From assembly GCA_938031175.1 (NCBI GenBank), contig CALHGZ010000001.1, positions 186,001-250,000 of the forward strand: DNA of 64,000 bases, read 5' to 3'. A program made the position numbers and the translations under genes. Positions within the stretch are counted from its first letter, which is position 1, and every line of letters begins with the position of its first letter. The DNA comes from Candidatus Kapaibacterium sp. (GTDB taxonomy: Bacteria > Bacteroidota > Ignavibacteria > Kapaibacteriales > UBA2268). Shown here one piece after another: positions 1 through 64,000 of this stretch. The notes under the pieces are model-generated. The model worked only from the letters and a program-made list of their open reading frames with translations, did not search any database and had not been told where the DNA came from.

Positions 1-3000
1 TCATTCTCAGAGGAGATCAATATTAGCAATTTATGTTTTTGCGATTTCATTAGGAATCTGTTTATAGCAGTGGATTCATTGTGAGACAAGTTTTCAAAAT
101 CTATAACGACAAATTTAGGAGAAATTTTATTAATAGTTTCAAACGTGTTATCAGTAAGTGAATATTCAAGCGTAATTATTTCATATTCATTAAATAATTC
201 CTTAATGATTTTATCAATAGAGCCTATAAAAATTACTTTTCCAGTTAAAATATCATAATCAATTCTTTTGTAGCTTCGCAGTTCAGTAAGTTTAATTTTA
301 TCAATAAACTCAATTTTTCTGAAAATAATGTCAAATCTTGTACCGGATATGCCATCACTTTGTACTTGAATAGTACCATTCATTTTTTCGACTAATTTTT
401 TTGTGATTGCTAAGCCAAGTCCAGAACCTGAGATACTTTGTCTGCCAGAAGAGTATTTTTTATTAAAAGCTTCGAATATATTCTGTTGTAAAGAAGCAGG
501 TATACCAATCCCCGTGTCTTGAACACTTAGCATGAAATCAATAGTTGAATTATTGGTAGAAATTGGTTCAACGATTATTTTTATTAAACCATGATCAGTG
601 AATTTTACGGAATTGCCAACTAAGTTAAATAATATTTGCCTTAGTCTGATTTCATCGAGACGTATTTTTTCTGGGAATTCATCGCTAATATCAATAATAA
701 AGACTAAATTTTTTTCATAAATCTGCTGTGAAAAAATTTGTTCGATTTCAAGTATAAGTTTTTTAAGATTGAAAGGTTTGTAAATAAATTCAATTTTGTC
801 GGCTTCAATTTTAGATAAATCAAGAATATCATTAAATAATGCCAGAAGATGGTTACTACTTTTTAAAATTGAATTCAAATATTTCGTATGATGAGGGTTA
901 TCTGATTTGCTTAATAATAATTCTGCAAATCCAATGATAGCTGTCATTGGTGTTCTTATTTCATGGGAAATGTTTGCGAGAAACAAACTTTTTGCTTTGT
1001 TTGCAGCCTCGGCTTTTTCAATAGCTTCATTTAATGTTTCATATAAAATCATTTGCTCGATTGTTGATATCAAACTAGAATTATAAGTTATAAGAAGTGA
1101 TTTTTGTTGCTCTAAAATCTGCTCATCAATTACTATGGATATATATTCTGTGAAACCCCAGAGTTTTTCTTGTATCAGGATAGGAGAATAGAATAACAAG
1201 GCTTCTGATCCAATATTGTGAAATATTGAATCTTTTGAATTCAATAATATTATTTGCCCATTTTTTAAATCATTAATCAAATTTTCATTTGATATTACTT
1301 CAAAGTAAAGTTTTTCTAGATCATTTGGACATTTTAAACGATCATTTTCCCATTTTATAAATTCCACTAAATCATGTTGCTCATTGTGATTTATGATTTT
1401 AAAAATTCTAATTTTGCAAGCACCAATTGTTTTCGAAAAAATATCCATTGATTCAATAATTGCTTTTTTATGTTCGTCAATTGTAATTAATTTATTAGCT
1501 GCCAACGCAATTGATTCAAAAAGTAATTTTTGTTTAAAGAGTAATTCAATTGTTTGATATTTTTCAGTAACATCGGTTAACATAGATAAATAGCCGATAA
1601 AATTTCCTTTTATGTCGAAAAGTGGTGAAGATGAATCTAAAACCCATAACTCTGAGCCATCAGATTTGATAAACTTAAAATCCGAACGGCTAGTTTGATT
1701 CTGTTTAAGTATAGCAATTTTTTCATTATGCCTGTAGTACCAAGTACTGTCAATAAAATCTTTGATATCATTATTAATTAGTGAATTAGCACCAGGAAAA
1801 CCTAGCATATTTGCAAAACTTTTGTTAGCTAAAATAATTTTATTGTTTGCATCAATTATGCATATACCTTCGCTTGCAGTTTCGAATATATTTCTGAATC
1901 TTTCTTCGCTTTCTTTCAATGCTTCATTGGCTATTTTCTGGGTAGTTATGTCCTCAATTAAACATAGTAATCCATTTATTTCCTTGTTTTCGTTTATTAT
2001 TGGACTTTTAATTATTTCTAAATATTTGACTGGATGATTTTTATATTGATATTTAATTATTTCTTTTTTTATTTGTCTTGAGTTTAGGACAGCCAGATCA
2101 TTTTTTACTAGTGGTTTGAGTTGTGAGTAGTTTTCTAATTCAAAGTCTGTTTTGCCAATAATTTGATTTTCTTCAATACCAAGCCAATTAAAAAAAGATT
2201 TGTTACCAAAAATAAATTTGTTGGAAGGATCTTTAAAATAAATCATATCTGGAATTGCAGAAATCAGTGACTTGAGCTGTAAATATGTATGTTCTAGGGC
2301 TATTTCAGCTTCTGTACGTTTTGTTAAATCTCTGAATGTCCATATTCTACCTATTTTATTATGTCCAATTTTCATTGGTTTGGAGTAAACTTCAATCACT
2401 GAACCTTTTTTTAGTCGGATAATTTCGTAAAATTCTTCTTCCGAATTCTGAATAATATTGAAAATCTGCTTTTTTAGTTTTTTATCAGATATGATTTTTG
2501 AAATAATCTTTAAAAAAATAGCTTTTCTATTGTGTGTTGAAAGATAATTTCCGCTAATATCCCACATATTCTCGAAAGTTTTGTTGTGTATAAGGATATT
2601 GCCATCTTTATCAGATATAATCATTCCATCTGCTGTTGATTCAATAGCTGAACTTAAAAGGTATATTGTGCGATCTAATTCATCGAGTATATTTAACCTT
2701 TCGGTTATATTATGGATGATTGTAATAATCTCACCGGAAGTGTCTATCAAAGAAGATGAAATTTCACACCATAAATATTTATCTGAATGTTTTGTATTTA
2801 TTTTACATATAGTTGTAAAATTGTTTTGGTTTTCACTTAATTTTTCAATTGAGTCTTTAAATTTTTCAGAATTTGAATGCAAAAGCTTATCGAATAAATT
2901 CTCATACAGCAATTCTTCTTGGTGGAAACCAGTTAAATTATAGCAAGATTGTGAGATATAATTTATTAATCCGTTACGTGTGTGTAGAATTATTAAATCT

Positions 3001-3965
3001 GTGGTCTTATCAGCTATTAATTTATAACGTCTTTCAGATTCAATTAAAGCTTGTTCGGCTTGCTTCAATTCGCTGATATCATAAATAATTGAGATGAATA
3101 ATTTCTCGGATTTATCTTTTATGATGTAGTTATATTCGGCTATGAATTTAATTTTGTTGTTTATATCTACAATATTGCATTCAAATTGCCTATTTAGTAA
3201 ATCACTTTCGCTACTTATAAATGCTTCGTTGAACGCAGATTTAAATTTTTTAAAATTAGATTCACTATTTCTGCTATTAGGTTCTAAGCTATACCTAAAG
3301 CTTGTGTATTGCTGGTTAAGAATTTCCTCCTTGTTTAATCCAATAATTCTGGAAATAGCTTCATTTATAAAAATAATGTTTCCTTCTTGATTAACTATGA
3401 TGATACCAATTTGTGAATTTTCTGTAATTGTCCTGAATATTTCATTAGTTATTGATGATTTTGGATTGTTGTGTAATGATGGGAAGTCTACGATTTTTTT
3501 TAGAATTTTGCTGAGAATTCCGCATAAATTTATAGTTAAAATTTTGTCTTCTTCTTGAATTTTTTGTGTTCCGTTTTTGAGTGTAATTTTAATAAATCCG
3601 ATAGGTTTATCATTGAGGGGTGCAATATAAATCTGATCTTGGGGATTATTAATTCCAATAATTGAGTAAAGGTTGGAATATAATTGAGGCTCTAGATAAA
3701 TTAGATCTAAATCATTTTTTTTTAAATTATCAATTAATACTTGTGCGGTATTTTCATCGATAAGAGATATAGGAATACCAATCGATTTGATAATTTGATA
3801 ATGGTTATAATTACTAATGAGCAATTCAATATTTTCAGTGTCTAAAATGTTGGTTAGAAATGTAAAAATATTGTTGATACCAACGTTTAATTGATTTTTA
3901 TCTCCATCTAAAATTTTAGCCAGTGAACTTATTATTTCTGCAAAGATTATTTTATTTTTCCTCAT
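1..3965 (-). CDS. Multi-PAS hybrid-type sensor histidine kinase, C-terminus cut by window edge
   Basis: About 1321 codons are open from an ATG at 3965 down to the left window edge, with no stop. In order I see an N-terminal region of roughly 170 residues without clear family, five PAS-like domains (starting near residues 175, 308, 432, 558 and 685), a GAF-like segment from about 810, a HisKA domain with phospho-acceptor His1001 in SHEIRTPM, and a HATPase domain with N-box (FNLVGNSVKFTD), G1 (DTGIGIP) and G2 (GSGLGLA). After this comes a degenerate receiver-like stretch, so one or more real receiver domains may follow outside the window. No membrane segment is evident, so it is probably cytosolic and senses through PAS/GAF ligands. 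It lies 38 bases after the LolA-like gene and probably belongs to the gcvPA transcript. The ligand is unknown. Confidence 0.93.
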   Translation of the reverse strand, partial: MRKNKIIFAEIISSLAKILDGDKNQLNVGINNIFTFLTNILDTENIELLISNYNHYQIIKSIGIPISLIDENTAQVLIDNLKKNDLDLIYLEPQLYSNLYSIIGINNPQDQIYIAPLNDKPIGFIKITLKNGTQKIQEEDKILTINLCGILSKILKKIVDFPSLHNNPKSSITNEIFRTITENSQIGIIIVNQEGNIIFINEAISRIIGLNKEEILNQQYTSFRYSLEPNSRNSESNFKKFKSAFNEAFISSESDLLNRQFECNIVDINNKIKFIAEYNYIIKDKSEKLFISIIYDISELKQAEQALIESERRYKLIADKTTDLIILHTRNGLINYISQSCYNLTGFHQEELLYENLFDKLLHSNSEKFKDSIEKLSENQNNFTTICKINTKHSDKYLWCEISSSLIDTSGEIITIIHNITERLNILDELDRTIYLLSSAIESTADGMIISDKDGNILIHNKTFENMWDISGNYLSTHNRKAIFLKIISKIISDKKLKKQIFNIIQNSEEEFYEIIRLKKGSVIEVYSKPMKIGHNKIGRIWTFRDLTKRTEAEIALEHTYLQLKSLISAIPDMIYFKDPSNKFIFGNKSFFNWLGIEENQIIGKTDFELENYSQLKPLVKNDLAVLNSRQIKKEIIKYQYKNHPVKYLEIIKSPIINENKEINGLLCLIEDITTQKIANEALKESEERFRNIFETASEGICIIDANNKIILANKSFANMLGFPGANSLINNDIKDFIDSTWYYRHNEKIAILKQNQTSRSDFKFIKSDGSELWVLDSSSPLFDIKGNFIGYLSMLTDVTEKYQTIELLFKQKLLFESIALAANKLITIDEHKKAIIESMDIFSKTIGACKIRIFKIINHNEQHDLVEFIKWENDRLKCPNDLEKLYFEVISNENLINDLKNGQIILLNSKDSIFHNIGSEALLFYSPILIQEKLWGFTEYISIVIDEQILEQQKSLLITYNSSLISTIEQMILYETLNEAIEKAEAANKAKSLFLANISHEIRTPMTAIIGFAELLLSKSDNPHHTKYLNSILKSSNHLLALFNDILDLSKIEADKIEFIYKPFNLKKLILEIEQIFSQQIYEKNLVFIIDISDEFPEKIRLDEIRLRQILFNLVGNSVKFTDHGLIKIIVEPISTNNSTIDFMLSVQDTGIGIPASLQQNIFEAFNKKYSSGRQSISGSGLGLAITKKLVEKMNGTIQVQSDGISGTRFDIIFRKIEFIDKIKLTELRSYKRIDYDILTGKVIFIGSIDKIIKELFNEYEIITLEYSLTDNTFETINKISPKFVVIDFENLSHNESTAINRFLMKSQKHKLLILISSEN

Positions 3966-4003
3966 AGGAATGAAACGAATTTAAGAATATACTGGGTTAA
4001 AAC

Positions 4004-4870
4004 TCAAGATTTTGGTATTTGGAACAACCCATCATCAATATCGATATCGAATTCGGTTGAAACAAAGCGCAATTCAGTCATTGTTTCATTGTTAAGTTTG
4101 AATGTGATTTGATGTGGTAAAGTTATACCATTTATACTTTTATAATTGCTAAAATAAACTTCAGCGGTTCCTTCATATTGAGGTGTTTTCATAGTTTCTT
4201 TTGTTTTGTAGGTTAGAAATGTTTTCGGGTCGAGATAAATATAAATTAAAGTTCCAGCCTGACGTACGCCTTTTATTCTATAATATTTAGTATTACCTAT
4301 TTTTTCTAAACCGTCTGCTTCCAATTTTGAGAATTTTTTTTCCCAGTTATGAAATAAGTCATCGAATGAGGACTGTTCTTGAAGTTGTTTTAATTGATCA
4401 CCTTTTAATTCGTGTGTTTTTGTTTCTTTTAACCATGAAGCATAGGACCACCCTTTATCCCCATCGAAAGCCTGAATTAATTTTTCTCCATCTATTGTAA
4501 TTTCACTATGATACTTTAATGGTCTTTTAAAGTGGACCACAAATGTATTTTCCTTACCCTGCTGTATTAGCAAGCCTTTTTGACGCATAGATTTAACCTT
4601 TGACATTTTATCCTGCCCCACAGCTAATAGGTGCCTTTCGATCAGTGCATTAATATCAAATTCAATTGGGGTATGTTCGGCCTCTTCGGGAGATATTTGA
4701 TTATCTGATATTCCTTCTTGAGGTAGAAGATACGTTGGTGCATTAATTTCAGGAGCTTGTGAGACAGTATCTTTCGATGGTGGTTCTTTTGTGTCTTGAG
4801 TTTCCTTACAAGATATTAACGATATTGTTATTAGGACTGTTGTAATTATTAATTTGATTAGATAATTCAT
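4004..4870 (-). CDS. LolA-like outer-membrane lipoprotein-sorting family protein (itself a lipoprotein)
   Basis: The 288-residue product starts with a lipoprotein signal peptide ending in LISC, giving a lipidated Cys21. A proline- and glutamate-rich linker of about 45 residues follows. The rest (roughly residues 70-288) has the beta-rich pattern of the LolA/outer-membrane lipoprotein-sorting superfamily: an initial helix with AVGQDKMSKVKSMRQKG, then alternating strands including a 'YLDPKTFLTYK' segment and 'FSNYKSINGITLPHQI'. Such proteins often occur in Bacteroidota as periplasmic lipid- or lipoprotein-binding modules, but this one is anchored and is not the canonical soluble LolA. It lies 18 bases after the DivIC-like gene in the same direction. 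The family call is fairly sure; the substrate is not known. Confidence 0.8.
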   Translation of the reverse strand: MNYLIKLIITTVLITISLISCKETQDTKEPPSKDTVSQAPEINAPTYLLPQEGISDNQISPEEAEHTPIEFDINALIERHLLAVGQDKMSKVKSMRQKGLLIQQGKENTFVVHFKRPLKYHSEITIDGEKLIQAFDGDKGWSYASWLKETKTHELKGDQLKQLQEQSSFDDLFHNWEKKFSKLEADGLEKIGNTKYYRIKGVRQAGTLIYIYLDPKTFLTYKTKETMKTPQYEGTAEVYFSNYKSINGITLPHQITFKLNNETMTELRFVSTEFDIDIDDGLFQIPKS

Positions 4871-4888
4871 TCTTACCTTTGATTTTGT

Positions 4889-5188
4889 TTAATTATTATT
4901 CTTTTTTTCGATGTAAATAATATTTTCGCCCGGTTTAATTAATCCGTACTTTTCCCGAGCTATTCTTTCGAGTTCAAGATTGTCGTTTTCTAAGATTCTT
5001 AAACGCTTATTTAATGAATCTATTTGATCTTTATGATCCTTAATCGTTTCAATTAATTTATTGTAATTTGAAGTTATTGTATACCGCTTAATTATACCGT
5101 AATTAGAAAATAGAGCGAATAAAATTATTATCAGAATTATTATAAATAGTATTATTTTTTTTTTCCAATATGATGTTGTAAATCTCAC
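4889..5188 (-). CDS. Septum formation initiator family protein (FtsB/DivIC-like)
   Basis: The 99-residue protein has a short basic cytoplasmic N-terminus, one hydrophobic segment at about residues 11-30, a coiled coil with heptad-like leucines at about 35-75, and a C-terminal 'LERIAREKYGLIKPGE' motif typical of FtsB/DivIC proteins. The family bridges FtsL and FtsQ in the divisome at the inner membrane. The start codon is GTG. It sits only 2 bases after the TAA of gcvPA, so translation is probably coupled. A link between a glycine cleavage subunit and a division protein is a genomic, not a biochemical, association. No other division gene lies nearby. Confidence 0.88.
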   Translation of the reverse strand: MRFTTSYWKKKIILFIIILIIILFALFSNYGIIKRYTITSNYNKLIETIKDHKDQIDSLNKRLRILENDNLELERIAREKYGLIKPGENIIYIEKKNNN

Positions 5189-5190
5189 GC

Positions 5191-6531
5191 TTATTCAGCA
5201 AATTTCTTTAAAAAATTGACAAAATTATCCATTTCCTCTTTTGTTCTTTTTTCTGTAACTGAGATGAGTAAACCTTTTTTACATTCAGGGAATTTCGAAG
5301 TATCAATTCCAGCCAAAAATCCATAATTAATTGCATCATTGATAATGATAGATGGTTCAACAGGGGTTTCGACTAAAAAGTCACAGAAAAAGGGCTTTTG
5401 AATCGATAATCTATAACCGGGTATTTTTATAATGTTGTCGGCAAGATAATGTGCTTTATAGAGCGATTGCTCTGCTACTTCTTTAATTCCGTTTTTCCCC
5501 ATAATTGACATATAAACTGTAGCAGCTAACATAAACAAGCCCTGATTAGTGCAAATATTTGAAGTTGCTTTTTCTCGTTTGATTTGTTGCTCTCGAGTTT
5601 GGAGAGTTAGAACGTATGCTCTGTTGCCATCAGCATCCACAGTAATTCCTGCAATTCTACCTGGCATTTTTCTAACGAAATCTTTTTTACAAGCAAAAAT
5701 ACCAAGATATGGTCCACCGAAACTCATAGGAATACCAAGCGGTTGACCTTCAGCTACAGTTATATCTGCATCGTATTCGGAAGGTGCTTCCAAAATTCCG
5801 AGTGAAATCATATCTACAATTGCTATGTATAAAGCATTACTGTTGTGTGCAATTTGACCAATTTTATGTACTTCTTCCAATGTTCCATAGGGATTGGGAT
5901 GTTGAACTATAACTGCAGAAGTTTGCTCGTTTACAGCGTTCTTTAATTTTTCCAAGTCGCAAGTCCCATCGCTTGCAATAATGTATTCAAACGTGAGTTC
6001 CCTACCTGAGCATATGGTTTCCATAACTCTTTTGAAGAATGGATTGATAGTACCAGCGATGAGAAAATGTGTTTTCCGATTATGAGCATGTGACATCAGA
6101 CAAGCTTCTGCCAATGCACTTGCACCATCATAGAGTGAAGCATTTGCAACGTCCATACCGGTCAGATTGCAAATCATTGATTGGAATTCGTACATTGTCT
6201 GTAAGGTACCTTGGCTTACTTCTGCTTGGTAGGGAGTATAAGCAGTGCGGAATTCAGGACGTTCGATAATTGATTGAACTATTGATGGTATGAACCTATC
6301 ATAAGCACCGCCACCCATGAAGCAAACATGCGTCGAGGCAGTAATGTTGCGAGAAGATAGTTCTAATATGTAACGGTAAACTTCGTATTCGGATAATTTT
6401 TCGGGTAAGTTTAAATCCCCCTTCAATCTTACGTTTTCTGGTATTACCTTTATTAATTCATTAATAGAATTAACACCTATTGTTTGTAGCATTTTTTTTC
6501 GGTCTTCTTCAATATTTGGTACAAATGCCAT
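5191..6531 (-). CDS. gcvPA: Glycine dehydrogenase (decarboxylating), subunit 1 (P-protein alpha half)
   Basis: The product (446 residues from the chosen ATG) is the N-terminal half of the glycine cleavage P-protein: it begins MAFVPNIEEDRKKML and carries the family motifs FMGGGAYDRFIPS, TPYQAEVSQGTLQ, ANASLYDGASALAEA and VAEGQPLGIPMSFGGPYLG. Subunit 1 pairs with GcvPB, which carries the PLP lysine; gcvPB, gcvT and gcvH are not in this window. The frame is open further upstream to a TTG at 6570. I prefer ATG 6531 because GGAAGG stands 8 bases before it, the length fits the family, and the TTG would fall inside the predicted -7 element at 6568-6575. First gene of a probable gcvPA - DivIC-like - LolA-like - histidine kinase operon. 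Confidence 0.95.
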   Translation of the reverse strand: MAFVPNIEEDRKKMLQTIGVNSINELIKVIPENVRLKGDLNLPEKLSEYEVYRYILELSSRNITASTHVCFMGGGAYDRFIPSIVQSIIERPEFRTAYTPYQAEVSQGTLQTMYEFQSMICNLTGMDVANASLYDGASALAEACLMSHAHNRKTHFLIAGTINPFFKRVMETICSGRELTFEYIIASDGTCDLEKLKNAVNEQTSAVIVQHPNPYGTLEEVHKIGQIAHNSNALYIAIVDMISLGILEAPSEYDADITVAEGQPLGIPMSFGGPYLGIFACKKDFVRKMPGRIAGITVDADGNRAYVLTLQTREQQIKREKATSNICTNQGLFMLAATVYMSIMGKNGIKEVAEQSLYKAHYLADNIIKIPGYRLSIQKPFFCDFLVETPVEPSIIINDAINYGFLAGIDTSKFPECKKGLLISVTEKRTKEEMDNFVNFLKKFAE

Positions 6532-6567
6532 AATTATATCCTTCCAAAAGTATGTTTCATAAAAAAG

Positions 6568-6600
6568 CAAAATTATGGAAAAAAGTATACCTAAACAAAA
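6568..6600 (-). promoter_or_regulatory. Predicted promoter of gcvPA
   Basis: On the minus strand TTTTG (6600-6596), a 20-base spacer and TAATTTTG (6575-6568) match the Bacteroidota -33/-7 consensus TTTG / TAnnTTTG. Transcription would start near 6560, leaving a leader of about 30 bases before ATG 6531. It stands back to back with the gap promoter. Confidence 0.6.
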
Positions 6601-6632
6601 TTTAGAAAACTTTGATTTATTATATATTCAGG

Positions 6633-6663
6633 TTTGCTGGAAATCAATAAATGATTAAATTTG
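6633..6663 (+). promoter_or_regulatory. Predicted promoter of gap-pgk
   Basis: TTTG (6633-6636), a 19-base spacer and TAAATTTG (6656-6663) match the Bacteroidota -33/-7 pattern. Predicted start is near 6670, about 50 bases before the gap ATG. The nusA promoter has the same spacing and the same -7 octamer. Confidence 0.62.
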
Positions 6664-6722
6664 TAAAATATTTATGCTAAGAAAACAACCACATGAATTC
6701 TAATTAATAAGGGGAGATTTAT

Positions 6723-7715
6723 ATGTCATTAAGATTAGCAATTAACGGTTTTGGACGCATAGGGCGTCTAGCATTCAGAGAAGCCTTTTTACGTAACGCA
6801 GATATAGAATTTATCGGAATTAACGATATAACTGATCCTGCTACCTTGGCTCATTTATTAAAGTATGATTCAGTTCATGGAAAATTTCCAGGTGAAGTAA
6901 AATCAACAGAAACTTCAATTATTGTTAATGGTGTCGAAATACCAATTTCAAGTGAGCGACAAATCGAGAATTTACCTTGGAAAGACGTTGATGTTGTATT
7001 GGAATCAACAGGTGTATTTCGTAGAAGAGAACAACTTAATTTGCATATTCAAAATGGTGCCAAAAAAGTTGTATTATCTGCCCCAGCAAAAGACCAACTC
7101 GATGCAACAATAGTAGTTGGAGTAAATGAGCATACTCTAACAGGGGAAGAGAAGTTAGTCTCTAATGCTTCTTGCACAACTAACTGCTTGGCTCCAATGG
7201 TAAAAGTATTGCATGATAAATTTGGCATTGAATCAGGTTTTATGACGACTATTCATGCTTATACAAATGATCAGAGAATACTTGATTTACCTCATAGTGA
7301 TTTGAGGCGAGCTAGAGCAGCGGCAGCAAATACTATACCAACAACAACAGGCGCGGCAAAAGCTGTTGGACTTGTTCTTCCTGAGTTGAAAGGCAAATTG
7401 AATGGTTATGCTGTGAGAGTGCCTGTACCCAATGGTTCATTGACTGATTTAGCAGTTATATTAAAGAGAGAAGTGACTAAAGAGGAAATTAATATTGCAA
7501 TGAAAGAAGCTGCTGAAACTTATATGAAAGGCATTATTGAGTACACAGAGGAACCAATTGTTTCCTCTGATATCATTGGTAACTCTGCATCATGCATTTT
7601 TGATTCACAGTTGACAGATGCAATTGGCAATTTCGCTAAAGTTGTTGGTTGGTATGATAATGAATATGGATATTCTTGCAGAATTGTTGATTTGATACTT
7701 AAGTTGCACAAGTAG
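6723..7715 (+). CDS. gap: Type I glyceraldehyde-3-phosphate dehydrogenase
   Basis: The 330-residue enzyme has the NAD-binding GFGRIGR at residues 9-15, Asp35 after the second strand (ND), which usually indicates NAD rather than NADP preference, catalytic Cys151 in SNASCTTNCLAP, and His178 in MTTIHAYT. It converts glyceraldehyde 3-phosphate to 1,3-bisphosphoglycerate in glycolysis or gluconeogenesis. The ATG at 6723 follows an AGGGGAG ribosome-binding site. pgk follows after 24 bases, so the two sequential glycolytic enzymes are almost certainly co-transcribed from the promoter at 6633-6663. Length and motifs are normal. Confidence 0.98.
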   Translation: MSLRLAINGFGRIGRLAFREAFLRNADIEFIGINDITDPATLAHLLKYDSVHGKFPGEVKSTETSIIVNGVEIPISSERQIENLPWKDVDVVLESTGVFRRREQLNLHIQNGAKKVVLSAPAKDQLDATIVVGVNEHTLTGEEKLVSNASCTTNCLAPMVKVLHDKFGIESGFMTTIHAYTNDQRILDLPHSDLRRARAAAANTIPTTTGAAKAVGLVLPELKGKLNGYAVRVPVPNGSLTDLAVILKREVTKEEINIAMKEAAETYMKGIIEYTEEPIVSSDIIGNSASCIFDSQLTDAIGNFAKVVGWYDNEYGYSCRIVDLILKLHK

Positions 7716-7739
7716 AAGACACTAATAATGGAGTAAAAA

Positions 7740-8930
7740 ATGATAGTATCAATCTTTGAAACAAATTTTAATTCGAAAAAAGTGTTAGTCCGTGTAGATT
7801 TTAATGTCCCACTTAGTTCAGATGGCAAGGTAGAAGATGATACACGAATTGTAGAATCATTGCCAACAATTGATAAAATAATTGACGATGGAGGTATTCC
7901 AATTTTAATGTCTCATCTCGGTAGGCCTAAAGGCAATTTTGATCCTAAATATTCACTAAAACCGGTAGCAGATTATTTACATAATCATCTTGGATATTCA
8001 GTAATATTTGCACCTGATTGCATCGGAGAAGCAGCTGAAAAGGCAGTTAAATCAGCAAAGCCCGGTGATGTTGTTTTATTAGAAAATGTAAGATTCCATA
8101 AAGAAGAAACTGAAAACGATACCATATTTGCTGAAAAATTGGCATTACTTGGTGATTGTTACGTTAATGATGCATTTGGTTCAGCCCACCGTGCACATGC
8201 AAGTACTTATGCAATAGCACAATTTTTTCACGATAAATATGCGGGTAAATTGATGATGGATGAACTCCATTATTTGGGTAAAGTCCTAAACAATCCTAGA
8301 CGACCTTTTCTTGCAATTCTAGGTGGTGCTAAGATATCAGGTAAAATTGATGTTATTAAAAATCTTTTGCAAAAATGCGATCAGATTTTGATTGGTGGCG
8401 GGATGGCATTTACTTTTTTGAAAGCTAAAGGATTAGATATAGGTAAGTCAATTTTGGAAGAAGATAAAATAGAGCTTGCTAAAGAACTGCTGAACGAAGC
8501 TGAAAAAATAAATGTTCCGATTTATATCCCTGAAGATTACATAGTTGCAGATGAATTTTCTAATGAAGCTAATTCCCGTTGTGTAAGTGCAAATGATATA
8601 AATGCCAATGACTATGGTATGGATATTGGTTATAAAACGAGAGAGTTATATAAACAGTTGATATTACAGGCAAATACTGTAATCTGGAATGGTCCAATGG
8701 GAGTTTTTGAATTCGAAAAGTTTTCTGAAGGTACAAAGGTCATAGCATTATCGTTAGCCGATGCTACACAAAAAGGTGCAATTACAGTTGTAGGAGGCGG
8801 TGATTCAGTGTCAGCCGTTAATAAATTAAATTTAAAGAGACAAATAACCCATGTTTCAACTGGTGGTGGTGCTTCACTTGAATTTTTAGAAGGCAAAACT
8901 TTGCCAGGTGTTGCTGCTTTAGAAATTTAA
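7740..8930 (+). CDS. pgk: Phosphoglycerate kinase
   Basis: The 396-residue protein has the N-terminal signature VLVRVDFNVPLSSDGKVEDDTRI, the substrate-binding SHLGRPKG, LLENVRFHKEE, the hinge region LGGAKISGKIDVI, and the nucleotide-binding GGGDSVSAV and STGGGASLEFLEGK motifs. It makes ATP and 3-phosphoglycerate from 1,3-bisphosphoglycerate, the product of the gene before it. The nucleotide-binding GGGDS replaces the commoner GGGDT, a conservative change. It is the second gene of the gap-pgk unit; a 67-base gap separates it from the next small gene. Confidence 0.98.
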   Translation: MIVSIFETNFNSKKVLVRVDFNVPLSSDGKVEDDTRIVESLPTIDKIIDDGGIPILMSHLGRPKGNFDPKYSLKPVADYLHNHLGYSVIFAPDCIGEAAEKAVKSAKPGDVVLLENVRFHKEETENDTIFAEKLALLGDCYVNDAFGSAHRAHASTYAIAQFFHDKYAGKLMMDELHYLGKVLNNPRRPFLAILGGAKISGKIDVIKNLLQKCDQILIGGGMAFTFLKAKGLDIGKSILEEDKIELAKELLNEAEKINVPIYIPEDYIVADEFSNEANSRCVSANDINANDYGMDIGYKTRELYKQLILQANTVIWNGPMGVFEFEKFSEGTKVIALSLADATQKGAITVVGGGDSVSAVNKLNLKRQITHVSTGGGASLEFLEGKTLPGVAALEI

Positions 8931-8997
8931 TAACTTCTCAAATAATAGAAAGTTTAAAACGACTATATTGAATAAAATATAATTTTTAAGAGATTTT

Positions 8998-9378
8998 ATG
9001 TATTATATAAATAATTCGCAAGAGCAATTTGAACAAGTTAATGAAGTAGTATCCTCCATTGATATATTGGTCGAAAATTTGAAGGATTTAACAATTGTAT
9101 CAGTAGATATGATAAATTCGCTAGTTGGTATATTAGAAACGACACAAAAACTTATAAATTTACTGCCTGATTCAAAAAATAATAAGCTAACAATTAGCAC
9201 TAAAAAAGATGATTTGCTCTATGCTTTAGATATGATGAAAAACTCATTTGGAGCAGATAAAATTCATAAAGATTTTTATGTATGGTGGGGTATATTTGGA
9301 ACTTACTGGAGTCTTTATTCAAAGATATTAGCCCACACAGATAATGATGTAGAAATTTTTTATTTATCACTAAATTGA
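8998..9378 (+). CDS. Hypothetical protein, 126 residues
   Basis: I do not recognise this protein. It is predicted to be soluble and mostly helical: a first half with heptad-like Val/Ile/Leu spacing (about residues 10-60), then a basic patch (KNNKLTISTKKDD), and an aromatic C-terminal segment with FYVWWGIFGTYWSLYSK. There is no signal peptide. Base composition resembles its neighbours, and the gene fits snugly between pgk and the rhomboid gene in the same direction, 16 bases before the latter's ATG, which argues that it is real and co-transcribed. Confidence 0.65.
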   Translation: MYYINNSQEQFEQVNEVVSSIDILVENLKDLTIVSVDMINSLVGILETTQKLINLLPDSKNNKLTISTKKDDLLYALDMMKNSFGADKIHKDFYVWWGIFGTYWSLYSKILAHTDNDVEIFYLSLN

Positions 9379-9394
9379 GTTAGAGGTTTAATTG

Positions 9395-10306
9395 ATGCAA
9401 GGATATGGTAGATTTTCAGTGATGCCACCAGTATTGAAGACACTGCTCATTTTAAATGTGTCAATATTTGCATTGCAATTTTTTATTTTCCCATCAGTTT
9501 TAAATAATATAATTTTAAAATATTTTGCTTTGTGGCCAATACAAGGAACAAATCTACCATTTCCCGGAACATTTTGGCCTTGGCAGTTAATCACATATCA
9601 ATTTATGCATAGCTTATCAACATTTCTTCATGTTGGTTTCAATATGTTTGCCTTGTGGATGTTTGGTGCAGAATTGGAAAATATGTGGGGTTCAAGGAAG
9701 TTTTTGTTTTATTATCTGTTATGTGGTATTGGTGCTGGAATAATTCATTTATTTGTAAGTCCATTATTTTCTCAACCACTACCGACGATAGGTGCCTCAG
9801 GTGCCGTTTATGGGATTTTATTAGCTTTTGGCTTAACGTTTCCTAACAGGCCAATATTTATGTTTCCTTTTTTTATACCTATACCCGCAAAAATTTTCGT
9901 TATAATTTTTGCTTGCATTGAGCTAATTGCTGGCATTTCCGGAAGTGATGGAATTGCTCATTTTGCTCACCTTGGAGGTGCATTTACTGGTTTTGTTTTA
10001 TTACGATTTGCCGAACGTTGGGGCATTTATAAATTTTTCGATAAATTTTTCAAATCCGATGAACATTATCGTTCATATTTTGCCGAAAGATATTATGACC
10101 CATCCCCACCGAAACGAGTTAAATGGGTAAATCGTTCGGAAGTTGAAGAAGATGAGAAACCCCACAATAGCGTGATAATTAATGGTGAACATATTACACA
10201 ACAGATAATTGACGAAATATTGGATAAAATTTCCGCATCAGGATATCAAAGTTTGACAGAAAAGGAAAAGAAAATATTATTTGAATTAAGTCAAAGGCTT
10301 AAATAG
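9395..10306 (+). CDS. Rhomboid family intramembrane serine protease
   Basis: Six to seven hydrophobic segments span about residues 13-205. The catalytic serine is Ser135 in GASGAVYG and the histidine is His192 in HFAHLGGAFTGF; Asn83 in HVGFNMFALW lies in the conserved HxxxN region of the second helix. These are the active-site elements of bacterial rhomboids. A cytoplasmic C-terminal tail of about 95 charged residues follows, ending in a helical segment (QQIIDEILDKISASGYQSL...), which resembles the DUF6576 tail of many Bacteroidota rhomboids. I chose ATG 9395 over the TTG one codon earlier because of the spacing to AGAGG. Substrates are unknown. Confidence 0.93.
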   Translation: MQGYGRFSVMPPVLKTLLILNVSIFALQFFIFPSVLNNIILKYFALWPIQGTNLPFPGTFWPWQLITYQFMHSLSTFLHVGFNMFALWMFGAELENMWGSRKFLFYYLLCGIGAGIIHLFVSPLFSQPLPTIGASGAVYGILLAFGLTFPNRPIFMFPFFIPIPAKIFVIIFACIELIAGISGSDGIAHFAHLGGAFTGFVLLRFAERWGIYKFFDKFFKSDEHYRSYFAERYYDPSPPKRVKWVNRSEVEEDEKPHNSVIINGEHITQQIIDEILDKISASGYQSLTEKEKKILFELSQRLK

Positions 10307-10339
10307 AATATTGTTATCCCAAATTTTTTGGAGCCAAAA

Positions 10340-11245
10340 ATGCTAAGGAGTTTAGTTACTGTTATAACTCTATTATTCATTTTAAATTTTACATCCATAG
10401 CACAGGAAATAATTGCGAATGTTACAGTGAATATGGAAAGAGTAGAAATGGATAATCGCCATAATGTACAGACTTTGAAAAATGATTTAGAGAATTATAT
10501 AAACAACAACCGCTTTACAAATATAGAATGGGAGGGACCAAGAATTCCGGTTGAAATCAGTATAGTACTTAGTGGTGGTTATGGAGGTCGATATAATGCT
10601 AGATTGCTTGTTATCTCAAAAAGAATTATTGATGGTCCTGATGAAGCTGCATCAGTAGCTTTCAGAATCATTGATGATAAGTGGTCTTTTGAATATGCAC
10701 CATTTGCATCTCATAATTATAATTTACTTAGATATAATCAATTTACTACATTAATAGATTTTTATATGTTATTGGTAATTGGTTTTGACCTGGATACATA
10801 CGAAGAACTTGGTGGCAATTCAGCTTTTGAATTAGCGAAGCAGGTATTTCAATTAGGTGCCTCGATAAAAGCTGATGGATATGAAACTATAAGCTCACCC
10901 GGTACATTTAATAAATTCAATCTAATAAGCGAACTGAATGATATACGTTATTATGAACTGAGAAAACTAATTTTTGCTTACTATGTTGATGGACTTGACA
11001 AAATGGCTTCTAACAAGAATAAAGCACTTGAAGAATTGGATTACATCATCAGTGAAATGGCAAAATTCAAACAGGACAAAATGACCGGACCAAGCGTTTT
11101 ACTCCAAGTTTTTATGGATTCAAAAAGTTTGGAGATGAGTCAACTATTTAAAGATTATCCCGATAAAAGCATTTATGATAATTTAATTTATTTAGACCCT
11201 GCGAATGCCGAAATATACAGGAAAGCTAAAGAAGGAAGATATTAG
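10340..11245 (+). CDS. DUF4835 family protein (possible T9SS accessory protein)
   Basis: The product (301 residues) has a signal peptide ending near SIAQE, then VTVNMERVEMDNRHNVQTLKNDLENYINNNRFTN, WEGPRIPVEISIVLS, 'FRIIDDKWSFEYAPF' and 'LLRYNQFTTLIDFYMLLVIGFDLDTYEELGG', which together fit the DUF4835 family. From memory, the Porphyromonas T9SS protein PorD belongs to this family; the gene name is not applied here because the match was not checked. I prefer ATG 10340, 6 bases after GGAG, over an in-frame TTG at 10328. Its 3' end overlaps the converging saccharopine-dehydrogenase-like gene by 4 bases. Confidence 0.85.
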   Translation: MLRSLVTVITLLFILNFTSIAQEIIANVTVNMERVEMDNRHNVQTLKNDLENYINNNRFTNIEWEGPRIPVEISIVLSGGYGGRYNARLLVISKRIIDGPDEAASVAFRIIDDKWSFEYAPFASHNYNLLRYNQFTTLIDFYMLLVIGFDLDTYEELGGNSAFELAKQVFQLGASIKADGYETISSPGTFNKFNLISELNDIRYYELRKLIFAYYVDGLDKMASNKNKALEELDYIISEMAKFKQDKMTGPSVLLQVFMDSKSLEMSQLFKDYPDKSIYDNLIYLDPANAEIYRKAKEGRY

Positions 11246-12372
11246 ACATTTACAAATGATTTATTATACACAATTTTTCTTTCTTTTAAATAATCCATTA
11301 CATATTTAAAAATTGTCTCATTTTGACCTAAAATTTCAGGTGCTAATATTCCTTTTTGCTCAATCCCTTTTTCCAAAATAAAATTAATTATTGCAGTAGC
11401 AGTGTAGCCAGTTGTTCTCGCCATTGAACTAATTTTGCTATTATTATCATATGTATCGAAAAGTTTATAAGTATATTCAATTTTTTTATTATTCTCTAAT
11501 CCCCGAATTTTAATGATCATTACAGTGAATTCTTTTTCATTTGGATGTAAGTACCATTTATCGAAAAGTATTTTTGAGGTAAATTCTAATGGTATTACTT
11601 CGCCTGAATCAGTATTAATAGGATGAGTATTGAAAAACCCTGATTCTTTCAACGCTAAAATTAAATCAATATGGCCAGGATACCGCAAAGTTTTCTCTTT
11701 CATATTCGGTATTTTAAGATTTCGCAACATAGTTCGTAAACCATCTGTATTGAATGCTTCAAGTGTTCCAATATTTTCAACAAATATAAATTCTCTCTCA
11801 GATAAAGCAGGCTTTGTAATAATTTTGCCATCATCAACAATTCTTGCTGGTCTTGTATATTCCTCAATGACATCAATGGGTGAAAAGGGGGCTTTATATT
11901 GGAATGGATATTCTCTGACAAATGGTAAACCGCCTACCATACATAGGAATTCTTCAATTTTTTGATTTTTGTAATGATAACCAGCTATAAAATTACTCAT
12001 ACCTGGAGCAACGCCACAATCAACAATTGCAGAGACGTCATTTTGTTTTGCTACTTCATCTAATTCGTATGGATCTTCGGGGAAAAATGATATATCCACA
12101 ATATTCAAACCCATTTCGATAATATTTTTTAAAGTATTAAAGCCAAGGAAACCAGGAACTGCAGAAAGAACAATATCTTTGTTATCACATAAGTCCTTAA
12201 TAGTTTGTTTATTACTTATATCGGCTTGGACAGTATTAATATTTTTAATGCCTTTAATTGCACTAAGTGCATCAATATTTTTATCAACAACGGTGATAGA
12301 GTATTTTCCCGCTAGATCAAGAGCCATTGCTCTTCCAACCATACCACAGCCAAGTTGTAAGATTTTTTTCAT
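11242..12372 (-). CDS. Saccharopine dehydrogenase family protein
   Basis: The 376-residue protein starts with a Rossmann dinucleotide-binding motif (LGCGMVGR, glycines 8, 10 and 13), then VVDKN, 'DIVLSAVPGFLGFNTLKNIIEMGLNIVDISFFPED', and the family motif 'VDCGVAPGMSNFIAGY'. The C-terminal half has the 'YPGHIDLILALKESGFF' and 'RTTGYTATAIINFIL' segments of the saccharopine reductase-like C-terminal domain. Such enzymes act on lysine, carboxynorspermidine or related substrates; the exact substrate cannot be told from sequence alone. It is a single gene, convergent with DUF4835 and divergent from the barrel gene at 12444. Confidence 0.88.
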   Translation of the reverse strand: MKKILQLGCGMVGRAMALDLAGKYSITVVDKNIDALSAIKGIKNINTVQADISNKQTIKDLCDNKDIVLSAVPGFLGFNTLKNIIEMGLNIVDISFFPEDPYELDEVAKQNDVSAIVDCGVAPGMSNFIAGYHYKNQKIEEFLCMVGGLPFVREYPFQYKAPFSPIDVIEEYTRPARIVDDGKIITKPALSEREFIFVENIGTLEAFNTDGLRTMLRNLKIPNMKEKTLRYPGHIDLILALKESGFFNTHPINTDSGEVIPLEFTSKILFDKWYLHPNEKEFTVMIIKIRGLENNKKIEYTYKLFDTYDNNSKISSMARTTGYTATAIINFILEKGIEQKGILAPEILGQNETIFKYVMDYLKERKIVYNKSFVNV

Positions 12373-12443
12373 ATAATTTTTGTAATTATTTTGAAAATTT
12401 TGTTTATTGCAAATATAATATTTATCAATTGAATAATAATTTT

Positions 12444-13268
12444 ATGAATCTCAACATCAATTTTAAACTTTTGATTTTGATATTAATAAATATTTTATCC
12501 ATTACCTGGAAAATTTTCCCTCAATTTGATCAAAATCAGGTTCAACTACCAATAGTCAATTCAAATATATTGCTGATTGAAAATCAAATATCTGATAACC
12601 CCGCAATGCTCCATTTTATAGATGATAATTATGCAAGTTTTTCTTATATTATTTCGAAATTTGGATTGAAAGAAATTTCTCCTGTATTTGCTGATGCAGG
12701 TATGAAGATAAACGATGAATTGAGTGGAGCAATATCACTTTATGGTTTAGGTGATGAGAAATATAATGAATTCTCGGTATTGGTAATTACATCATACAAA
12801 ATTACTGATAAGGTGGTAGTCGGAGGAGCTTGTGAATATGCTAGAATGAGTATCAAAGATTTTTATAGTGATTTTACTTTTCAATTTCATTTTGGCACAA
12901 TTTTAAAAATAAGTAATGATTTGACCACTGGCTTTTCTTTAAAAAATATTACTCGTTCCTTTTTTAGAGGTGGTGAGAATACTGCCAATCAAAATGCAAT
13001 AGCAGGAATTTGCTATTCACCGGATGCGAATATTGCATTTGAATTTAGCGGTATTGTCAGAATAGGTTTGCAAAGCGGTTTTTTACTGCATTTTCTTTAT
13101 CGACCATTTGAAATAATTACTTTGAGAGTTTCTTATGCAACAGCACCAAAATTAGTTAATGTTGGTATAAGACTAAACACTTTGGATTGGATTAATTTCA
13201 CTATAAATTTGCAATATCATAGCAATTTGGGATACACATACGCGCCTGCTGTAAGTTTTTTCTGGTAA
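12444..13268 (+). CDS. Outer-membrane beta-barrel protein (PorV/PorQ/FadL-like fold, tentative)
   Basis: The predicted 274-residue product has a signal peptide (hydrophobic to about residue 20) and then alternating short amphipathic strands with repeated hinge motifs, such as 'DNPAMLHFIDDNYASFSY', 'GISLYGLGD'-like loops, 'LTTGFSLKNIT' and a terminal aromatic 'APAVSFFW'. An early NPA motif and a C-terminal Trp are common in FadL/PorV/PorQ-like barrels. I picked ATG 12444 so that the signal peptide is at the N-terminus, because the frame is open far upstream. It has no obvious ribosome-binding site. It stops 3 bases before the next gene, so the pair is probably co-translated. Specific function unknown. 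Confidence 0.65.
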   Translation: MNLNINFKLLILILINILSITWKIFPQFDQNQVQLPIVNSNILLIENQISDNPAMLHFIDDNYASFSYIISKFGLKEISPVFADAGMKINDELSGAISLYGLGDEKYNEFSVLVITSYKITDKVVVGGACEYARMSIKDFYSDFTFQFHFGTILKISNDLTTGFSLKNITRSFFRGGENTANQNAIAGICYSPDANIAFEFSGIVRIGLQSGFLLHFLYRPFEIITLRVSYATAPKLVNVGIRLNTLDWINFTINLQYHSNLGYTYAPAVSFFW

Positions 13269-13271
13269 TTT

Positions 13272-15209
13272 ATGAAATTTATTATTACGATACTTTTTCT
13301 TCTTGTTTATTCATCATATAGTCAATTTGAAGAATTGGAAAATGAAAATCTTTTCGAGAATACTTTGATAGAATCGGAAGAATCAGAAATTTTTGATGAT
13401 ATTGAATATTACATAGTACATCCAATTTCACTGCAAAATACAAATTCATTATTTCTTAGTCGATTGCCATTAATAAACAGTGAAATTGCAGTAAGAATTG
13501 TTGATTTAGTTCAAGTTCAAGGCATTAATAATTACAAAGCTTTATTTGATTCACTTGATTTGAGTCAAGCACAGCGATATGTCTTAACAAATTGTACTTA
13601 CTTTTCTCAATCGAGACGTTCAATTCCGGCAAATTTAAATGTTCGAATCCGTACAAATTATCAATTTGAGAATGTAGCAGGCTTCGAAAAGTCCAAATTT
13701 CAGGGAGATAAATTGAATTATTATACGAAAGTCAGCAGTAACTTCAATAATATGAGTGGAGGTATTTTATTTGATAAGGATGTCGGTGAACCTAATTATT
13801 TTGATTTTATAAGTGGTTACCTATCTTGGGATTATTCTAATTTTCATATTATAGTAGGTGATTATTCAGTTGAATTTGGTTTGGGGAATATTCTCTGGCG
13901 TAATTTTGGCTTTCGTAAAAGTCCCGATGTGATAAGTCCAATGAGATACGAGGCAAAAGGGATATTACCTTATCGTTCTTCGATTGAAAGTAACTTTTTC
14001 CGTGGTATAGCTATTTCAAATATATATTCCCTTGTAAAGAAAAGTGATTTAAAATTTAGTTTGTTTGTATCTAAACAATTTCGTCATTCAACAATAGATT
14101 CAATAGAAAGTTTAGTTACATCATTAAAAAATGATGGACTTTTCCGTACGGATTTGGAAATTAGCCGAAAAGGTAATCTTGAAGAGAATATATTGGGTAG
14201 TATGATTGATTATCGCATTAAAAATTTGCAGGTATCGATAGCTGGTTTCTATTATGAATATCCATTTAAATTAGCTACTCAATCTTCCTCAGTATTCAAA
14301 GGTAAAAATGGTAAAAATCTTTCTTTGTTTGCTTCTTATAATTTAAAAAATAATTATCTGAGAACAGAGATAAGTCGTGATGCTGAAAATTATATCTCTG
14401 CTAAATTGAACTATATAGTTCGTGAGAATAACTATGATTTTACAGTTGGATTGAGAAGTTTTCCTGAGTTTTACAGAGCACAATATGGATATATTTTTGG
14501 AGAAAGCTCATCAGCATCCAATGAATTTGGTGTTTATGCTGGTTTTGATTTGAAAAAATTTAAAAATATAAAGATATCTATATATGCTGACTTTTACAGC
14601 ACTTATGGCAGAACATACTATATACCGCTAAATGTTAGCGGTGTAGATTTACTCAGCGATTTTTTATATGAGATTAATCGAGATATGTTGATCAATTTAA
14701 GATTTAGATACGAAATTAAAAATCAATTGATCGAGTTGAATAATATAAAATTGATTGAGAACATTTATAGAGTTTCGTTCCGAAGTGATTTGAAAGCCAA
14801 AATTACAGATGCTTCATACTGCAGAATGAGATTTGAAGTAGTAAATAGAGATCGCGAATTAAACAAAGCCGAAGAATGGGGATTTGCAATTTTTGGTGAA
14901 TATAAAGCTGAAATTTTCTATAATTTCAGTGTTGGCTTACGAATGAGTTATTATGATACTGATAGTTTTAATTCTGCAATTTGGCAATACGAATACACGA
15001 TGCCTGGATATGCATTTAATTTCCCACTTTATGCACATGGGATGCGATTTTATTTATTTACAGACTATGAAATAAATAAATTTATAAGATTTTGGATTAA
15101 ATATAGCCTTTTGCAAAAAAATAATGTTAAAAACATTTCTTCTGGTTATAATGAGATCAAGGGGAATAAAGACAATAGACTCACAGTACAATTGGATTTT
15201 TATTTTTGA
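13272..15209 (+). CDS. Helix-hairpin-helix-containing outer-membrane protein
   Basis: The 645-residue protein has a signal peptide to about residue 17, an acidic stretch, then a region (about 55-115) with two helix-hairpin-helix-like repeats: 'LFLSRLPLINSEIAVRIVDLVQVQGINNYKALFDSLDLS'. The remaining ~500 residues are rich in alternating aromatic and polar residues, as in a large outer-membrane barrel, and end in 'LTVQLDFYF'. Proteins with this layout are annotated in Bacteroidota as helix-hairpin-helix domain-containing proteins, with a ComEA-like N-terminal motif but no demonstrated DNA binding here. The ATG lies 3 bases after the preceding gene's stop. Its 3' end overlaps the converging C26 gene by 10 bases. 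Confidence 0.72.
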   Translation: MKFIITILFLLVYSSYSQFEELENENLFENTLIESEESEIFDDIEYYIVHPISLQNTNSLFLSRLPLINSEIAVRIVDLVQVQGINNYKALFDSLDLSQAQRYVLTNCTYFSQSRRSIPANLNVRIRTNYQFENVAGFEKSKFQGDKLNYYTKVSSNFNNMSGGILFDKDVGEPNYFDFISGYLSWDYSNFHIIVGDYSVEFGLGNILWRNFGFRKSPDVISPMRYEAKGILPYRSSIESNFFRGIAISNIYSLVKKSDLKFSLFVSKQFRHSTIDSIESLVTSLKNDGLFRTDLEISRKGNLEENILGSMIDYRIKNLQVSIAGFYYEYPFKLATQSSSVFKGKNGKNLSLFASYNLKNNYLRTEISRDAENYISAKLNYIVRENNYDFTVGLRSFPEFYRAQYGYIFGESSSASNEFGVYAGFDLKKFKNIKISIYADFYSTYGRTYYIPLNVSGVDLLSDFLYEINRDMLINLRFRYEIKNQLIELNNIKLIENIYRVSFRSDLKAKITDASYCRMRFEVVNRDRELNKAEEWGFAIFGEYKAEIFYNFSVGLRMSYYDTDSFNSAIWQYEYTMPGYAFNFPLYAHGMRFYLFTDYEINKFIRFWIKYSLLQKNNVKNISSGYNEIKGNKDNRLTVQLDFYF

Positions 15210-16018
15210 ACAATTTTTTTCTTTCTTTCATATTCCACAACTTTTTGTAAGAAAACTTTCAAAAGATTAACTGAAAGTGGATTTTGTGGGTCGAGTCTTT
15301 CAGGATGCCATTGCACTGCTATGAGATAAGATCGGTTAGTAGTGTCAATCCATTCATAAGCTTCAATTATATTATCTTCTGTGAATGCTACAACTTTAAG
15401 AGAATCGGCTAATCTATCGACAGCCTGATGATGATTTGTATTGACAATGCCTGCATTAACACCAGTAATCTTGTATAATTCAGAATCTTCAGAAATCTTG
15501 ATATGATGGAAGCAAGTATCAGATTTAGGACATCTATGAGTGAGAGCATTGGGGTAATCATCCGGTATGTCAACGATTAGAGAACCGCCAAGTGATACAT
15601 TAAATATTTGCTGGCCACGACAGATTGCAAATATTGGTATTTTCATTTCAAGAGCTTTATCAATAAGTAAAAATTCAAGAGTATCTCTTATCGGATCAAT
15701 TTCGCATCTTGCGGTATCCCAAATTTTGCCATATCTATCGGGATGTACGTCAGGACCACCTGTTAAAACTAAGCCTGAACTTTTCATTAGCAAACTCAGT
15801 GCTTGATCGTAAGGAATATTGTAAAGATTAATACAATTTACTTTATAATCAGAAGAATTGAGCCACTGACAATATCGCAAGTAACCTTCAGAACCAATTC
15901 CTTTGGATAAAACTATATTTAGTGTTTTGGAGGATGAGCAAGCAGATATTAAACTACAAATTGTAAGTAATAAAAAAAAGCTAAGCAGGTTTATTTTTAA
16001 ATTTTGAAAATACTTCAT
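15200..16018 (-). CDS. Lipoprotein with class I glutamine amidotransferase-like (peptidase C26) domain
   Basis: The 272-residue protein has a signal peptide ending in LISAC, so Cys27 is probably lipidated. The catalytic domain resembles gamma-glutamyl hydrolases of the PuuD/C26 group: LVLTGGPDVHP, nucleophile Cys133 in FAICRGQQIFNVSLGG, and His238/Glu240 in AVQWHPE. The family cleaves gamma-glutamyl bonds. An exported, lipid-anchored version is unusual since PuuD-like enzymes are normally cytosolic. Its start lies 38 bases inside the end of lpxK, so it is the last gene of the lpx operon, and it has no alternative start that would avoid the overlap and keep the signal peptide. The substrate in the envelope is unknown. 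Confidence 0.85.
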   Translation of the reverse strand: MKYFQNLKINLLSFFLLLTICSLISACSSSKTLNIVLSKGIGSEGYLRYCQWLNSSDYKVNCINLYNIPYDQALSLLMKSSGLVLTGGPDVHPDRYGKIWDTARCEIDPIRDTLEFLLIDKALEMKIPIFAICRGQQIFNVSLGGSLIVDIPDDYPNALTHRCPKSDTCFHHIKISEDSELYKITGVNAGIVNTNHHQAVDRLADSLKVVAFTEDNIIEAYEWIDTTNRSYLIAVQWHPERLDPQNPLSVNLLKVFLQKVVEYERKKKIVQK

Positions 16019-17018
16019 CTATCTTCCTTTGAAATATTTCTAATCCCTCAGTTATTGTAATTTCCATTTGGCAAACATATAAATTAATATCATTATTGGC
16101 AAATAGTTCATTGAAATTCTTTAATTTGACTGCATCTTTTTCTGTTGTTAATATTGATTTTACTTGATTCATCTGACAAAATTTCAAAATTTTACTTAAA
16201 TCTTGGGATGTGTAATGATAATGGTCTGGAAATATGAAGTGTTTAAAAGATTGCAATCCTAGATCATTGAGTGTTAATTCAAATTGTTTTGGTGAGGCAA
16301 TAGCAGATATGAAAATTGTTTTATTTTTTGATAATTCGATTATAGATATGGTATTTAAAGTAAACAAATTATAAATTTTATTAATAAATCGTTTTAATTT
16401 TATAGTAATCAATTGATTATGTGTTATTATATTTTTGAAATTTTTAAAATTATCAGGTACAGCAATTATGTCTGCTCTATTAATAGAATTTATTTCCTCT
16501 CTTAATTTTCCAGCCGGCAATAGTTTAGAATCATTAAAAATATCATCATTTAGTAGAAGAATATTTAAATCACGATGTAATTTTCGATGCTGAAATCCAT
16601 CATCAACGATGAGGCAATCTATCTCAAATGAATTGTAAGCTATTTTTGCTGCTTGATATTTTTTATAATGTATCACAACAGGAATTGACAACTTTTGTGC
16701 AATAAGATAAGCTTCATCACCAGCCGATTCAACATCGCAAAAAATTTGTCTACCGTCTGAGACAATATTGTTTTTTTTATTTTTCCTTTTGTAACCTTTC
16801 GCAATTATGGCTGGTTTTAAATTTTTATTTAAAAGTAATTGAGCTAAGTAAATAGAGAATGGTGTTTTACCACTGCCACCAACAGATATATTGCCTATGC
16901 TAATAACTGGAATGGGCAGTTTAATTGTTTTAATTAACTTATTATCAAATAATTTATTTCTAATAATAACAATTGATTTATAAATGTAACTTAATAGTAT
17001 TTGTAGATAAATTATCAT
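15981..17018 (-). CDS. lpxK: Tetraacyldisaccharide 4'-kinase
   Basis: The 345-residue protein has a membrane-associated N-terminal helix, the Walker A-like motif GNISVGGSGKTPF at residues 42-54, the IAKGYKRK segment, DDGFQHRKLHRDLNILLLN, and a C-terminal TTEKDAVKL motif, all typical of LpxK. It phosphorylates the lipid A disaccharide precursor at the 4' position at the inner membrane. The ATG overlaps the stop of the DUF374 gene in ATGA, so translation is coupled. The 3' end overlaps the C26 gene by 38 bases. It works after LpxB, which is encoded at the head of the same operon. Confidence 0.96.
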   Translation of the reverse strand: MIIYLQILLSYIYKSIVIIRNKLFDNKLIKTIKLPIPVISIGNISVGGSGKTPFSIYLAQLLLNKNLKPAIIAKGYKRKNKKNNIVSDGRQIFCDVESAGDEAYLIAQKLSIPVVIHYKKYQAAKIAYNSFEIDCLIVDDGFQHRKLHRDLNILLLNDDIFNDSKLLPAGKLREEINSINRADIIAVPDNFKNFKNIITHNQLITIKLKRFINKIYNLFTLNTISIIELSKNKTIFISAIASPKQFELTLNDLGLQSFKHFIFPDHYHYTSQDLSKILKFCQMNQVKSILTTEKDAVKLKNFNELFANNDINLYVCQMEITITEGLEIFQRKIDEVFSKFKNKPA

Positions 17019-17608
17019 AAATTATTATTATTTAGAATATTTTCTGCTAATTTAATATAATTTTTAACTTCTTCCTCTGTTGAATTTTCAGGTATGTAAA
17101 TAGGTCCAAAAACTTTAATTGAAATTTTTGAAAAGGGTAATGGTACTTCAAATTTATCCCAGCTTTTACTAAAAATTATTTTGAGTTTTGTATTAACAAC
17201 ACAAAAATAAAGTGGGACATTAGCCCTCATTGAAGCAACGACAGCACCAGCTTTGAATTTATGAAGTGGTCCACGGGGTCCGTCTGGAGTTATTAAAATA
17301 AGCTCATCATTAGCAGATTGAACAATTCGTTTTAGTGTTTCTTTGCTATTTTTGTTTGATGAACCTCGAATGAATTTGTAATTCCATTTTCTTAGAAGAT
17401 TAGCTAAAATTTCGCCATCTTTTGAAGGGCTAACGACTGCAACGGGTGTGTATTTTGCAAATATTTTCCATACTGGAAGCATATTGCCATGCCAAAAAGC
17501 AACAATTGCAGGTTTTCCGGGTAAATTTCCATTGATCTTTATTCTCCAGCTTTTTGATAATAGATTAATAATTATTGTAAGTATTTGATGTTTAATGTGC
17601 ATAAGCAT
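17015..17608 (-). CDS. DUF374 lysophospholipid acyltransferase family protein
   Basis: The 197-residue protein shows the DUF374 pattern: 'PAIVAFWHGNMLPVWKIF' with an H-x4-5-type acyltransferase motif, 'AVVSPSKDGEILANLLRKW', 'GSSNKNSKETLKRIV', and ITPDGPRGP followed by 'KAGAVVASMRANVPLYF'. Related proteins sit beside lipid A and Kdo genes in many Gram-negatives and are presumed acyltransferases of lipid A or phospholipids; which acyl chain is added here is inference. It starts with ATG overlapping the lpxB stop by one base (TAATG) and ends in a 4-base overlap with lpxK, so it is locked into the lipid A operon. Confidence 0.9.
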   Translation of the reverse strand: MLMHIKHQILTIIINLLSKSWRIKINGNLPGKPAIVAFWHGNMLPVWKIFAKYTPVAVVSPSKDGEILANLLRKWNYKFIRGSSNKNSKETLKRIVQSANDELILITPDGPRGPLHKFKAGAVVASMRANVPLYFCVVNTKLKIIFSKSWDKFEVPLPFSKISIKVFGPIYIPENSTEEEVKNYIKLAENILNNNNL

Positions 17609-18708
17609 TAAAGGAATTCGTATATAATTTTAGCAGCACGTTTTGAGGCACCTTTTTCCCCCAATTTTTGCTTTATGATTTTAAATTGATTCAGTAATTC
17701 ATTGTAATTATGGTCATTTTGTAATAATTTAATCAAGCCATTGTACAGGTTATATGAATTAGCGTTCATTTGAACAAACTCAGTAATAATGGGTTGATCC
17801 AATAAAATATTAACAAGTGATAGATACTTCAAATTAACTAAATTCTTTCCTATAAAATAATTAATTGTAGAAGTTTTGTAAAACATAATATGAGGTAATG
17901 AACATAAAGCCGCTTCGAGTGTAGAGGTTCCAGTTTTTATAATACCAGCTTTTGCATTAATCATTAGATCACGACTAATGTTCCATAAACTACAATTTGG
18001 AACATCTTTTAACATGGGGTAATACAATTCATCGCTAAGATAATTCGATTTTGCTATTCCAAATGAATAATCAGGTAATTTTTGCAGCAGTAGCTTAAGA
18101 GTTTGATTAATTAAAAGTGAATGATTTTTTATTTCTTGTTTACGACTACCCGGTAAAATAGCAATTAGATTTTGACGTTCAGCTTTGCTCAAATCAGATT
18201 GGAAAATTTCTTCGTCAAGAAGAGGATGACCAAGCCAAGATGTATCAATTCCGAGCTTAGAAAAGAATTCTTGTTCGAAATCGAAGACAACAATTAGTTT
18301 ATCAACATTTCCAATTAATTTTTTAGCTCGATTTTTTCCCCAAGCCCATAATTGCGGAGCGATATAATAAATAACCGGGATACCAGCATTTTTTGCAAAT
18401 GGTAGCAGACTGATATTAAAACCTGGATAATCAACAGGAATGAATACATCGATATTATCATTATAAAAAATATTTTTTGTTCGATCGATCAATTTTTTGA
18501 AAAAATTATATTTTTTAGCAACTTCCCAGAATCCAACTACAGATAATTTTTCAAAAGGGGCAATATTAATGAGTCCTTCTTTAATAAGATTATCGCCACC
18601 GATACCAATAATTTGCAAATCAGGTATCAGCTTTTTAAGTTCCCTGACTAATTTAGCGGCGTGAATATCGCCTGATATGTCTCCAGCAGAAATGAATATT
18701 TTTTTCAA
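17608..18708 (-). CDS. lpxB: Lipid-A-disaccharide synthase
   Basis: The 366-residue protein begins KKIFISAGDISGDIHAAKLV, the LpxB variant of the (E/A)SGD motif, and continues with IGIGGDNLIKEG, 'VFIPVDYPGFNISL', 'IYYIAPQLWAWGKNRAKK', 'LGHPLLDE', 'LPGSRKQEI' and 'KTGTSTLEAAL'. It condenses UDP-2,3-diacylglucosamine with lipid X, upstream of LpxK. The start codon is TTG; no better in-frame start keeps the conserved N-terminus. It lies 14 bases downstream of the predicted transcription start region and heads the lpxB - DUF374 - lpxK - C26 operon. Confidence 0.96.
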   Translation of the reverse strand: MKKIFISAGDISGDIHAAKLVRELKKLIPDLQIIGIGGDNLIKEGLINIAPFEKLSVVGFWEVAKKYNFFKKLIDRTKNIFYNDNIDVFIPVDYPGFNISLLPFAKNAGIPVIYYIAPQLWAWGKNRAKKLIGNVDKLIVVFDFEQEFFSKLGIDTSWLGHPLLDEEIFQSDLSKAERQNLIAILPGSRKQEIKNHSLLINQTLKLLLQKLPDYSFGIAKSNYLSDELYYPMLKDVPNCSLWNISRDLMINAKAGIIKTGTSTLEAALCSLPHIMFYKTSTINYFIGKNLVNLKYLSLVNILLDQPIITEFVQMNANSYNLYNGLIKLLQNDHNYNELLNQFKIIKQKLGEKGASKRAAKIIYEFL

Positions 18709-18728
18709 TTCGATCGCCTATTTTTTTA

Positions 18729-18758
18729 CAAAGTTAAGATTTCGGAAATTTTCCACAA
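18729..18758 (-). promoter_or_regulatory. Predicted promoter of the lpxB operon
   Basis: On the minus strand TTG (18758-18756), a 19-base spacer and TAACTTTG (18736-18729) match the Bacteroidota -33/-7 pattern. Predicted start is near 18722, so the lpxB leader is only about 14 bases. Confidence 0.6.
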
Positions 18759-18790
18759 CAATTGTTGATAACTTTTAAATGACAAAATAA

Positions 18791-18820
18791 TTGAGCTAAA
18801 TCATATTATTGTTATGTTTG
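18791..18820 (+). promoter_or_regulatory. Predicted promoter of dnaE
   Basis: TTG (18791-18793), a 19-base spacer and TATGTTTG (18813-18820) fit the same pattern. Transcription from here would begin near 18827, after the in-frame TTG at 18809, which supports ATG 18851 as the dnaE start. Confidence 0.58.
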
Positions 18821-18850
18821 TGTATTGGAAATAATTTGAAAATTTCTGAT

Positions 18851-21800
18851 ATGCCAGATTTTGTACATTTACATAATCATACGCATTATTCAATAGCTGA
18901 TGCAATAAACACATGCAATGAGTTAATAGATGCTGCAGTAAAAGATGGTCAAAGAGCAATAGCAATAACAGATCATGGAGTGATGTTCGGTGCTATTGAA
19001 TTTTATCGTTATGCTAAGTCTAAAGGAATTAAACCAATTATTGGAATGGAAGCATATATGGCTCATGGGAGCAGATTCGATAAAATAAGCGGTAAAATGA
19101 AAGATAGTAGGCATAAAAATTATTATCATCTGCTTCTATTAGCAAAGGATCTCAAAGGATATAAGAATCTGATAAAATTAACTTCTCTTGCACATACAGA
19201 GGGATATTATTATAAACCAAGAATAGATAGAGAATTACTGGAAAAGTATTCAGAGGGTCTAATAGCAACATCGGCTTGTATAGGCGGTGTAATTAACTGG
19301 CATTTGATAACTGGAGAAGATGATGAAGCTTATAAAACAGCCAAATATTACAAGGATCTATTTGGTGAAGATTTTTACATTGAACTTCAAAATCATAATT
19401 TAAATGAGGACACAATAATCTTAAAAAAAGCGCCCGAAATAGCCAAAAAACTTGGTATCAAGTTAGTGGCTACAAATGACATCCATTATTGTCACGAAAG
19501 TCAGGCAATACCTCATAATGTATTTTTGAATATTAAGGACGCAAATCCAAACACTGCTGGAAAAATCGATATTTATAACCTGCGTTATCGCACACCTCAA
19601 ATGTTCTTTAAGACAAAAGAGGAGATGATCAGCTTATTTAAAGATTTTCCTGAGGCTATTGATTGTACTAATGAAATAGCTGATAAATGTAATTTGGAAA
19701 TTGAGAATAAATTGACAATGCCTGATTTTAAAATTCCCAAGACATCAAAGGCGAAGAATATTGAAGAGTACTTAAAAGAGCAAACTATCAAAGGATTGGA
19801 AAAGAAATTTGGGAAAAATTACGATGAATTACCCTATGAAGTGCGAGAACGGGCTGAATATGAATTGGATGTTATAAATAGAATGAATTTTCCGAGCTAT
19901 TTTTTGATTGTTCAAGACTTTGTTAGAGCAGCTAAAGAACAAAATGTAAGCGTTGGACCCGGCAGGGGATCCGCTGCTGGTAGTTTAGTTTCCTATGCTT
20001 TAGATATAACAAATATTAACCCACTTGAATATAATTTATTATTTGAGCGATTTTTGAATCCTGATAGATATAGCCTACCTGATATTGATATAGATTTTAG
20101 CGATACTGGTAGGGAAAAGGTATTGAACTATGTAAAAGAAAAATATGGTGAAAAATCGGTAGCAATGATATGCTCATTTGTTAAAATGAGTAGTAAATTA
20201 GTTTTAAAAGATGTTGGCAGGGTTTTAGGAGTTTCATTAGCAGTTTTAAATGATATAACAAAGAAAGTACCAGTAATACGAGGTAAAAATATGGAACTTG
20301 AGGAAGCTTTGAAGCTTCCAGAGTTAAGATGGATTGAAGAAAGTAAAGATGAATCGATACAAAGCCTCATAGAATACTCACGGCAATTGGAAAACCGCAT
20401 TAAAGCAGTTGGAACTCATGCTGCAGGTGTAGTTATTGCCCCAGGAGATATAACTGATTATGTACCAGTTTATTATAGTGCAAATACTCAGAAGCAAACT
20501 GTTAAAATAGCAACGCAATATAGCAAAGACGATTTAGAATATGCCGGTTTGCTAAAGATGGATTTCCTCGGTATTCGAACACTTTCTATTATCGATAATA
20601 CAATAGATATGGTCAAAAGAAATTATAAGGTGTCAATAGACATAGATAAAATAGATTTCTTTGATAAAGAAACCTATGAAATGTTAGCCCGAGGCGAGAC
20701 TTTGGGTGTTTTTCAGTTTGAATCTCCTGGAATGCAGCAATATTTAAAACAATTAAAACCATCGAATCTTGAGGATTTATCTGCAATGAATGCCCTATAC
20801 AGGCCAGGTCCAATGGATCATATACCTGAATATATTGATCGCAAATTTGGTAGGAAACCAATAAAATACTTGCATCCAATTATGGAGAAGTCACTTAAAA
20901 CTACTTATGGGATAATAGTTTATCAGGAGCAAGTGATGCAATTAGTAAGAGATTTAGCAGGCTTTTCATTAGCACAGGCTGATATTTTGCGAAGAGCAAT
21001 GGGGAAAAAGAACAAAGAGGTAATGAACAAAATGAAGCCTGTATTTATCGAGGGTATTAAACAAAATGGAATAGATGAATCGCTTGGAGAGGAAATTTTT
21101 GAGTTGATACAAAAATTTGCTGATTATGGATTTAATAAATCCCACTCATTAGCATACTCATATCTTGCATTTCAGACTGCATGGCTTAAATGCCATTATA
21201 CAGCAGAATTTTTAGCAGCTAATATGACAGCAGAAATCAATAATTTAAAAAAAGTAGTTAGTTTTATTGAAGAGGCTCAAAAATTTGGTATTGAGGTACT
21301 TCCGCCTGATATCAATAGGTCATTGGCAATGTTCACTGTTGTTGATAATAAGATTTATTTTGGTCTCGCTGGGATAAAAAATGTTGGAGTAACAGCCGTA
21401 GAAAAAATTGTGGAAGCACGAAATCAGAGACCATTTGAGTCAATATTTGATTTTGCGTCCAGGGTGGATACACGTTTAATTAATAAAAGAGCGATGGAGG
21501 CTCTAATATGTGCTGGGGCATTTGACAGCATTCATCCAAATCAAAGGGCTCGATTATTCGAGTCAATTGATCTAGTACTTGATTTTGCGAAATTTAAAAA
21601 AGAAAATAAAGAAAATAGCTCTGTTAGTTTATTTGGGGAAAATGAAAAAATTACACTTGTCGAACCAACTTTAAGAGACATACCTGAATGGAGCCAGCAA
21701 GAAAAATTAGCAAAGGAAAAGGATGTATTAGAATATTATGTCAGCGGCCATCCACTGAATGAATTTTTACCAATAATCAACAGTTTTCAGACTTTAAAGC

Positions 21801-22330
21801 TTGGTGATCATTATAGTCAATTAATTGGTAACAGCGTAAGAGTATGCGGCATAATTACCAACATAAACGAAAAACTGGACAAAAAGCAGCAAACATTTGC
21901 CTTTGTTCGTTTGGAGGATTTTACAGGTTTTGCTGAGTGCATACTTTGGTCGGATGTCTATAGCAATAATATTGAAAAAATTTATGAAGGGGCAGTTGTG
22001 ATGTTTATTGGTAAATCTGAGTTAGATCAGGAAAAATTAAAAATAACTGTAAATGAGGTTCTAACGATTGATGAAATGATAAAATCTTTTTCAGATGGAT
22101 ATAAACTAATAATAAAATTAAATAGCGACACTGCCAGATTACTGGAAAGCTTTAAGAAGTTTCTATGCAATGATTTACATGCCCAAACGAAGGTTTTATT
22201 TCATTTAATTGACAAGGAAAAGGTTATTAGTTATATAGCTGAAGATGTCAATATTTCATTAAATCAAAATAAGTTAGAAGAATTGGTTGAACTTTTTGGT
22301 TTAAAAAATGTTTTATTTCTGACAAAATAA
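18851..22330 (+). CDS. dnaE: DNA polymerase III alpha subunit
   Basis: The 1159-residue protein is the replicative polymerase of C-family DnaE type. It has the PHP domain at the N-terminus (HLHNHTHYS at residues 5-13, AITDHGVMFG), the polymerase core with GPGRGSAAGSLVSYAL and the catalytic acidic motif LPDIDIDFSD, the 'GTHAAGVVI' region, 'LYRPGPMDHIPEYIDRK', 'GFNKSHSLAYS', a helix-hairpin-helix segment, and a C-terminal OB fold (VRVCGIITNINEKLDKK). The PHP histidines look retained. The frame extends to a TTG at 18809, but ATG 18851 begins MPDFVHLHNH as expected and agrees with the predicted promoter. It has no strong ribosome-binding site. Confidence 0.97.
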   Translation: MPDFVHLHNHTHYSIADAINTCNELIDAAVKDGQRAIAITDHGVMFGAIEFYRYAKSKGIKPIIGMEAYMAHGSRFDKISGKMKDSRHKNYYHLLLLAKDLKGYKNLIKLTSLAHTEGYYYKPRIDRELLEKYSEGLIATSACIGGVINWHLITGEDDEAYKTAKYYKDLFGEDFYIELQNHNLNEDTIILKKAPEIAKKLGIKLVATNDIHYCHESQAIPHNVFLNIKDANPNTAGKIDIYNLRYRTPQMFFKTKEEMISLFKDFPEAIDCTNEIADKCNLEIENKLTMPDFKIPKTSKAKNIEEYLKEQTIKGLEKKFGKNYDELPYEVRERAEYELDVINRMNFPSYFLIVQDFVRAAKEQNVSVGPGRGSAAGSLVSYALDITNINPLEYNLLFERFLNPDRYSLPDIDIDFSDTGREKVLNYVKEKYGEKSVAMICSFVKMSSKLVLKDVGRVLGVSLAVLNDITKKVPVIRGKNMELEEALKLPELRWIEESKDESIQSLIEYSRQLENRIKAVGTHAAGVVIAPGDITDYVPVYYSANTQKQTVKIATQYSKDDLEYAGLLKMDFLGIRTLSIIDNTIDMVKRNYKVSIDIDKIDFFDKETYEMLARGETLGVFQFESPGMQQYLKQLKPSNLEDLSAMNALYRPGPMDHIPEYIDRKFGRKPIKYLHPIMEKSLKTTYGIIVYQEQVMQLVRDLAGFSLAQADILRRAMGKKNKEVMNKMKPVFIEGIKQNGIDESLGEEIFELIQKFADYGFNKSHSLAYSYLAFQTAWLKCHYTAEFLAANMTAEINNLKKVVSFIEEAQKFGIEVLPPDINRSLAMFTVVDNKIYFGLAGIKNVGVTAVEKIVEARNQRPFESIFDFASRVDTRLINKRAMEALICAGAFDSIHPNQRARLFESIDLVLDFAKFKKENKENSSVSLFGENEKITLVEPTLRDIPEWSQQEKLAKEKDVLEYYVSGHPLNEFLPIINSFQTLKLGDHYSQLIGNSVRVCGIITNINEKLDKKQQTFAFVRLEDFTGFAECILWSDVYSNNIEKIYEGAVVMFIGKSELDQEKLKITVNEVLTIDEMIKSFSDGYKLIIKLNSDTARLLESFKKFLCNDLHAQTKVLFHLIDKEKVISYIAEDVNISLNQNKLEELVELFGLKNVLFLTK

Positions 22331-22396
22331 AAACACTTTTTATAGTGGTTTATCGTAAAATAATTTAATAATTTGTTAAAGTAAAATTTATTAATA

Positions 22397-22573
22397 ATGA
22401 AAACTTTTTTAGCATTGTTGATCTCAATAATTATAGCTATCATTATTTTCCAATTAATACTATACTTTTTGCAAGTAGCGCTATACTTTTTTTCAAATTT
22501 AGCTTTTATAATCGTTGTGCTAATTATAGCATTCCCAATATTTTTGGTTCTTAAAAAAAAGTTTTTTTATTAA
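22397..22573 (+). CDS. Possible small two-helix membrane protein, 58 residues
   Basis: An open frame from ATG 22397 to TAA 22571-22573 encodes a very hydrophobic peptide with two likely membrane segments (about residues 3-30 and 34-52, the second being NLAFIIVVLIIAFPIFLVL) and a basic end KKKFFY. It lies between dnaE and the DUF6588-like gene in the same direction. There is no clear Shine-Dalgarno sequence, and runs of T can create such hydrophobic frames by chance in AT-rich DNA, so confidence is limited. Confidence 0.38.
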   Translation: MKTFLALLISIIIAIIIFQLILYFLQVALYFFSNLAFIIVVLIIAFPIFLVLKKKFFY

Positions 22574-22609
22574 AGATAAACTCATTAAAAATAATGATCA
22601 GGTGAAGGT

Positions 22610-23878
22610 TTGGAAACTGTAAAAAGATTGATTATTGCTTTATTAATTATAAATCTAAATAACACAACTACATATTCACAAAATTCCAATCCCTGGGCAG
22701 TAGATTTAGCTCGATCAATGGCAAAAGATATTTTCGAAATGAATGGCATTCCATATTTAACTCCAATGGTGCAATCGGTTAATTCAACATCTAACGCAAG
22801 ATTTTTCAATACTGCAAAAGTGCCACAGAAAGTAGAAAAACCATATATTAGATTTGGCATTCATGGAATGTATGGATTTGTTCGAGATGATATGAAGTCA
22901 TACAAACCAACTTTTCCTATGGATTCCTTGGATCTAACAAAATTGAGCCAATTTGGTAAAATTGATATAATAAATGGTAGCTTTAGTATAACTGATACAG
23001 CAGGATTGATATATTATTTATTCAAAACAGTGATTTACAATGGATTTACAGAGGGAAGTATAAATTTCCCTGAAAGCGCTGCTACAGTTCTTGGTCAATC
23101 CGATGCAAAATTCGTATTTGAAAAAGATACACTGCGTAATCTTGTCAAAAGACATCCGGTATATCAATTTTTGCCGGACAATCTTAAAGATACAGTCCTA
23201 GCAACTGTAGATGCGATACCAAATTATTATTCTTTACCAAATGGTGGAAATTTAAATACTATATTTGCATTTATACCCCAAATTGAAATTGGTTCACTTT
23301 ATGGTACGGAAATATTATTAAGATTTATACCACCTGTCCGATTAAAGGATGAGATTGGTGATTTTGCTTTTTGGGGAATTGCTTTTAAACATTCCGTTTC
23401 ACAATATTTTGATAATTTGCCTCTTGACATAGCTATCCAGGCTGCTTATCAAGGCACAAGTTTGAAAAATAAAGTAGGGGTAACAAATTCAGATTTGACA
23501 GCTAATACAACAATTTTTAATGGTAATCTGCATATATCAAAATCATTTGAAAATATACTTGATGTTTTTAGTGGATTATCTTTCGAAAATATAGATATTG
23601 GTGTTAAATTTCATTATCAATTGCCTGTTGAACAGCAATATGCACTTGGTTTATTGCGTGGTGTACCAGATGAAAATGGTAACATAATAATTATGAAGCC
23701 AGAACCACCAGAATATCCTGGTGATACGAAACCTCAAACATCTACTATCAAAATTTCCGATTTTAATGTGAAATGGATCGTAGGGGTCTCACGTCAAATT
23801 GGTCCGATTGCTATATTTTTGGATTATAGCATTAGCAAATTTAACATTTTTAGTGGTGGAATTGAAGTAAGATTTTAA
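22610..23878 (+). CDS. DUF6588-like outer-membrane protein
   Basis: The 422-residue protein has a signal peptide ending near TYSQ, an N-terminal 'WAVDLARSMAKDIFEMNGIPYLTPMVQSVNSTSNARFF' segment, then 'RFGIHGMYGFVRDDMKSYKP', 'FAFIPQIEIGSLYGTEILLRFIPP', and later strands such as 'FWGIAFKHSVSQYF' and 'KWIVGVSRQIGPIAIFLDYSISKF', ending in GGIEVRF. This fits a barrel of the DUF6588 type, with a C-terminal Phe. The call was made by eye. The start is TTG after AGGTGAAGG. The next gene, folD, begins 12 bases on. Confidence 0.62.
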   Translation: METVKRLIIALLIINLNNTTTYSQNSNPWAVDLARSMAKDIFEMNGIPYLTPMVQSVNSTSNARFFNTAKVPQKVEKPYIRFGIHGMYGFVRDDMKSYKPTFPMDSLDLTKLSQFGKIDIINGSFSITDTAGLIYYLFKTVIYNGFTEGSINFPESAATVLGQSDAKFVFEKDTLRNLVKRHPVYQFLPDNLKDTVLATVDAIPNYYSLPNGGNLNTIFAFIPQIEIGSLYGTEILLRFIPPVRLKDEIGDFAFWGIAFKHSVSQYFDNLPLDIAIQAAYQGTSLKNKVGVTNSDLTANTTIFNGNLHISKSFENILDVFSGLSFENIDIGVKFHYQLPVEQQYALGLLRGVPDENGNIIIMKPEPPEYPGDTKPQTSTIKISDFNVKWIVGVSRQIGPIAIFLDYSISKFNIFSGGIEVRF

Positions 23879-23890
23879 TAAAGGTGCAAA

Positions 23891-24778
23891 TTGGCTATTA
23901 TTATTGATGGCAAAAAATGTTCTGAGGAAATCAGGAACGAATTAAAACAAAAGACTGAAGAGTTAATCAAATCGAAAGGTATCAAACCGGGACTAGCTCT
24001 TTTATTAGTTGGTGATAATCCAGCTTCAGCTTTATATGTAAAAAACAAGGCTAAAGCATGTGAAGAGATTGGTTATAATTCTGTTATTGTGGAATTACCT
24101 GAGGATACAAGCGAGAAAACTGTTTTGAATTATATTGAAAAATGGAATAAAGACGAATCTATTCATGGTATTTTGGTACAATTACCTTTACCAAAACAGA
24201 TTAATGAGCAGAAAGTTATTCTATCGATATTGCCAGAAAAGGATGTTGATGGATTTCATCCAATTAATATGGGACGTTTGGTCTTGGGTCTACCTGGTTT
24301 CATACCTTGTACACCTGCTGGTATTCAATATTTGCTTAATAAATATGAAATACCTTTGAAAGGTAAACATGTTGTTGTTGTAGGTCGGTCTAATATCGTT
24401 GGTAAGCCAATCGCAAATTTACTATATCAGAAAAATTCCAAAGCGAATGCGATTGTTACAATTTGCCATACAGCTACTAATGACATAACTTATTACACCA
24501 GGCAAGCTGATGTGCTTATTGCAGCTGTAGGTGTCCCAAGATTAATAAAGAGTGAATCAATTAAGGATGGAGCTACAATAATAGATGTTGGTATAAATAG
24601 AATTAAGGACGCAAGTACAAAAACAGGTTATAGACTTGTGGGGGACGTTGATTATAATGATGTGTATAATAAAATTCATGCTATTACACCTGTTCCAGGT
24701 GGAGTTGGTCCAATGACAATAGCAATGCTTTTACGTAATACATATTTATCAGCAGTTGGCTTAGATAAATATGAATAA
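23891..24778 (+). CDS. folD: Bifunctional methylenetetrahydrofolate dehydrogenase / methenyltetrahydrofolate cyclohydrolase
   Basis: The 295-residue protein has the folate-binding YVKNKAKAC motif with Tyr49 and catalytic Lys53, 'GILVQLPLP', 'PEKDVDGFHP', the NADP-binding 'VVVGRSNIVGKPIANLL', and the C-terminal PVPGGVGPMTIAML signature. It interconverts methylene-, methenyl- and formyl-tetrahydrofolate in the cytoplasm, supplying purine synthesis and formyl-Met-tRNA; it also takes one-carbon units produced by the glycine cleavage system, whose P subunit is encoded elsewhere in this window. The start is TTG 23891, preceded by AAGGTG. The end overlaps the pseudouridine synthase gene by 8 bases. 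Confidence 0.97.
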   Translation: MAIIIDGKKCSEEIRNELKQKTEELIKSKGIKPGLALLLVGDNPASALYVKNKAKACEEIGYNSVIVELPEDTSEKTVLNYIEKWNKDESIHGILVQLPLPKQINEQKVILSILPEKDVDGFHPINMGRLVLGLPGFIPCTPAGIQYLLNKYEIPLKGKHVVVVGRSNIVGKPIANLLYQKNSKANAIVTICHTATNDITYYTRQADVLIAAVGVPRLIKSESIKDGATIIDVGINRIKDASTKTGYRLVGDVDYNDVYNKIHAITPVPGGVGPMTIAMLLRNTYLSAVGLDKYE

Positions 24779-25499
24779 GCTTAAAATTGAAAAAATTTAC
24801 GAAGATGAGAATATAATTGTTTTAGATAAACCTGCCGGTATTTTGACTTTGCCAGACAGATTCAATAAGTCTTTACCGTCCTTGAAAACGTATTTGGAAT
24901 CAATATTTACGAAAATTTATCCAATTCACAGACTTGATAGAGATACTAGTGGAGTAATAATATTTGCTAAAAATGCTGAAACACATAAGTTTATAAATCA
25001 ACAATTTGAATCGGGGGAAATTGTAAAGCTATACCATGCATTCGTAGCTGGAGTTTTTCCTGAAGATATTAGCGAGATTGATATACCGATAATGGAAAAT
25101 CCAGCTAAGCCCGGAACGGTTATACCATCTGTTAGAGGTAAAAAATCAATTACAGAAGTAAAAATTATTGAACATTACAGAATCAGTACACTTTTAGAAT
25201 GTAAGCTTATAACCGGTCGTCAGCATCAAATCAGAGTACATTTGTCTGCTATTGGGTATCCTCTGCTTGTCGATCCAGTTTATGGCAATTCGAATTGTTT
25301 TAATGTTTCCATGGTGAAAAGTAAATATAAATTAAAAAAAGATACACAGGAGATACCGTTAATATCGAGGTTAACGTTGCATTGTAGTAAGATAGCGTTT
25401 AAAAATTTCAGTACAATTAAACAAACAGAATTCACAGCCGATTATCCAAAAGATTTAAAAGCATTGAAGCAAATCTTGAGAAAATATTCATCTTGGTAA
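24771..25499 (+). CDS. RluA family RNA pseudouridine synthase
   Basis: The 242-residue protein lacks an S4 domain and starts directly with the catalytic core: 'ENIIVLDKPAGILTLPDR', the HRLDRDTSG motif with catalytic Asp56, 'VKLYHAFVAGVFPED', and 'CKLITGRQHQIRVHLSAIGYPLLVDPVYG'. This is the RluA/RluC/RluD/TruC superfamily; the target uridine in rRNA or tRNA cannot be assigned from sequence. Its ATG lies 8 bases inside folD, so it is translated from the same message. Length matches short members of the family. Confidence 0.93.
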   Translation: MNKLKIEKIYEDENIIVLDKPAGILTLPDRFNKSLPSLKTYLESIFTKIYPIHRLDRDTSGVIIFAKNAETHKFINQQFESGEIVKLYHAFVAGVFPEDISEIDIPIMENPAKPGTVIPSVRGKKSITEVKIIEHYRISTLLECKLITGRQHQIRVHLSAIGYPLLVDPVYGNSNCFNVSMVKSKYKLKKDTQEIPLISRLTLHCSKIAFKNFSTIKQTEFTADYPKDLKALKQILRKYSSW

Positions 25500-25974
25500 A
25501 ATTCAGTAGATACACTGATTTGCTTCAAAAAAGTTTATATCTAAATTGCATATAATTGATCAAAATCTCTTGGGAAACTTGAATTCAAAAGCTTATATAA
25601 TGAATTCAGAAAATAAAAGTTGTGCTGAATTAAGATATCAATATGTAAGTAGCAGTATAAATGTTTTACATTGCAATCTTATTTTTTTCTTTTTACAATA
25701 TAATGGGAACCTAACTTCACAAATTATTGAAGATTATTTTTTTCAAACCCGAAAATATGTAAATTATAGCTGCACTGCATCCTACGAGATAAAGCGCTTG
25801 CCTATTCATTTTATCTACGGCACCATTTGCGACTTAAAGGCATAAAGAGATTTTCTTTTTTTAAATATTTCTAACATAGTTTTTACTTTATAATTGGTAA
25901 ATGAGACATATTTTTTGTAATTTTTAAGTTTTAAAAAGGTATATAATTATAGTAATAAAATTTTTGGAGTAAAA
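25500..25974 (+). other. Intergenic region before the BNR protein
   Basis: These 475 bases hold no convincing gene. A frame from a TTG at 25546 to 25845 is open for 99 codons, but it lacks a ribosome-binding site, its amino-acid make-up is odd (Cys- and Phe-rich) and no family is recognisable, so I leave it out. The last 100 bases are very AT-rich and probably hold the promoter of the next gene, although no TTG-N19-TAnnTTTG match is clear. GGAG at 25967-25970 precedes the next ATG. Confidence 0.5.
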
Positions 25975-28917
25975 ATGAAATATTTTGTTGTAAGTATATT
26001 AGCATTTCTTATACTTTCTATTTCGATTTTCTCTCAAAACGAAGCTCGTCGGATCCCATTGTCATTAAGGCCGGATAAGTCTTTAGCTCCGGAAGAGAGG
26101 CAGTTTCTTGATCGTTTGCATTTACAATTAGTCAGAGGTAAGCAACTGCCCCCTGATGTATTAAAAATGGAAGTATTAAAAGATAGAATTCTCAATCCAG
26201 ACGGCTTTGAATTGATTAACGTTTCTCAAGCACCAGCCGGTCAGCACGAAACCTGGATAGCTATTAATCCAAAAAATCCTTTAAATATGATAGCTACATC
26301 AAATGACAGTCGTTATTTGCAAGCTCCACCTTGGGGATATAGAATGGTAGCTTTTTATACGACTGATGGAGGTAAAACTTGGTCGGAATCAACAACACCC
26401 TATAATCAAGATATTTATATCTCTATGCCAAGCGATCCATGGAAAATGACTATTTTCGATCCTGGTGTAACTTTTGATACAAAAGGGAATGCTTATTATT
26501 CATACGGCTTTACTCAAACAGTAGAAACAGGACGTGATGATAATGGTGTATTTGTCTCCAAGTCAACTGATGGTGGTAAAACATGGAGTGAACCTATACC
26601 TGTAGCTTTGGCAATTGGTTTTTATCCAAATCCTTTTCATGACAGATATATGATAACAGCCGATATAAATGAAGAGTCGCCATATAAAGACCGTCTCTAT
26701 GTAACTTGGAAACGATTTATCGTCAATCCAGCTTGCCTTATTTCATATTCAGTAGATGGTGGAGAAACTTGGACCCAAGCACGAGTTTTGCCTGGTAGTG
26801 AAAAACCACGAACTCAATCAGCTGTACCAACAGTCGGTCCAAATGGAATTTTGTATGTAGTATGGGAAGATAAAGATGAAATTACCTGGACAACCACAGC
26901 TATGGTTCAGATTTCTACCAATGGTGGATTAAATTGGCTTGGCTCTCCCAAAGCAGCTCAAAAAGTAATAACAATTGGAAGAGATTTTAACGGACGAGTT
27001 GTACTACCAGATAAACAAAATATAAGGGTTGGTTCAGATCCTGTTATTGCTGTAGATAATTCAAATGGTCCTCGTCGTGGTTGGGTTTATGTTGTTCAAG
27101 CAGGTAAAAATGATCAAGGTAAAACAGGACTTTATTTAGCTCGTAGTACTGACAACGGAAATACTTGGAGAGGAAACCAAAGAATAGATGATAATCATTT
27201 GGGAAACGATATATTTTTCCCTTCAATAACAGTAGATAGAAAAACTGGAGCAGTATGTATTTTTTATTATAGTTCACAAAATGACCCTGCCAATAAAGGT
27301 GTTGATGGTTATATTGCTTTTTCTGAAGACGGAATTAATTTCACTAACATAAGATTAACTCCGCAAACTTGGTATATTGACAGGTTAAACAAAGTTCTAC
27401 CCCAAGGTGAAGAGAATAACATTTACTGGGGTGATTATACTAGTATTGCCTCCCATGATGGTAAATTTTATCCATTATTTTGGATGCCAATGCCTATAAC
27501 TGGAGATGTCAATAGTCTTGAGCTATTTACAGCTGAATTATCTCCACGCCCGCGAATGCCACAAAATCTTAATGGTGAAAGTTCGTGGGAAAATCCTGAT
27601 AAAATCAAATTGACTTGGAAAGATCCAGATAAGACTCTTTTAGGTACTACTTTAAACGAATTTAAAATAATAATCAAACGCGATGGGATGGAGATTGCCC
27701 AAGTTGATGCAGGAATTGAGAGTTTTACCGATTCTGGACTCGAAGATGGGAAAAAATATACTTATTCAATACGGGCAAGAAATCAATATGGTGAAAGTAT
27801 GGAAACGAGTGTTAGTGTTTATGCAGGTAGTGCCCTAAAACCTTTACCACCAAAAGATTTAATTGCCAAACCACATTCCAGTGGTATTTTAATTCAATGG
27901 CTTAATCCAGAAAAGCATATAGATGGGAGTCCCTTTTTCGATTTTTCTCATATTTCGGTTTACGTAGACAGTCAATTTGTTAAAAATATAAATCAAGGCA
28001 TTTCTGCCGGTGAGTTGAGTAGTGCGGTAATTGAATTGCCAACTGAAAAATTTTACAAAGTATTCTTAAAAGCGGTTGGTAAGCGTGGTGATGTTGAAAC
28101 AGAAAGTGAATCAAGTAATGAATTTTTCAGCTATGCGGGAGCGACGATTGATAATTTTGTCGATAATTTTGATGATCCATTGAAACGAATACCTCATCAC
28201 ATTATCGGGACCTGGGATATAACAGACAAGAAAGCAAAATCCGAACCTTACAGCTTCACAGATACACCTGAAGGTAACTATGCGCCGGGTGAGACATTTG
28301 TATTTTTTGCACCGACAGTAATTAAACCAGGGAAAACAACATTAAGTTTTGACCATATTGCATTAATTGATATAGGTGCTGGCGATAATGGAGTTATAGC
28401 AATTAGCAACGATTTTGGCAAAACCTGGAAAGATTTAAGGTGGGTTGATAGGAATACTTCACCAAAATTCAAAGGTGACATAAATCAAGCTGATTGGGAT
28501 TATTTGGGAATAAGTTTGCAGGAATTTATGGGAGATACTGTTTATATCCGTTTCAGTGTTTTTGCAAATTTCTTTAAACACGATGACGGTTGGTACATTG
28601 ATAATTTAGAAATAGGGGACAAGGAAGTATCTGTTGAAAATGGTATGATATATAATTCATTATTAAAATTAGAAGCTTATCCAAATCCAGCTAAAGAAAT
28701 TATTGAACTTAATGTAGCAATTCCAGTGCGTGATAAATTCTCAATTGATGTTTATAACTTGCTTGGGAATAGAATTATAAAAATTGAAGATAAAGTATTT
28801 GAAGCAGGACATTATAAATTCAAAATTAATGTCAAAGATTTGTCTGCGGGTATTTACTATTGTGTTATTAATAGTGGCAGATATATGCGAGCGATACCAA
28901 TAATTATTGAGAGGTAA
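25975..28917 (+). CDS. Secreted BNR/Asp-box and fibronectin III protein with T9SS type A sorting domain
   Basis: The 980-residue protein has a signal peptide to about residue 20. Residues about 90-500 form a sialidase-like propeller with several Asp-boxes (TTDGGKTW, STDGGKTW, SVDGGETW, STNGGLNW, STDNGNTW). One or two fibronectin type III-like domains follow (about 525-700), then a jelly-roll-like segment with 'DNGVIAISNDFGKTWKDL' and 'DDGWYIDNLEIGD'. The last ~80 residues are a T9SS type A sorting domain (LEAYPNPAKEII ... AGIYYCVINSG). It is probably exported by T9SS and attached to the surface or released. Asp-boxes alone do not prove sialidase activity; I see no arginine triad that I can assign with confidence. 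ATG follows TTGGAG. Confidence 0.88.
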   Translation: MKYFVVSILAFLILSISIFSQNEARRIPLSLRPDKSLAPEERQFLDRLHLQLVRGKQLPPDVLKMEVLKDRILNPDGFELINVSQAPAGQHETWIAINPKNPLNMIATSNDSRYLQAPPWGYRMVAFYTTDGGKTWSESTTPYNQDIYISMPSDPWKMTIFDPGVTFDTKGNAYYSYGFTQTVETGRDDNGVFVSKSTDGGKTWSEPIPVALAIGFYPNPFHDRYMITADINEESPYKDRLYVTWKRFIVNPACLISYSVDGGETWTQARVLPGSEKPRTQSAVPTVGPNGILYVVWEDKDEITWTTTAMVQISTNGGLNWLGSPKAAQKVITIGRDFNGRVVLPDKQNIRVGSDPVIAVDNSNGPRRGWVYVVQAGKNDQGKTGLYLARSTDNGNTWRGNQRIDDNHLGNDIFFPSITVDRKTGAVCIFYYSSQNDPANKGVDGYIAFSEDGINFTNIRLTPQTWYIDRLNKVLPQGEENNIYWGDYTSIASHDGKFYPLFWMPMPITGDVNSLELFTAELSPRPRMPQNLNGESSWENPDKIKLTWKDPDKTLLGTTLNEFKIIIKRDGMEIAQVDAGIESFTDSGLEDGKKYTYSIRARNQYGESMETSVSVYAGSALKPLPPKDLIAKPHSSGILIQWLNPEKHIDGSPFFDFSHISVYVDSQFVKNINQGISAGELSSAVIELPTEKFYKVFLKAVGKRGDVETESESSNEFFSYAGATIDNFVDNFDDPLKRIPHHIIGTWDITDKKAKSEPYSFTDTPEGNYAPGETFVFFAPTVIKPGKTTLSFDHIALIDIGAGDNGVIAISNDFGKTWKDLRWVDRNTSPKFKGDINQADWDYLGISLQEFMGDTVYIRFSVFANFFKHDDGWYIDNLEIGDKEVSVENGMIYNSLLKLEAYPNPAKEIIELNVAIPVRDKFSIDVYNLLGNRIIKIEDKVFEAGHYKFKINVKDLSAGIYYCVINSGRYMRAIPIIIER

Positions 28918-28986
28918 AATTATAATTATATTGAAAGTTCGACTTCCAATCATAAAATTCAATGAAATTTTTTCAGTGATAATATT

Positions 28987-30462
28987 TTGAAAATTAAAAA
29001 AGAGGAAAAATCAAAGAAACATTTGACTATAATCAAGGATAGCTACGTAAATAGTATTTTAGAAAAAGTAACGCATTTCTTACGCAAGGAATTGTTTATT
29101 GACAATGGAGCTAAGATTGTACTCGGAGTAAGTGGTGGAATTGATTCTGTAGCTATGCTTGATATTTTATCCCTTTTAACTGAAAATTTTCTTTTTCAGT
29201 TATCAGTGGCTCATTATAATCATTGCTTAAGAGGTAAAAACTCTGATGAAGATGAGAACTTTGTAAAGGAATTAGCATATCAATATGGGCTAAATTATTA
29301 TAGTTCTAAAGGTAAAGTTCGTCAATATGCACAAAAAAATACACTCAGCTTAGAGCAATCAGCAAGGATTCTAAGGTATCTTTTTTTTCAGCGAGTTGCA
29401 AATACAAGTGGTTCATCATACATTGCAACTGCTCATACACGGGAAGATGTAGCTGAAACTTTTCTTATGAATTTAATTAGAGGCTCCGGGCTGACCGGTT
29501 TGAGTAGTATCCCATTAAAGCGGGCACTAAATAAAAAATTAACAGTAATAAGACCAATAATTATTTTGTCAAAAGGTGAATTAATTGAATATGCTGGTAA
29601 ACGAGGTTTGAAATGGAGAGAAGATGAAAGCAATATAATGCTTAATTTTACGAGAAATCGAATAAGACATACACTTCTGCCACTAATAAAGGAACAATTC
29701 AATCCAAACATTGTTGATGTTCTCAATAGAACATCTAAATTATTTACTTCTGCTGATCTGATTATACAAGAGTACATCGAACGTTATCTACCCAATTTGA
29801 TTGAAGTGATTGAAAATAATACAATTGGATTGAAATTGCAATTATTTAGAACTTACAACGGTTTTTTGCAAGGCGAGATAATAAATTATCTTTTGAACAG
29901 ATATTTTCAGTTAGCGTATATCAATCAAAATGTAATACAGGGCTTGTGCAATTTAATTGATAAAGCTGTCGGTTCGATTTTTTGGATAAATTCTAAACTT
30001 TTTGCAATCAGGGATAGGGATTTATTAATATTCGCCCGTAGAAAAAATATCGAAAAAGTAAATTTCGTTATTGAAAAAACCGGTGAATATCGAATAAATG
30101 ACAAAATTATTAACTTAAAAAAAGTAAATATAAAACAATTCAATTATGACAAAAATCCGAATATAGAATATTTCGATTATAACCTGATTCCAAATACATT
30201 AACAATAAGAAACTGGGAATCAGGCGATAGTTTCACACCTCTTGGTATGAGTGGATCAGTTAAGATATCAGATTTTCTGACAAATGTTAAAGTTTCGACC
30301 TTGGAAAGACCTAATGTGATGGTTATGATTGCCAGAGACGAAATTATGTGGCTGATTGGTTATAGAATTAGTGATAAATTCAAAGTTACAGACAAAACTG
30401 AAAGCATATTGAAAATCGAAGTCAAACAAATTAAGAAGGGCAAGAATGAAAAGAGTGATTAA
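28987..30462 (+). CDS. tilS: tRNA(Ile)-lysidine synthetase
   Basis: The 491-residue protein has the PP-loop motif SGGIDS at residues 49-54, 'VAHYNHCLRGKNSDEDENFV', 'ARILRYLFF', 'IATAHTREDVAETFLMNLIRGSGLTGLSSIP', 'IRPIIILSKGELIEYA' and 'RNRIRHTLLP', followed by the C-terminal TilS domains ('WESGDSFTPLGMSGSVKISDFLTNVKV'). It modifies the wobble C34 of tRNA-Ile(CAU) to lysidine using ATP and lysine. The start is TTG at 28987; there is no in-frame ATG before the active site. It overlaps hpt by 17 bases, a pairing common in bacteria. Confidence 0.96.
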   Translation: MKIKKEEKSKKHLTIIKDSYVNSILEKVTHFLRKELFIDNGAKIVLGVSGGIDSVAMLDILSLLTENFLFQLSVAHYNHCLRGKNSDEDENFVKELAYQYGLNYYSSKGKVRQYAQKNTLSLEQSARILRYLFFQRVANTSGSSYIATAHTREDVAETFLMNLIRGSGLTGLSSIPLKRALNKKLTVIRPIIILSKGELIEYAGKRGLKWREDESNIMLNFTRNRIRHTLLPLIKEQFNPNIVDVLNRTSKLFTSADLIIQEYIERYLPNLIEVIENNTIGLKLQLFRTYNGFLQGEIINYLLNRYFQLAYINQNVIQGLCNLIDKAVGSIFWINSKLFAIRDRDLLIFARRKNIEKVNFVIEKTGEYRINDKIINLKKVNIKQFNYDKNPNIEYFDYNLIPNTLTIRNWESGDSFTPLGMSGSVKISDFLTNVKVSTLERPNVMVMIARDEIMWLIGYRISDKFKVTDKTESILKIEVKQIKKGKNEKSD

Positions 30463-30988
30463 AATAAATGATTTAACTTTTGAATTATTCATATCTAGGG
30501 AAGAAATCCAAAGTAAGGTACTTAGCATAGCAAAGGAGATCAATGCTGATTATGCTGGATTGAATCCAATAATTTTTATAACACTAAAAGGAGCTATATT
30601 TTTTGCTTGTGATTTGATAAGCAAGTTGAATTTCCTTTGTAAAATAGATATGATTCGGGCTAAAAGCTATGGTATGCAAATGCAAAGTGCAGGGAAGATA
30701 GAAATTAGTGAATTAACATTAGATATTAAAGATAAACATATATTACTCATAGAGGATATTATTGATAGCGGTTTAACAGCTAATGCTTTGAGCAATTATT
30801 TCCAGTCATTTAAACCATCAAGTTTTTCCATAGCTGCTTTGCTTTCCAAACCGACAGCACGTAAATTTCCAGTAGATATAAAATATATAGGATTCGAAAT
30901 ACCTGATAAATTTGTGATTGGATACGGATTGGATTATGCGGAATATGGACGTAATTTACAAGATTTATATATTCTTAAAAATAATTAA
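30446..30988 (+). CDS. hpt: Hypoxanthine phosphoribosyltransferase
   Basis: The 180-residue enzyme has the PRPP-binding motif LLIEDIIDSGLTANAL and upstream 'PIIFITLKGAIFFACDLISKLNF', 'RAKSYGMQMQ', and C-terminal 'YIGFEIPDKFVIGYGLDYAEYGRNL', all typical of type I hypoxanthine/guanine phosphoribosyltransferase. It salvages hypoxanthine or guanine to the nucleotide. ATG 30446 lies inside the last codons of tilS. It converges with the REC-histidine kinase gene, with only three bases between the stops. Confidence 0.95.
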   Translation: MKRVIKINDLTFELFISREEIQSKVLSIAKEINADYAGLNPIIFITLKGAIFFACDLISKLNFLCKIDMIRAKSYGMQMQSAGKIEISELTLDIKDKHILLIEDIIDSGLTANALSNYFQSFKPSSFSIAALLSKPTARKFPVDIKYIGFEIPDKFVIGYGLDYAEYGRNLQDLYILKNN

Positions 30989-30991
30989 AAT

Positions 30992-32089
30992 TTATTTTTT
31001 ATTTTGAGCGATTGGAAATTTTAGTTCAACGATTGTATATTGATTTGGAGTAGATTCAATATTTATCTCACCATTAAATAAATCAGCTGTTTTTTGAGCA
31101 ATAGCCAAACCTAAACCTGCACCTTGTTGTTCATAATCCTGTCGTTTAAATTGCATAAAGGCTCCGATTTTTTGTATTTGTTCTGGTTCAAAACCACGCC
31201 CACGGTCAGCTACACTAATACAAAAATAATTGTGTACCTTAAAAGCAGTAATTTTTACCTCTGAACCATTTGGACTAAATTTAAATGCATTATCAATGAC
31301 TTCCTCAACTGCTTTGCTGAAATATCCTTCTGGAATATGAATTGGAACATTTGTCAATGAAAGCATTAAATCGTTAATTCTGTCGTAGCGCATTGCTATG
31401 GTATTAGCAATATCAGTAATTATTCTTTCAGGGACATTGGTTATTTTATTAGGTTTAGGTTTATGAGAATATTCTAGATTCAAAAGTTCGACGAATTGAG
31501 TATAGTTGGAGATTAATCTTAATAATCTTTCGCCAGCTTCAGCGATATTTTTAGCCATATTTTCAATTTCTTCGTTCGAAAGTTTGTTAATACTGTTTTG
31601 AATAATTTGAGCGAAACCGATCATGACAGTAAGAGGAGTTCTCATTTCGTGTGGTAAGGCAGAAGCTATATTTTTTTGTAGCTCTTCGAGATTCTTTTTG
31701 TGATATTCCATAAGATCGCTTTGTTTGGCTATACGTGTTTCGACAGCTCTAATTATTTCATCGCCTTGGAAAGGTTTGGTAATATAATCATCAGCTCCGA
31801 GCTCCATTCCATAGCGTCGTTCATGTCTTTCAGATTTTGCTGTGAGGAATAGAAAGGGGATAGTAAAAGTTAGTGGATTTTGTTTTAATTGCTTAATCAC
31901 TTCAAATCCGTTGAGTTCGGGCATAACAATATCACAAATAATCAAATCCGGTAATAGTTCAATCGCTTTACTAACACCTTCAACTCCATTAGCTGCTGAA
32001 TAAACTATGTAATCTTGCATTGAGAGAACATCTTCGAGTGTTTCTCTAATATTGTCTTCGTCCTCTATGATCAAAATTCTTTGTTTCAA
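30992..32089 (-). CDS. Response regulator-histidine kinase (REC-HisKA-HATPase)
   Basis: The 365-residue protein has an N-terminal receiver domain (residues 4-120; acidic pair Glu9/Asp10, phospho-acceptor Asp53 in CDIVMPELNG, Lys106 in TKPF), then a HisKA domain with His147 in ALPHEMRTPL, and a HATPase domain (VIDNAFKFSPNG, DRGRGF, GAGLGLAIAQK). There is no membrane segment, so it is cytosolic. It would receive phosphate on the REC domain from another kinase, or sense through it, and pass on to an unidentified partner. It lies 50 bases after the radical SAM gene in the same direction. No output DNA-binding domain is present. Confidence 0.93.
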   Translation of the reverse strand: MKQRILIIEDEDNIRETLEDVLSMQDYIVYSAANGVEGVSKAIELLPDLIICDIVMPELNGFEVIKQLKQNPLTFTIPFLFLTAKSERHERRYGMELGADDYITKPFQGDEIIRAVETRIAKQSDLMEYHKKNLEELQKNIASALPHEMRTPLTVMIGFAQIIQNSINKLSNEEIENMAKNIAEAGERLLRLISNYTQFVELLNLEYSHKPKPNKITNVPERIITDIANTIAMRYDRINDLMLSLTNVPIHIPEGYFSKAVEEVIDNAFKFSPNGSEVKITAFKVHNYFCISVADRGRGFEPEQIQKIGAFMQFKRQDYEQQGAGLGLAIAQKTADLFNGEINIESTPNQYTIVELKFPIAQNKK

Positions 32090-32139
32090 TTTAAACCTCT
32101 TTGATTGTTATCATAGTAAATTTAAAGAAAATTTATTAA

Positions 32140-33213
32140 TTAGGGTATGATAGGAAGTTCATAATCACATTTTTTGCAGTGCACCTTGCCATTTTTAACG
32201 ATATAGTTTGTTTTGGTTCTGTAAATATAATCTCTTTCAACAGCTATGAAACCACAATTTGGACAAATCGTATCTTGTACGCCCGGATAGGCAATATTTC
32301 CAATATATACATATTTTACTCCAATTTCATTAGCAATTTCTTTTGCTTTAAAAAGTATGTCGAAAGGAGTAGCTTTTTTATTTTGTAACATATATGCTGG
32401 ATAAAATCTATTAAAATGAAGGGGTATATCAGGCGAGAGCTTGTGAATGAATTGGCAAAGTGATTTTATGTCGTTTTCTGTATCGTTTTCTTCAGGAATT
32501 ATGAGATTTATGATCTCAATGTGAATTTTAGGGGAAATTTGAAATATTCTTTCTATGTTTTTTAAAACTGGTTTTAATGATGCCCCACAAATTTGTTTGT
32601 ATTTTTTTTCGTTGATGAATTTCAAATCAATATTTATAGCATCAATAAGATTTTGCTTTTCAATAAAATCAATAAGTTCTTTACTGAAGTAACCATTGGA
32701 TATAAATGTATGATAAAGCTCAGGTTTCATTTTTTTTGCAATAACGATAGTATCATAAGCGTATTCAAAAAAGATTGTGGGTTCTGAGTAAGTATATGAT
32801 ATTCCATCAGCATTTGTCTTAATTGCGATTTCAACAATTTTTTCAGGTTTTAAATTTGGATTTGAAAAGTCATTATGAAGGGAATGCTGGTAGGCTTGTG
32901 ATAAATTCCAGTTCTGGCAATTAAGACATTTAAAGTTACAACCATAAGTACCAAAAGAAAGGGTTTTGGTATTTGGTTTGAAGTGGAAAAATGGTTTTTT
33001 TTCAATTGGGTCAATAGCTGTAGCATCAGCCATACCCCAATTTATTGCGTAAAGTGTGCCATTTTTATTCAAGCGTGTATGGCATTTGCCTTTCTCGTTT
33101 TCTTTGATAATGCAATAGTGCGAACAAAGCTTACATCTTACTACATATGGTAAGTTCCGATAATTGAATTTTTCCCAGAACATTGCTTTACGGTATGTTG
33201 CTAATGGAATCAA
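32140..33213 (-). CDS. AmmeMemoRadiSam system radical SAM enzyme
   Basis: The 357-residue protein has the radical SAM cluster motif C92-x3-C96-x2-C99 in YGCNFKCLNCQNW. An N-terminal CxxC-type site (CKLCSHYC, then GKCHTR) and a C-terminal zinc-ribbon-like pair (CPNCG ... CKKCDYELP) flank the barrel. 'TYSEPTIFFEYAYD', 'HTFISNGYF' and 'PLHFNRFYPAYML' are typical of this family, whose members are often encoded beside AMMECR1 and Memo; neither is in this window. The reaction is unknown to me. The start is TTG in TTGA, overlapping the hslO stop, so translation is coupled. Confidence 0.92.
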   Translation of the reverse strand: MIPLATYRKAMFWEKFNYRNLPYVVRCKLCSHYCIIKENEKGKCHTRLNKNGTLYAINWGMADATAIDPIEKKPFFHFKPNTKTLSFGTYGCNFKCLNCQNWNLSQAYQHSLHNDFSNPNLKPEKIVEIAIKTNADGISYTYSEPTIFFEYAYDTIVIAKKMKPELYHTFISNGYFSKELIDFIEKQNLIDAINIDLKFINEKKYKQICGASLKPVLKNIERIFQISPKIHIEIINLIIPEENDTENDIKSLCQFIHKLSPDIPLHFNRFYPAYMLQNKKATPFDILFKAKEIANEIGVKYVYIGNIAYPGVQDTICPNCGFIAVERDYIYRTKTNYIVKNGKVHCKKCDYELPIIP

Positions 33214-34106
33214 TTTGTTTTGGCAATAATTATTGATAAAATTTTATTGAAATCTTCTTCTTCGAGGTAATAATGTTCATTGCAATACTGGCAAACAAGT
33301 TCATTGTTATTATTTTTCTTCATATCAATGATTTCTTCAGGTTTCAAAGTCATAAGTTTGCTGATAAACTTATCTTTAGAACATCTACAAAAGAAATCAA
33401 CTTGCATTGATTTCAATTTTTTTACAGGGAATGGCACTAACAATTCAAATGCTTTTTCTAAGGATGGCTGGGAATTAATTATCTCTGAAAGGCTATTGAT
33501 TTTAGTAATTTGACGATGTACGGCTAAAATTTTATCAATACTTTCGCCAGGCATTGCTTGAATAAGTAAACCGGCAGATTTGGAAATTAGTCCTTTTTCA
33601 TCGAAATCAACATCCAAAATTACGGCTGAAGGTATTTGTTCTGATTGAGCAAAATAGTATGAGACATCGGTAACTATATCACCCTTTTGTAATTCAACTA
33701 TTCCTACAATTGGTTCTCCTTTGTTATATAAAATTTTTGAGACTCTCAAAATACCATCACCTAAAATATCTTTAGTATTTTGTAATGATTTACTAATATC
33801 TTCTTTTCGATTAAATTCAACAAATCCCCGCACCTCACCATTTTGCATAGCTTCAGCATAAATTTTGTTTATTAGTCCATCGCTGATTGTTTCAAGGATG
33901 ATTCGTTCTTCGCCCTTGAGTGAGGAAGCCATTAATGAAGCTGCTGTAAGCGCACGGGCAAGATAAAATGCAGGTAATATTTCTAAATTATGACGTTTTT
34001 GTGCGGTCAAAACAGTTTTAACATTTCTAATTAATGCAAAACGAATTTTGCCACTTTCACTGAGAGCAGTAACAATTCTATCCCTATTTATATAATCTTG
34101 TTTCAT
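33210..34106 (-). CDS. hslO: Hsp33 family redox-regulated chaperone
   Basis: The 298-residue protein has the Hsp33 fold motifs 'LARALTAASLMASSLKGEERIILE', 'VSYYFAQSEQIPSAV' and 'GLLIQAMPGE', and the four zinc-binding cysteines C240-x-C242 and C272-x2-C275. Hsp33 releases its zinc and becomes an active holdase on oxidation in the cytoplasm. All four redox-switch cysteines are present. It heads an operon with the AmmeMemoRadiSam enzyme (TTGA overlap) and probably the REC-histidine kinase. It is divergent from the VIT/VWA gene, with about 160 bases between. Confidence 0.95.
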   Translation of the reverse strand: MKQDYINRDRIVTALSESGKIRFALIRNVKTVLTAQKRHNLEILPAFYLARALTAASLMASSLKGEERIILETISDGLINKIYAEAMQNGEVRGFVEFNRKEDISKSLQNTKDILGDGILRVSKILYNKGEPIVGIVELQKGDIVTDVSYYFAQSEQIPSAVILDVDFDEKGLISKSAGLLIQAMPGESIDKILAVHRQITKINSLSEIINSQPSLEKAFELLVPFPVKKLKSMQVDFFCRCSKDKFISKLMTLKPEEIIDMKKNNNNELVCQYCNEHYYLEEEDFNKILSIIIAKTN

Positions 34107-34267
34107 ATTTGGATAATATTTTTAAATATAAAAATTTTAACATCGTCACCTTAAAAAGGAACTTTTGAATTTCTTGTAACAAAAATATTCTCCAAAATAT
34201 CATGTATTCTTTGAATCTTCATACAAATTAGAAAAAATAAAAATAATAACAATATAATGGACTAAAT

Positions 34268-36955
34268 ATGTTCAAGGTAATTTTAACTGGGTATCTTGCC
34301 GTAATCACAAGTTACTTATTTTTATATTCACAGAATATACAATCCTTAAATCAAAATATGTTAATTAATAATCAATACCAGCCCGAGCAATATACCAAAA
34401 CACATTCTCCGTATTTTCTGATAAAAGCTAATGATGGCATAGAAAATTTCCCACTTTTATCAACTACAGCCGATGTAAATATAGCTGGAGTGATTGCTGA
34501 TGTAAAAATTACTCAAGTTTATGTTAATAGAGGTGATAAAGCCATTGAGGCAATATATGTATTCCCGACCTCTACAAAATCAGCAATTTATGAAATGATT
34601 ATGTATATAGGTCAAAAAGTTGTCAAAGCAACAATTGATAAAAAAGAGGAAGCCCGTGAAAGCTATGAACGTGCTAAATCTGAGGGAAAGACATCAAGCC
34701 TGCTCGAACAAGAGCGACCAAATGTGTTCCAAATGAATGTAGCCAATATTTTGCCAAAAGATACAATTAAAATTGAAATTAAATACACAGAACTATTAGT
34801 TCCCGAAAAAGGTATATATAGTTTTATTTTTCCTACTGTTGTGGGTCCAAGATACTCAAGTCCTGTCAATAAATCAATGGAAAATGATAGTTTTGTTGAA
34901 ATACCCTATCAAAAAGAGGGTGAGAAACCATCATATGATTTTGATTTAAAGTTACGACTCACAACACCTATTCCAATAACTTATATAGATTGTAATACAC
35001 ATCAAATCATTAAATCAAAAATTGATGACTATAATTATGAAGTTAATTTAGAACCCACCGATAAGAAAAAAGGTAACAAAGATTTTATACTGACCTATTC
35101 ATTAAAAGATAAAAAAATCCAAACAGGATTAATGTTATCAGAAAACAAAGATGAGAAATATTTTTTACTGATGATTCAGCCTCCTGAGCGCGTTAAGAGC
35201 GAGAAAATGCCAAACAGGGAATACATATTTGTTGTTGACGTCTCGGGTTCAATGTATGGTTTTCCTTTGGAGGTGAGTAAAGCATTAATTAGACGAATTT
35301 TAAATGATTTGAAACCAAGCGAAAAGTTTAATATTATCTTCTTTTCGGGTGATTCCAAAGTTTTATTCTCGGATTTAAAAGAAGCAAACAATTACAATAA
35401 AAAACTGGCTGATAGTATGTTGACACTTGCAAGAGCCGGCGGGGGTACAGAATTAATAGAAGCACTGAAAACAGCATATTCTTTTGAAGTCAATCCGAAT
35501 TCTTCTCGATCAGTATTGTTAATTACTGATGGCTACATCAGCTGCGAAAAAGATGCTTTTGATCTTGTGAGAGAAAATTTAGGCAATACGAATCTATTTA
35601 CTTTTGGAATAGGTTCGAGCGTCAATCGTTACTTGATTGAAGGGTTATCAAGGGTTGGAAAAGGAGAAACTTTCGTTGTCACAAATGTAATGGAATCAGT
35701 TGCTATTACTGATAAATTTTTTGAATATATATCGAGTCCAATTCTTACAGATATTACAGTAGAATATAATGGATTTGAAACTTATGATCAAGAGCCAAGG
35801 TTTATTCCTGATGTATTTGCTGAGCGCCCGATAATTATAATCGGCAAATGGAAAAATAAGGCAAGTGGTGAAATCATTGTCAAAGGAATTTCCGGAGATG
35901 AGAAATTGTCATTAACAATTCCAGTTAGTATGTTTGGTATAATTGACAATAGTAATGCTTTAAGATACTTGTGGGCGCGAGATAGACTTACTAGATTATC
36001 TGATTATGCTTCAATTGATGATGAAGCTAAGTACAAAGATGAAATTACGGAAATTGGTTTGAAGTATAATTTAATGACGAAATTTACATCATTTATAGCT
36101 ATTGACGAGGAGAATCGTCGGATATCAGAGGAAATAGTAAGTGTGAAGCAACCATTGCCATTATCCGAAGGTGTATCAGAATTCGCTTTAGGTTCACATA
36201 TACCTACCTTTGCTCCAGTAATCCGACAAAGAGCTTCTTATTCAAATCTTTATAAATCATCAGGTGATGTTGGTAATTTTTATGAAGAAATTGAATTTGA
36301 AGAAATTGAGAATAATAATTATGATAGACCAGCAACCTATGATGAAAAAGAACTCCAAAGGATAGTCAAATATCCAGAATTTGCTCAAATAGCAGGTTTG
36401 GAAGGTAAAGTAGTAATAAAAGCACAAATTGATGCTGAAGGTAATTTGGTAAAATATGAAATCATTAATAGCGATTTTGATATTTTAAATTTTGCTGCAG
36501 TTGAAGCAGTTAAAAAACTAACATTCAAACCCGCATTAAAAAATGGTAACTTTATTGAAGCTGAAATATTAATATCGGTAATATTTAAACTTGAGACTAA
36601 AGGTAAAGGGAAAAAGGTATTAGCAAAGAATTTAAAAGGAATAGATTTTCTTGATATAGAACTTGGGAAAGGCAAGCCAGTAAATATTGGTGATAAAATT
36701 AAATTGCATTATATAGCCTATGTTGATGATACACCTGAAAAGCTGTATAGTAGCTATGATTCAAATAAACCACTTGAATTTAAATTAGGAAGTACAGAAA
36801 TAATAAAAGGGTTAATTGAAGGTATCGATGGAATGCGTTTTGGTGGTAAAAGGCTCATAGTTATTCCTTATCAGAAAAGGTTAATAGGTGAACCACAATT
36901 CAATTTAAGACGAGATAAACATTTAATATTAATTATACAAGTGTTAAATAATTAA
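34268..36955 (+). CDS. VIT-VWA-TonB_C-FKBP fusion protein
   Basis: This 895-residue protein has a signal peptide (residues 1-21), then a VIT domain at about 45-175 ('VTQVYVNRGDKAIEAIYVFP'-like strands and 'ERPNVFQMNVANILP'), a von Willebrand A domain at about 318-500 with the MIDAS motif DVSGS (Asp324, Ser326, Ser328), a linker, a TonB C-terminal-like domain at about 697-780 ('YPEFAQIAGLEGKVVIKAQIDAEGN', 'FAAVEAVKKLTFKPAL'), and an FKBP-like domain at about 798-895 ('GDKIKLHYIAYVDD', 'LGSTEIIKGLIEGIDGMRFGGKR'). By alignment to human FKBP12, the positions of Asp37 and Tyr82 appear to be Tyr and Leu, so rotamase activity may be lost. It is probably periplasmic or surface-exposed. The role is unknown. 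Confidence 0.9.
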   Translation: MFKVILTGYLAVITSYLFLYSQNIQSLNQNMLINNQYQPEQYTKTHSPYFLIKANDGIENFPLLSTTADVNIAGVIADVKITQVYVNRGDKAIEAIYVFPTSTKSAIYEMIMYIGQKVVKATIDKKEEARESYERAKSEGKTSSLLEQERPNVFQMNVANILPKDTIKIEIKYTELLVPEKGIYSFIFPTVVGPRYSSPVNKSMENDSFVEIPYQKEGEKPSYDFDLKLRLTTPIPITYIDCNTHQIIKSKIDDYNYEVNLEPTDKKKGNKDFILTYSLKDKKIQTGLMLSENKDEKYFLLMIQPPERVKSEKMPNREYIFVVDVSGSMYGFPLEVSKALIRRILNDLKPSEKFNIIFFSGDSKVLFSDLKEANNYNKKLADSMLTLARAGGGTELIEALKTAYSFEVNPNSSRSVLLITDGYISCEKDAFDLVRENLGNTNLFTFGIGSSVNRYLIEGLSRVGKGETFVVTNVMESVAITDKFFEYISSPILTDITVEYNGFETYDQEPRFIPDVFAERPIIIIGKWKNKASGEIIVKGISGDEKLSLTIPVSMFGIIDNSNALRYLWARDRLTRLSDYASIDDEAKYKDEITEIGLKYNLMTKFTSFIAIDEENRRISEEIVSVKQPLPLSEGVSEFALGSHIPTFAPVIRQRASYSNLYKSSGDVGNFYEEIEFEEIENNNYDRPATYDEKELQRIVKYPEFAQIAGLEGKVVIKAQIDAEGNLVKYEIINSDFDILNFAAVEAVKKLTFKPALKNGNFIEAEILISVIFKLETKGKGKKVLAKNLKGIDFLDIELGKGKPVNIGDKIKLHYIAYVDDTPEKLYSSYDSNKPLEFKLGSTEIIKGLIEGIDGMRFGGKRLIVIPYQKRLIGEPQFNLRRDKHLILIIQVLNN

Positions 36956-38109
36956 CGAAAAGCAGAAAAACCTGTTATATCCTCACCGATAATTAAGGTA
37001 TGGATATCATAAGTGCCTTCGTAAGTATTTACAGATTCAAGGTTCGCAGCGTGTCTCATAACTGGGTATTCATCTAAAATACCATTAGCTCCATGTATTT
37101 CTCTGGAAATTCTGGCGCAATCTAAAGCCATACGAACATTATTACGTTTTGCAAGGGATACCTGTTGAGGGCGAGCCTTTTTTTCATCCATAAGACGTCC
37201 TAAACGGTAAGCAATTAGTTGAGCCTTTGTGATCTCATTGAGCATCCATACGAGTTTTTCTTGAATGAGCTGGAATGAGGCGATTGGTTTATCGAATTGA
37301 ATTCTCGTTTTAGCATAATTCAATGCTGATTCATAAACAGCGATAGCAGAGCCAATTGCACCCCAAGAAATGCCGAATCTTGCTTGGTTTAAACAACTTA
37401 GCGGTCCTTTTAATCCTTTAACATTCAAAATATTTTCTTCAGGTACTTCGACGTCCTGGAAAATTAATTCAGAAGTAATAGATGCTCTGAGGGAAAGTTT
37501 ATTTTTCATTTCATAAGTTTGGAAACCCCTCATATCTTTTTCAACAATTAAGCCACAAACGACATCATTAATTTTTGCCCAGACGACAGCAATGTCTGCT
37601 ATAGAACCATTAGTTATCCACATTTTGGATCCATTAAGAATAAATTTCCCATTTGCATGTTTAGCCGTTGTAATCATACCGGCAGGATTTGAGCCGTAGT
37701 CAGGTTCTGTTAAGCCGAAACATCCAATTAATTCGCCTTTAGCTAATTTTGGCAACCATTTTTTTCTTTGTTCTTCAGTTCCATAAGTAAATATAGGATA
37801 CATAACAAGAGAATTTTGAACAGATACAAAAGAACGGATAGCAGAATCGCCTCTTTCGAGTTCTTGCATCGCTAATCCGTAACTTGTGTAATTAGCGCCG
37901 GATCCACCATACTCAGTTGGGAGAGTAATACCAAATAAACCGAGTTCAGCTAATTTTGGAATAATTCCCATAGGGAAAGTTGCATTTCTATAATGTTCAG
38001 AGATAATTGGTATGATTTCTCTATCGCAAAAATCAGAGACTGAATCTCTTATGAGTTTTTCCTCTATTGTGAATAGTTCATCAATATTATAATAATCAAT
38101 TTTTTGCAT
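36952..38109 (-). CDS. Acyl-CoA dehydrogenase, closest to glutaryl-CoA dehydrogenase
   Basis: The 385-residue flavoenzyme has 'GCFGLTEPDYGSNPAGM', 'LNGSKMWITNGSIADIAVVWAK', 'RFGISWGAIGSA', 'RIQFDKPIASFQLIQEKL' and the C-terminal 'EIHGANGILDEYPVMRH' plus 'TYEGTYDIHTLIIGEDITG', with the likely catalytic base Glu364. This pattern is that of the glutaryl-CoA dehydrogenase branch, which decarboxylates glutaryl-CoA to crotonyl-CoA, but other acyl-CoA substrates cannot be excluded. It is a single gene whose end overlaps the VIT/VWA gene tail to tail by 4 bases. Its predicted promoter interlocks with that of nusA. Confidence 0.92.
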   Translation of the reverse strand: MQKIDYYNIDELFTIEEKLIRDSVSDFCDREIIPIISEHYRNATFPMGIIPKLAELGLFGITLPTEYGGSGANYTSYGLAMQELERGDSAIRSFVSVQNSLVMYPIFTYGTEEQRKKWLPKLAKGELIGCFGLTEPDYGSNPAGMITTAKHANGKFILNGSKMWITNGSIADIAVVWAKINDVVCGLIVEKDMRGFQTYEMKNKLSLRASITSELIFQDVEVPEENILNVKGLKGPLSCLNQARFGISWGAIGSAIAVYESALNYAKTRIQFDKPIASFQLIQEKLVWMLNEITKAQLIAYRLGRLMDEKKARPQQVSLAKRNNVRMALDCARISREIHGANGILDEYPVMRHAANLESVNTYEGTYDIHTLIIGEDITGFSAFR

Positions 38110-38148
38110 AATTTTATTTTTATTAATTAGACTAAATTCAATTTAATT

Positions 38149-38180
38149 CAAAACTAGTGATAATTTATGACATTTTTCAA
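38149..38180 (-). promoter_or_regulatory. Predicted promoter of the acyl-CoA dehydrogenase gene
   Basis: On the minus strand TTG (38180-38178), a 21-base spacer and TAGTTTTG (38156-38149) fit the -33/-7 pattern. Its -33 element is 2 bases from that of the oppositely directed nusA promoter. Confidence 0.52.
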
Positions 38181-38181
38181 T

Positions 38182-38212
38182 TTTGATAATAATTTAAATT
38201 TTTATAAATTTG
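38182..38212 (+). promoter_or_regulatory. Predicted promoter of the nusA operon
   Basis: TTTG (38182-38185), a 19-base spacer and TAAATTTG (38205-38212) give a full match to the Bacteroidota -33/-7 pattern, identical in spacing and -7 octamer to the gap promoter. Transcription would start close to 38218. Confidence 0.62.
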
Positions 38213-38223
38213 TAAATTAAATA

Positions 38224-38244
38224 GGGCTTTAAAGCCCGTTTTTT
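38224..38244 (+). terminator. Terminator-like hairpin in the nusA leader
   Basis: GGGCTTTAAAGCCC (38224-38237) is a perfect palindrome that can fold with a 5-bp stem and TTAA loop, followed by G and six T. It resembles an intrinsic terminator but lies between the predicted nusA promoter and the nusA ATG, so it may be an attenuator, an mRNA 5' stabiliser, or a remnant. No plus-strand gene precedes it that would need a terminator. Confidence 0.5.
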
Positions 38245-38285
38245 ATTAATTTGCAATTATTGTCAAGACAAAATAACGAAAAGCT

Positions 38286-39614
38286 ATGCCAGTAAAAAAG
38301 AAAAAATTTAAGGCTGATAAAAAGCTCATAATCGAAGCTTTTACAGAGATGGCGAAGACGAAAAACATTGACCGCGATTTATTACAGGGAGTAGTTGAGG
38401 ATACTATTTCAATGATTGTTCGAAAGAAATATGGAGCAAATGCAATATTTGATATTATAGTGAATATGGATAAAGGTGATATTGAAATTTATTTGATACG
38501 TAATATAGTTGATGAAGTAGAAGATCCAGCGACAGAAATTTCTCTTGAGGAAGTTAAAATGAAATCACCAGAGGATGAGTACAATATCGGCGATGAATAT
38601 GTCGAAGAAATCACACTCGACAACATAGCCGATAATTTTGGAAGAAGATTAGTAACACTCGCCTCACAAAACTTAAATCAAAAAATACGTGAAATTGAGA
38701 AAGATTTGATTTATAATGAATATATTAACAAAGTTGGTGAGATTGTAGTTGGAGAAATTTATCAGATTAGGAGAAATGATATTCTTATAATGCACAACAA
38801 AGTAGAAATGCGTTTACCACGTGAAGAACAGATACCTAATGAGCCTTATAGATTCAAAAAAAATCAAACAATTAAAGCTATCATAAAAGAAGTTAAAAGA
38901 ACAGGTGGAGGTGGTCAGCCAGATATAATATTATCCCGAGCATCAGATGAATTTCTGGCACGACTATTCGAAATTGAGATTCCGGAAATTTATGATGGCG
39001 TAATTCAAATAAAAGCGATTGCAAGATACCCTGGGGAGAGAGCAAAAGTAGCTGTTGTCTCCTATGATGATAGAGTAGATCCTGTTGGTGCATGTGTTGG
39101 AATGAAGGGCATAAGAATACATTCAATCGTGCGTGAATTAAATAATGAAAATATTGACTTGATAGAATACTCTGAAGATCCAGCAACCTATATAACACGT
39201 GCACTATCTCCGGCAAGAATAAAAGAAATAACGCTAACAGAGGAAACAAAAACTGCTACTGTAATAGTACCTGAAGATCAAGTATCCTTGGCAATAGGTA
39301 AAAACGGTCAGAATGTTCATTTAGCATCAAAATTGACCGGATGGGATATCGAATTAGTAAAAGAAGGTGGCGAAGATATTGATTTAGAAGAATTCAAAGA
39401 GGAATTTGGGCACGCCCTTTTGAGTGAACTTGAAAAAATAGGAATTACAACAGCACGAGAATTTTTAGAAACTGATCCTAAAAAATTACTCGAAATTGAA
39501 TCAATGACAAAAGATTTATTAATCGAATTAAGAAAAATTATTTTGATGGAATTTGATGAGGAAGAATCCGAGGAAATTCTCCAAACAATTAATGATTACA
39601 CAAAAGAAGAATAA
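38286..39614 (+). CDS. nusA: Transcription termination/antitermination protein NusA
   Basis: The 442-residue protein has the NusA N-terminal RNA polymerase-binding domain (residues 1-135; 'GRRLVTLASQNLNQKIREIEKDLIY'), an S1 domain (about 140-200), two KH domains ('LSRASDEFLARLFEIEIPEIYDGVIQIKAIARYPGERAKVAV' then 'GMKGIRIHSIVRELNNENIDLIEYSEDP', and 'AIGKNGQNVHLASKLTGWDIEL'), and a short helix-hairpin-helix tail (about 375-425). It controls pausing and termination. Normally rimP stands just before nusA; here no rimP is present, and nusA opens the operon. The ATG follows the short leader with the palindrome. infB begins 28 bases on. Confidence 0.97.
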   Translation: MPVKKKKFKADKKLIIEAFTEMAKTKNIDRDLLQGVVEDTISMIVRKKYGANAIFDIIVNMDKGDIEIYLIRNIVDEVEDPATEISLEEVKMKSPEDEYNIGDEYVEEITLDNIADNFGRRLVTLASQNLNQKIREIEKDLIYNEYINKVGEIVVGEIYQIRRNDILIMHNKVEMRLPREEQIPNEPYRFKKNQTIKAIIKEVKRTGGGGQPDIILSRASDEFLARLFEIEIPEIYDGVIQIKAIARYPGERAKVAVVSYDDRVDPVGACVGMKGIRIHSIVRELNNENIDLIEYSEDPATYITRALSPARIKEITLTEETKTATVIVPEDQVSLAIGKNGQNVHLASKLTGWDIELVKEGGEDIDLEEFKEEFGHALLSELEKIGITTAREFLETDPKKLLEIESMTKDLLIELRKIILMEFDEEESEEILQTINDYTKEE

Positions 39615-39642
39615 AAAACTTAAGCTCAAAGCACTATAAGAT

Positions 39643-42426
39643 ATGGCAACAAACACGCAAACAAAATTGTTTAGAATAGCATCCGAAATAAATATCGGCA
39701 AGGAAGCTATTGTCGAATTTTTAAATTCTAAAGGCTTTCAAATAGAAAATAAACCAACGGCTGTTTTAACTGATGAAATGGTCGAAGCTGTCTATGATAA
39801 ATTTAAAAAAGAAAGAAAAGCTGCTGAAAAACAACGAGAAAAAGTACAGAAACTCAAAGGCACAAAAAAGACCGTTGAAAAGGAGACAATAGAATTAAAA
39901 ACTACCAGAATTCCTGAAGAAGTAATTTCTGAAGTTGAACCTGAAACATTATCAACTAGCATTCAAACAGAAATTATACAAGAGGAAATCGGTCCAGTGC
40001 AAGAATTAGTAGAAGAGGAATTAATACATAGCGAATCAATAGTAAATGAAGAATCTGAAACAATTATCTTAGAAAAAACAGAAATACCAACTAAAACTAC
40101 TGAAGAAGCTGGAAAGAAGTATCCCTCTGAAAAAATTAAATTAGAAGTTGAATTAGAACAGGCGAAAAATACACTGAGCGAAGAAGAAATTCTACAGTAT
40201 AATATCTCAGATGAATCAGAAGTTGAATATCAAGAAATTGAAGTTGAAGCTATTGATGATGAAACTGAAGATATCTTAAAAATAGATGGCAAAATAAAAA
40301 TATTGGGTAGAATTGATTTAGACAAGGAAAAGAAAAAAAGAGAAAAAATAAAACCCCCTGCAAAGATTATCGATCGCAAAGAGAAGAAATTAGATACTAA
40401 AAAAATAGATGATTTATTTAATAAGAAAAAGAAGGTTGTAACTGATGAAGTAATTGATATAGAAGAGATACGAAAAGAACGTACGAAAAAGAGGAAACGT
40501 AAGAAAAACATACGCGAAATGATAAATCAACAAGAAGTTGACAAGGCTATAAAAGAAACAATAGCTGAAATGGGTGATCATTATCAAACCACTAAGACAA
40601 AAAAACGACTTAAGAAGAAACAGGAACGGGATGAAAAGGAATTAAAATTGCAACAGGAAAGGGAAAGAGAAGAAAAAATTCTAAAATTAACTGAATATGT
40701 AACAACTAATGACCTTGCAAATTTGATGAATGTCTCAGCAAATGAAATCATATTGAAGTGTTTGGGACTAGGATTAACAGTAACAATAAATCAAAGATTA
40801 GACAAGGATACAATTGAACTAATTGCTGATGACTATGGTTTTGAAGTTCAATTTATAGAGCAGGAAATAATACAATTACAGGAAGATGAAGAAGATCCAC
40901 CGGAGACGCTCCAACCCCGTCCACCAATCGTAACAATTATGGGGCATGTTGACCATGGTAAAACATCTTTGCTAGATTATATCAGACATTCAAATGTAGT
41001 GGCTGGCGAAGCTGGTGGTATAACACAGCACATTGGTGCGTATATGGTGAGTTTAGATAATAACAAATCAATTACTTTTTTAGATACACCGGGTCATGAG
41101 GCATTTACAGCAATGAGAGCAAGAGGTGCACAAGTAACTGATATAGTTGTACTGATTGTAGCAGCAGATGATAGCGTTATGCCACAGACTTTGGAAGCAA
41201 TTAGCCACGCATTGGCTGCAAATGTTCCAATTATCGTAGCAATAAATAAAATCGATAAACCTGATGCCCGACCAGATAGAATAAAGCAACAATTGGCTGA
41301 TCACAACATTTTAGTTGAAGATTGGGGCGGTAAATATCAATGTGTTGAAATATCAGCTAAACAAGGTACAAATGTTGATACCTTACTCGAAAAAATACTT
41401 TTAGAGGCTGAATTGCTAGATTTGAAAGCAAATCCAAACAGAAGAGCAAGGGGAACTATAATTGAATCGAATATGCAAAAGGGACTTGGAGCGGTTGCAA
41501 CAGTAATTGTGCAAAAAGGAACATTAAAAATTGGAGACCCATTTGTAGCCGGTTCTTATTGTGGTAGAGTTAGAGCGATGTTTGACGAAAGGAATAATAA
41601 AGTCGAATTTGCCGGACCAAGCACCCCAGTTAGCGTTATTGGTTTTGATGGATTACCTGAAGCTGGTGATATTTTATTGGTTGTTAATTCTGATTCAGAA
41701 GCAAAAGCAATTGCAAACCAAAGGCAACAGTTAAGAAGAGAACAGGAATTGAGGCAAGTTAAGCTCACTACTTTAGATGAAATTTCGAGGCAAATACAAC
41801 TTGGAGGAGTAAAAGATCTCAAGCTGATCATCAAAGGCGATGTGATGGGTTCTATTGAAGCTTTGAGCGATTCATTAATAAAACTTTCGCGAGATGAGGT
41901 AAGAGTTGATATATTGCATAGAGGAGTAGGCCCGATTAATGAATCAGACGTAATGCTTGCCAAAGCCTCCGGTGCTATTATTATTGGATTTCAGGTAAGT
42001 CCTACACCAAAAGCAAGAAAATTAGCTGAGAACGAAAAAGTAGAAATTAGGCAATATGACATTATTTACGATTGTTTAAACGAAATCGAACTTGCTCTTG
42101 AAGGTTTATTAGCACCTGAAATAAAAGAGGAAATCACTGCAACAGTTGAAATCAGAAAAGTATTTAAAATAAGTAAAGTAGGTAACGTTGCTGGATGCTA
42201 TGTCCTCGACGGTACAATTCATAGAAATGACAAAATCAGAGTTTTACGAGATGGATTACCTCTATTTACAGGCAACATTTTGTCTTTGAAAAGAAACAAA
42301 GATGATGTTAAAGAAGTAATGCAAGGTTACGAGTGTGGAATACAAATCAATGGTTTTAATGATATCCAGGAAGGGGATATAATTGAGGGATTCAAGGTCA
42401 TTGAAGTTAAAAGAAAATTTGATTAA
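39643..42426 (+). CDS. infB: Translation initiation factor IF-2
   Basis: The 927-residue protein has an N-terminal IF2_N domain (residues 8-55), a long charged Lys/Glu-rich linker (about 60-340), a second IF2_N segment (about 345-400), and the GTPase domain with [12 protein letters not shown] (about residue 433), [23 protein letters not shown], then domains II-IV ('[26 protein letters not shown]', 'GAIIIGFQV', '[23 protein letters not shown]'-like). It recruits fMet-tRNA to the 30S subunit. The linker length and composition are usual for the phylum. It lies between nusA and rbfA, as is conserved in bacteria. Confidence 0.98.
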
Positions 42427-42439
42427 GAAGGGGGTCAGC

Positions 42440-42790
42440 GTGTCAATTCGTTCTGAAAAAGTTGCAAGCTTAATAAAGCGAGTCATTAGTAAACCAATAA
42501 ATGATATAGCACATGAGAATGAAGCTGGAATAGCTACTGTGACCACCGTTAAAATGTCTCCTGATTTACAGATCGCAAAGATATATATTAGCTCTTATGG
42601 AGGTAAAATAAGTACGGCAGAATTTATCAGTATTCTGGAAAACCATAAAGGAGAGCTAAGAACATATTTGGGAGCGAATGTACGTTTACGTTTTACACCT
42701 GAATTGAGGTTTTTCCTTGATGATACACTTGATCAAATGGAACACATCCAAAAATTGCTTGATTCAATAAATCAGAAAAAATCAAATTAA
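42440..42790 (+). CDS. rbfA: Ribosome-binding factor A
   Basis: The 116-residue protein has the KH-like RbfA fold: 'SEKVASLIKRVISKPINDIAHE', 'ATVTTVKMSPDLQIAKIYISSYGG', and 'LRTYLGANVRLRFTPELRFFLDDTLDQMEHIQKLL'. It helps late 30S maturation at 16S helix 1. I chose GTG 42440, which is 4 bases after a strong AGGGGG-like site (AAGAAGGGGGT), rather than a TTG at 42383 inside infB; this gives the normal length. truB follows after 14 bases. Confidence 0.95.
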   Translation: MSIRSEKVASLIKRVISKPINDIAHENEAGIATVTTVKMSPDLQIAKIYISSYGGKISTAEFISILENHKGELRTYLGANVRLRFTPELRFFLDDTLDQMEHIQKLLDSINQKKSN

Positions 42791-42804
42791 ACCTCAATGT
42801 GTAA

Positions 42805-43539
42805 ATGTTCTTAACTGTTCATAATTGTGATAATTTTGATAGCTGGTATAAATCTGCAAAAAAAGATGGTGCTATTGCTTTAATAGACAAGGCTAAAAAC
42901 TGGACTTCCTTTGATGTTGTTGCAAAATTAAGAAAATTAACAAAAATCAAAAAAGTAGGTCATAGTGGTACCTTAGATCCTTTAGCGACAGGTTTACTAT
43001 TAGTTTTATTCGGGAAGTTTACAAAAAAAGCATTAGACTACCAGAATTTGAATAAAGCTTATAGCGGTATTATTAAAATCGGTGCACGAACAGAGACTGA
43101 CGACAGCGAAGCAGAAGAATTTGACGTAAAGGATATATCTCATATAATGAATGAGGATATTTTTGCAATATGCCACCATTTTTTGGGAACAATTACTCAA
43201 ATACCACCAAAATTTTCAGCAAAAAAGATAAGCGGCAAACCACAATATAAATTAGCCAGAAATGGACAAATAATAAAATCCGAGCCTATAAAAGTCGAAA
43301 TATTTGAATTTAATATCCAGAAAATAAACCTGCCCTACATTGAGTTTAATATAGTATGTTCAAAAGGTACATACATACGTGCTTTAGCACGTGATTTAGG
43401 GGAGAAACTTGGTGTGGGAGGTTATTTATATAGCTTGCGCAGAAATAAAATAGGTGAATTTAACGTCGAAGATGCATTGACAGTAGAAATGTTTTCCGAA
43501 TTAATAAATAAATATGGGATAACCAATGAAAGTATATAA
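42805..43539 (+). CDS. truB: tRNA pseudouridine(55) synthase
   Basis: The 244-residue enzyme has the signature KVGHSGTLDPLATGLLLV with catalytic Asp58, preceded by 'ALIDKAKNWTSFDVVAKLRKL', and 'YSGIIKIGARTETDDSEAE', 'GTITQIPPKFSAKKISGKPQYKLAR', 'CSKGTYIRALARDLGEKLGVGGYLYSLRR'. It makes pseudouridine 55 in the T-loop of tRNA. A short N-terminal extension precedes the core. It overlaps ribF by 14 bases, so both are probably translated from one message. Confidence 0.97.
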   Translation: MFLTVHNCDNFDSWYKSAKKDGAIALIDKAKNWTSFDVVAKLRKLTKIKKVGHSGTLDPLATGLLLVLFGKFTKKALDYQNLNKAYSGIIKIGARTETDDSEAEEFDVKDISHIMNEDIFAICHHFLGTITQIPPKFSAKKISGKPQYKLARNGQIIKSEPIKVEIFEFNIQKINLPYIEFNIVCSKGTYIRALARDLGEKLGVGGYLYSLRRNKIGEFNVEDALTVEMFSELINKYGITNESI

Positions 43540-44467
43540 ATCAATCGGTGAAGTCAGATTTAATTTTAATACTGTACTTACAGTAGGCACTTTCGATGGT
43601 TTACATAGAGGTCATAGGCAGATAATTGACAGGTTACTGGAAATCAGTACAAACGAAGGCTTAAGAAATTTTGTAATTACTTTTGATCCTCATCCGAGAT
43701 TGGTATTAAAAAATTCGAAGAAATCACCTGTTAAACTTTTGACAACGATAGATGAACGCATTTTAAAATTTGAAGAAATGGGTGTTGAGAATGTATTGAT
43801 TATTCATTTTACGGAGGATTTTTCCCAAACACCGCCAGAAAGATTTGTCAATGACTATTTAGTAACCGGTATTGGTATGAAGAAAATTTTGACTGGATAT
43901 GATCATAGCTTTGGTAAAAATAGGGGAGGTGATTATGAATTTTTGAAAACATTATCGAAAAAAATAGGTTTTCAAATAGAAAAGATTGAACCATTTTTAT
44001 GTGATGGTAGGCCAATTTCAAGTACGAAAATAAGAGAAGCACTTAAGAATCAGCAATTGGATTTGGCAAACGATATGTTGGGATACAGTTATTTATTATC
44101 CGGATATGTTGTAACCGGAGATGGCAGAGGCAGAATTTTAGGATTTCCGACTGCCAATATAATTCCTTCAAATCCGCATAAGTTAATTCCAGCTCAAGGT
44201 GTATATTTAGTATCAGTCAAAATTGATAATAAAAAATATTATGGAATGATGAATATTGGTGTTCGCCCAACTTTTGAACACGATGGTAAGTATCATTTGG
44301 AAGTACATATTTTTGATTTTTCTGAAGATTGTTATGGCAAATTGATATATATTGAGTTTATTAAGTTTTTAAGAGAGGAGAAAAAGTTCGACAACATAGA
44401 GCAATTAAAGAATCAATTAAATGAAGATAAAAATAATTGTCTTGAAATATTAAAAAATATTTTATAA
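43526..44467 (+). CDS. ribF: Bifunctional riboflavin kinase / FAD synthetase
   Basis: The 313-residue protein has the N-terminal FMN adenylyltransferase domain (TVGTFDGLHRGHRQII, 'VITFDPHPRLVL', 'GYDHSFGKNRGGDYEFL', 'ISSTKIREAL') and the C-terminal flavokinase domain from about residue 190 ('GYVVTGDGRGRILGFPTANI', 'GMMNIGVRPTF', 'LEVHIFDF'). It makes FMN and FAD from riboflavin. Its position between truB and rpsO is conserved in many bacteria. Confidence 0.97.
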   Translation: MKVYKSIGEVRFNFNTVLTVGTFDGLHRGHRQIIDRLLEISTNEGLRNFVITFDPHPRLVLKNSKKSPVKLLTTIDERILKFEEMGVENVLIIHFTEDFSQTPPERFVNDYLVTGIGMKKILTGYDHSFGKNRGGDYEFLKTLSKKIGFQIEKIEPFLCDGRPISSTKIREALKNQQLDLANDMLGYSYLLSGYVVTGDGRGRILGFPTANIIPSNPHKLIPAQGVYLVSVKIDNKKYYGMMNIGVRPTFEHDGKYHLEVHIFDFSEDCYGKLIYIEFIKFLREEKKFDNIEQLKNQLNEDKNNCLEILKNIL

Positions 44468-44506
44468 TGTCCAGATAAATCCTTAATTTTGTTTTTTCAA
44501 TCTGGA
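44461..44506 (+). promoter_or_regulatory. Possible internal promoter and inverted repeat before rpsO
   Basis: TAATTTTG at 44484-44491 matches the -7 consensus and lies 19 bases after TTTA (44461-44464), a one-base mismatch to the -33 element. An inverted repeat TCCAGAT (44470-44476) / ATCTGGA (44500-44506) encloses it. It could be an operator or, on read-through RNA, a hairpin for control of rpsO. Function is inferred only. Confidence 0.35.
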
Positions 44507-44538
44507 TTTGGATGTAATATTCATATTTGGAGTTATTA

Positions 44539-44805
44539 ATGATAAGCAAAGAACAAAGAGCCGAAATAGTAGCAAAACACGGCAAACATCCACAGGATAC
44601 AGGTAGACCAGAAGTCCAAATAGCTCTTCTGACAGCTAGAATTAATGATCTAACTCATCATTTAGAGCATCACAAAAAAGATAATCATAGCAGAAGAGGA
44701 TTAATCAAATTAGTCAGCAAAAGACGTAAACTGCTTGATTATTTAGCCGAAAAAGATATCGAAAGATATAGAGAGATTATCAAAGTACTTTCAATTAGAA
44801 AATAA
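44539..44805 (+). CDS. rpsO: 30S ribosomal protein S15
   Basis: The 88-residue protein reads [18 protein letters not shown], then '[50 protein letters not shown]', the standard S15 pattern with the conserved HHLxxHxKDxxSRRGL motif. It binds 16S rRNA helices 20-22. ATG 44539 follows GGAG with 6 bases between; an upstream TTG at 44527 would overlap this ribosome-binding site. Its usual partner pnp follows. Confidence 0.98.
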
Positions 44806-44815
44806 TATAATCAAC

Positions 44816-44834
44816 TTCAAAAATTATTTTTGAA
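44816..44834 (+). other. Hairpin in the rpsO-pnp spacer
   Basis: TTCAAAAA (44816-44823) and TTTTTGAA (44827-44834) form an 8-bp stem with a 3-base loop. In E. coli the rpsO-pnp spacer has an RNase III-processed hairpin that controls pnp; a comparable role here is only a suggestion, since this stem is short and mostly A-T. Confidence 0.35.
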
Positions 44835-44863
44835 AAATTTAGAACTCAAATTAAAATTAAACA

Positions 44864-47086
44864 ATGAATAAAGAGGAAGTATCCATCGAATTAGATGGTA
44901 GGAAATACAAACTGGAAACTGGCAGATTTGCTAGGTTTGCTGATGGTGGAGTAATGGTCACTTGCCAGGATACGATGGTTTTAGTAACTGTAGTAGCTTC
45001 AAAGGAATCATTACCAGAAGTGGATTTTGTCCCTTTGCAGGTTGAATACCGTGAAAAATCTGCATCAGCGGGGAAATTCCCCGGCGGTTTTTTAAAACGC
45101 GAAGGACGCCCGACCGATCGAGAAATACTTATATCAAGATTGATTGATAGACCAATTAGACCATTACTTCCCAAGTATTGGAATTATGAAACACAACTGA
45201 TTGCAACTGTATATTCCGCTGATCCTGATGTTGATCCAGATACTATTGCTGCGACAGGTGCTTCTGCAGCATTAATGATATCTGATATACCTTTTAATGG
45301 GCCCGTATCGGAAGTCAAAGTCGGCAGAATTAATGGAGAATATATATTAAATCCATCATTTAGTGATTTAAAATTTAGCGATATTGATATTACAGTCGCC
45401 GCTACAGATTCATCAATAATCATGGTTGAGGGAGAATGCAATGAAATATCAGAAGAAGAATTTTTAGGTGCTTTGGAATTTGCACATGAAAAAATCCGAT
45501 ATCTTAATGCTCTACAGATGAAATTAGTTGAATCAGTTGGTAAACCCAAGCGAGAATTTATTGAAGACAAAGCACCGGAAGAAATTGCAGAATTAATTAT
45601 TCCAAAAATTGAAAATGAAATAGAAGAATTTATAAATAAAAAAACAATAAAAAAAGAACGTACCGAATTCAGACGTGCTTTAAAAGAAAAGATATTAGAA
45701 TTGGTTTTTGAAAAATATAAAGACAGTCAAATATATTCAGAAGCCCAGCTTAAAAAATATACAATTGAAGTAATTGATAAGCTCGAAAAAGCAAAAATGA
45801 GACAAATGATACTCGAAAAGGGTATTAGATTAGACGGAAGAGGAACAACTGATATAAGACAAATATCTTGTGAAGTTGGATTATTACCTAGAACACATGG
45901 TTCATCTTTATTTACACGAGGTGAAACTCAAAGTCTTTCGACAGTAACTTTAGGTACAAAAAAGGATGAACAAATTATTGATGGTTTAATGCCAGCTTAT
46001 TCAGAACAATTCATACTACATTATAATTTTCCACCTTTTAGTACAGGTGAGATAAAAAAATTAGGACTTGGAAGACGAGAAATAGGTCATGGTAATTTGG
46101 CACAACGAGCATTAAAACCTATCATACCTGATACTACTCATTTCCCTTATACAATCAGAATCGTATCTGATATACTTGAGTCTAATGGTTCCTCTTCAAT
46201 GGCAACTGTATGTGCCGGTAGTCTCGCGTTGTTCGATGCAGGTGTTCCTGTGCCAAAACATGTTGCAGGTATAGCTATGGGGCTGATTAAAGAGGGTGAG
46301 CAAATAGCCATACTCACAGATATACTAGGTGATGAAGATCATCTTGGTGATATGGATTTTAAAGTAACCGGTACTTATGATGGAATAACAGCTTGTCAAA
46401 TGGATATAAAAATAGATGGATTATCTATAGAAGTAATGAAAAGAGCTTTACTACAAGCAAGGGAAGGACGCGAGAGAATTCTTGAAATACTTTATCAAGT
46501 TATTAATAAACCGAGACCGGATTTGTCGCCTTATGCGCCACGATACACTGCAATTAAGATCGAACCTGAGAATATTGGAGCAGTCATAGGTAGTGGGGGC
46601 GAAACTATTAGGGCGATATGTCGAGAAACGGAAACAGATATTAACATTGATGATGATGGTACTATTTTAATTGCTGCTACATCCAAAGAAAAAAGTGATA
46701 TGGCTGTTAAAATGATACAAGATATAGTACGAAAACCTGAAGAGGGGGAAATTTATCAGGCAAAAGTAATTGAAATAAAAGAAGGAATAGGTGCCATTGT
46801 TCAATTTATGACCGGTAAAACTGGCCTTCTACATATTTCACAAATTTCAAGGGAAAGGGTTAATAATGTATCTGACTTTTTGAAAGTCGGAGATGAAATC
46901 GAAGTTAAGTTGGTGGAAATATCCAAAGAAGGCAAATACAGGCTAAGTCGAAAAGTACTTTTGCCAGAAACTGGTGCAACTGAAAATAATTATAAAGATA
47001 GTAACAAACGTTATTCTGGTAATAAACCATTTCAAAAGCATCCTCCAAAATCAGGTGGTAAGTCTGATTACAGAAGTAATAAATAA
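44864..47086 (+). CDS. pnp: Polyribonucleotide nucleotidyltransferase (PNPase)
   Basis: The 740-residue protein has two RNase PH-like domains (first 'FVPLQVEYREKSASAGKFPGGFLKREGRPTDREILISRLIDRPIRPL'; second 'GIRLDGRGTTDIRQISCEVGLLPRTHGSSLFTRGETQSL' with 'DILGDEDHLGDMDFKV', the metal-binding region), a KH domain at about 563-622 (IGAVIGSGGETIRAI) and an S1 domain at about 630-700 ('KTGLLHISQISRERV'), then a basic, Lys/Ser-rich tail. It degrades RNA 3' to 5' using phosphate. The end of the cluster is followed by an AT-only hairpin (47090-47110). Confidence 0.98.
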   Translation: MNKEEVSIELDGRKYKLETGRFARFADGGVMVTCQDTMVLVTVVASKESLPEVDFVPLQVEYREKSASAGKFPGGFLKREGRPTDREILISRLIDRPIRPLLPKYWNYETQLIATVYSADPDVDPDTIAATGASAALMISDIPFNGPVSEVKVGRINGEYILNPSFSDLKFSDIDITVAATDSSIIMVEGECNEISEEEFLGALEFAHEKIRYLNALQMKLVESVGKPKREFIEDKAPEEIAELIIPKIENEIEEFINKKTIKKERTEFRRALKEKILELVFEKYKDSQIYSEAQLKKYTIEVIDKLEKAKMRQMILEKGIRLDGRGTTDIRQISCEVGLLPRTHGSSLFTRGETQSLSTVTLGTKKDEQIIDGLMPAYSEQFILHYNFPPFSTGEIKKLGLGRREIGHGNLAQRALKPIIPDTTHFPYTIRIVSDILESNGSSSMATVCAGSLALFDAGVPVPKHVAGIAMGLIKEGEQIAILTDILGDEDHLGDMDFKVTGTYDGITACQMDIKIDGLSIEVMKRALLQAREGRERILEILYQVINKPRPDLSPYAPRYTAIKIEPENIGAVIGSGGETIRAICRETETDINIDDDGTILIAATSKEKSDMAVKMIQDIVRKPEEGEIYQAKVIEIKEGIGAIVQFMTGKTGLLHISQISRERVNNVSDFLKVGDEIEVKLVEISKEGKYRLSRKVLLPETGATENNYKDSNKRYSGNKPFQKHPPKSGGKSDYRSNK

Positions 47087-47089
47087 TTT

Positions 47090-47110
47090 TATTTAATTCT
47101 TCATTAAATA
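47090..47110. terminator. Weak A-T hairpin after pnp
   Basis: TATTTAAT and ATTAAATA pair over 8 bp around a TCTTC loop between the converging pnp and DUF5683 genes. An all A-T stem without a long T run is only a weak terminator candidate for either strand. Confidence 0.25.
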
Positions 47111-47122
47111 ATTCTCTCTTAG

Positions 47123-47635
47123 TTATTTTAGTCGTAAGACAAATTTTAAGGATATTAGATTTATCGAATCTGAAGTAATATTAAAACTTAAATCGTCGCT
47201 TACGTCAAAATCATATAAATGCGCCCCAACGTATGCATCAATAGCGGATAAAACATATACGCCACAAATAAAAAATATGCTGATATCACGATTATTCCTG
47301 TAAATTTCCTTATTTGGATTATTTTGAATTTCTAAATCCTTAAAGAGATTGTGATTATGTATAGCATTATAAGTTAAGGCACTTACAGCTATGGCAAAAA
47401 TTGGTGCTTTCCAATATGAACCTACATATATTTGACCACCGCCGGGAAAAATCAGTGACCAAATTATTGCTATTGTCGGAGATTTTGTAAGATAGTTTTT
47501 ACTTATTTGATTTGTATCTGATTTTATATGTTGTGATTCTGCATTATTTACTGATTCATTACTTTGTGAATAAGCTGAAATATAACATGTTAAGATTAAT
47601 AAGTTTAGAAGAAAAAATAATCTGAATTTTTTCAT
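47123..47635 (-). CDS. DUF5683 domain-containing membrane protein
   Basis: The 170-residue protein has a signal peptide, a polar stretch, then '[41 protein letters not shown]' and '[31 protein letters not shown]', the pattern of DUF5683, a short Bacteroidota family with a GxGQxYxG-type motif and hydrophobic segments. The function is unknown. Its ATG overlaps the ridA stop (ATGA), so the two are co-translated. Confidence 0.82.
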
Positions 47636-48015
47636 AATGAATATACCGCAATAGCTTCGATTTCTATTAAAACATCTTTGGGTAATCGGGCAACTTGATA
47701 AGCAGCTCTAGCTGGTTTACTATCTCTAAACCAATCCTCATAAACTTTATTCATTTCAGCGAAGTCGTTCATATCTTTGAGTAAAACAGTGGTTTTTATG
47801 ATATTGTTTAAAGATAAATTTTGACTTTTGAGTATAGATTCAATGTTTTTAATAACTTGCTGGGTTTGTTCTGAGATATTATTACCTACGATATTACCTG
47901 AATTATCAATTGGAATTTGTCCAGATATGAAAAGTAATTCGCCAGTAACTTTTATTGCTTGAGAATATGGTCCAATTGGTTTAGGTGCGTTTTCAGTATA
48001 AATTATTTCTTTCAT
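47632..48015 (-). CDS. RidA family reactive-intermediate deaminase
   Basis: The 127-residue protein has the RidA/YjgF signature: '[21 protein letters not shown]', Arg103 in [13 protein letters not shown], the residue that holds the substrate carboxylate in RidA, and 'IEIEAIAVY' with Glu120. RidA hydrolyses enamine/imine intermediates made by PLP enzymes. It follows the ROK gene by 11 bases and overlaps the DUF5683 gene by 4. Confidence 0.95.
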
Positions 48016-48026
48016 AAGTGATTTAT

Positions 48027-48947
48027 CTATTGATTAACATTTTTTCCTAATATTGCAGCGCCAATAATACCAGTATCATTTAGGAATTTAGCTTTCATAA
48101 TTTTTACTTTTTTTGCAATATTTGGTAAAGCTCTTTTTTTTATTGTTTCTAATGCTCGTTTGTAGAAAATATCATTAATTTGTGATATACCGCCCCCAAC
48201 AACAACAAATGGTATACCAAGTAAATTCATTGCAGAAGCCAATCCAACGCCGAAAAACTTACCGGCTTTGGATAAAGCTTCCAAAGCTTCGCATTCTTTT
48301 GCATCAGCATATTCTGATATGTCTTTAACATCAACATTTTCAGGTACGTCAAAATTATAAATTGAATTTTTTACTGCATCTTTAAATAGTCTTATAATGC
48401 CCTGACGACCGATGAAATATTCAAGTGTACCTTTTGTTAAATCTGTTTCCTGATTATCAACATCGGCTCTAATTATTGTATGTCCGATTTCCCCAGCACT
48501 GCCGTCATATCCCCGGAAAATTTGACGGTTGTGTATTATAGCTCCTCCAACACCAGTACCAAGTGTGACATAAAGAAATGAATTTAATTTTTTACCAGCT
48601 CCAATTTCTAGCTCTGTTAGTGCAGCAGCATTTGCATCATTATCAATAGCAAGTGGAATTTTCTTTTTCGTTTTGATTTGCTCGAAAAAGTTTATACCAT
48701 TAATAGATGGAATATTAGGTGAAATTAATACAGTACCATTATTAATTATTCCTGGTATTCCAATTCCGATGCTTTTTATATTATCGAAATTTTTTAATAC
48801 TGAATTTATAATATGATTGATTTTTGTTATAATTGAATTTTTAGATTTCTGGGTTAATTCGTATGTATCCTTGAATACGATTTTGTATTTTTCATCTATT
48901 ATACCAGCTTTGATTGATGAACCGCCAATATCTATTCCTAAATACAT
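48027..48947 (-). CDS. ROK family sugar kinase-like protein without the usual zinc motif
   Basis: The 306-residue protein has the ASKHA N-terminal phosphate-binding motif [15 protein letters not shown], '[13 protein letters not shown]', catalytic Asp in '[12 protein letters not shown]', and '[16 protein letters not shown]'. The EIGH segment is present ([10 protein letters not shown]), but the CxCGxxGCxE zinc-binding motif that normally follows is replaced by a cysteine-free stretch ('[23 protein letters not shown]'). Such zinc-less ROK proteins exist. It is probably a glucose or other hexose kinase, but the substrate is not certain. It is in the same direction as ridA and the TPR kinase. Confidence 0.9.
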
Positions 48948-48970
48948 TTCATTATCCTGAACATGTAAAT

Positions 48971-51349
48971 TTATGATTGGGTTTGTTCAATTTCAGTTAA
49001 AAATTTAAAATCTTTTATACCATTTTGGTGTTTTGCCAAAATGAAATGGAATTTTGAGCCTATTCCATATTCACTTTCAGCCCAGATTTTCCCGCCGTTT
49101 TTTTCAATAAATTCTTTGCATAAAATAAGACCAAGTCCAGTACCTTTTTCTCGCATGGTTCCTTGTGTTGTAAATTGAACATCTATTCGGAACAGTTTTT
49201 TCAAATCCTCTTCTTTAATGCCTATGCCGTTATCTTCGATAATTACTTCAATGTATTGCAGGGATTCTTTTGCATAAATGTTTATTTCACCTCCTTCATT
49301 AGAAAATTTGACAGCGTTTGTCAATATATTTCTAAAAACACTGGAAATCATATTTAAATCCGCATAAACAATGGTTTTAGGAAGAATATTCTGATTTATT
49401 TTAATATTTTTTCTTGATGCATTTGAATATAAAAGATTGACATTATTGTCGGCAATATATGATAAATCAATGTAATCAGGATTGAATTCAATAGCACCAC
49501 TCTGAGTTCTTGCCCATTGCAAAAGATTTTCTAATAATTCAGACAGGTAATTTGAAGATTTATGTAGTTTATAGAAACTGTCTTCCAGCTTACTTTTACT
49601 CATTCTATGGTAATTGTTTGCTAATGTATAAGATGATAAAATCATAGCTTGTAGTGGATTTTTAAGGTCGTGGGCAATAATAGAAAAAAATTTATCTTTC
49701 GTTGCCAACGCTTCACGTAATTTTTCCTGACTATTTAAGAGTTCGATATTTATCTTTTGTAACTCTTCTTTTTGCTGTGTGATTAGTCTGTTTTTTTCAG
49801 CTAAATCGAGATTGGCTTTACGAATCATCTCATTTTTTTGGGTCAGCAATTTATTCGCTTTCTTTTTAGTCAAATATCTGTTAAATAAGATTACTGCTAT
49901 AATTAGAATCAGAGCTAATATTGAAATAAAGTATTTTGTTTGTTGCTCTTTTTCTCTTTTTAGAATTTGATTTTCTTTTTCTTTTTTTTCGGTTTCGTAT
50001 CTTATTTCGATAGCAGAGATTTGATTTCTAATCTCTTCGCTTGCGATTGAATCTTTAATGGATGTATATAATTTGTGATAGTTTAATGCATTTTTGTAAT
50101 TACCCATTGATTCGTAAATTTCATATAGTAGACTATAACTATCCAGCATATATTTTCTGTTATTTTTTTCGTAAGCTGCATCGAGGGCTTTTTTGGCATA
50201 TTGATAAGCTTTTTCGTAATCCCCCATTTTATAATAAATAATACCGATATTATTAAGCCTATTACTCAATTGATCTGTATCGGTTGAAATCTCTTTTATT
50301 TCGAGGGATTTTAAAGAATAATGAAGTGCTAGCTTATAGTCCTGCATCTCTGCATATACTTGTCCGATGTTGTTGTAAAGGAGACCAATTCCACGCATAT
50401 CCCCTAATTCCATTGCATTTTTCAGAGATGAACTATAGCTATCCAGAGCTTTTGGAAAATCTTTTTTTTCAAAATATACATTACCTATATTATTTAAAGT
50501 TTTAGCAACTAATTTTTTATCATTCAAATTGTAGCTAATTTTTAATGCCTTTTCGAGATACTCAAGGGCTTTATCATAATTATTTAAAGCAAAATATACA
50601 TTACCGATTTTATTGAGAATATTTGAAATTTGTAATGTGTTTTTTTGCTCTTCATAGATTTTTAAAGCTTCTAATGAATATTCTATAACTTTATCATAAT
50701 CTCCAAGCGTACGATAAATGAATATTAAGTCATTAAAGGTGTTTAGAATTTTATCATTATCATTTATTTTTATGTAAATTGATTTTGCTTTCTGATAATA
50801 ATATATTGAGTTGTTATAATCATATAATAAGGAATAAAGTAAACCAAGATTAAAATAAGTATCAGCTATTTTTTTATCATCGCTAATTTTTTCTGCTAAG
50901 ACTAGATTATCTGTTAAAATTTTAATTGCATCATTGTATTTGTTAATATGCATGTAAGAAGTAGCGATATTATTCCTTGTTTTGAATATCCCTTCCTTGT
51001 CATTGATTTCAGAATAGATTTGATTGGATTTTTGATAAAAATCAATTGCTTTTTCTGAATCGTTTTTATAATCAAAATATAAGCCCATTAAATTTAATGA
51101 TTTAGCTTGTTCTTTTTTGTTGTTATATTTTTTTGCCAAACTTAATGCTTTGGTGGCGTATTCATAGCTTTTATCTAGTGATTTATCAATGTATTTTTCA
51201 GCAATCAGATTTAAAATTTCAAGGCTATTTTTCTCATCTTTTGTTTTTAGAATTTTTAACAAGCTATCAATATTCGATTGTGCATATAATGGAAAAAGGA
51301 TTATTAATAGAATGATAGATAGAAGCAGTATTTTATATAGTTTTTGCAT
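48971..51349 (-). CDS. Tetratricopeptide-repeat sensor histidine kinase
   Basis: The 792-residue protein has a signal peptide (about 1-23), roughly nine to ten tetratricopeptide repeats (about 50-430; for example 'NNIGNVYFEKKDFPKALDSYSSSLK'), a single membrane segment at about 470-490 (FISILALILIIAVILF), a coiled coil, and a kinase core with His560 in IIAHDLKNPL, N-box 'ILTNAVKFSNEGG', G1 DNGIGI and G2 GTGLGL. The repeats are probably periplasmic, as in many Bacteroidota kinases that sense a peptide, protein or glycan, and the catalytic part is cytosolic. It has no receiver domain. Upstream and divergent lies the island of tandem small genes, so it may sense a product of that island, which is inference. 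Confidence 0.93.
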   Translation of the reverse strand: MQKLYKILLLSIILLIILFPLYAQSNIDSLLKILKTKDEKNSLEILNLIAEKYIDKSLDKSYEYATKALSLAKKYNNKKEQAKSLNLMGLYFDYKNDSEKAIDFYQKSNQIYSEINDKEGIFKTRNNIATSYMHINKYNDAIKILTDNLVLAEKISDDKKIADTYFNLGLLYSLLYDYNNSIYYYQKAKSIYIKINDNDKILNTFNDLIFIYRTLGDYDKVIEYSLEALKIYEEQKNTLQISNILNKIGNVYFALNNYDKALEYLEKALKISYNLNDKKLVAKTLNNIGNVYFEKKDFPKALDSYSSSLKNAMELGDMRGIGLLYNNIGQVYAEMQDYKLALHYSLKSLEIKEISTDTDQLSNRLNNIGIIYYKMGDYEKAYQYAKKALDAAYEKNNRKYMLDSYSLLYEIYESMGNYKNALNYHKLYTSIKDSIASEEIRNQISAIEIRYETEKKEKENQILKREKEQQTKYFISILALILIIAVILFNRYLTKKKANKLLTQKNEMIRKANLDLAEKNRLITQQKEELQKINIELLNSQEKLREALATKDKFFSIIAHDLKNPLQAMILSSYTLANNYHRMSKSKLEDSFYKLHKSSNYLSELLENLLQWARTQSGAIEFNPDYIDLSYIADNNVNLLYSNASRKNIKINQNILPKTIVYADLNMISSVFRNILTNAVKFSNEGGEINIYAKESLQYIEVIIEDNGIGIKEEDLKKLFRIDVQFTTQGTMREKGTGLGLILCKEFIEKNGGKIWAESEYGIGSKFHFILAKHQNGIKDFKFLTEIEQTQS

Positions 51350-51815
51350 TTAAATCAAAAATTTTTAATCATATATCTTATAATTTAGAATAAAATCAAA
51401 ATTTGTTCCAAAAATAATAAAAAAAAAATTTGCATTTTAAATTTCTTTTTATTATGTTTGTTGGTAATCGATTAAAAAAAATTAATAATTCTAAAATTTG
51501 TAATTATATATTAATTATCGATTAATATAACTTTAAACTGAGAGATAACAAAATTTAATTGAAAGTGATGTTCTTTTAAAATATGCAAAAGGAAAAATAT
51601 TATTGTTTGTTAAGATTTTTGATTAAAATTTAATTTAACTAAAATTTTACTCAAAAATAGTACAAAAGATTTTTATATAAAAAAATTTGCTTTTTTAAAT
51701 ATTATTATTTAAATTACAAGTTTTTTTTATTTATTTTTCAATTTGAAATTTTAGAAATTTTTATATGTATTTATAAGTCTTAAATCTATTTTTTAATTAA
51801 TAACAGGAGGTTACA
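51350..51815. other. AT-rich intergenic region between the TPR kinase and the small genes
   Basis: These 466 bases are extremely A+T-rich and hold no credible coding frame. They must contain the promoters of the divergent kinase and the small genes, but I find no TTG-N19..21-TAnnTTTG match for the small genes. The 15-mer ATGTTCTTTTAAAAT at 51568-51582 recurs before the second small gene. AAAATTTTACTCAAAA at 51641-51656 recurs at 60514-60529. Confidence 0.6.
51568..51582 (+). repeat. Copy 1 of a 15-base repeat
   Basis: ATGTTCTTTTAAAAT, identical to 52062-52076. This copy is 233 bases before the ATG of the first small gene. It might be an operator or the remains of a duplication that created the tandem small genes. 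Confidence 0.4.
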
Positions 51816-52061
51816 ATGGAAATTTTAATCGCAATATTATGGTACCTGCAGATAATGTTTGTGGGTGTAACTTACACAGTTGAAGAAGTCGATATGATGA
51901 TTATCACAAATCAGCCAGTAATTGAGCAAGTTCAAAATGATCAGCAGTTGTTGAATACAATTTTAGATAATTTCAACAGCAATTATACAATTACAATCGA
52001 AAATGGTGCAGTAGATATTTGGGACGATCCTCCACCTTCAAAACCAATTAAAATGAAATAA
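51816..52061 (+). CDS. Small WDD-motif protein 1, 81 residues
   Basis: I do not recognise this protein. It starts with a hydrophobic segment MEILIAILWYLQIMFVG, then a polar, Asn/Gln/Glu-rich middle, and ends in VDIWDDPPPSKPIKMK. The ATG follows a near-perfect AGGAGG with 5-6 bases between, so it is very likely translated. The N-terminus could be a single membrane anchor or an export signal; there is no lipobox Cys. The start (IAILWY) and the WDD end recur in the next gene, so both belong to one family. Terminator 52538-52569 closes the unit. Confidence 0.7.
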   Translation: MEILIAILWYLQIMFVGVTYTVEEVDMMIITNQPVIEQVQNDQQLLNTILDNFNSNYTITIENGAVDIWDDPPPSKPIKMK

Positions 52062-52076
52062 ATGTTCTTTTAAAAT
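52062..52076 (+). repeat. Copy 2 of the 15-base repeat
   Basis: ATGTTCTTTTAAAAT, immediately after the stop of small gene 1 and 32 bases before the ATG of small gene 2. See copy 1 at 51568-51582. Confidence 0.4.
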
Positions 52077-52108
52077 GAATTTGTAAAACATAATTTAGGA
52101 GAAAAAAA

Positions 52109-52303
52109 ATGCAACTATTCATAGCAATACTTTGGTACATATTGGTTTTCCTTGCTGGACCTGAAATTCTTGACAGTAAAAAAGAAGTTACTCAGCAAGA
52201 TGCAAAACCAAAAATGGAAGCAATTAAGAAAGTTGATTTATCGCACAAACAAAGCAGAGTCATTGTTTGGGATGATGATGAGACATCATCACATCTTAAA
52301 TAA
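52109..52303 (+). CDS. Small WDD-motif protein 2, 64 residues
   Basis: Not recognised from any family. It starts with a hydrophobic segment MQLFIAILWYILVFLAG that matches protein 1 at IAILWY and the following Gly, has a charged Lys/Asp/Glu middle, and ends with VIVWDDDETSSHLK. AGGAGA precedes the ATG by 7-8 bases. It lies 47 bases after protein 1 in the same direction, so the genes are probably co-transcribed. The N-terminal and C-terminal motifs are conserved between the two while the middle is not, which suggests that the ends are functional. Confidence 0.68.
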   Translation: MQLFIAILWYILVFLAGPEILDSKKEVTQQDAKPKMEAIKKVDLSHKQSRVIVWDDDETSSHLK

Positions 52304-52324
52304 GTGATTTCAATGCTTTAACAT

Positions 52325-52351
52325 TATTACAATTTTAATAAGATTGTAATA
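52325..52351 (+). other. Hairpin after small gene 2
   Basis: TATTACAAT (52325-52333) and ATTGTAATA (52343-52351) form a 9-bp stem with a 9-base loop just after small gene 2. No T run follows, so it is not a typical intrinsic terminator; it might protect the 3' end of the message. Confidence 0.35.
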
Positions 52352-52537
52352 GTGATAATATGGACATAAAAAGTATTAAAATTTATTCAGGGATGGAATT
52401 TATCAAGGTATTTTCACGTGGGGTAAAACAGGGTATTTTGGAGATAAAAAATTAGTCAAATAAACATACAAATGCCTTAAACATCATTTTAAATATTTAG
52501 TACATTTATTTGTTGCTAAGCTTCCCCAAAAAATTTT

Positions 52538-52569
52538 ACTCAGCTCAATATAAAGAGTTGAGTTTTTTA
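52538..52569 (+). terminator. Intrinsic terminator of the small-gene unit
   Basis: ACTCAGCTC (52538-52546) pairs with GAGTTGAGT (52555-52563) over 9 bp with one G-U pair and an 8-base loop, followed by a T run to 52568. It is a good terminator for plus-strand transcription and lies 235 bases after small gene 2. I see no gene between, so either the transcript has a long 3' end or a small RNA lies there. Confidence 0.7.
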
Positions 52570-52712
52570 TTGAAACAAAATAATTTTATTCTAAACCTTC
52601 TTTATGATGTTGGCTGGTTTTGGAATTATTAAAGGAGTAATTTTCTAATCTAAGCATTTCATTTAGTTCAGTTATAAAAAGTTTATTATAAATTATAAAA
52701 GCTTATAAAATT

Positions 52713-52746
52713 TGAAAAAGCTGATGAGTTTTTATCTCATCAGCTT
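52713..52746 (-). terminator. Terminator of the OmpA-like operon
   Basis: AAGCTGATGAG (52718-52728) and CTCATCAGCTT (52736-52746) form a perfect 11-bp stem with a 7-base loop. Read on the minus strand the stem ends in a run of T, as expected for the transcript of the OmpA-like gene that stops 27 bases before. Plus-strand function is less likely since no clear T run follows. Confidence 0.78.
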
Positions 52747-52772
52747 ATTTATTGGAAACAATTTGATAAATA

Positions 52773-54806
52773 TTATTCTTCAATCGGTGTTTCAATGATT
52801 ATATCTACTCGTCTACTGTAAAATCTACCTTCGGGTAATTCATTGTTATATATCAGGTATTTCTCCCCATAGCCGTTTATATCGGTATTTGAGAATTTCA
52901 GATAATCATCTACGGCTTTCGCCCTCTGAAAGGATAAGCGTTGATTATAATCCTCAGGTCCCATTCTATCGGTGTGGCCCAAAATCTTAACAGAAGCATT
53001 AGGTTTTAAAGACTTTTTAATTAATTCAGCCATTTTGGCATTATAAAAACTGAGTTTTGATTCATCATAAGAGAATAGAATCAAACTATAGCGATCAATA
53101 TACTTATCTTTTATTCTTTCAGTTCTTTTCTTTTGCACCGTTACTAATTCGACAGGTATTGAGCCAACATCGGTTTCGTATTTTTGATTTTGATTATCGG
53201 TAATATTCAATTTGTAATTTAATAAATCACTTGTGCGAGGAATATTGTTTTGTTCACTATCTAAGTGCCAATCAACAATTTGAGGTAAATCGGTAGTACC
53301 AGAAAATGTTTGCAAAGTTTTGCCTTTTTGAAATGCAATGAGTTGCCAATTTTTAATACCAGCTTCGGCATTAATATTATTTCTGAATCTTACGGTTGGT
53401 GGATTAGTTACTCTAAATGTGTCATTTGCGAAAACCGGTGCGATAATTTCCCATTTATTTGAAGTGATTTCGACTCTTCTATTTTCCTGAATACCTTCAG
53501 GATCCCGAATGTTAGTTGGTTCCTGAGGTAAATTTCTTTTACCAAGAATCATTCGGTCCGAAGAAATTCCCCAAACATCTCTGAGATAATTTCGAACATT
53601 TTCAGCTCTTTTTTCGGAGAGAGCTAAATTTCCTTTTTCGAGTCCAGTGTCTGAATTACATCCATCAATGGCAATCTTTGCATCAGGATGCTCTTGCATT
53701 CTTTTGCCAATGATATTAAGCACGTGATAATAAGTTTCGATATTATTAAGGTAAAAAGTTTGGTCAATTGAGAATTTTTTAGTTTCATCTGAACTTAATA
53801 GTTTATAACGATTTGGAATTTCGGCTGAATTATCGTCAAAGAAAATGTATGTTAATAGTGGTTTTACATTTGTAGAGAGATATTCCTCAACTTTCATTTT
53901 TATAATTTGAGACTCATTTTCCTTATCGTCGATTGCTGATGCTAAGATTGAGGCGAAAAGTATTGGTTTAGGTGGTACTGGTTTAGCGGGTTCCGGAATG
54001 GGCATATATTTAATGGATGCACCTAAACGAATAGTATTTGTTTTCCAGTCGAAATCTGATACATCAACAATATTTGTCAGCATATAATTGTAAAATATTT
54101 CTGGTGCAATTATCCATTCTCCAGAACTAATGATAGGTATTTCATAACTTAGACCACCAATCAAGGAAGCTTTGAAGGTGGATAAATTGGCAATCTCAAA
54201 ATCAGGAAAAACTAATCTTTGCCTTGTATTGTTTTCATAAGCACCAGTTTCGGGTTTAAGGATTGATTCAATATGGGAATATGTTTTTGAAATATTTAAT
54301 ACACCAAAAGTGGCACCTAAATGAATAAAGAAATTGTCAAAAAGACGATAATTTAACATTGGCTCTAAACCAATAAAGCTAATTTTGGAATCCAATGAAT
54401 GTTCAAAAATTCCATTTGTTTCGATATTTCGCTGGTAATCATATACTGTTTCGGATTCCTCTGCTTTAAGTTTTCCATCGATAGAATAATAGCCACCTCT
54501 GATAGCAATTAGGAGATTTTTTATAACAGGGTATTCAAATAATAATCCTACAGAAAACCCAATACCAGAGCCTTCCTCAAATTTTGGGCAACAGCTTGGA
54601 AATGGAAGTTGCATACCAGTAAAGTTAGCATTATGTTGATTCAGATTTAAATTTCCGTAAAGACCGTAACGTGGCATATCATTTTGGATTTCTTCTGGCT
54701 TGAGTGGATTGGCTTTTTGGCTTAAAGCAAAATTAAAGGATATTAATGCAGTCAAAATATACAAAAAGCAATGTAATAGTCGATTTATTAAACTCGTAAT
54801 TCTCAT
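52773..54806 (-). CDS. Outer-membrane OmpA-family protein with two OmpA-like domains
   Basis: The 677-residue protein has a signal peptide ending near ALSQ, a beta-barrel-like region (about 45-285; 'GIGFSVGLLFEYPVIKNLLIAIRGGYYS'), a first OmpA-like domain at about 345-460 ('IAIDGCNSDTGLEKGNLALSEKRAENVRNYL', 'ENRRVEI'), an Ig-like middle, and a second OmpA-like domain at about 575-677 ('VKILGHTDRMGPEDYNQRLSFQRAKAVDDYL', 'SRRVDIII'). OmpA-like domains bind peptidoglycan. In the first the usual GHTD is changed to DGCNSD. It is translationally coupled (ATGA overlap) to the T9SS-type protein before it, so the two may form a surface pair. Confidence 0.88.
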   Translation of the reverse strand: MRITSLINRLLHCFLYILTALISFNFALSQKANPLKPEEIQNDMPRYGLYGNLNLNQHNANFTGMQLPFPSCCPKFEEGSGIGFSVGLLFEYPVIKNLLIAIRGGYYSIDGKLKAEESETVYDYQRNIETNGIFEHSLDSKISFIGLEPMLNYRLFDNFFIHLGATFGVLNISKTYSHIESILKPETGAYENNTRQRLVFPDFEIANLSTFKASLIGGLSYEIPIISSGEWIIAPEIFYNYMLTNIVDVSDFDWKTNTIRLGASIKYMPIPEPAKPVPPKPILFASILASAIDDKENESQIIKMKVEEYLSTNVKPLLTYIFFDDNSAEIPNRYKLLSSDETKKFSIDQTFYLNNIETYYHVLNIIGKRMQEHPDAKIAIDGCNSDTGLEKGNLALSEKRAENVRNYLRDVWGISSDRMILGKRNLPQEPTNIRDPEGIQENRRVEITSNKWEIIAPVFANDTFRVTNPPTVRFRNNINAEAGIKNWQLIAFQKGKTLQTFSGTTDLPQIVDWHLDSEQNNIPRTSDLLNYKLNITDNQNQKYETDVGSIPVELVTVQKKRTERIKDKYIDRYSLILFSYDESKLSFYNAKMAELIKKSLKPNASVKILGHTDRMGPEDYNQRLSFQRAKAVDDYLKFSNTDINGYGEKYLIYNNELPEGRFYSRRVDIIIETPIEE

Positions 54807-57265
54807 CTTACCACCTCTAAGATAGTTGTCAATGCCTCAAAATCAGTAGTTAAAACTAATATATAGATTCCCGTGTTAAGATAACGTAAATCGAGATTTC
54901 TTGATATTGTACTTTTTTCGGATATTATATCATTCCAGGTGTAAATAACATTACCGAGTGTATTAATCAAACTAATTTTTAAATTAGTTTGATATGGTAT
55001 ATTAGCTAAGATGTTGGTATTATCATTTGCTGGATTAGGATATATAATTACTCCAATATTACCAGAGCCTTCAGTGAATAGTCTTGTATTTCCTCCTTCT
55101 TTGCATAGTCCATCAAGAGCAAATATAGAATCTATTAATGAAACATTAGCAGCACAATCCGTCCATTCAAAACTTATAAACTGAATTTTAGTTTGCTCGG
55201 CATTTCCAAGAGTTGCAAGGAATTGCAGAGTGAATAATATACTATCATTAGCCTTACGTGTACCATTGATTGTTATTATTCTTTCATTTCCAATTATTGT
55301 TCCATTAGGAGTATTAGCTTTGGGAACAAGTAGAGATTTATTATAACTGATTGTGGTTGTATAATTAAATACCTTGCAAAAGTCCAAATCATTTGATGCC
55401 TTTATATATAGAGGTATTGATACGCTATCGCCTGGTTTTGCCCGAATTATAGTTTCAGGCATAGCAATTATAGAATTTGGATAAATTACAGTTATAGGTA
55501 CAGGAGGTGAAGTATTTTTGCATCCTTTGTCATCGGTAACTAAGACTGTATAATTTCCACTTTCTTTGACTGTAATTTTCTGAGTAGTTTCACCTGTTGA
55601 CCATAAATAGTTGACATATGGACCACCAGCGTCTAAGATTAGTGAGTCGCAGTTGCAAAAGGTGGTAGGACCTAAAGGAGTAATAACAGGTTTTGGTAAT
55701 GGGTTAACAATAACAGTAATTGAATCAATAGCTTTGCAAGATTTAGAATCAGAAACATTGCAATAATAAGTAGTAGTGGTTTTGGGTGTAACCTGAACCA
55801 TAGGCTTGTCATTGTCTATTAGCCCTTGAGCAGGCGTCCAATTATAATTATAGGGTGGAGTACCATTTTGTGCTAAATTTCCAATGACAACTGTGTCTCC
55901 GTAACAAATCTCAATTTGATTTCCAATATCTATTGTTGGTAAAGGATTGACTACAACACGAATTGAAGCAGTACTACTACAGCCATTATCATCTGTTACA
56001 TTAAGCGTATATTCGGTAGTTGCATTTGGATTAGCTATTGGATTCTGTATATTTATAGCAGATAAACCACTTGCAGGAGACCACTGAAACTTGTATGGTG
56101 GCTTGCCTGAGGATATAGCCGGGGTTAATTGAATAGCTTCACCTCTACATATTTCAATAGTATTTGTCATTGTTACAATTGGTAACGGATAAACAGTAAC
56201 AAGTATGGTATCGAGACCAAATTGACAGCCGTCAGCTGTGGTTCCTTTGACAATATATCGTGTAGTAGAAGTAGGATTAACAGTCGGAGATTTTTGATTC
56301 GATGAAAATCCGGCAGGAATTGATGACCATTCATAAGTTGCAGCTCCTTCAGCATTCAGGATAACAGGTTTACCACTACAAACACTGCTAATATTGCTAG
56401 TTGCAGTAACATTGATTTGATCTGGACAGGAACGGCAGCTTATTGTTTGTGTATATAAGCCTGCCATTAATACTGAAAAGCAATCTGTATTAGTCCTAAG
56501 GGTATAAGTATAATTTGTTTGATTCTGTGTTACTGAAGTATTGAATACTACAAAATTCCAAAATTGAGCTGATACATTTATAGGTGTACCATTAAATTCA
56601 AAAGGTACAAGACCATTTGGTGGATTTGCGTTTTCCTGTAAATCTGCTACGAGTATAAATGCCTCACCAAAAGTGGAGTTAGCACAAAAATTTTGGTTCG
56701 ATTTGGTATGAGTGTAAGTTATTCCTTTATCAGTAGTAAATAAACCGTCTTCAATGTGTAAACGGCCAAGATAATTTGCTTGTAAATCTCGGTAAATGAC
56801 TAATAAAGTTATACCATCTACTTCCCAGTTATCATTATCGACATCAAATGAATAATTACCATTTTCGGTGATTACTGAAGTTACATCAACCCTAAAATTA
56901 CGTGTACCAATTTCCTCCCAGCATTTTTTCCCAGCTTGCCCAGCAATAATTGAATTTAATACAACTGTTTGCTGATTTGGCTTGACTACAGTTAATTTCG
57001 GATTAGTAGGAGAATTTGCTCTATAAGATACACCCCACCAAACAAATGCTTTCTCAACTTTTTTGCAGGTACTTAATTCAGAAATATTTATAGTAATTGG
57101 GGTTGGATTGCCTGGTGGAGTTGCCATTCTATTAGTGATTTTGAATGATTTATGGAAATAATTCAATCCGCATTTTTCCTGATTGTAAACAACATTGTTT
57201 AATGAAGCTAAAACATTGAATTCAAAAAGGAAAATTAATAGGAAAATAGGTTTGATTAATTTCAT
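54803..57265 (-). CDS. Secreted repeat protein with T9SS type A sorting domain
   Basis: The 820-residue protein has a signal peptide to about residue 20, an N-terminal domain (about 30-275) rich in aromatic residues with 'KAFVWWGVSYRA', then three to four Ig/PKD-like repeats (about 280-590; each with a 'SCxG/CRGE/CYGD' opening, 'PPYKFQWSPASGL' and 'TTxYxxxVTDxxGC' ending), a cohesin-like region (about 600-715), and a C-terminal T9SS type A domain ('IIYPNPANDNTNI' ... 'LNTGIYILVL', about 738-820). It is probably exported by T9SS and displayed on the surface, perhaps as an adhesin or gliding-type protein. GGAG precedes the ATG. It is followed in the operon by the OmpA-like gene. Confidence 0.87.
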   Translation of the reverse strand: MKLIKPIFLLIFLFEFNVLASLNNVVYNQEKCGLNYFHKSFKITNRMATPPGNPTPITINISELSTCKKVEKAFVWWGVSYRANSPTNPKLTVVKPNQQTVVLNSIIAGQAGKKCWEEIGTRNFRVDVTSVITENGNYSFDVDNDNWEVDGITLLVIYRDLQANYLGRLHIEDGLFTTDKGITYTHTKSNQNFCANSTFGEAFILVADLQENANPPNGLVPFEFNGTPINVSAQFWNFVVFNTSVTQNQTNYTYTLRTNTDCFSVLMAGLYTQTISCRSCPDQINVTATSNISSVCSGKPVILNAEGAATYEWSSIPAGFSSNQKSPTVNPTSTTRYIVKGTTADGCQFGLDTILVTVYPLPIVTMTNTIEICRGEAIQLTPAISSGKPPYKFQWSPASGLSAINIQNPIANPNATTEYTLNVTDDNGCSSTASIRVVVNPLPTIDIGNQIEICYGDTVVIGNLAQNGTPPYNYNWTPAQGLIDNDKPMVQVTPKTTTTYYCNVSDSKSCKAIDSITVIVNPLPKPVITPLGPTTFCNCDSLILDAGGPYVNYLWSTGETTQKITVKESGNYTVLVTDDKGCKNTSPPVPITVIYPNSIIAMPETIIRAKPGDSVSIPLYIKASNDLDFCKVFNYTTTISYNKSLLVPKANTPNGTIIGNERIITINGTRKANDSILFTLQFLATLGNAEQTKIQFISFEWTDCAANVSLIDSIFALDGLCKEGGNTRLFTEGSGNIGVIIYPNPANDNTNILANIPYQTNLKISLINTLGNVIYTWNDIISEKSTISRNLDLRYLNTGIYILVLTTDFEALTTILEVVR

Positions 57266-57507
57266 ATTTACTCCATATAAATTTTTGAAGATTTGTTTTC
57301 TATAAAATTTCTATTTCGTTAGTTAATTAAAAATCGATGTCAATAAATTTGATAATTTGAAATTTTTCTGGCTATAACTAAATAAATTTCAATGAGAATG
57401 TAGTATATATTTTTGAAGTTAATGATTTTACTAATAAAAAAAGCTCAAAAAACAATGATGATAAATAAATTACGTTTCAAATAATATGTAATTTATAAAA
57501 TTATTCT

Positions 57508-57545
57508 TGTGCTAAAAAATTAAAAATGTGCTAAAAAATAAAAAA
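57508..57545 (+). repeat. Tandem 19-base direct repeat before the ECF sigma gene
   Basis: Two copies of TGTGCTAAAAAAT plus an A-rich tail lie at 57508-57526 and 57527-57545, 19 bases apart, differing in one base. They are 80-117 bases before the sigma factor ATG in a 359-base divergent intergenic region (57266-57624) that otherwise holds no gene. They may be a binding site, as a period of about two helix turns suits a dimeric regulator. Confidence 0.45.
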
Positions 57546-57624
57546 GTTTATGATATGAAATTTAATATAATAAAATTTTAATAATCTGTGATAAAATTGG
57601 ATTTTAACTGTTATTACTTTAAAA

Positions 57625-58206
57625 ATGAGATTAAGTTTTATGAAAAAGCGTGAATTAAAATCAATTTCCGATGAAGATTTGTTCTATCTTTTATATGAGG
57701 ATAAAGAAACAGCTCGATTGGCATTCGAAGAGTTATATTCACGCTTTGCACCCAAAATTTATACTTATTGCAAAAGAATTCTTCAGAGCGATGAATTAGC
57801 AGAAGATATTTTTCAGGAAACTTTTTTAAGGTTTTACGAGAGTTCCAAAACCGAAAGAGTAATGACTAATGTCAGTGCTTATATCTTTCGAATTGCACGT
57901 AATTTATGTTTAAATGAAAAACAGAGAAAATACCATAGTTTCGGTCAATTTGAAGAACTAAATTACATAACAGAGAATGATTTTCAGGAAAGGAAAGATA
58001 AAATAAATTTGGTTGACTCTGCAATTAAACTTTTACCTGACAAATACCGAGAGGTTTTGGTATTAAAAGAATTTCTAGGTTTTTCTTATAATGAAATAGC
58101 TGATTTACTTAATACTACTTTACCGTCTGTTCGGATTAATATTTTTCGGGCGAAGCAAAAATTGCGTGAAATATTAGCTCCTTATATTGAGGATTTTAAA
58201 AAATGA
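57625..58206 (+). CDS. ECF-family RNA polymerase sigma factor
   Basis: The 193-residue protein has sigma region 2 (about 28-95; 'FEELYSRFAPKIYTYCKRILQSDELAEDIFQETFLRFYES') and region 4 (about 125-185; 'LLPDKYREVLVLKEFLGFSYNEIADLLNTTLPSVRINIFRAKQKLREIL'). These two regions alone define ECF sigma factors. It is followed after 17 bases by a membrane protein that looks like its anti-sigma factor. Either ATG 57625 or 57640 could be the start; neither has a strong ribosome-binding site. Targets are unknown; the SusC-type gene further on is a candidate, as ECF control of such receptors is common in Bacteroidota. Confidence 0.94.
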   Translation: MRLSFMKKRELKSISDEDLFYLLYEDKETARLAFEELYSRFAPKIYTYCKRILQSDELAEDIFQETFLRFYESSKTERVMTNVSAYIFRIARNLCLNEKQRKYHSFGQFEELNYITENDFQERKDKINLVDSAIKLLPDKYREVLVLKEFLGFSYNEIADLLNTTLPSVRINIFRAKQKLREILAPYIEDFKK

Positions 58207-58223
58207 GATTAATAACAAATTAA

Positions 58224-59423
58224 ATGATAGATATGAAAGAATATTCAAATATGACTTCATCAGAAAAATTAATAGCTTTAATTGATGGTGAATTACCAAG
58301 CGAAGAAACAACAACTTTATTCTATGAACTTGCTCAAAATGTTGAGCTTCAAGAAGAGATGAGAGAACAGCTTGCAATTAGGCAGTTTTTTGCTACAAAG
58401 CAGTTGGTACCACCCGATTACCTCAAACACAAAATATTGCACTCCATTGGTTTAGGTTCATTTCTATCCATAGCTTCAGCTAAGCTCACATCCTCAGGCT
58501 TAGGTTTTGTTGGTTTATCAACGCTTAAGAGTAAAGCTTTTCTTATGCTATCTTCTGCATTAATTGGTTCTTTGTTCACTTTATACTTTACAGAAAATTT
58601 TCAATCAGACAAAAACATTACATTTGACGAACCTGTACCAATCATTCATTCATTCCAAATAGATGAACCTCAGAATAATTATAGAATAGAAGCTGATCTA
58701 ACACAACCTGCCAGTATCACTAAAAATACGAAGAGTAACCCTAGTCAAATTGTATCGAAATTTAAAACTTCAGAAGATGAACCATTTTTCGATTATAATT
58801 CATCAATTAATGGAATTAAAATTGTTTCTGTTGATAAATATCAAAGCCAATATAAACCATTGAAATATCGTAATGTCTTGCATAATGAGACTGAGAAATA
58901 TGATTTCGATAAGCCAGTTTATCCAAAGTTTGTTGATTATTTATCCCTGCAAATAAGAGGATTTGCAACCCGTTCTATACCAGAACTTAATGTACCACCA
59001 CTTGATAATCCGGTGATGAATAATATGGCTATAGCTCTATTCTATAAATTTGATAAAAATATGCAAGTAGGCATCGAAGTTGGTCAAGAAAACTTTATGC
59101 AAGAATATTATCAATACGAAATGGGCAATTTGAAAAGAGATATAAAGCAAAATTATACAGCATTTTGGACGGGAGTTTCCTTCCAATACAATATTGCAGA
59201 ATATGGATATAACCAAAAACTTTATCCATTTACAAGGGCATTTCTTGGAGGAACTAATGTAGGACCATTATTGCGTGGTATGATTGGACTGCAATTTGAT
59301 TATGAAAATAGTTTTTCTCTGTTTACGGGGATTGAATCTACTGCCTTGTTTTACCGTTATTCTGGGAATACATTTTCAACATATAAATTAGGCTTGACAT
59401 TTGGTGGATCTGTTAATTTTTAA
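58224..59423 (+). CDS. Putative anti-sigma factor fused to a barrel-like domain
   Basis: The 399-residue protein starts with a segment typical of anti-sigma factors (SEKLIALIDGELPSEETTTLFYELAQNV, then helices to about residue 75) without a zinc motif, and has a likely membrane segment at about 104-122 (KAFLMLSSALIGSLFTLYF). A polar linker follows. The last ~180 residues (about 220-399) show alternating aromatic/polar strands ('MAIALFYKFDKNMQVGIEVGQENF', 'FWTGVSFQYNIAEYGYN', 'GLQFDYENSFSLFTGIEST') and end in GGSVNF, as in outer-membrane barrels. Such a domain following a cytoplasmic anti-sigma part is unusual. It is directly downstream of the sigma gene, so the regulatory role is likely, but the barrel reading is tentative. 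Confidence 0.65.
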   Translation: MIDMKEYSNMTSSEKLIALIDGELPSEETTTLFYELAQNVELQEEMREQLAIRQFFATKQLVPPDYLKHKILHSIGLGSFLSIASAKLTSSGLGFVGLSTLKSKAFLMLSSALIGSLFTLYFTENFQSDKNITFDEPVPIIHSFQIDEPQNNYRIEADLTQPASITKNTKSNPSQIVSKFKTSEDEPFFDYNSSINGIKIVSVDKYQSQYKPLKYRNVLHNETEKYDFDKPVYPKFVDYLSLQIRGFATRSIPELNVPPLDNPVMNNMAIALFYKFDKNMQVGIEVGQENFMQEYYQYEMGNLKRDIKQNYTAFWTGVSFQYNIAEYGYNQKLYPFTRAFLGGTNVGPLLRGMIGLQFDYENSFSLFTGIESTALFYRYSGNTFSTYKLGLTFGGSVNF

Positions 59424-59425
59424 GG

Positions 59426-60214
59426 TTGGAAAAATTGAAAAGTTCAAAATATATATTAAATACATTGCTTTTTTTATCAATTTTGTTATATACAATTTTA
59501 AGTTATAGCTGTACATCACCTATAGATGTAAATGCGAATCGTCAGGTTATGGAATACAATGATTCAAATAAAGAGTTAAGTGGAAAGGAGTTGCATTTTA
59601 ATGTATATGAAATCAACTTTATTGATGTTGCATATGGTAGTTCACAAGCTCAATATGTAGTTATTTCAAATCTATCAAATAGAGATATTCTAATTGGAAA
59701 TTTTAGATTTAGCAAATATGAAAATCTATTTAAAATAACACATCCAAAACTGCCGATATTATTAACTAAAATTGGTACTGACAATAGTTCGCGTGAATTA
59801 ATGATAACATTTACAGCCAATGAACTTGGAGAAATAACCGATACATTATTCATAGAAAATATGCAACAACCACAACTAATAATAAATGCAAAAGTTCCTT
59901 ATGTAGATGTTATTGATGTAGATTTTGGATTCCAAAAAATTGGCCAATCCAAAGTAAAACCACCGCTGTATATATATAATCATAGTAGAAAGCCTATAAT
60001 AATTAATAGTTATCGTTTGGTTGACCCAGAGGATGCTTTTCAAGTATTAAGTTCCCTACCTATTGAAATACCACCTACCTCAAAATATAGTGTCATAATT
60101 AAATTTACTCCACAAAGTGAAAAGCCATACAATGGTAGAATTGAATTCAAAATTGATGGAGTTCAAGGCTACATTGATAATACCGCTCAATTAAGCGGTT
60201 ATGGTATTAAATAA
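59426..60214 (+). CDS. Lipoprotein with HYDIN/choice-of-anchor D-like domains
   Basis: The 262-residue protein has a lipoprotein signal peptide ending in SYSC, giving Cys29. Two Ig-like domains follow, with 'INFIDVAYGSSQAQYVVISNLSNRDILIGNFRF' and 'DVDFGFQKIGQSKVKPPLYIYNHSRKPIIINSYRL', the pattern of ASPM-SPD-2-Hydin/choice-of-anchor D domains, each ending in a 'IxFTxxxxGxxxxxLxI'-like strand. It is probably attached to the inner face of the outer membrane or the surface. The start is TTG 59426 or TTG 59435; both follow AAGG. It lies just 2 bases after the anti-sigma gene and so belongs to the sigma operon. Confidence 0.75.
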   Translation: MEKLKSSKYILNTLLFLSILLYTILSYSCTSPIDVNANRQVMEYNDSNKELSGKELHFNVYEINFIDVAYGSSQAQYVVISNLSNRDILIGNFRFSKYENLFKITHPKLPILLTKIGTDNSSRELMITFTANELGEITDTLFIENMQQPQLIINAKVPYVDVIDVDFGFQKIGQSKVKPPLYIYNHSRKPIIINSYRLVDPEDAFQVLSSLPIEIPPTSKYSVIIKFTPQSEKPYNGRIEFKIDGVQGYIDNTAQLSGYGIK

Positions 60215-60245
60215 CCTGATTACTCGTTAAAGAAAATTAACATTT

Positions 60246-60276
60246 TTGTAAAATCCTTAAAATTATTTAAATTTTG
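60246..60276 (+). promoter_or_regulatory. Possible promoter before the SusC-type gene
   Basis: TTG at 60246-60248 and TAAATTTTG at 60268-60276 with a 19-base spacer fit the -33/-7 pattern except for one extra T in the -7 element. Weaker than the six full matches in the window. Confidence 0.35.
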
Positions 60277-60505
60277 TTATTGAATTATTAATTTTTTTAC
60301 TTAAATTATAAATAAAACAATATTTCAAAACATATTAAACATTGGTAAAATCATATTATTAAGAAAGGAGGTAATTAAAGTTTTGAGATAATCAAGTTTC
60401 CAGAAAAAAGCCCTAATTTTTAGATAAGCTTTAGTTCGCAGGAGGTCTCTATAGTCTAATTTGAGAAGGATTGCCTATGAGATGCTTAGTTAATTCCATT
60501 TATAA

Positions 60506-60528
60506 TTTGAGTAAAAATTTTACTCAAA
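60506..60528 (+). repeat. 23-base near-perfect palindrome in the SusC leader
   Basis: Arms of 11 bases, TTTGAGTAAAA and TTTTACTCAAA, flank a single A. It could be a hairpin or an operator for a dimeric protein. The right part shares 16 bases with 51641-51656. Confidence 0.5.
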
Positions 60529-60792
60529 ACGAATTTTCCCTTAATCATTTTATACAGAGCTCTTCCCGTAAAACATTTTATTATTTATTTAATCATCGTT
60601 TATCGTTTACTCACATATTAGCCATTCTTGAAATAATCAAAAACAGTTCTGAATTAAGTCAATTCCAAATTTTTGATTTTCACAATCAATGCAATCCACC
60701 ACCAATTAAATTTTATTTCAAATCCTGTCCACAGGCTCTTCTCATAATATTTGGTATTTGAAAAGTTTGTTTCACTAACAATATAAGGTTCT

Positions 60793-63700
60793 ATGAAAAC
60801 ATTATACTCAATTTTATTTATTTTTCTGATAATGTTTGTTACTGGATTATTAGCCCAGAGCAGACAAATCAGCGGCAAAGTTACAGACGAGAAAGGAAGC
60901 CCATTGGCTGGCGTTACCGTTCAAGTCAAAGGTACAGCAGTAGGTACATTTACAAAATCGGATGGAACTTATAGACTAACTGCTCCAGCAGGTGCAAAAA
61001 CTTTGATTTTCAGGTTACTTGGTATGAAGATTAAAGAAGTTCCAATAGGCACACTTGATGTAATTAATGTGTCTCTGGAGGAAGATAAGATTGCAATGGA
61101 AGAAGTAGTTGTTACAGCTATAGGTTTAGAAAGAGAAAAGAAATCAATTGGTTATGCATTTGAAGAAGTATCTGGAAAAATTATTGAAGAATCACGCTCG
61201 ATCAACATAGTAAATGCATTAACAGGGAAAATTGCCGGTGTTCAGGTAAATAGTTCAACGGGTATGCCAGGTGCCTCATCATTTATAAGAATCAGAGGTG
61301 CATCATCAATTACCGGTTCGAACCAGCCCTTATTCGTTGTTGATGGTATTCCAATTGACAACTCCCAAATCTATAGTGGTAATCCTGATGATGGTGCTAA
61401 TAATTTATTATATTCTGTAGCATACTCTAACCGTGCAATAGACATTAATCCTGAGGATATTGAATCTGTCAGTATTCTCAAAGGACCTGCTGCAACAGCT
61501 CTCTATGGTTTACGTGCAGCAAGTGGTGCTATAATCATTACAACAAAAAAAGGAACTGCCGGCTTGGGCGAACCGGTTAACATAAGTGTTAATTATGCTA
61601 AAACATTTGAAGAAGTTAATAAATTGCCTGAATTACAGATGAAGTGGTCCCAGGGAGTAAATGGTAATTTTGTTCAGCCAGGAAGTCCGACTGCCCTTTC
61701 TTGGGGTGCATTAATAGATACATTACGATATACAGGTGAGTTTAATAAATTTGATAAAAATGGCAATATAACTGGTGCAAGCGATCCTAAGGGAATTAAA
61801 CCAGTTGTACCTTATGATAATTTGAATAATTTCTTTATTACAGGAATGACTGATAATTTCAGTTTCAATATGGCTGGTGGCACTGATTTCGGTAATTTTT
61901 TCCTTTCAGCTTCACATTTGGCATCCGAGGGTGTAGTCCCAAATAGTAAATTTAAAAGAACTACAGCCCGTATCACCGGTGAAGCAAGAATATCCAGCTA
62001 TGTCAAAGCTTCCGGAACAATGAATTACATAAATTCTGGTGGTACGAGAATTCAACAAGGTTCTAATACATCGGGTGTTATGCTTGGTTTACTACGAACA
62101 CCCCCGACATTCGATAATTCAAATGGTTACGGCAAGGATGCATACAAACACCCCGATGCATATATGTTCTTACCCGAGGGTACACAGCGTACTTATCGTG
62201 GTGGTGGTGGTTATGATAATCCATATTGGACTGTTATGAGAAATCCATTTTTTGATAATGTTGACAGATTCATTGGTAATTTTCAATTAAATTTCTATGT
62301 AACTGATTGGTTCGACATAATGTGGAGACTTGGTGGTGATATTTATTCTGACATAAGAAAACAAGAATTCTCAATTTATTCTCGTACTGTTCCCAGCGGT
62401 AGAGTTTTCAATCACGATATAACTAATTCAGATATAACCTCTGATTTAATTTTCGGATTTAATCAAAAGTTAACAGAAGATATTTTTGGTAAGTTACTTA
62501 TTGGTGCAAATCTTTTCCAAAGTGCATATCATTCAGTATATGTTCAAGGGGATGGATTAATTATCCCTAATTTTTACCATATATCAAATACAACAGGCCA
62601 GATTGTCAGGGAGTCGAAAGACAAATTAAGAAGAATGGCCATATATGGTGATTTAACACTGGATTATCAATCAATGCTATTTTTCAATCTCGCTCTTCGA
62701 AATGAATGGTCAACAACATTGCCTGAGAATAATAATTCATTCCTTTTTGGTACTGGTAATATCAGCTTTATCTTTACAGAAGCCTTTAAGGATGTATTTA
62801 AATACTCAGCACTTTCCTATGGTCAAATTAAAGCTAATTACTCAATTGTTGGTAAAGATGCTCCAATGTATGGAACATTGACACAGTGGTCTCAAGCAAC
62901 TTATGCTGATGGTTGGACTGATGGTATTTCTTTCCCATTTGGAGGTTTCGTTGGGTATGCTTACGGTGATGTTTTAGGTAATGATGAGCTAAAACCTGAA
63001 ACAACAACTTCCTGGGAAATAGGCATAAATTTGAATTTCTTTGATAATTTATTTGGACTCGATTTTACTTATTATAATTCTCGCAGTTACGATCAGATAT
63101 TCTTGGTTCCTATTGCAACATCCTCCGGGTATTTTCGACAGGTAAAAAATGCAGGGGAAATTTCCAACAAAGGTATTGAGGCAATTTTGAGTGTTTATCC
63201 TGTTAAAGGTGACTTTAATTGGGATTTCAGTTTTAATTTCTCTAAGAATGAAAATATGGTCGAAAAATTAGCTCCTGGTGTTGATAACATATTCCTTGGC
63301 GGTTTCCAAGGAGCATCAGTAAGAGCTGTTGCTGGTAAACCCTATGGTTCAATATTTGGACTTGGTTGGCTGAGAGATGAAAATGGCAACATTGCAATAA
63401 ATGCTGATCCGGAAGATCCCTATTATGGCTTCCCAATAATTGATCCTACAGAAAGAAGTTTCGGAAGTGCAACGCCAGACTGGTTGTTAGGTTTTAGAAA
63501 TAATCTTTCTTACAAAGGATTAACACTTTCATTTTTAGTTGATATAAAGAAAGGTGGTGTACTTTGGAATGGAACTAAAGGTGCATTGTATTTCTTTGGT
63601 ACTCATAAAGACACAGAAAATAGAAATTCTATCAAAGTATTTACCGGTAGAAAAGCGATCTATGACCCCGAATTGACAAATCCAGATGGTTCAAAAGGTG

Positions 63701-64000
63701 GTTATAGATTTGGTGATCCGAATGATATTGAAGTAGAAGTTGGACAAAACTGGTTTGTTAATGGGAATGGTAATGGTTTTACCGGTGATAATACAGAAGA
63801 TTTCATAGAAGATGCCGGATGGGTGCGTCTGAGAGAAGTAACCTTATCTTACAATTTACCCAAAGAAATTTCGAAAATGCTCTATGTATCTGATATAACA
63901 GTAAGCTTTACAGCAAGAAATCTATGGTTAAGCACCGATTATACAGGTATTGATCCTGAGACAAGCCTTATGGGTGCCTACAATGCTCAAGGTATTGATT
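60793..64000 (+). CDS. SusC/RagA family TonB-linked outer-membrane receptor, 3' end cut by window
   Basis: From ATG 60793 the frame stays open to the right edge (about 1069 codons). It has a signal peptide to about residue 22, a carboxypeptidase-regulatory-like domain ('ISGKVTDEKGSPLAGVTVQVKGT', about 25-95), a TonB box region (EEVVVTAIGLEREKKSIGYA), a plug with 'LTGKIAGVQVNSSTGMPG', 'IRIRGASSITGSNQPLFVVDGIPID' and 'GPAATALYGLRAASGAIIITTKKG', and a long barrel with many aromatic strands. The family imports glycans, peptides or other large ligands with a SusD partner, which would be expected just downstream, outside the window. It may be controlled by the ECF sigma factor upstream. Confidence 0.96.
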   Translation, partial: MKTLYSILFIFLIMFVTGLLAQSRQISGKVTDEKGSPLAGVTVQVKGTAVGTFTKSDGTYRLTAPAGAKTLIFRLLGMKIKEVPIGTLDVINVSLEEDKIAMEEVVVTAIGLEREKKSIGYAFEEVSGKIIEESRSINIVNALTGKIAGVQVNSSTGMPGASSFIRIRGASSITGSNQPLFVVDGIPIDNSQIYSGNPDDGANNLLYSVAYSNRAIDINPEDIESVSILKGPAATALYGLRAASGAIIITTKKGTAGLGEPVNISVNYAKTFEEVNKLPELQMKWSQGVNGNFVQPGSPTALSWGALIDTLRYTGEFNKFDKNGNITGASDPKGIKPVVPYDNLNNFFITGMTDNFSFNMAGGTDFGNFFLSASHLASEGVVPNSKFKRTTARITGEARISSYVKASGTMNYINSGGTRIQQGSNTSGVMLGLLRTPPTFDNSNGYGKDAYKHPDAYMFLPEGTQRTYRGGGGYDNPYWTVMRNPFFDNVDRFIGNFQLNFYVTDWFDIMWRLGGDIYSDIRKQEFSIYSRTVPSGRVFNHDITNSDITSDLIFGFNQKLTEDIFGKLLIGANLFQSAYHSVYVQGDGLIIPNFYHISNTTGQIVRESKDKLRRMAIYGDLTLDYQSMLFFNLALRNEWSTTLPENNNSFLFGTGNISFIFTEAFKDVFKYSALSYGQIKANYSIVGKDAPMYGTLTQWSQATYADGWTDGISFPFGGFVGYAYGDVLGNDELKPETTTSWEIGINLNFFDNLFGLDFTYYNSRSYDQIFLVPIATSSGYFRQVKNAGEISNKGIEAILSVYPVKGDFNWDFSFNFSKNENMVEKLAPGVDNIFLGGFQGASVRAVAGKPYGSIFGLGWLRDENGNIAINADPEDPYYGFPIIDPTERSFGSATPDWLLGFRNNLSYKGLTLSFLVDIKKGGVLWNGTKGALYFFGTHKDTENRNSIKVFTGRKAIYDPELTNPDGSKGGYRFGDPNDIEVEVGQNWFVNGNGNGFTGDNTEDFIEDAGWVRLREVTLSYNLPKEISKMLYVSDITVSFTARNLWLSTDYTGIDPETSLMGAYNAQGID

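Follow-up and report, generated by a model that had tools for sequence, protein, structure and literature searches.

What is a perfect palindrome with a T run, the outward form of an intrinsic terminator, doing almost at the predicted transcription start of nusA, ahead of the gene? The window in which this arrangement occurs, by which we mean the whole 64,000-nt stretch of a Candidatus Kapaibacterium sp. contig analysed here, offers part of the answer, and its relatives offer more. We consider it probable that the element is an intrinsic terminator acting as an antiterminator-free attenuator of nusA-infB-rbfA, with NusA-stimulated termination providing negative feedback on the operon. The anatomy of the putative attenuator, its place behind a promoter box, its conservation, the variation of its base pairs and its specificity to the operon can be read from the sequences compared below; from these we infer that transcription probably terminates in the nusA leader, and NusA is, by analogy, the best supported candidate for the effector.

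The palindrome, GGGCTTTAAAGCCC, occupies 38224–38237 on the + strand and is perfect over 14 bp, as the earlier note had reported; it is followed by a single G and by six T residues (38239–38244), and the T tract is then interrupted by an A at 38245. As RNA it would form the hairpin GGGCT-UUAA-AGCCC, whose GGGC...GCCC core is of the rimP-leader type and whose stem is present in both the minimum free energy (MFE) and the centroid structure. The remaining leader (38245–38285, +) leads to the nusA start codon at 38286, so that the palindrome with its T tract begins about 8 nt into the expected transcript and lies 48 nt 5′ of the gene. NusA itself (38286–39614, +) is identified firmly, scoring 361.7 bits against the TIGR01953 cut-off of 253.4 and carrying NusA_N and NusA-type KH domains (PF08529, PF13184). 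The next downstream gene is infB, encoding IF-2 (39643–42426, +; TIGR00487), and then rbfA (42383–42790, +; TIGR00082), the start of which is uncertain and as listed overlaps the end of infB. ARAGORN returned no tRNA or tmRNA. Outside the element, on the other side, lies a divergent gene (36952–38109, −) that resembles acyl-CoA dehydrogenases by its matches to models of that family, every equivalog score falling under its cut-off. The end of that ORF overlaps by 4 bases a convergent 895-aa ORF (34268–36955, +) with VIT, VWA, TonB C-terminal and FKBP-type isomerase domains.

A match to a Bacteroidota-type promoter ends upstream of the hairpin, at 38212. It consists of a −33-type TTTG (38182–38185, +), a 19-nt spacer and the −7-type TAnnTTTG box TAAATTTG (38205–38212, +). 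Fifteen matches to this pattern occur in the window against 7.3 expected, a number reached by one of 100 shuffles, so that about half of such matches are attributable to chance. In Flavobacterium psychrophilum the TAnnTTTG box has been mapped to −12 to −5, according to a passage of PMC9723704, and on this spacing the nusA transcript would start at about 38217 on the + strand, with +8 to +21 taken up by the hairpin and +23 to +28 by the T tract. The earlier note had put the palindrome about 6 bases from the predicted start, a figure accurate to one or two bases. Since the distance from hairpin to RNA end is given as 7–9 nt in a passage of PMC8060035, the predicted terminated RNA would be about 28–30 nt long. 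A start downstream of the palindrome, which the earlier note had named as telling against its reading, appears unlikely: the predicted promoter lies upstream, the TAnnTTTG box is absent between hairpin and ATG (38245–38285) in the window, and among the family leaders described below just 3 of 42 have one in that interval.

Could the element be an accident of composition? For a 14-mer palindrome with up to two mismatches, 0.13 are expected per window, and 4 kb contained five terminator-like sites where 2.2 ± 1.5 were expected. The 118-nt leader folds with z = −1.0, and 32 of 200 shuffled versions were equally stable. The palindrome is there and has the look of a functional element; the evidence of the single sequence is modest or weak, and it is the relatives that decide against chance. 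A separate idea, that the exact palindrome is a repeated genomic element, is ruled out by its one exact copy in the genome.

Judged by its nearest named nusA relatives, which are MAGs labelled Candidatus Kapaibacterium, Ignavibacteria, Bacteroidetes and similar, the window's family belongs to Candidatus Kapabacteria. NusA was found in 47 of its 54 genomes, representing 24 of 27 genera. After two truncated leaders (16 and 58 nt) were dropped, 45 nusA leaders of at least 100 nt could be compared. The strict core, defined as GGGC-N2-20-GCCC with T4 within 3 nt, is present in 42 of them and appeared in none of the dinucleotide-shuffled leaders over 20 rounds. The three others have variant hairpins at the same place: one with a single G-U in the core (G065), one with a different stem (G047) and one in which the hairpin is longer and the T run displaced (G018). 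The promoter box accompanies the hairpin. In 38 of the 42 strict-core leaders a TAnnTTTG box ends 7–29 nt 5′ of the hairpin, four leaders being without it at the expected place, and 200 shuffles gave this arrangement in a mean of 1.4 and a maximum of 6 leaders; the element thus lies regularly near the expected transcript start. Because the genomes are related, these counts lack independence. The comparison of nusA leaders in relatives that the earlier note had called for finds its hairpin conserved, and together with the sister families treated next it indicates that most of the order's genomes that we examined keep a terminator-like element where the nusA operon begins.

The gene that stands ahead of nusA in E. 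coli and in many other bacteria is rimP, as described in a passage of PMC2965389. No rimP was found in the window's genome, and searches using Pfam and an alignment of 11 sister-family RimP proteins found RimP in just one of the 54 family genomes, a set that includes incomplete ones. Across the phylum, 98 of 99 sampled genomes have RimP, the exception being the window's own genome, which is the sample's only member of its family. An order-wide sample, in which the genomes without a match are enumerated in part, gave a RimP match in 68 of 119 genomes, 67 of them outside the family. The sole family match (G041; L185:1465-2424) is an in-frame fusion of RimP to a purD-type GARS in a 320-aa ORF on another contig, preceded by a Shine–Dalgarno-like AGGAG; it may be a real fusion, a contaminant or an assembly chimera.

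Where rimP is present, the same element stands before it. With the G041 gene left out, the sister-family set comprises 67 genomes in nine families, and the strict core precedes rimP in 53 of these: 20/23 in f2, 8/8 in f3, 2/2 in f4, 0/6 in f5, 1/1 in f6, 9/9 in f7, 3/3 in f8, 9/14 in f9 and 1/1 in f10. A TAnnTTTG box lies 7–32 nt upstream in 39 of the 53 core-bearing leaders and is missing from 14. The 14 rimP leaders without a strict core comprise all six of f5, five of the 14 in f9 and three of the 23 in f2; just two of them (G103, G109) have a variant hairpin with a T run, and in none of the six f5 genomes (G027, G036, G073, G079, G084, G089) was such a hairpin, with its T run, found within 400 nt upstream of the RimP match. 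The element is therefore dispensable in some lineages. It heads the operon both with rimP, in the sister families, and without rimP, in the window's family, and the simplest history is that the family lost rimP while the leader stayed and now stands directly on nusA. This apparent natural loss is informative: an attenuator left on nusA after rimP has gone points to nusA, or to nusA-infB, as the part of the operon that it serves. What we see thus seems to be a known kind of control in a family that has apparently lost the usual intervening gene.

The element is also particular to this operon. The control DNA, 464 kb in all, combined the window with 20 stretches, each of 20 kb, from 11 genomes of the family; two of the stretches come from the genome that holds the window. 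It yielded 337 script-called ORFs (ATG start, at least 100 aa) and 178 leaders of 60–260 nt. Some hairpin with a T run occurs in 16 of these leaders, the strict core in one, that of nusA, and nusA is again the only one in which a hairpin with a T run follows a TAnnTTTG box by 4–32 nt. The pattern GGGC..GCCC-N-T4 is not unique to nusA in the window's genome, an idea ruled out by gene-end sites: it has seven matches, and the six besides nusA fall at five sites, each 11–41 nt past a stop codon, with two of the five also preceding the next codirectional gene. This hairpin type is accordingly known to the organism from 3′ ends and is unusually placed at nusA. A looser pattern, TTTG-N6-26-GGGC..GCCC-N-T4, was followed family-wide, and all 13 of the non-nusA loci inspected, which are part of all such matches, lie at most 150 nt downstream of a same-strand ORF; three have a TAnnTTTG box, three have an ORF of at least 145 aa starting downstream, and none has both.

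Variation in the stem suggests what is being conserved. Among 79 distinct hairpins drawn from 95 (42 before nusA, 53 before rimP), the outermost pair adjoining the core is T-A in 55, A-T in two, G-T in two and C-G in one; the next outer pair is A-T in 49, G-T in eight and G-C in eight; and the inner pair is T-A in 42, G-T in six, A-T in five and G-C in four. For the pooled hairpins, outer 1, outer 2, inner 1 and inner 2 beat shuffled pairing in practically every shuffle and the fifth position tested, outer 3, is uninformative; in the window's family alone just outer 1 and inner 2 of the five exceed it, and in both cases the shuffles ignore kinship among the genomes. Base pairs that vary while pairing is kept point to selection at the level of RNA. 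The T tract is similarly regular, with a T fraction of 0.87–1.0 at positions 2–7 after GCCC and 0.20 at position 8 in the 79 hairpins, the early positions being partly imposed by a search rule that asks for T4 and that 42 of the 45 family nusA leaders pass; the break at position 8 coincides with the A at 38245. With short flanks the window's hairpin has an energy of −8.1 kcal/mol. Leader hairpins are weaker than the family's 3′-end terminators (median −9.9 kcal/mol, n = 42, vs −16.05 kcal/mol, n = 28), a comparison biased by the requirement of at least five stem pairs in the 3′-end set, to which 28 of the 337 ORFs contributed one.

These observations bear unequally on the roles that the palindrome might play. 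Perfect 14-bp symmetry between divergent genes would suit a DNA operator, bound by a repressor of nusA, of the acyl-CoA dehydrogenase gene or of both, and the cores of three other relatives are perfect too; yet these and the window's are the only 4 perfect palindromes among the 95 cores, the interior between GGGC and GCCC varies from 4 to 14 nt, and the T tract sits on the nusA side. The element moreover persists before rimP and beside other or codirectional upstream neighbours (5 of 26 loci codirectional), and since the neighbour changes among relatives an operator for the acyl-CoA dehydrogenase gene is judged unlikely; as a whole we find the operator reading scarcely credible. An ordinary terminator that insulates nusA from upstream read-through would accord with the five similar sites that end genes in the same genome. 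Against insulation stand the divergent orientation of the nearest upstream ORF in the window and in 21 of 26 family loci, and the position of the element behind, not before, the predicted nusA promoter, and we hold it to be very improbable. We give as little credence to a hairpin that stabilises the 5′ end of the nusA mRNA, the alternative offered by the earlier note. A stem at about +8 that forms in the MFE structure is what such a role would look like, but a stabiliser has no need of the conserved T tract, and in relatives, where the gap to the box reaches 29 nt, the hairpin begins as far as about +26 and would leave the 5′ end free.

A terminator of another kind is harder to set aside. A promoter-proximal terminator might simply hold read-through at a fixed low level, or be tuned by something other than NusA, such as NusG, NTP levels or growth state, and all of the evidence for a terminator would fit equally well. 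Passages of PMC8060035 report that NusG of Bacillus subtilis also stimulates intrinsic termination and that distal interruptions of the U tract are common to terminators dependent on NusG and those dependent on NusA. Such a general device is at odds with an element that is found on no other leader of 178 and that remains on nusA where rimP is missing, and results in E. coli, as given in a passage of PMC6511841, point to NusA; we therefore rate this alternative as unlikely, though it deserves to be kept in mind. Under the preferred reading, NusA-stimulated attenuation, RNA polymerase would start about 7 nt upstream of the hairpin and make the 14-nt hairpin and the U tract, whereupon a fraction of the complexes would release an RNA of about 28–30 nt and the remainder would read through into nusA. 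More NusA would mean more termination at a weak hairpin with an interrupted U tract, and hence less nusA mRNA. If the start is placed as above, the transcript has only about 7 nt ahead of the hairpin, which is kept in the MFE and centroid structures of the leader; no antiterminator structure is evident. As there is no room 5′ of the hairpin for an antiterminator, the quantity tuned would be termination efficiency itself, a kind of control well matched to a terminator that is weak, has a broken U tract and lies about 8 nt from the start.

Attenuation of this kind has a reported counterpart in B. subtilis, where nusA is reportedly autoregulated through NusA-stimulated termination in the 5′ UTR at the front of its operon, with no antiterminator involved; Mondal and colleagues are reported to have demonstrated the dependence on NusA in 2016. 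We liken that leader to the window's by mechanism, NusA dependence being a proposal for the latter. A structural match is the rimP-leader predicted by Naville and Gautheret (2010; PMC2965389), described in passages of that paper as a short terminator with a GGGc...gCCC stem and a T stretch that heads rimP-nusA-infB, has no visible antiterminator and is proposed to be regulated by NusA. The G-rich 5′ arm and C-rich 3′ arm of that stem are matched at 38224–38237, and its T stretch is matched, after one G, at 38239–38244. Its operon location is matched only in part, as rimP is missing: the window's element leads nusA-infB-rbfA and, unlike the rimP-leader, adjoins nusA itself, beginning about 8 nt from the inferred start. 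Firmicutes and Gammaproteobacteria are the groups named in the passages of PMC2965389, whose main text contains no word beginning ‘Bacteroid’ and whose supplements list other species. The Rfam model of the gammaproteobacterial rimP leader (RF01770) gives 17.7 bits against a gathering threshold of 47 (E 0.8 for 151 bases); at gathering thresholds Rfam had no match across the window, and a permissive scan of the leader gave sub-threshold matches only.

Elsewhere the parallels extend to measured transcripts. In Streptococcus agalactiae, passages of PMC4448216 describe RNA from the rimP-nusA-infB operon ending 31 nt from its start at a predicted intrinsic terminator, and propose negative feedback by NusA. 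That 31 nt was measured by RNA-seq with rimP present, whereas the window's 28–30 nt is predicted and rimP is missing, and the likeness is one of length; it nevertheless leaves unsupported the doubt, put forward in the earlier note, that a terminator at so short a distance from the start would work normally. In E. coli a reduction of NusA termination is followed by an increase in the transcripts of the operon, according to a passage of PMC6511841, and in the K-12 metY-rimP-nusA-infB operon we find GGGCTTTAGGCCC followed by T7 shortly before rimP. Unlike in the window, it is preceded by a tRNA gene and by a further hairpin that has its own T run, and the operon has several promoters (PMC6511841). 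Within the window's own phylum, a passage of PMC9723704 describes in Flavobacteriaceae a structured 5′ element upstream of rimP without an Rfam match; the passage does not call it a terminator, and we liken the two by description alone. The suggestion of NusA autoregulation by attenuation, which the earlier note had called attractive, is strengthened by the conserved terminator at the operon head and by the match to the rimP-leader (PMC2965389), while the role of NusA stays a proposal. We came across no report of the element in Kapabacteria among the open-licence papers listed. A very widespread predicted bacterial attenuator would be extended to this group, and in a minimal form that measures about 30 nt between start and stop and would lend itself to direct tests of NusA feedback.

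How far the arrangement reaches can be judged from rimP loci in families of the class and phylum that lie outside the order. A hairpin with a T run precedes the assigned rimP start by at most 300 nt in 28 of 30 loci (21/23 and 7/7), these being the best 30 of 98 matches, with starts assigned by script and the count covering rimP leaders alone. Their stems differ by lineage, with GCCC..GGGC, GTGGGG..CCCCAC and AGTGAG..CTCGCT types. The function of a terminator thus seems to be kept across the phylum while its sequence is not, and a place retained without a retained sequence favours a mechanism that acts on termination itself. We advance tentatively, and with somewhat more doubt than belief, the broader view that the leader is an ancient sensor of NusA level that targets nusA itself and not rimP, that the window's family kept it after losing rimP, and that it represents a circuit conserved in function across bacteria without a conserved regulator-binding sequence. 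In six class-level relatives (L275, L285, L287, L294, L295, L297) the stem found just before rimP, with its T run, is the mirror form CGCCC..GGGCG.

Follow-up and report, generated by a model that had tools for sequence, protein, structure and literature searches.

Several described systems come close to the locus analysed here. Peptide-sensing two-component systems such as ComD, AgrC and ComP are one case. In kinesin light chain (KLC), W-acidic motifs bind to the concave surface of the TPRs (PMC6224480). In the RRNPPA systems (Rap-Phr, NprR-NprX, AimR-AimP) small propeptides carry a basic n-region and a hydrophobic, Sec-type export signal, and both multi-copy peptide genes and orphan receptors are known (PMC9765709). 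Two surveys of RRNPP-type peptide signalling cover the Firmicutes and their mobile elements only (PMC9765709, PMC10075063).

The present locus, from a relative of the Bacteroidota, resembles the RRNPPA systems in that genes for a small protein and for a TPR protein adjoin each other, and differs from them in the sequences of both. A small-protein/TPR-sensor system of this kind was not found described in a search of the literature that covered few subscription journals.

Two small genes divergent to a histidine kinase

The window, by which we mean the whole stretch of 64,000 nucleotides that was analysed, contains the following features.

48971..51349, minus strand: partner histidine kinase, with an N-terminal signal, predicted periplasmic TPRs, one TM helix (about 470-490), HisKA and HATPase
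51350..51815, no strand: divergent intergenic region between the kinase and ORF A, 466 bp, AT-rich
51552..51582, plus strand: 31-nt element ending TGTTCTTTTAAAAT, upstream of ORF A
51805..51810, plus strand: ribosome-binding site AGGAGG of ORF A, from the sequence (AGGAGG-TTACA-ATG)
51816..52061, plus strand: ORF A, 81 aa, of the MExLIAILxYLG...TYTxxEI...NQxxIxxVxxD family, with the tail IWDDPPPSKPIKMK
52046-52076: second copy of the 31-nt element (84%), overlapping the end of ORF A and upstream of ORF B
52096..52102 (approximate), plus strand: ribosome-binding site TAGGAGA of ORF B, from the sequence (TTTAGGAGAAAAAAA-ATG)
52109..52303, plus strand: ORF B, 64 aa, a B-type paralogue with an IAILWY head, a divergent middle and the tail VWDDDETSSHLK
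52538..52563, plus strand: terminator-like hairpin with a T-run, 235 bp past ORF B

ORFs A and B are real coding genes. The preliminary description had proposed two adjacent genes with good ribosome-binding sites, sharing the motifs IAILWY and WDD, and this holds throughout: both genes and both sites are present, IAILWY occupies residues 5-10 of each protein, and WDD is found at residues 69-71 of A and 54-56 of B. A common 6-mer arose in only 4 of 5000 shuffles in which the composition of head and tail was preserved, and the shared 6-mer of A and B therefore exceeds chance. Their homology is further backed by relatives (G035, G020, G103 and G006) in which B-type genes lie beside A-type genes. 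Neither protein has a match in Pfam, NCBIfam or PHROGs, so that the earlier statement that no known family fits was right, and a search of the host's own genome for paralogues gave no second A/B locus.

The exact 14-mer TGTTCTTTTAAAAT occurs within the window only at 51569-51582 and at 52063-52076, the second copy falling just past the stop codon of A. It is possible that this sequence, or the 31-nt repeat that it ends, is a shared promoter or operator of A and B. The TGTTCTTTTAAAAT repeat was not enriched once mismatches were permitted, and upstream of the family neither a sigma-70 nor a Bacteroidota promoter signature was enriched. A strong terminator had also been claimed to follow the pair. 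Terminator-like hairpins do exist, a second one lying at 52718-52746, but they are at least 235 bp beyond B and are about as frequent as in shuffled sequence (3 versus 1.7 expected). Beside the pair we saw neither a response regulator nor a processing protease, and no exporter. In the next operon (window 52773-57265) are genes for an outer membrane protein of the OmpA family and for an Ig-like protein of 820 aa that has the sorting tail of type IX secretion.

The TPR histidine kinase reported as divergent to the pair is likewise real; it has 792 aa and begins 466 bp from A. With a signal peptide, TPRs, a TM helix, a HisKA domain with an intact H-box and HATPase_c it has the make-up of a TPR sensor kinase, and its N- and G-boxes are also intact. 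Its TPRs are nearest in sequence to those of LGN, with KLC and RapH among the matches. Kinase TPRs match RNPP_C only as generic TPR. By hydropathy, the window kinase and all ten other kinases examined have a hydrophobic segment at the N-terminus and a single TM helix, and for this reason we place the TPRs in the periplasm. TPR, HisKA and HATPase were found together in seven of the eight relatives' kinases that were scanned; one, that of locus L156, has HisKA and HATPase but no detectable TPRs. For many orphan TPR histidine kinases of the Bacteroidota we generally know of no signal.

An undescribed family of small proteins

A and B are members of an unnamed, previously undescribed protein family. 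With ORF A as query, homologues turned up in further genera of the window's family, the best with E 8.8e-19 and 47% identity, as well as in other families of the host's order; ORF B as sole query gave noise only, and the family signal resides in A. Profile searches gave about 95 copies in 41 of the 123 genomes of the order, with up to 13 in one genome (G042); beyond the order, one further family of the class was the only place where such genes were seen. The dN/dS values of related small genes are 0.06-0.39, the differences being mostly synonymous, which indicates that the genes are translated and under purifying selection. Shine-Dalgarno motifs precede 21 of 85 members versus 2% of control stretches. 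Small hydrophobic-head genes divergent to U proteins (the cytoplasmic TPR proteins described below) occur also in a Chitinophagales bin (PL23a_bin.6; L208 and L215, tails NIVVIDDIEY and NIVVLDEIVEKY); belonging to a different class, they are possible distant members of the family or analogues.

The best-conserved part of the 85 members, which are 52-108 aa long, is formed by the first 12 residues, MExLIAILxYLG, with 2.5-3.5 bits at most positions. Position 2 is D or E in 63 of them, only two have K or R within the first 16 residues, and what follows the head is net acidic in all 85. A conserved core, TYTxxEI...NQxxIxxVxxD, follows the head, and it is head and core that define the family, not WDD. 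The WDD end had been put forward as a recognition site. W-acidic tails do recur in the window's family, where they are typical and where A, B and most other members have them, but the motif is not general: it is missing in genus g25 of that same family and in most other members, and only 19 of 85 fit even a loose pattern. A best-conserved N-terminus is odd for a mere signal or for a C-terminal pheromone; the hydrophobic head, which lacks the basic residues usual in a signal peptide, may itself be functional.

Other genera of the window's family have an array at this locus, in which the kinase is followed by one or several near-identical A genes and then by a B gene; genus g21 has a further B-like gene between the kinase and the A genes. 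Contig breaks often fall within the array, and in G006 both broken ends bear identical A DNA. The C-terminal ends of A and B are alike within a genome (-PILD/-IIID in g21, -KMK/-HLK in the window, -KIKR/-KLK in G006) and differ between genomes, in the few genomes available, a pattern that would suit a single partner reading both tails.

Other genes accompany the small genes elsewhere. At seven loci of family f2 (L124, L128, L134, L135, L138, L141 and L144) a co-directional gene lies 19-58 bp behind the small gene and mostly encodes a secreted, Cys-containing protein; the small gene may start an operon there. A protein of about 118 aa (MLxxxPVxNCMHFxxPxxLxxWxxYDVPGVVGVL; loci L145, L155, L158, L159, L166, L169, L171 and L184) is found repeatedly behind small genes with tails ending in IDRxED, and also near some U genes with no detected small gene.

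The common partner is a TPR protein

A TPR sensor adjoins the small gene in 78 of the 78 loci with enough flanking sequence, and in 76 of these the two genes are divergent. The partners are 12 divergent kinases, including that of the window, one same-strand kinase, 64 divergent members of a second protein family, here called U, and one same-strand U. Eight loci without a partner were left out of this count, all of which reach a contig edge within 700 bp. The preliminary description had suggested a peptide-kinase signalling unit as one possibility. Of this, the link to a TPR kinase stands for the window's family, in which a kinase lies beside the small gene in 13 of 13 loci with enough flank (12 divergent), but outside it the partner is a cytoplasmic TPR protein and not a kinase. 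The common denominator of the partners is thus a TPR protein. The window's genome has about 18 other TPR_12 proteins, none of which has an A/B-type neighbour, as follows from there being a single A/B locus.

U proteins have about 500 aa, carry neither signal nor TM helix and are predicted to be cytoplasmic. Single members barely reach the Pfam TPR models, and the U profile matches consensus TPR chains with E 6e-41. The AlphaFold model of U is all-helical (pLDDT 86). When it was compared by VIA-align, Rap and Rap-Phr structures filled the first eight rows (Z 17.3-18.5), the best matches being 6t46 (Z 18.5, rmsd 3.6 over 273), 8rsu (18.5) and 4gyo (17.6), followed by LGN (16.8), NprR (16.6), MalT (16.0) and AimR (16.0). 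Rows that differ by no more than 1 Z count as ties and one TPR solenoid resembles another, and the modelled resemblance of U to Rap is accordingly supporting, not decisive. Foldseek alone gave only generic TPRs with weak E-values. Residues 1-90 of U are confidently predicted and had no PDB match over that part, with neither an HTH nor the three-helix bundle of Rap among the matches, and for 40 U proteins no RNPP_C or Rap family was among the matches listed.

Outside the window's family, 24 of the 25 genomes that have the small gene also have U (Fisher p 2e-8). In G042, where 13 paralogous pairs occur, the distances among the small proteins correlate with those among the U proteins (r 0.45, p 0.0004), and for all 54 pairs, permuted within genomes only, the correlation has p 0.011; the trend was not seen in G050, which has 7 pairs, or in G044. 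For part of the family, and at least for one genome, small protein and U are therefore co-inherited, which is compatible with binding and is not proof of it, since such co-inheritance can stem from duplication of the whole unit.

U also occurs as an orphan, without a small gene. In many Saprospiraceae (among loci L202-L281, which are mostly of this group) a core, single-copy U lies beside cytidylate kinase (cmk) and a 73-aa protein with no small gene, from which it appears that U predates or outlives the pairing. In family f7 (L174-L178, L189 and L201) U has no small gene and follows, at 20-98 bp, a conserved membrane protein of 119-138 aa (MVRQRYEFDTxQNAIIAGL...), perhaps a different type of U partner. 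Among the named relatives are Candidatus Kapaibacterium sp. as well as Ignavibacteria bacterium UBA7675, both of the window's order; in viral contigs no U was confirmed. At one locus (L292 4596-8128, G543) a U/small-gene pair is directly upstream of contractile-injection-system-like genes, a possible regulated target. The neighbours there are presumably a DUF4255/Pvc16-type-like protein and a tail-sheath-like protein.

All 25 genomes that hold U-type pairs have OppA (PF00496), and it is missing in the window's genome and in the other kinase-type genomes. OppA tracks family boundaries, being found also in families other than f1 that have no U, and the pattern is consequently not an independent test. 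For U-type pairs we take it as no more than suggestive of re-import through Opp. POT/PTR2 peptide transporters showed no correspondence with the type of partner.

What the small protein may do

Our favoured interpretation, which we place midway between doubtful and probable, is that the small protein is a dedicated ligand of the TPR domain of its partner, acting in the manner of the RRNPP peptide/receptor pairs. The TPRs are proposed as the site of contact because they are all that the two unrelated partner architectures have in common. The small protein would begin with a short hydrophobic head that inserts into the membrane, continue with an acidic core about 45 residues long and end in a tail that differs by lineage. 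For the window's family the proposal is that the periplasmic TPRs of the kinase read the exported or membrane-held small protein and that kinase activity changes. In the other families the reader would be cytoplasmic U, acting on the small protein itself or on a fragment brought back in by the Opp permease, in the way that Phr is read by Rap. Periplasmic and cytoplasmic sensors can be reconciled in this way, since an exported peptide may be either sensed directly or re-imported. Binding, export, processing, import and signalling output of the small protein are steps that we infer.

The most serious rival is a cell-autonomous adaptor of the inner membrane, in which the small protein, anchored by its head, tethers, inhibits or stabilises the TPR partner, and there is neither secretion nor a signal between cells. 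The unusual conservation of the hydrophobic head favours it: MExLIAILxYLG is the most conserved part of the protein and is without the basic residues of a secretion signal, the remainder is acidic in every member, and the core, conserved across paralogues, resembles a folded domain more than it does a short pheromone. A single fixed topology, however, cannot suit both the periplasmic TPRs of the kinases and cytoplasmic U, and tandem identical copies better fit a dose-dependent signal. We consider an adaptor of this kind unlikely.

The dependence might also run the other way, the small protein being an output that the TPR sensor regulates (an effector, a bacteriocin-like or a stress peptide) while the sensor itself answers to another stimulus. 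A regulator divergent to its target is a common arrangement, small genes often head operons of varied genes, and U proteins without a small gene exist. On the other hand, in loci with enough flank small genes are never without a partner, which a simple target would not require any more than it would the covariation of small protein and U in G042, and U has no recognised DNA-binding domain; this seems to us quite improbable. A further candidate is a toxin-antitoxin pair or a polymorphic toxin with its immunity protein: the membrane toxin would be the small protein, and its antitoxin or immunity protein the TPR partner. The small size and hydrophobic nature of the protein, the adjoining partner and the multiple paralogues would fit, but the partner in one family is a signalling kinase, the tails are strongly acidic and not basic, and no toxin or antitoxin family was matched in Pfam, NCBIfam or PHROGs, so that we give it very little credence.

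The ligand interpretation can be extended, more tentatively and with our own leaning somewhat against it, to a peptide/TPR-receptor system of Gram-negative relatives of the Bacteroidota with an origin independent of RRNPP. One family of ligands would have had its receptor switched, from a cytoplasmic TPR protein with Opp in most families to a periplasmic TPR kinase in the family that lost OppA, with the non-standard hydrophobic head driving insertion or recognition. If true, the logic of peptide and TPR receptor would extend to Gram-negative bacteria, with up to 13 pairs per genome, and many orphan TPR histidine kinases of the Bacteroidota would gain a candidate ligand. Small proteins of this type are readily overlooked in annotation.

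Comparison with known systems

The likeness to kinesin light chain lies in the W-acidic tails (IWDD, VWDD, EEWED) encoded next to TPRs that are KLC- and LGN-like. The motif is missing, however, in many members of the small-protein family, including those of genus g25, and the WDD tails as W-acidic ligands of TPRs are no more than a resemblance and a lead. With ComD, AgrC and ComP the locus shares a small peptide gene beside a histidine kinase. Its sensor, in contrast, is a predicted periplasmic TPR array with one TM helix and not a polytopic membrane domain, and genes for a leader, processing, export or a response regulator do not adjoin it.

The differences from RRNPPA systems are several. 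The small proteins do not have a basic Sec signal (only 2 of 85 have K or R among residues 1-16), U is without sequence similarity to the RNPP and Rap families, and it is a larger receptor with an N-terminal domain for which no solved structure was matched. The hosts are relatives of the Bacteroidota and not Firmicutes, and the gene order here is divergent. The receptor is cytoplasmic in RRNPPA systems, whereas the partner in the window is a membrane kinase with TPRs placed in the periplasm. Judged by their sequences, with the basic Sec signal absent and no homology found, the pairs described here are not members of RRNPP. The likenesses are those of organization: adjoining genes for a small protein with a hydrophobic head and for a TPR receptor, a small protein of 52-108 aa beside its receptor in all 78 loci, where RRNPPA propeptides have 20-120 aa, and multiple paralogous pairs, tandem copies and orphan receptors. 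To these may be added a predicted U fold closest to that of Rap, at the level of fold only, and the presence of Opp in the genomes with U-type pairs.
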